Shown here: one piece after another, positions 1 through 11,559 of the stretch
Numbering within the stretch: position 1 is the stretch's first letter
Layout of the letters: every line of letters begins with the position of its first letter
Assembly: GCA_025350985.1 (NCBI GenBank)
Contig: JANXWU010000133.1
Span: forward strand, 1-11,559
From: Spartobacteria bacterium
GTDB lineage: Bacteria; Verrucomicrobiota; Verrucomicrobiia; Chthoniobacterales; Chthoniobacteraceae
Direction of reading: 5' to 3'
DNA length: 11,559 nucleotides
The notes under the pieces: generated by a model
Told to the model about the DNA's origin: nothing
What the model saw: only the letters and a program-made list of their open reading frames with translations
The model's database searches: none
Position numbers and translations under genes: made by a program

Positions 1-506
1 TCGCCTTTGTAGTAGGCGCTGGCGACGTGCGTGAGCTTGAACGCGCCAATGTTGCCAGTGCGCATGACGTGCGGGCCGGCGCATAGGTCGATGAAGTCGC
101 CGTTCTTATACAAACTAATCTCTTCGCTCTCGGGAATATCTTCCAAGTTCCCTAGCTTGAACTTCGAGACATTGCCGGGGCGCTCACTGAGTCCGCCCAA
201 TCTTCCTTCCAAGGCGAGTCTTTGCGCCTCTTCGCGGCTCACCACCATTCTTTCAAAAACATGGTTGGCCTTGGTTTCCTTTTTCATCTCGGCCTCGATC
301 TTTTCGAAGTCGTCTGGCGAGATGCGGTGCGGCATTTCGAGGTCGTAATAAAAGCCGTTCTCGACCGGCGGCCCGGCGGCGAACTGTGCCTCGGGCCAGA
401 GGCGGAGGATCGCGGTGGCGAGGACGTGGGCGGCACTGTGGCGCAGTCGTTCGAGGTCGGTCATCTGCCCGCGTTGTTCGGGTGTTTTGCGTTCTTGTTC
501 GGCCAT
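1..506 (-). CDS. thrS: Threonyl-tRNA synthetase, N-terminal part (3' end outside window)
   Basis: This gene encodes the enzyme that charges tRNA-Thr with threonine in the cytoplasm. Read on the minus strand from the ATG at 506, the 168 visible residues match the second additional (editing) domain. HSAAH (H23, H27) and DLCAGPH (D140, C142, H146) supply the editing-site residues known from the E. coli enzyme, and GFYYD and the segment after GPHV fit the family. The catalytic and anticodon-binding domains lie beyond base 1. The start is odd: only about 20 residues precede the editing domain, so the usual N-terminal TGS domain (about 60 residues) is missing. The in-frame sequence upstream of the ATG does not look like TGS and no good Shine-Dalgarno is visible. 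A more distal start or a decayed TGS is possible, but family membership is secure. Confidence 0.93.
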   Translation of the reverse strand, partial: MAEQERKTPEQRGQMTDLERLRHSAAHVLATAILRLWPEAQFAAGPPVENGFYYDLEMPHRISPDDFEKIEAEMKKETKANHVFERMVVSREEAQRLALEGRLGGLSERPGNVSKFKLGNLEDIPESEEISLYKNGDFIDLCAGPHVMRTGNIGAFKLTHVASAYYKG

Positions 507-786
507 GGCGGAATGGGATGAATCTGGAAACCAGGAAGCCAGGAAGGGAAAAGATCATTGGCTTTTCCCGACTTCCTGAGTTCCAAATTGCTTTGGAGTT
601 GGAAAAGTAGAGTCCGCAGATTACGCGGATTTCGCCGATTGAAAAGCGCGGGGAGCGTGGTGAGTTCCTCAGTTTGTCATCTTGAGCGCAGCGAAGAACC
701 TGACGCGCCGCGGCTCGGGCACGCCGCCCCGACGGCGAGAGTGCAGAGTTGACGTTGCTGCCAATCGCGTGAAAACTCCCTGCGCC
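507..786. repeat. Intergenic region built of dispersed-repeat remnants
   Basis: This gap between divergent thrS and the pyr operon holds no convincing gene. Three repeat-like pieces are visible. (1) Bases 540-578 form a hairpin: CAGGAA and GGGAAAAG pair with CTTTTCCC and TTCCTG around an 8-base loop with a 3-base bulge, preceded by a direct CCAGGAAG duplication. (2) Around 612-640 is a GCAGATTACGCGGAT-type stretch. (3) Bases 678-702 read CATCTTGAGCGCAGCGAAGA, the motif whose spurious translation is CHLERSEE and which I recognise as a dispersed intergenic repeat in many bacteria. Promoters for both flanking genes should lie here, but I could not pick out a convincing -35/-10 pair. The hairpin sits in the thrS leader and could alternatively be regulatory. 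Confidence 0.55.
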
Positions 787-1032
787 ATGACGGACTCCCC
801 TGCGGAAAACAATTCCGACCTCGTCAAAAACTCCGTTCTCTACAAGGAATTTTTGGCCGAGCGCGAAGAGATTTTGCGGCACAAGTGGATCGAGAGCGAG
901 AAGCGCGGCCACGACATTGGATTTGAAAAAGCCTTGCTGGACTGGATCGTCAAACATCGCTCCTCGTGGCGCGACCGGCGGCTGAAGGAGCAACAGGAGC
1001 AGCGCAACCACGTCAACGGCAACCCGAATTAG
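787..1032 (+). CDS. Small conserved-looking protein of unknown function, first gene of the pyr cluster
   Basis: This is an 81-residue, highly charged, probably all-helical protein with no signal peptide or membrane segment. The ATG at 787 was chosen because the N-terminal extension to 682 would run through a dispersed intergenic repeat. The core (residues about 16-65) is rich in Glu, Lys and Arg with spaced aromatic residues, including EREEILRHKW, GFEKALLDW and a HRSSWR segment. This pattern looks like a genuine conserved short family rather than a random ORF, but I cannot name it. It ends 51 bases before pyrR on the same strand, so co-transcription with the pyrimidine genes is plausible. No Shine-Dalgarno is evident. 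Confidence 0.7.
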   Translation: MTDSPAENNSDLVKNSVLYKEFLAEREEILRHKWIESEKRGHDIGFEKALLDWIVKHRSSWRDRRLKEQQEQRNHVNGNPN

Positions 1033-1083
1033 ACGCCGCCGATTTTTCCTTTAATGCGATCCTGCGAGGTCGCGAAGGAACCC

Positions 1084-1662
1084 ATGCCCGACCCTCAGCC
1101 GCCTTCACCAACCGCGACTCTCGTGCTCGACGCTCCTGCGATCGAGCGCGCGCTGCGGCGCATGGCCCACGAGATTATCGAGGCCCATCCAGACTTGGAA
1201 AAAGTCGCGCTGGCCGGGATTCCGCTGCGCGGCGTGGAGGTCGCGAAGCGGCTCATCCAGCACATCGACCAAATCGAAAAAGTGCGGCTTGAACTCGGCA
1301 TCGTGGACACGGCGATGCACCGCGACGACATCCGGCTGCGGAGACAAATCGCGCCGATCCAGATCACGCAGCTTCCACACGAACTCGAAGGCCGCACGAT
1401 CATTCTGGTCGATGACGTGCTGATGACTGGTCGCACGACGCGCGCCGCCATCGAGGCGCTGCTTTCCTTCGGCCGCCCCGACCGCGTCCAGCTCGCCGTG
1501 CTGGTCGATCGCGGGCACCGGGAGCTGCCGATGCGCGCGGATTACGTGGCCAAAAATTTGCCCACGTCGCTGGCGGAGCGGGTGTTCGTGCGATTTCAAA
1601 ACGTCGATGGCGTGCCCGACTCCGTGTGGCTCGATCGCCTCCCGACCGGAGGCGCGCGTTGA
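1084..1662 (+). CDS. pyrR: PyrR: pyr operon regulator / uracil phosphoribosyltransferase family
   Basis: This 192-residue protein belongs to the PyrR family, whose members bind UMP/PRPP-responsive pyr mRNA sites and can convert uracil plus PRPP to UMP. The PRPP loop is clear ([16 protein letters not shown], about residues 113-128), and the family hallmarks [16 protein letters not shown], an RDDI segment and [19 protein letters not shown] are present. The ATG at 1084 is preferred over an in-frame ATG at 1054 because AAGGA (1075-1079) lies 4 bases before it and the resulting length fits the usual ~180 residues. Its TGA overlaps the pyrB ATG by one base (TGATG), implying coupled translation. I see no attenuator hairpin in the window, so whether it regulates by RNA binding or only acts as a phosphoribosyltransferase is open. 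Confidence 0.93.
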
Positions 1663-2603
1663 TGGAACTGCAAACTTCCACCGCTTGGAGCCGAAAAGAT
1701 TTGCTCGGGATTGAAGAACTGTCCGTGGGTGAAATCACGACGATCCTCGACACGTCCGCGGCCTTCAAACAGGTCGGCGTGCGCGAAATCAAAAAAGTCC
1801 CGGCGCTGCGCGGCAAGACGCTCGTCAATTTTTTTGTCGAGCCGAGCACGCGAACGCGCACGTCGTTTGAACTCGCCGCCTTCCGTCTGAGCGCCGACGT
1901 GGTGAATATTTCCACCTCCACCTCCAGCCTCACCAAGGGCGAGACGCTAAAAGACACCGCGAAAAATCTCGAAGCTCTCCACGCCGACATCATCGTGCTG
2001 CGGCACAGCTCCGCGGGCGCGCCGAAGTTCCTCGCGGACCGGCTGCAGGCCAGCGTGATCAATGCTGGCGACGGCGCGCACGAGCACCCGACGCAGGCTT
2101 TGCTCGATGCATTCACGATCCGGGAAAAAAAAGGCCGCATTGAGGGACTGCATGTCGCGATCATCGGCGACATTTTGTTTAGCCGCGTCGCGCGCTCGAA
2201 CATTCACGCACTGACTAAACTCGGCGCGCGCGTCACGCTTGTCGGGCCGAGCACCCTAGTGCCACGCACTTTTGAAAAACTCGGCGTCGCCGTCACGCAC
2301 GACATCGACTCGATCATCGCCGACGTCGATGTGGTGAACCTGCTGCGCATCCAGCACGAGCGGCAGCGGAAGGAATATTTCCCCAGCCTCGGCGAATACA
2401 CCGCGCTCTTTGGTTTGACCAAACAGCGCGCGGAAAATCTGAAACCCGACGCGCTCATCATGCACCCCGGCCCGATCAATCGCGGCGTCGAAATCGACAG
2501 CGACGTGGCTGACAGCGGTCGCTCGGTCATCCTCGACCAGGTCACCAATGGGCTCGCCGTGCGGATGGCGGTGCTTTACCTCTGCGCGGGAGTGGAGAAA
2601 TGA
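1662..2603 (+). CDS. pyrB: Aspartate carbamoyltransferase catalytic chain
   Basis: The product condenses carbamoyl phosphate with aspartate to carbamoyl-aspartate, the second step of UMP synthesis. It has 313 residues, normal for the catalytic chain. The carbamoyl-phosphate loop STRTR is at 62-66, the 80s-loop lysine at K92 (LTKGET), R114 follows in LRHSS, HPTQ is at 142-145, and [10 protein letters not shown] lies near the C-terminus, so the active site looks intact. The start at 1662 has GGAGG at 1648-1652, nine bases upstream; an earlier in-frame ATG at 1626 lies inside pyrR without support. No pyrI regulatory chain follows. The stop codon lies inside the left arm of the inverted repeat that bounds the inserted cassette, so the pyrB 3' end sits at an insertion junction. 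Confidence 0.97.
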
Positions 2604-2630
2604 CTAAATCCCAATGACCAATGACCAATT
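2599..2630 (+). repeat. Left arm of 32-bp inverted repeat
   Basis: This arm overlaps the pyrB stop codon (2601-2603) and contains the ATG of the four-helix-bundle gene at 2614. It pairs with 2970-3001 with one mismatch. Confidence 0.9.
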
Positions 2631-2975
2631 CGATTTGAAGCGGCGCACGAAGTTATTCGCATTGCGGATCGTGAAAATGTTTTGCGCTTTGCCGAAAAAA
2701 ACGGAGGTGCAGGTGATCGGTAAGCAAGTGCTACGTTCTAGGACTTCCGTGGGTGCAAATTATGCGGAAGCCGACAACGCCCGTAGCCGCGCCGAGTTCA
2801 TTCAAAAATGGGTGACTCACTCAAGGAGCTATCCGAAACGAGCTATTGGCTCGAACTCCTCATTGAAGGCAGCATCGTTTCCGCAGTGAAGTTGAACCCG
2901 CTTCTTCAGGAAACGCGCGAACTTTCGGCGATCTTCGCCACGATCATTAGAAAAACTCGCGCTCGTGAAAATTAG
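2614..2975 (+). pseudogene. Four-helix-bundle protein (S23 / 23S intervening-sequence protein family), frameshifted
   Basis: The first part reads to FIQK (residue about 65) and contains the family signature LRSRTSVGANYAEA followed by the SRAEFI segment. In that frame it then goes off into an unrelated tail ending at 2889. Moving back one frame at the A-run 2804-2808 restores a family-like C-terminal half (MGDSLKELSETSYWLELL, then a helical stretch to TAG at 2973-2975). Adding one A to the run would give a normal ~120-residue protein. Relatives form small basic helical bundles linked to rRNA intervening sequences and to the Avd proteins of diversity-generating retroelements; no reverse transcriptase is nearby. 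The frameshift may be a real mutation, a homopolymer sequencing error or, less likely, slippage. Confidence 0.8.
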
Positions 2976-3001
2976 TCATTGGTCATTGGGATTTAGTCAT
3001 T
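2970..3001 (-). repeat. Right arm of 32-bp inverted repeat
   Basis: This is the inverted copy of 2599-2630. It contains the TAG (2973-2975) ending the restored four-helix-bundle frame and stops one base before the pyrC ATG, occupying the place where a pyrC ribosome-binding site would be expected. Confidence 0.9.
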
Positions 3002-3002
3002 C

Positions 3003-4295
3003 ATGAAATCCACGCTCATCACCAACGGCCACATCATCGACCCGGCGAACGGGATCAACCGCGTCGGTGATGTTTATATTTCCGGCGGTAAAGTCGCGAA
3101 GATCGATCTTGACGCGCGGCTGCGGAAACATCCGCACGATCTGGACGTGATCGATGCGAGCGGGCTAATTGTTTGTCCCGGACTCATCGACATCCACGTG
3201 CATCTGCGCGAGCCGGGACAGTCGGCGAAGGAGACCATCGCGAGCGGCGCGCGAGCGGCGGCGGCAGGCGGTTTCACGACGGTCGTGTGCATGCCGAACA
3301 CTTCACCGCCGGTGGACAATCCGAGCGTGGTTTCATGGATCAAGGAAAAAGCGCGCGACGAAGCGTGCGTGAATGTTTTGCCGACAGGCGCGATCACAAA
3401 AAACATCGCCGGCGAAGAACTCGCCCCGATCGGCTCCATGCACAAAGCCGGCATCGTCGCGCTCACCGACGATGGGCACTGCGTGCAGAACCACGAGCTG
3501 ATGCGGCGCGCGCTCGAATACGCGCGGATGTTTGGCCTGGTCGTGATGGACCATTGCCAGGACTACAACCTCGTGGGCAAAGGCGTGATGCACGAAGGCG
3601 CGGTCTCGACGCTGCTCGGCCTCCCGGGCTGGCCGTCGGTGGGAGAGGAGATCATCGTCGCTCGCAATGCGCAGCTTGCGGAGTTGTGCGGCACCCCGAT
3701 TCATTGCCAGCACCTGAGCGCGGCGGGCAGCGTGCGCATCCTCCGCGAGGCGCGAGCGCGCGGCGTCAAGATTTCTGGAGAGATTTGTCCGCATCACATC
3801 GCGCTGACTGACGAGTCCGTTCGCGACTTCGACACTGATTTCAAAATGAATCCGCCGCTGCGCTCGCAGTCCGACATCGACGCGCTCATCGGGGGCGTCG
3901 CCGATGGCACGATCACCATCCTCGCCAGCGATCACGCGCCGCACTGCGGTTTTGAAAAGGAGGTCGAGTTCGATCAGGCGCCGTTCGGGATCCTCGGACT
4001 CGAGACCGAGCTCGGCTTGTTCATCGACCTCTTGGTTCACAAAAAAAAGGCGGTGGACCTGGCGCGGCTCGTCTCTCTGTTCACCCGCGAACCTGCATCG
4101 TTGCTGGGTTTGGAGCGGGGCACCCTTTCCGTGGGCGCGGTGGCGGATGTGACGCTGATCGATCCCGACCTCGAATGGACGGTGGACAAAAGCGCGAGCC
4201 ATTCACGATCGAGGAACACTCCTTTCCACGGCTGGGAACTCAAAGGGCGCGCAGTGCGGACGATCGTTGCCGGTGAGACGGTGTGGAAGTTGTAA
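3003..4295 (+). CDS. pyrC: Dihydroorotase, class I
   Basis: This enzyme cyclises carbamoyl-aspartate to dihydroorotate, the third step of UMP synthesis, in the cytoplasm. The protein has 430 residues, normal for the class I amidohydrolase fold. Metal-binding HVH is at 65-67 within HVHLREPG, CMPNT at 96-100, TDDG at 155-158, then DHCQD, CPHH, KMNPPLR and ASDHAPH in the expected order. DHCQD replaces the more common EHCED and GEICPHH the usual AEVTPHH, both mild variants. There is no Shine-Dalgarno before the ATG: the preceding 32 bases are the right arm of the inserted cassette, so expression may depend on read-through from pyrB. The gene converges on the RES toxin gene, 17 bases away. Confidence 0.96.
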   Translation: MKSTLITNGHIIDPANGINRVGDVYISGGKVAKIDLDARLRKHPHDLDVIDASGLIVCPGLIDIHVHLREPGQSAKETIASGARAAAAGGFTTVVCMPNTSPPVDNPSVVSWIKEKARDEACVNVLPTGAITKNIAGEELAPIGSMHKAGIVALTDDGHCVQNHELMRRALEYARMFGLVVMDHCQDYNLVGKGVMHEGAVSTLLGLPGWPSVGEEIIVARNAQLAELCGTPIHCQHLSAAGSVRILREARARGVKISGEICPHHIALTDESVRDFDTDFKMNPPLRSQSDIDALIGGVADGTITILASDHAPHCGFEKEVEFDQAPFGILGLETELGLFIDLLVHKKKAVDLARLVSLFTREPASLLGLERGTLSVGAVADVTLIDPDLEWTVDKSASHSRSRNTPFHGWELKGRAVRTIVAGETVWKL

Positions 4296-4312
4296 GCTCT
4301 TTCTGCCGAGCG

Positions 4313-4780
4313 TCACGGTTTCAACAAACGTGGATCGAAGTAGAACTTCTCCACTTCACCGATGGCTATATTCTGAAAATGCGGGTGCGCTGGGTTGAGC
4401 AGGTAATTGCATTCTTCAGGAACGATCGCGCTGGGAACTTCCAAAATTGCGGACCCGCCGGCGCGCTGCCACTGGTCGCCGATGGCCCGTGCCGCCAAAG
4501 GCGGGGGATCTGCCCGCCAGAGAGGGGGCAACTCGGGGTTTTCGAGCCGGTGCATCAAGCGCTCGTCAAACTCGATGCGGAGGCACACAAACGCCGCCAA
4601 CACTTGCGCGGAAGGCAAATGCACCAGCAGTTCCAGCGCCGCCAGTGCCTTCGTGGACGCTGTATAAACCAGCGGAACGCCGGGGGAATTCCAGCGCCCG
4701 CCGTACCGCCGCGCACCTTCGCCATCGAAGGCGGCGGACGCGTGTTGCGGTTTGAGAATCCGCCATGCCGTTCGCTTCAC
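4313..4780 (-). CDS. RES-domain toxin (NAD+-degrading, type II toxin-antitoxin)
   Basis: This 155-residue protein consists of a single RES domain. Characterised members such as those of RES-Xre modules cleave or phosphorolyse NAD+ and stop growth when free of antitoxin. The expected active-site residues are visible: R29 in GGRWNSPG, Y39 in VYTAS, E50 in ALAALELLVH and S117 in VPSAIVP, with NYLLNP following. The first three share the same spacing as the family's reference Arg/Tyr/Glu. Its ATG overlaps the end of the upstream antitoxin gene by four bases (4777-4780, ATGA), typical of a coupled operon. The module is complete and shows no sign of decay. Confidence 0.92.
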   Translation of the reverse strand: MKRTAWRILKPQHASAAFDGEGARRYGGRWNSPGVPLVYTASTKALAALELLVHLPSAQVLAAFVCLRIEFDERLMHRLENPELPPLWRADPPPLAARAIGDQWQRAGGSAILEVPSAIVPEECNYLLNPAHPHFQNIAIGEVEKFYFDPRLLKP

Positions 4781-5232
4781 GAAAAGACGCCGTGTTCGAT
4801 CCGCCCGAGTTGATTTTCCACTTCGCGCGCGCCCAATTCGGTTTCCGCATAATCCAAAGGTGTCGCGCCCGCGAACGCCTTTTGCGGACTGCGAAACCAG
4901 GCTTGCGCCGCATCGACATCCTCGAAGACCTGCACCGCGAGGTCGAACAGGCGACCCAGCCGGTATAACCGCTCGGATTCATGCATTTGCAGCCGCCCTT
5001 CCTGCTTGCGCCGCATCAGGGTGCGCATCGCCACCCCGATAATTTCCGCCAATTTCTCGGCGGAAACCCCGAATCGTTCCCGCACCCGCTCGAACAGCTC
5101 CACTGGCAATCCCTTTCGAAGCGTGGGGATCAGAGCATGGGGCATGACGGCGCCGAAGCTCGCCGTCTCAGCCACCCGGGGGGATTGCTCTTGAGGGTTG
5201 GACCGATAAGCAGTGATCTTCTTGTTTGCCAT
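4777..5232 (-). CDS. Xre/MbcA/ParS-family antitoxin
   Basis: This 151-residue cytoplasmic protein is the antitoxin partner of the RES toxin and probable autorepressor. A helix-turn-helix-like segment (ERFGVSAEKLAEIIGVAMRT, about residues 52-71) is followed by the antitoxin-type C-terminal domain: SERLYRLGRLFDLA, an FRSPQKAFAGATPLDY stretch and an LGRIEHGVFS-like end that should cover the toxin active site. I chose the ATG at 5232 because the likely promoter lies at 5270-5242; the longer ORF start at 5274 would lie upstream of that promoter and an ATG at 5253 would fall inside it. No Shine-Dalgarno precedes 5232 and the predicted transcript start is only about 3-4 bases upstream, so it may be translated nearly leaderless. 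Confidence 0.88.
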   Translation of the reverse strand: MANKKITAYRSNPQEQSPRVAETASFGAVMPHALIPTLRKGLPVELFERVRERFGVSAEKLAEIIGVAMRTLMRRKQEGRLQMHESERLYRLGRLFDLAVQVFEDVDAAQAWFRSPQKAFAGATPLDYAETELGAREVENQLGRIEHGVFS

Positions 5233-5261
5233 ATGGCGTAATACATATGCCATTTGGCAAA
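5225..5261. promoter_or_regulatory. Probable operator of the RES-Xre module
   Basis: TTTGCCA (5225-5231) is inverted as TGGCAAA (5255-5261). Inside lie a perfect 10-base palindrome GCCATATGGC (5228-5237) that contains the antitoxin start codon, a CATATG palindrome (5244-5249) and the near-palindrome GCCATTTGGC (5249-5258). This arrangement fits cooperative autorepression by the Xre-type antitoxin. The role is inferred from position and symmetry. Confidence 0.6.
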
Positions 5262-5270
5262 CCGGTTCAA
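5242..5270 (-). promoter_or_regulatory. Candidate sigma-70 promoter for the antitoxin-toxin operon
   Basis: On the minus strand TTGAAC (5270-5265) and TATGTA (5247-5242) are separated by exactly 17 bases. The -10 match is weak (3 of 6), but it lies inside the operator palindromes and places the transcript start near 5235. Confidence 0.45.
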
Positions 5271-5288
5271 GCATTTATTTTAAATGCT
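5270..5288. terminator. AT-rich hairpin at the larA stop codon
   Basis: AGCATTTA (5270-5277) and TAAATGCT (5281-5288) form an 8-bp stem with a 3-base loop; the larA TAA stop is within it. The stem has little GC and no clean U-tract, so it would be a weak terminator and could instead be part of the antitoxin control region. Confidence 0.35.
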
Positions 5289-6545
5289 GTCCAAATAAGG
5301 GATGGTCAGCGGCCCCTGCGGGAGGACGGCGATGCGTCCGCTGCCGTTGAGCCTTTCCGCAATGGTCTGCGCGATGTCGCGGCACGGAGTCATGTGAGCG
5401 GCGCCAACAAGTTCGGCGTCGAGTCCGCTGAAAAGCAAAAGCTCGGCGCGCTGCTGGATCACGGCTTGGATTTGCACGCTCCACTGATCAGTGGCTTTGA
5501 AGCCGGGCTGGGCGAGGAGCGACAAAAGCGCGGCGGGACTGGCCGCCCGGCGCAGCAGTTTTTCGTAATGGCTGTTCGTCGGAAGGCCGTCGCTGCACTC
5601 AGCAGCAAGGATAATGGTGCCGCCGGGCTTCACGATGCGGGCGGCGGCAGCGATACCTTTCACGCCCTGGTAAAGATTCTGGTCCAGCGGATAGCCGCTC
5701 GCCGTGGTCACGACGACCTCAAAGGGCGCGTCGAGTTTTTGCATCGCCGATGCGCGCACAAACTCAATGCCGACTTTATGCGCCGCGAGCAGGTCGCCGG
5801 CGAAGATTCCGGTGATTTCCTTGCGTTCGTTCAGGGCGACGTTGAGCAAAAAACTCGGTCCCGGCCGCAGCGCAATGTCGCGCATTTCCTCCCAAATTGG
5901 ATTGCCCTCGGTGATGCCGAACGCGGAGTTGGGATGGCCGATATTTTTGCAGCCGTGATTGCTGACGACCGTGTCGGTGTGCGCCACGCCGGGCATGATG
6001 CCCTTGGGTCCGCCGCTAAATCCCGCGAAAAAATGCGGTTCAATAAAGCCGGTGATGATCCGCACATCCGCCTGCGCGAGATGCTTGTTGATGAGCGCAG
6101 GCGCACCGGTCGTGGTCGTACCAAACTGCACGCACGCCTCCACATTTTCCGGCTCGTGATTGAGCACGCGCCAATTTGCGACCACCTCCGGCGTGAGCAT
6201 TTGCTCCAACTCCTCACGCGTGTTGGGACGATGCGTGCCGAGGCCGTTGAGCAACGTGACCTGTCCGCGCTGGACGCCGTTTTTTTCCAGGTAACCGAGC
6301 AGCCACGGGATGATGCGCTCATTGGGCGTGGCGCGCGTGATGTCCGTAAAAACGATGCAAATGTTCGCCCCGGGCTTTAACCAGCTTGCGAGCGATCCCG
6401 TGCCGATGGGTGAGTCGAGTGCGGCGAGAAGCGCGGCCTTTTCATCCGCGAGACCGGCCTGATGCGCGGGCTCGATGACCGTGGTGCGCTCGGCGGGAAG
6501 TTCGACCGGCAGATAGCCGCGTCCGTAAGCGAGTTGGACTTTCAT
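5280..6545 (-). CDS. larA: LarA-type nickel-pincer lactate racemase family protein
   Basis: The protein has 421 residues, the usual LarA length. Members interconvert D- and L-lactate or other 2-hydroxy acids with a covalently bound nickel-pincer nucleotide in the cytoplasm. The expected residues are present at an almost constant offset from the Lactobacillus enzyme: R71 (TRATP), H105 (GTHRP), H171 (EPHFFAGFSGG), the cofactor-attachment lysine K181 (GGPKGIMPG) and H197 (SNHG). The start at 6545 gives the family-like beginning MKVQLAYGRGYLPVELP; the longer ORF start at 6650 would cover the divergent gene's start. No Shine-Dalgarno is obvious. The maturation genes larB, larC and larE are not in the window, so the protein must rely on distant copies. 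The exact substrate cannot be told from sequence. Confidence 0.9.
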   Translation of the reverse strand: MKVQLAYGRGYLPVELPAERTTVIEPAHQAGLADEKAALLAALDSPIGTGSLASWLKPGANICIVFTDITRATPNERIIPWLLGYLEKNGVQRGQVTLLNGLGTHRPNTREELEQMLTPEVVANWRVLNHEPENVEACVQFGTTTTGAPALINKHLAQADVRIITGFIEPHFFAGFSGGPKGIMPGVAHTDTVVSNHGCKNIGHPNSAFGITEGNPIWEEMRDIALRPGPSFLLNVALNERKEITGIFAGDLLAAHKVGIEFVRASAMQKLDAPFEVVVTTASGYPLDQNLYQGVKGIAAAARIVKPGGTIILAAECSDGLPTNSHYEKLLRRAASPAALLSLLAQPGFKATDQWSVQIQAVIQQRAELLLFSGLDAELVGAAHMTPCRDIAQTIAERLNGSGRIAVLPQGPLTIPYLDSI

Positions 6546-6640
6546 GAAGCGGGAAGGGTGGTTTGCATCCTCGCCGAGGAGACACGATAAATCCACACAA
6601 CCTTCCCGCCGCCCGCGCTGGCGAATCAGCCACCCGCCCG
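6546..6640. promoter_or_regulatory. Divergent intergenic region between larA and the secreted-protein gene
   Basis: These 95 bases separate two divergent start codons and so should hold both promoters. I see no strong -35/-10 pair or palindrome. Confidence 0.35.
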
Positions 6641-7360
6641 ATGAAACCAAACGCCTTTCTCAACTTGTTTGCCGTCGCGCTCGTCTTGCTGGCCACAAAT
6701 CTTTTCTCCGTCGCGGACGAGCTTTTTCCCGGTGGCAATTTTGAAGCGCCGGTGGTGGAAGCGCGCACAACACAGGAAAAAGGCGGCGACCCGAGCAACG
6801 GCGGCAAAGGGCCCGCCTGGCTCGCCCTGACCCACAAGCCCGACGAGGCGGGCGGGAAGTTCACGGCGGGCCTCACCAACGAAATCGCGCACACGGGAAA
6901 GCAGTGCCTCTTCATCGAATGCGAAAAACTCACTGGCCCGTATCAATCCGTCTCCCTTCAAGCCGCACCCGTGGCGGTCGCGCCACGGATGCAATATCGC
7001 GTCGGCATTTGGGGTCGGCTGGATGAAAAAAATCCGCTCAACGTGACGGAGCACTCCCTCGCCGCCAAGGTGCAGGTTGATTTTTTCAAAGCCGACAAAG
7101 TCACGCCGGCGGGCGACTCCGCCTATGCGGGTCAGTCGCTGCCTGGTGCAAAAGGCCGGCCGCCTCTGTTCAGTGCGCAGAAGTGGAGCGAGTTTTGGAT
7201 GGAGGTCGCCACGCCGGAGGAAGCCGCGTTCGTGATGGTGACTTGGCGGTGGGAAACGGGCGGCGAAAAGGGCGAAATCAATGGCGTGATGTATTTCGAC
7301 GACGCGAGCGTGCAGGGCGCGCCGGCATCTGCCGCGCCGTCCAGTCCTGCAACAAAATAG
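6641..7360 (+). CDS. Secreted protein with probable carbohydrate-binding-like beta-sandwich domain
   Basis: This 239-residue protein begins with a clear signal peptide: a lysine, then a hydrophobic core (FLNLFAVALVLLATNLF) and a likely cut after SVA (residue 25). The mature part begins with a GGNFEAP-type strand and includes AHTGKQCLFIEC, an RVGIWGRL strand, a WSEFWMEV strand and a closing VMYFDDASV. This order resembles the CBM4/9-like jelly-roll modules that open with NxxFE and end with a WYFDDV-like strand. No catalytic domain is attached and the C-terminus is a short Ala/Pro/Ser tail. The start at 6641 is chosen for the signal peptide; the ORF extends upstream to 6563 without support. It ends 19 bases before the ferritin-like gene. 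The fold assignment is by pattern and the ligand is unknown. Confidence 0.75.
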   Translation: MKPNAFLNLFAVALVLLATNLFSVADELFPGGNFEAPVVEARTTQEKGGDPSNGGKGPAWLALTHKPDEAGGKFTAGLTNEIAHTGKQCLFIECEKLTGPYQSVSLQAAPVAVAPRMQYRVGIWGRLDEKNPLNVTEHSLAAKVQVDFFKADKVTPAGDSAYAGQSLPGAKGRPPLFSAQKWSEFWMEVATPEEAAFVMVTWRWETGGEKGEINGVMYFDDASVQGAPASAAPSSPATK

Positions 7361-7379
7361 TGGCAGCCTCTTCGTTCGC

Positions 7380-8816
7380 ATGAACCGCATCGGCACGCAG
7401 GGAGCGAACTATCAGACGCACCGCGGATTGCCGGAACTGGCCGGCATTTGTCGAATGACCGACGCGATTCATCCCGGCCTGAGTGTCGATGAATGCGTGC
7501 GCCGGCTGAAGCGCTTTCACTACGCCTTCAGGCGGCTCCACGAGACTTTCGTCGCACACCTCACGGCGGAGCCGGTCTATGAGTTGAAATCGGCGTTCAG
7601 TCTGCACGCCCATCTTTGTGCCGAGCACGCCGCCGCGCTGCGCAAACGCGTCGGCGAAATGCGCGAGCCGCCGCTGGGGTTGGACGTGGTGCCGCATCCC
7701 GGTCTCGCGCTTTTTTTCGATGAAATCCTGCGCGCTCCCACCACTGAAGAACGCGTGGCGGCCATCTACGAAAAGGCCGTGCCGGCGCTGATCGAGGCGT
7801 TGCAGCAGCATGCCGCCGACACGAACAAACTCGCCGATCATCCGTCCGTCCGCGTGTGCCGGTTCGCACTGCTCGAACTGGACGATCTTCGCGCTTTCGG
7901 CCAGCGAGCGACGGCCTGTTTGCTCGATGAAAATGCGCGGAAACAATTCGCGCCGTGGCTGGCGTTGCTCGACCGCAACCTTGCCCGCGCGGGCGGGCTC
8001 GACGGCACGCAGGAGTTTTCCGAACAACCCGCGGAGCAAAAATATTCGACGCGGGATTTCGTGTTCGACCGCGTGCCGAGGCGCGACGAGCGGTTTCAGG
8101 ATTCGTTCAACATGGGCGTCAACGCCGAGGCTTTTCTTTACGATCCCAAATTTCCCGCCGAGCCAAAGGTGCTGATGATGTTTTACAAACGGCTGCGCGA
8201 AATCGACGTGCCCGAAATGATGGCGAGCATCATCACCGAAACCAAAGGCAAGCCGTGGGAATATTACCGCGAACTGACGCGGCAGCTTTGGGACGAGGCG
8301 CGGCATGCGATGATGGGCGAGGTGGGCTTCGTTTCGCTCGGTGTCGATTGGACAAAGATTCCGATCAACTTCACCTGGTCGCGCGGGCTGAACACACAAC
8401 TCACGCCGCTGGAACGCCACGCGGTGCTTTATTTCATCGAGCAAGGATTGATGCCGAAGACCGGCAAACGTTTCGAGTGGGAGACCGCACTCGCTTCGCA
8501 AAATCCACTCGCCGGATTGTTCCAAGACTACGACTGGGCCGACGAAGTCCTCCACGCGGCGATTGGACGAAACACCTACGTCAAAGAAATGGGCGACGCG
8601 AAAAAGGCCATCGAGTACGGCGACGCGTGCTGGTCAAAGGTGCTCGTCGATTGGAACGCGTGGCGCGAAGAGGGCTTCACGCAGCATCGCAACTGGTGGC
8701 CGGAAATTTACGCCGAGGCCTGCCGCGCTGCGGGCATCGAGCCTGATCCAGCGGTGCTCGCCTACGACACGAGTTACGAAAAGACGCGCGCGGATTTGAA
8801 GACCGTGTCGGGGTAG
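7380..8816 (+). CDS. Uncharacterised ferritin-like (putative di-iron) protein
   Basis: This 478-residue cytoplasmic protein lacks a signal peptide. The C-terminal half carries two ExxH motifs in helical context: LWDEARHAMMGE (E306, H309) and WADEVLHAAIG (E389, H392), each preceded by a helix with a candidate partner glutamate (E279 or E287; E354). This E...ExxH...E...ExxH order is the iron-ligand pattern of ferritin-like di-iron carboxylate proteins. The N-terminal part (about 35-175) is also helical and contains LHAHLCAEHAAALRKR, possibly a second, degenerate bundle. I do not recognise a characterised relative. The start at 7380 is uncertain: neither it nor the in-frame ATG at 7455 has a Shine-Dalgarno, and residues 1-25 look less conserved in character. 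It converges with sodC, leaving four bases between the stops. Confidence 0.75.
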   Translation: MNRIGTQGANYQTHRGLPELAGICRMTDAIHPGLSVDECVRRLKRFHYAFRRLHETFVAHLTAEPVYELKSAFSLHAHLCAEHAAALRKRVGEMREPPLGLDVVPHPGLALFFDEILRAPTTEERVAAIYEKAVPALIEALQQHAADTNKLADHPSVRVCRFALLELDDLRAFGQRATACLLDENARKQFAPWLALLDRNLARAGGLDGTQEFSEQPAEQKYSTRDFVFDRVPRRDERFQDSFNMGVNAEAFLYDPKFPAEPKVLMMFYKRLREIDVPEMMASIITETKGKPWEYYRELTRQLWDEARHAMMGEVGFVSLGVDWTKIPINFTWSRGLNTQLTPLERHAVLYFIEQGLMPKTGKRFEWETALASQNPLAGLFQDYDWADEVLHAAIGRNTYVKEMGDAKKAIEYGDACWSKVLVDWNAWREEGFTQHRNWWPEIYAEACRAAGIEPDPAVLAYDTSYEKTRADLKTVSG

Positions 8817-8820
8817 TCTT

Positions 8821-9333
8821 CTACTTTCCCGCCTTCACTTCCCCGCACGCGATGCGCGCGCCGGCTTCACCCGCCGGCTGCGATTTCAAGTCGTCCTCCT
8901 TCGCGTGAATCATGATGCCGCGACCGAGAATCGAGTTCTCGCCTTCGAGCGCGATCATTTTGTCCACGCGCTCGTATTTCGCATTACCGTCCGCGTCCGC
9001 TTCGAGATTGCCGAGATCGCCGACGTGGCGCTGCGCATCGTCCGGTCCGCCGTGCATCGCTTTCGCCGGATTGAAATGTCCACCCGCCGAACTGCCATCG
9101 GGCTTGGTGCAATCGCCTTTTTCGTGGACGTGAAAGCCGTGTTTGCCCGGCGTGAGTCCTTTGATTTCCGCGACGACGCGCACGCCGCCTTCGACCTTCG
9201 TGAACGTAACCGTCCCGCTGACTTTGTTGTCGCCGAGCCCGTGAACTTCGGCCTCGGCTTTGGTGACGGGTTCCGCGCGAACGGCAAAAGTTCCAATGGC
9301 GAGCGCGATGACGAGGAGGGGGAGAGTTTTCAT
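8821..9333 (-). CDS. sodC: Periplasmic Cu/Zn superoxide dismutase
   Basis: The product dismutates superoxide outside the cytoplasm. It is 170 residues, with an N-terminal signal peptide (MKTLPLLVIALAIGTFAVRA, likely cut after residue 20). All metal ligands are visible in order: the two copper histidines in GFHVHEKGDC, the bridging histidine in GGHFNP, zinc ligands in AMHGGP and RHVGDLGN (His and Asp), and the last copper histidine in GRGIMIHAKEDD. The disulphide cysteines (GDC and IACGE) and the active-site arginine (GARIACG) are present. GIMIHA replaces the more usual VVVHA. The start at 9333 is set by the signal peptide; the ORF continues upstream to 9429 without support. It is a complete single gene facing the ferritin-like gene. 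Confidence 0.96.
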   Translation of the reverse strand: MKTLPLLVIALAIGTFAVRAEPVTKAEAEVHGLGDNKVSGTVTFTKVEGGVRVVAEIKGLTPGKHGFHVHEKGDCTKPDGSSAGGHFNPAKAMHGGPDDAQRHVGDLGNLEADADGNAKYERVDKMIALEGENSILGRGIMIHAKEDDLKSQPAGEAGARIACGEVKAGK

Positions 9334-9587
9334 GTGGTGGATGTTACCCGGAAATCGCACCACAACCGCGAGTTGCGTGCTTGGTGTGGTCGCGGCGCTC
9401 TGGTCAGCGTCGCCATTTCCTGAAACCATGCCGACTCGCCCTCCCTCCGACCTCCTTCAGCCTCGCTCCCACTCGGAGAGTGGGAACGAGTCGAAAAATC
9501 GCCCTTCACGCCGGAGGACAGACTGGAAGCAGATCACGTCCTGCCCTGCCGCCCGCTCTTTCCGAGGGAAAACCCATTTTCGTGACC
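9334..9587. other. Region upstream of sodC without a supported gene
   Basis: This stretch must hold the sodC promoter near 9340-9430. It also holds the left copy of the hairpin repeat (9462-9497) and a degenerate leading unit of the tandem array (9567-9587, sharing GAAAA and ATTTTC with unit 14). Open frames cross it, but none has a credible start. Confidence 0.5.
9462..9497. repeat. REP-like palindrome, left copy
   Basis: CTCGCTCCCACTC (9462-9474) pairs with GAGTGGGAACGAG (9478-9490) at 12 of 13 positions around a 3-base loop. GTGGGAACGAGTCGAAAA (9480-9497) recurs exactly at 10046-10063. The TCGTTCCCACGC / GTGGGAACGA type of palindrome is, as I recall, a common dispersed intergenic repeat. 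Confidence 0.65.
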
Positions 9588-9902
9588 ATGCAGCGCGGTT
9601 TCATGGTCATGCAACGCACTTTCATCGCTCTGCAACGCATTTACATCACGATGCAGACGGTTTTCATGACCACGCACTCCATTTACATCGCGATGCAAGC
9701 CGGTTGCATGGCCATGCAGTCCATTTACATCACGATGCAGACGGTTTTCATCACTACGCAGTTCATTTACATCGCGATGCAAACCAGTTTCATGGCCATG
9801 CAAACGTGCTGCATCACGATGCAAGACGGTTACATCCCTATGCAAGCGCGTTGCATGACTATGAAAACGATTTTCAGCGTGATGAAAATGGGTTTCAGAG
9901 TC
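9588..9902. repeat. 21-bp tandem repeat array, 15 units
   Basis: Fifteen contiguous 21-base units start at 9588, with consensus close to ATGCAN(6)TTNCATNNNN. Bases ATGCA at the start and TT.CAT in the second half are nearly invariant, while unit positions 7-11 and 18-21 vary. Units 3-6 (9630-9713) and 7-10 (9714-9797) agree at 73 of 84 bases, so there is an 84-bp higher-order period. The last two units shift from ATGCA to ATGAAAA. Because 21 is a multiple of three and the unit lacks stops, both plus-strand and minus-strand frames stay open across it, giving heptads such as MQTVFIT (plus) or LHRDVNG (minus). The invariant and variable positions do not follow the wobble position of any of the open frames, so I do not call a gene. 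Confidence 0.92.
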
Positions 9903-10234
9903 GAAAACCTCGGAAGCCTGTCTCTTTCTACGCACTTTGGGCCCAAGTCCGTGATTTCCCGCCGTTTTGACTCGAAACCGCCGAAAAATATCGCCCCCCA
10001 CCCCCCATTGACCGCCCCGCCCGCACCGGCGCTCCCCGTCGGGGCGTGGGAACGAGTCGAAAACAAGACCAAACGTGCGGCGGATTCCATTCCCCCAATA
10101 TACGACCCCGATATGCGACCCCGATATGCGACACGTCGCCTATCATGGAAGCCGAAATTGCCAACCCACTTTCCCAGTGAAACTTAAAAAGATCGTCTTC
10201 CTTGATATGCGACCGCAAAAGTCGTCTAATCATA
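9903..10234. other. Gene-free stretch between the array and the cassette gene
   Basis: I see no credible gene here. It contains the right copy of the hairpin-associated repeat (10031-10063), a C-rich run near 9994-10008, and three copies of GATATGCGAC (10110-10119, 10123-10132, 10204-10213), the first two in tandem with a 13-base period. A GCCTATC at 10138-10144 could be a degenerate outer box of an upstream recombination site. Confidence 0.5.
10031..10063. repeat. REP-like palindrome, right copy
   Basis: GCTCCCCGTCGGGGCGTGGG holds an inner CCCC-GTC-GGGG hairpin and continues into the 18 bases GTGGGAACGAGTCGAAAA (10046-10063), identical to 9480-9497. The two copies are in the same orientation on either side of the 21-bp array. 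Confidence 0.6.
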
Positions 10235-10246
10235 GGTTAGGCGTTC
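10235..10246 (+). repeat. Left element of the 12-bp inverted repeat around the cassette gene (R'-like GTTAGGC)
   Basis: GGTTAGGCGTTC is the exact reverse complement of 10816-10827. GTTAGGC fits the GTTRRRY crossover box of integron attC/attI sites, and the gene start follows 10 bases after it, as in integron cassettes. Confidence 0.6.
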
Positions 10247-10252
10247 TCGCAC

Positions 10253-10825
10253 ATGAACACTACTGAGAGAATTGTTGAGTCCTATTTCCGCATCTGCCGT
10301 GATTGCTTCACCGCACCCGACATCAAAGTTCTGAACGGTAACAACCGCCAGATTGACCTACTCGCATACAACCGCGTCTCGAAAGACGTTTTCCACGTCG
10401 AGACTTCCGTCACTCATTGCGAGAACTGGTGCCCTACGCTCACGACGCTCGAACAGAAGTTCGACTTCAAGTTCCTCGGACGCCCAGAACCACGCGAAGG
10501 CAAGAACACGGACTACGCGAAGAACAAGACTTACGAAGCACACATCCACGCGACCTACCGCAAGTATGGCATTACGCCCGCCGAGGTTCGCCGCGTTTGG
10601 TGTTGCTGGGCAGTCCGCGGCGACCATGACTTGCCAGCGTTCATCGCCACTTACTGCGCATCACGCAATCTCACTCACCACCCAATCGAGATTCTTAGCT
10701 TCCGCGATACCGTCATCCCGGCGTTGCAAGACAGCGTTGGCAGTTCCAACTACGAGGACGACGTTCTGCGCACTTTCAGCTTACTCCGAGAGCATGAGCT
10801 TCAGACAATCCGACCGAACGCCTAA
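10253..10825 (+). CDS. PD-(D/E)XK-nuclease-like protein of unknown function in a cassette-like setting
   Basis: This is a 190-residue soluble protein. Near the N-terminus, NGNNRQIDLLAYN followed by VFHVETSVTH gives D35 and E50-T-S52 on two adjacent predicted strands, preceded by a helix with E9. This is the core order of the PD-(D/E)XK nuclease fold, but serine sits where the catalytic lysine normally does. The rest is a mixed alpha/beta region with HIHATYRKYG and a VWCCWAV strand. I do not recognise a characterised relative. The stop TAA is inside GCCTAAC and the start lies just after GTTAGGC, as in an integron gene cassette. By eye the gene is less G/C-rich than the pyr or larA genes, fitting acquisition. 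No Shine-Dalgarno is visible. Confidence 0.75.
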   Translation: MNTTERIVESYFRICRDCFTAPDIKVLNGNNRQIDLLAYNRVSKDVFHVETSVTHCENWCPTLTTLEQKFDFKFLGRPEPREGKNTDYAKNKTYEAHIHATYRKYGITPAEVRRVWCCWAVRGDHDLPAFIATYCASRNLTHHPIEILSFRDTVIPALQDSVGSSNYEDDVLRTFSLLREHELQTIRPNA

Positions 10826-10887
10826 CCCCTATGGAAGTTTGCAAGGTGAGACTTGCTAACTAAGTGTGTTTGGTTGGGTGGGCGTTC
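10816..10887 (+). repeat. Candidate attC-like imperfect palindrome
   Basis: The site opens with GAACGCCTAACC, containing GCCTAAC (10820-10826), and closes with GTTGGGT (10873-10879) then GGCGTTC (10881-10887). GAACGCC and GGCGTTC are exact outer complements. An inner hairpin pairs AGTTTGCAAG (10837-10846) with CTTGCTAACT (10853-10862) at 9 of 10 bases around GTGAGA. GCCTAAC fits RYYYAAC and GTTGGGT fits GTTRRRY, giving a 60-base box-to-box length within the attC range. The middle pairs poorly, so this could simply be a terminator hairpin plus chance boxes. Confidence 0.45.
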
Positions 10888-11199
10888 CATGGCGATGGCT
10901 TGGGGGGTGTGCGGGGTGGGGCAGATGATTGCGAGCGCAACCCTCCTCCGCGACCGTCTGAGGGCTTGTGCTCGAAAGCATCTGCCCACCATGCAACCAG
11001 CACGCCATGTTGCTTTTCACCCCCGCGCAAACCCTGCGGGCTGCCTGCGGCAGTCTATCTCGCTCCGCTCGAATCCGCAGTCGCTGGCTCGCCCGAAAGG
11101 CACCTGCCTCCACTTGTCCCGTCCGCCGCCGCCTCGGAGCTTGGGGTCGTGAGGTGCTTCTGCGCTTGCCCAGAAATCCGAGAGGTCTATTTTTCCCGC
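10888..11199. other. Gene-free stretch between the cassette and the second toxin-antitoxin pair
   Basis: No convincing gene is present. Open frames cross it, but their translations are rich in Arg, Pro, Ser and Cys with no family-like segment. G-runs (10902-10921) open the region. The promoter for the downstream antitoxin should lie near its end, but I cannot place it. Confidence 0.45.
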
Positions 11200-11400
11200 A
11201 TGAGCACCGTTCACGAAATCGAAACTGCCATCAGCAAGCTCTCTCGGGATGAGCTTTTGTCCTTCCGCGACTGGTTTTCCACGTTCGACGCCGCCGCTTG
11301 GGACAAGCAATTCGAGCAGGATGTCGCTGCCGGACATCTGGACGCCCTCGCCGACGAGGCCGTCCGTGACCTGCGCGAGGGACGCTGCCGAGACTTGTGA
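11200..11400 (+). CDS. Small antitoxin of a RelE/ParE-type toxin-antitoxin pair
   Basis: This 66-residue acidic protein opens with MSTVHEIETAISKLSRDELL and contains FRDWFSTFDAAAWD, then an AAGHLDALADEAV segment and a basic tail (REGRCRDL). I recognise this as the common short antitoxin type encoded immediately upstream of RelE/ParE-superfamily toxins, and such a reading frame does follow. The N-terminal half resembles a small helical dimerisation unit, and the acidic DKQFEQD region would face the toxin. The stop codon overlaps the toxin GTG start (GTGA, 11397-11400). A weak AGAGG lies about 15 bases upstream of the ATG. Confidence 0.8.
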   Translation: MSTVHEIETAISKLSRDELLSFRDWFSTFDAAAWDKQFEQDVAAGHLDALADEAVRDLREGRCRDL

Positions 11401-11559
11401 GGCACCGCACCAACCCAAAATTCTGGCAGTTCCATGCGCAACTTCCCGAGGAGATTCAGCGACTGGCGGACGAGAATTACGAACTACTCAAGGCCGATTC
11501 GCGGCATCCGTCCCTCCACTTCAAGAAGGTCGGCAGGATATGGTCGGTTCGTGTCGGCG
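11397..11559 (+). CDS. RelE/ParE-superfamily toxin, N-terminal part (runs off the window)
   Basis: From the GTG at 11397 the frame stays open to the window end (54 residues). Its start overlaps the antitoxin stop by four bases. The visible part has the pattern of the family: a FWQFHAQLPEEIQRLADENY helix pair, a KADSRHPSLHFKKVG segment and the beginning of the RIWSVRVG strand hairpin. Relatives are mRNA-cleaving ribosome-dependent RNases or gyrase poisons in the toxin-antitoxin context; which applies cannot be told here because the C-terminal catalytic residues lie beyond the window. Confidence 0.82.
   Translation, partial: MRHRTNPKFWQFHAQLPEEIQRLADENYELLKADSRHPSLHFKKVGRIWSVRVG

Follow-up and report, generated by a model that had tools for sequence, protein, structure and literature searches.

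The stretch of Spartobacteria bacterium DNA analyzed here (11,559 nucleotides, referred to as the window) carries a cassette between pyrB and pyrC that is probably a mobile S23 element: a relative of the intervening sequences of 23S rRNA, belonging to a widespread family, whose protein probably recognizes the heptamers of its own arms. We define an S23 element as an S23 gene located between inverted arms built of 7-nt units, and the window cassette has this structure despite one unit that is off consensus.

The ORF at positions 1662-2603 of the forward strand, which we take to be pyrB (aspartate carbamoyltransferase; named from its sequence and not from a family search), starts with an ATG overlapping the end of the preceding ORF. 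The ORF downstream from the cassette (3003-4295, forward strand) is presumably pyrC, the dihydroorotase gene, also named from its sequence. The left arm of the cassette (2599-2630, forward strand) is composed of the heptamers AATGACT, AAATCCC, AATGACC and AATGACC, followed by AATT, and the right arm (2970-3001, forward strand) is its inverted copy, containing the stop codon of the S23 gene. The two arms, spaced by 339 nt, are complementary at 31 of 32 bases (97%), the figure given in a preliminary description of this DNA, which had also located the pyrB stop codon in the left arm, the end of the right arm one base before pyrC and an ATGA at each junction. All these assignments were confirmed: the pyrB stop codon TGA occupies 2601-2603, the right arm ends at 3001, and ATGA is found at 2600-2603 and at 3003-3006, the latter being the pyrC start. 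The heptamer AATGACC itself contains ATGA, so its presence at both ends is no proof of target duplication. Since one of the units (AAATCCC, among AATGACT and AATGACC) is off consensus, the arm fails the strict array filter, which is set at 17 matches out of 21 at lag 7; it passes the arm-matching test with a score of 25. In another part of the window, at 9599-9869, a degenerate 21/42-nt tandem array is located within an ORF and encodes a protein with a 7-residue repeat. This array (approximately 9599-9869) was considered as a heptamer array and rejected, as no lag-7 signal was detected.

Profile matching identified the gene of the cassette as a member of the four helix bundle (S23) family PF05635/TIGR02436. 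Its 5' part (2614-2808, forward strand; MTNDQF...EFIQK), in the frame of the ATG at 2614 inside the left arm, scored above the curated cut-offs of both PF05635 and TIGR02436. The 3' part (2808-2975, forward strand; MGDSLKEL...RAREN*), in a different frame and ending with the TAG at 2973-2975 in the right arm, scored above the TIGR02436 cut-off only. Together the two parts span the S23 domain. As the preliminary description stated, the gene extends from arm to arm, starting in the left and ending in the right one. It is not a single ORF: the window gene is read in two frames, which change at or near a run of A (2804-2808, forward strand), whereas its relatives read through in one frame. Neither this frame change nor the 7-base units of the arms had been recognized in the preliminary description. 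The frame change may be due to pseudogene formation, to programmed frameshifting or to an assembly error, and the window copy of the element may now be inactive.

A profile of 12 S23 relatives, to which the window sequence did not belong, matched the solved structure 2rld (6.8e-32), deposited with five chains. An S23 relative from Xanthomonas has been reported to be a homopentamer (PMC4990558). Among 204 other loci, the one closest to the two in-frame halves of the window gene was L086 (64% and 65% identity), which shares the heptamer AATGACC with the window and is flanked by other genes; L090, a close second, has the heptamer AATGATG.

The predicted RNA fold of 2590-3010 showed a paired terminal stem (-154.4 kcal/mol, z -5.6), and none of 100 shuffled sequences folded as well. 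The S23 ORF, out of frame in the window copy, lies inside this stem as it does in 23S rRNA intervening sequences. The cassette is located between pyrB and pyrC and not in an rRNA gene: no Rfam match up to an E value of 1 was obtained in 2400-3200, that is, no group I or group II intron or other catalogued RNA. No transposase is encoded in the cassette, S23 being the sole family match inside it.

The intervening sequence of Coxiella burnetii 23S rRNA has been described, in the portion of PMC4990558 available, as an S23 ORF located between inverted terminal repeats, with a 28-bp stem and with tandem heptamers in its 5' region. The same portion describes rRNA intervening sequences as sporadically distributed, as termed selfish and as cut by RNase III, and regards the function and origin of these sequences and of the S23 protein as unclear. 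As far as that text goes, the likeness to the window element lies in the S23-family ORF within inverted repeats or a stem and, for the Coxiella copy, in the heptamers. rRNA intervening sequences differ in being located in rRNA helices and excised by RNase III without ligation, whereas the window element is located at a stop codon between protein genes; the link between heptamer and lineage and the insertion into empty sites (see below) are features of the S23 elements described here.

The pyrB-pyrC junction was compared in relatives of the host. A DNA match to the region was found in 51 relatives, 29 of which, all from other genera, had loci that were read at the end of pyrB. None of these 29 showed an S23 match at that position, and pyrC was within reach in 25. 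Of these 25, 13 had a junction measuring 39 nt or less, three of them with a 4-nt ATGA overlap, the very stop/start arrangement that the preliminary description had deduced for the empty site. That description had regarded the presence of the gene in all relatives as evidence against insertion, and the gene was found in 0 of 29. These comparisons support the idea that the window cassette behaves as an insert; the relatives read belong to other genera only, so that the age of the insertion is merely bounded. The alternative that the cassette is immobile, an ordinary host gene of the pyr operon equipped with a regulatory hairpin, would agree with the single copy of the window sequence in the host genome and with the wide occurrence of S23 genes, which were found in 223 of 288 genomes of the phylum. 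The pyrB ends read in 29 relatives, the six different S23 neighborhoods within the host genome and the finding of one element type at different loci, with clean empty sites in plasmids (see below), all argue against it and leave it very improbable.

Six S23 genes were found in the host genome, the window gene and five others, each in a different neighborhood. All six are located between inverted heptamer arms and pass the arm test. The heptamers of the five other genes are AGTTAAG, CGGAACT, TGATTTC, GAATTAG and ATTTTCG; the six heptamers differ, TGATTTC and ATTTTCG being alike.

From 57 genomes of the order, 95 S23 loci were read. Among the 92 loci with enough flank, 76 had an arm score of at least 13, a score reached by 1.6% of 2300 mispaired controls and by 30 of 3000 random blocks, and the own partner arm was the best match in 67. 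Strong arrays with 7 as the best period (alone or tied with 14) were detected upstream in 36 of 94 flanks and downstream in 34 of 91; on stretches 600 nt away the same test gave 1 of 87 and 1 of 83. Of the 94 upstream flanks 46, and of the 91 downstream flanks 41, had no strong array at any lag.

Two further sets of loci were analyzed, one from named genomes of more than 10 phyla (best 80 loci by similarity) and one at phylum level (best 30 loci by score). When the sets, whose loci had been selected for relatedness, similarity or score, were pooled, matching arms were present in 156 of the 202 loci that could be scored, and 46 had none by the arm test. The armed loci amounted to 76 of 93 in the order, 62 of 79 in the named genomes and only 18 of 30 at phylum level, these last being the best-scoring S23 genes. 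Loci with too short flanks were omitted (three from the order, one from the named genomes and three from the pooled set), as were rows over the PF05635 cut-off that were short or low-scoring (G049:C47, G035:C196, G022:C154, G012:C43, G004:C26, G052:C2, G002:C3 and G055:C134) and PF05635 matches under the cut-off. These last matches are weak, and many are found within longer open frames of approximately 200-400 aa. In the named-genome set 12.9% of mispaired controls reached the same threshold, because the heptamers there are alike. Identity inside the arms was 0.70 at lag 7 versus 0.21-0.34 at lags 4-6 and 8-10, and lag 7 was the best in 137 of the 156 armed loci. The length of the 156 elements ranged from 386 to 667 nt, with a median of 470 nt, the arms having been searched for within 200 nt of flank.

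The association was also observed with ORFs as the starting point. A 779-kb sample of DNA contained 985 ORFs of 100-180 codons; eight of them had arms scoring at least 15, and all eight were S23 hits by coordinates; the S23 hits in the 779 kb comprise 14 genes, six of which are below an arm score of 15. The same DNA contains 45 arrays of 7-nt units, some of them far from S23 genes, versus at most six arrays for each of the other lags between 4 and 12. The 779 kb are a non-random sample of six genomes: 400 kb belong to one G042 contig picked for its two S23 genes, and the rest are stretches of G028, G012, G016, G007 and G021 picked for S23 genes or heptamer hits. Collinearity of the arms, compared with block-permuted heptamers, was discarded as evidence: it exceeded the mean of the permutations in 66 of 77 cases, with p <0.1 in just 19, and was not relied on because arms picked by local alignment are biased. 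Two partial S23 hits were obtained from phage records.

The heptamer sequence was found to follow the lineage of the S23 protein. Protein identity and heptamer similarity of the 156 elements were correlated, with pairs of at least 80% protein identity omitted from the test (Mantel r 0.51, 0 of 999 permutations), and a small correlation was obtained for whole arms in the opposite orientation (r 0.10, 2 of 999). Using only the part of the right arm beyond the S23 stop codon, available for 134 of the 156 elements, the correlation was 0.52, and also 0.52 after correction for GC content, compared with 0.06 (100 of 999) for the right arm in the opposite orientation. Between phyla, mean heptamer similarity was 0.59 for pairs with at least 55% protein identity (534 pairs) and 0.44 for pairs with less than 45% (83 pairs). 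At such protein distances non-coding arms should have become scrambled; selection therefore appears to act on the heptamer, the simplest cause being its recognition by the S23 protein. Co-inheritance of protein and heptamer without binding can also explain the correlation.

Insertion of S23 elements was followed by comparing occupied and empty sites of cyanobacteria. At site 1, on conjugative plasmids with flanks approximately 97% identical, an S23 element is present in Trichormus and Scytonema; the site is empty in Aulosira, Nostoc linckia and Tolypothrix and contains a decayed remnant in Nostoc C052. Site 2, on Nostoc plasmids, is occupied in three records and empty in five of those read. 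Site 3, on one of the site-2 Nostoc plasmids, carries a different S23 element and is empty in five records read. Site 4 lies between nrdA and nrdB; Nostoc edaphicum carries an element there, and Calothrix has the empty site (85% identity). The empty-site records H73, H74 and H76 are outside these counts. One element type was found at three different places in the cyanobacterial plasmids, with 78-83% DNA identity. The pairs of occupied and empty sites at the four plasmid sites show that S23 elements have been inserted. The proposal of the preliminary description that the cassette is a mobile-type insert at a gene junction was supported by similar cassettes at other junctions, by these plasmid pairs and by the pyrB-pyrC junctions of 29 relatives, which are without S23. 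The signs of target duplication were inconsistent among the four plasmid sites: a 5-nt overlap, GTAAT, was seen at site 1, and sites 2 and 3 are ambiguous. The window shows ATGA twice.

No heptamers were seen by eye at the empty plasmid sites. This bears on the alternative that S23 genes settle in pre-existing heptamer hairpins, the heptamers not belonging to the element but arising by slippage in the host. Isolated heptamer arrays do exist without S23, and so do small hairpins (the 45 lag-7 arrays of the 779 kb; G043), and rRNA intervening sequences replace hairpin loops, according to the accessible text of PMC4990558. The empty sites without visible heptamers, together with heptamers that follow the S23 lineage in a fixed orientation across phyla, which would be unexpected of sequences derived from the host, make this alternative improbable, and settling in pre-existing hairpins is disfavored at the sites read so far.

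The position of the elements relative to the neighboring genes was analyzed for the 136 elements whose upstream and downstream flanks were both usable, with genes called simply as longest ORFs. The elements were oriented sense in a gene run in 86 cases, antisense in 12, between convergent genes in 31 and between divergent genes in 7; with narrower limits the figures were 86 sense, 15 antisense, 28 convergent and 6 divergent. For the 98 elements located in gene runs, the median distance of the arm was 3 nt to the stop codon and 6 nt to the next start codon (p 0.016). Where the remainder of the spacer was at least 20 nt (39 elements), the medians were 5 nt to the stop and 59 nt to the start (p 0.002); in these wide spacers the element was at most 10 nt from the stop codon in 20 of 39 cases and from the start codon in 6 of 39, the stop being more than 10 nt away in 19 of 39. 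In the window, as at the four plasmid sites, the element begins in the upstream stop codon or a few bases from it. S23 elements show a tendency to adjoin the upstream stop codon, in the sense orientation within operons. This pattern fits targeting to stop codons; selection against other positions (survivorship) could contribute partly to the clustering.

These observations suggest how a mobile S23 element might act. It would be co-transcribed with the operon of its host, and its heptamer arms would pair into a long stem that is probably a substrate of RNase III, as for the rRNA intervening sequences. The S23 protein may bind the heptamer arms of its own element, as RNA or as single-stranded DNA, and steer the element, directing its copying into new stop/start junctions by means of host enzymes. 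Because 7 is not divisible by 3, a codon inside the 7-nt unit appears in all three frames; a unit containing a stop codon (TGA in AATGACC) would end upstream translation in any frame, which could make insertion at the 3' end of a gene tolerable. The element has no catalytic domain, so its movement requires something else.

This additional activity could be a reverse transcriptase acting in trans on an RNA intermediate, with S23 playing the part of the Avd protein of diversity-generating retroelements. PF05635 resembles Avd, according to the part of PMC10053308 available, the ratio of sense to antisense elements in operons is 86 to 12, and the window element is predicted to fold as a stable RNA. 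No RVT_1 hit was found in the host genome (88% complete), 54 of 95 S23 loci are in genomes without RVT_1, and no correlation was detected (rho -0.03, 57 genomes). The RVT_1 search of the 57 genomes led us to reject a requirement for a reverse transcriptase in the same genome at present; such an enzyme could have been missed in draft genomes or have acted in a past host, and an RNA intermediate of this kind is considered unlikely overall.

A DNA enzyme acting in trans on hairpins, e.g. a Y1 (REP-type) transposase, could also move the element, a route to which we give a similarly small probability. Matches to Y1 were found in 47 of 57 genomes, and the number of S23 genes per Mb was weakly correlated with that of Y1 per Mb (rho 0.40, p 0.002, uncorrected for genome relatedness). 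A gene-less mini-hairpin with a nearly identical arm (G007, see below) also favors this route, gene-less hairpins being known for REP elements too. On the other hand, five genomes bearing S23 had no Y1 hit, presence and absence of the two were not associated (p 0.30), and the arms vary among elements, so that one enzyme would not recognize all of them by sequence.

The preliminary description had named an arm sequence unique to this locus as evidence against its reading, and the outcome was divided. Within the host genome the arm was unique, no second copy being found at E <= 0.001 or with a 19-base pattern allowing one mismatch. Outside the host, a short hairpin in G007, which belongs to another genus, matched 24 of 25 bases of the window left arm and had no S23 match. 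G043 contained 16 matches to the AATGACC pattern and no S23 hit in the genome. The search with the arm/AATGACC pattern yielded 33 matches versus 9 for a backwards control pattern, with the control matching more in G055. The gene-less hairpin in G007 and the AATGACC arrays in G043 look like deletion derivatives or remnants. Heptamer hairpins without an S23 gene, with approximately 27-45 nt between the arms, were also seen in L301 (10500-10575), L293 (16682-16774) and L294 (374-473), resembling gene-less derivatives.

REP/RAYT elements and MITEs are short, palindromic and intergenic, and gene-less derivatives occur alongside copies that carry a gene. S23 elements are likewise intergenic and have gene-less relatives; they differ in that the S23 protein is a four-helix bundle and not a Y1 transposase, and in that the arms are heptamer arrays with no fixed palindrome. 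Avd of diversity-generating retroelements belongs to a similar protein family (PMC10053308, accessible part), and the window host has no RVT_1 match.

Intergenic heptamer repeats have been reported from several bacteria, as described in the available parts of the papers: GGGAATC in Xanthomonas, often as inverted pairs and nearer to the 5' neighboring ORF, and GGGGA(T/C)T in Nostoc, heptamer repeats being over-represented in bacteria (PMC4692102); TAACTGA in Beggiatoaceae (PMC4679880); and the heptanucleotide elements of Geobacter (PMC2700814). On this evidence they share with the arms of S23 elements tandem 7-nt units located mostly between genes. They differ in what they were connected with: the terms S23 and four helix are absent from PMC4679880 and PMC2700814, and S23 is not mentioned in PMC4692102. 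Apart from these repeats, IVP ORFs have been described in rRNA insertions of CPR bacteria (accessible part of PMC11270868), and a figure legend in a study that mined CRISPR systems mentions a 23S rRNA IVP domain (PMC10910872). No link of S23 genes to heptamer arms outside rRNA was found in the partial texts covered, a coverage outside which most subscription journals fall.

The S23 protein thus gains a likely partner, the heptamers of its own arms, under the rule that each lineage has its own heptamer, and S23 elements become a possible source for part of the heptamer repeats over-represented in bacteria. A broader proposal, which we put forward tentatively and at somewhat less than even chances, is that S23 elements form a general class of mobile elements without a transposase. 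A small, probably pentameric protein would read lineage-specific heptamers of the stem and target the stop codons of operons, probably via the transcript or the hairpin, using housekeeping enzymes only; rRNA intervening sequences, much of the heptamer excess and the stray four-helix-bundle genes of cas, DISARM and other operons would be its products.

S23 genes located in defense operons (L240, L241, L243 and L249) may be passengers that could be mistaken for defense components. In L243 the gene is located between csx2 and cas1, and in L249 between cas2 and cas1; in L240 and L241 its neighbors are drmD on one side and a methylase or restriction gene on the other.
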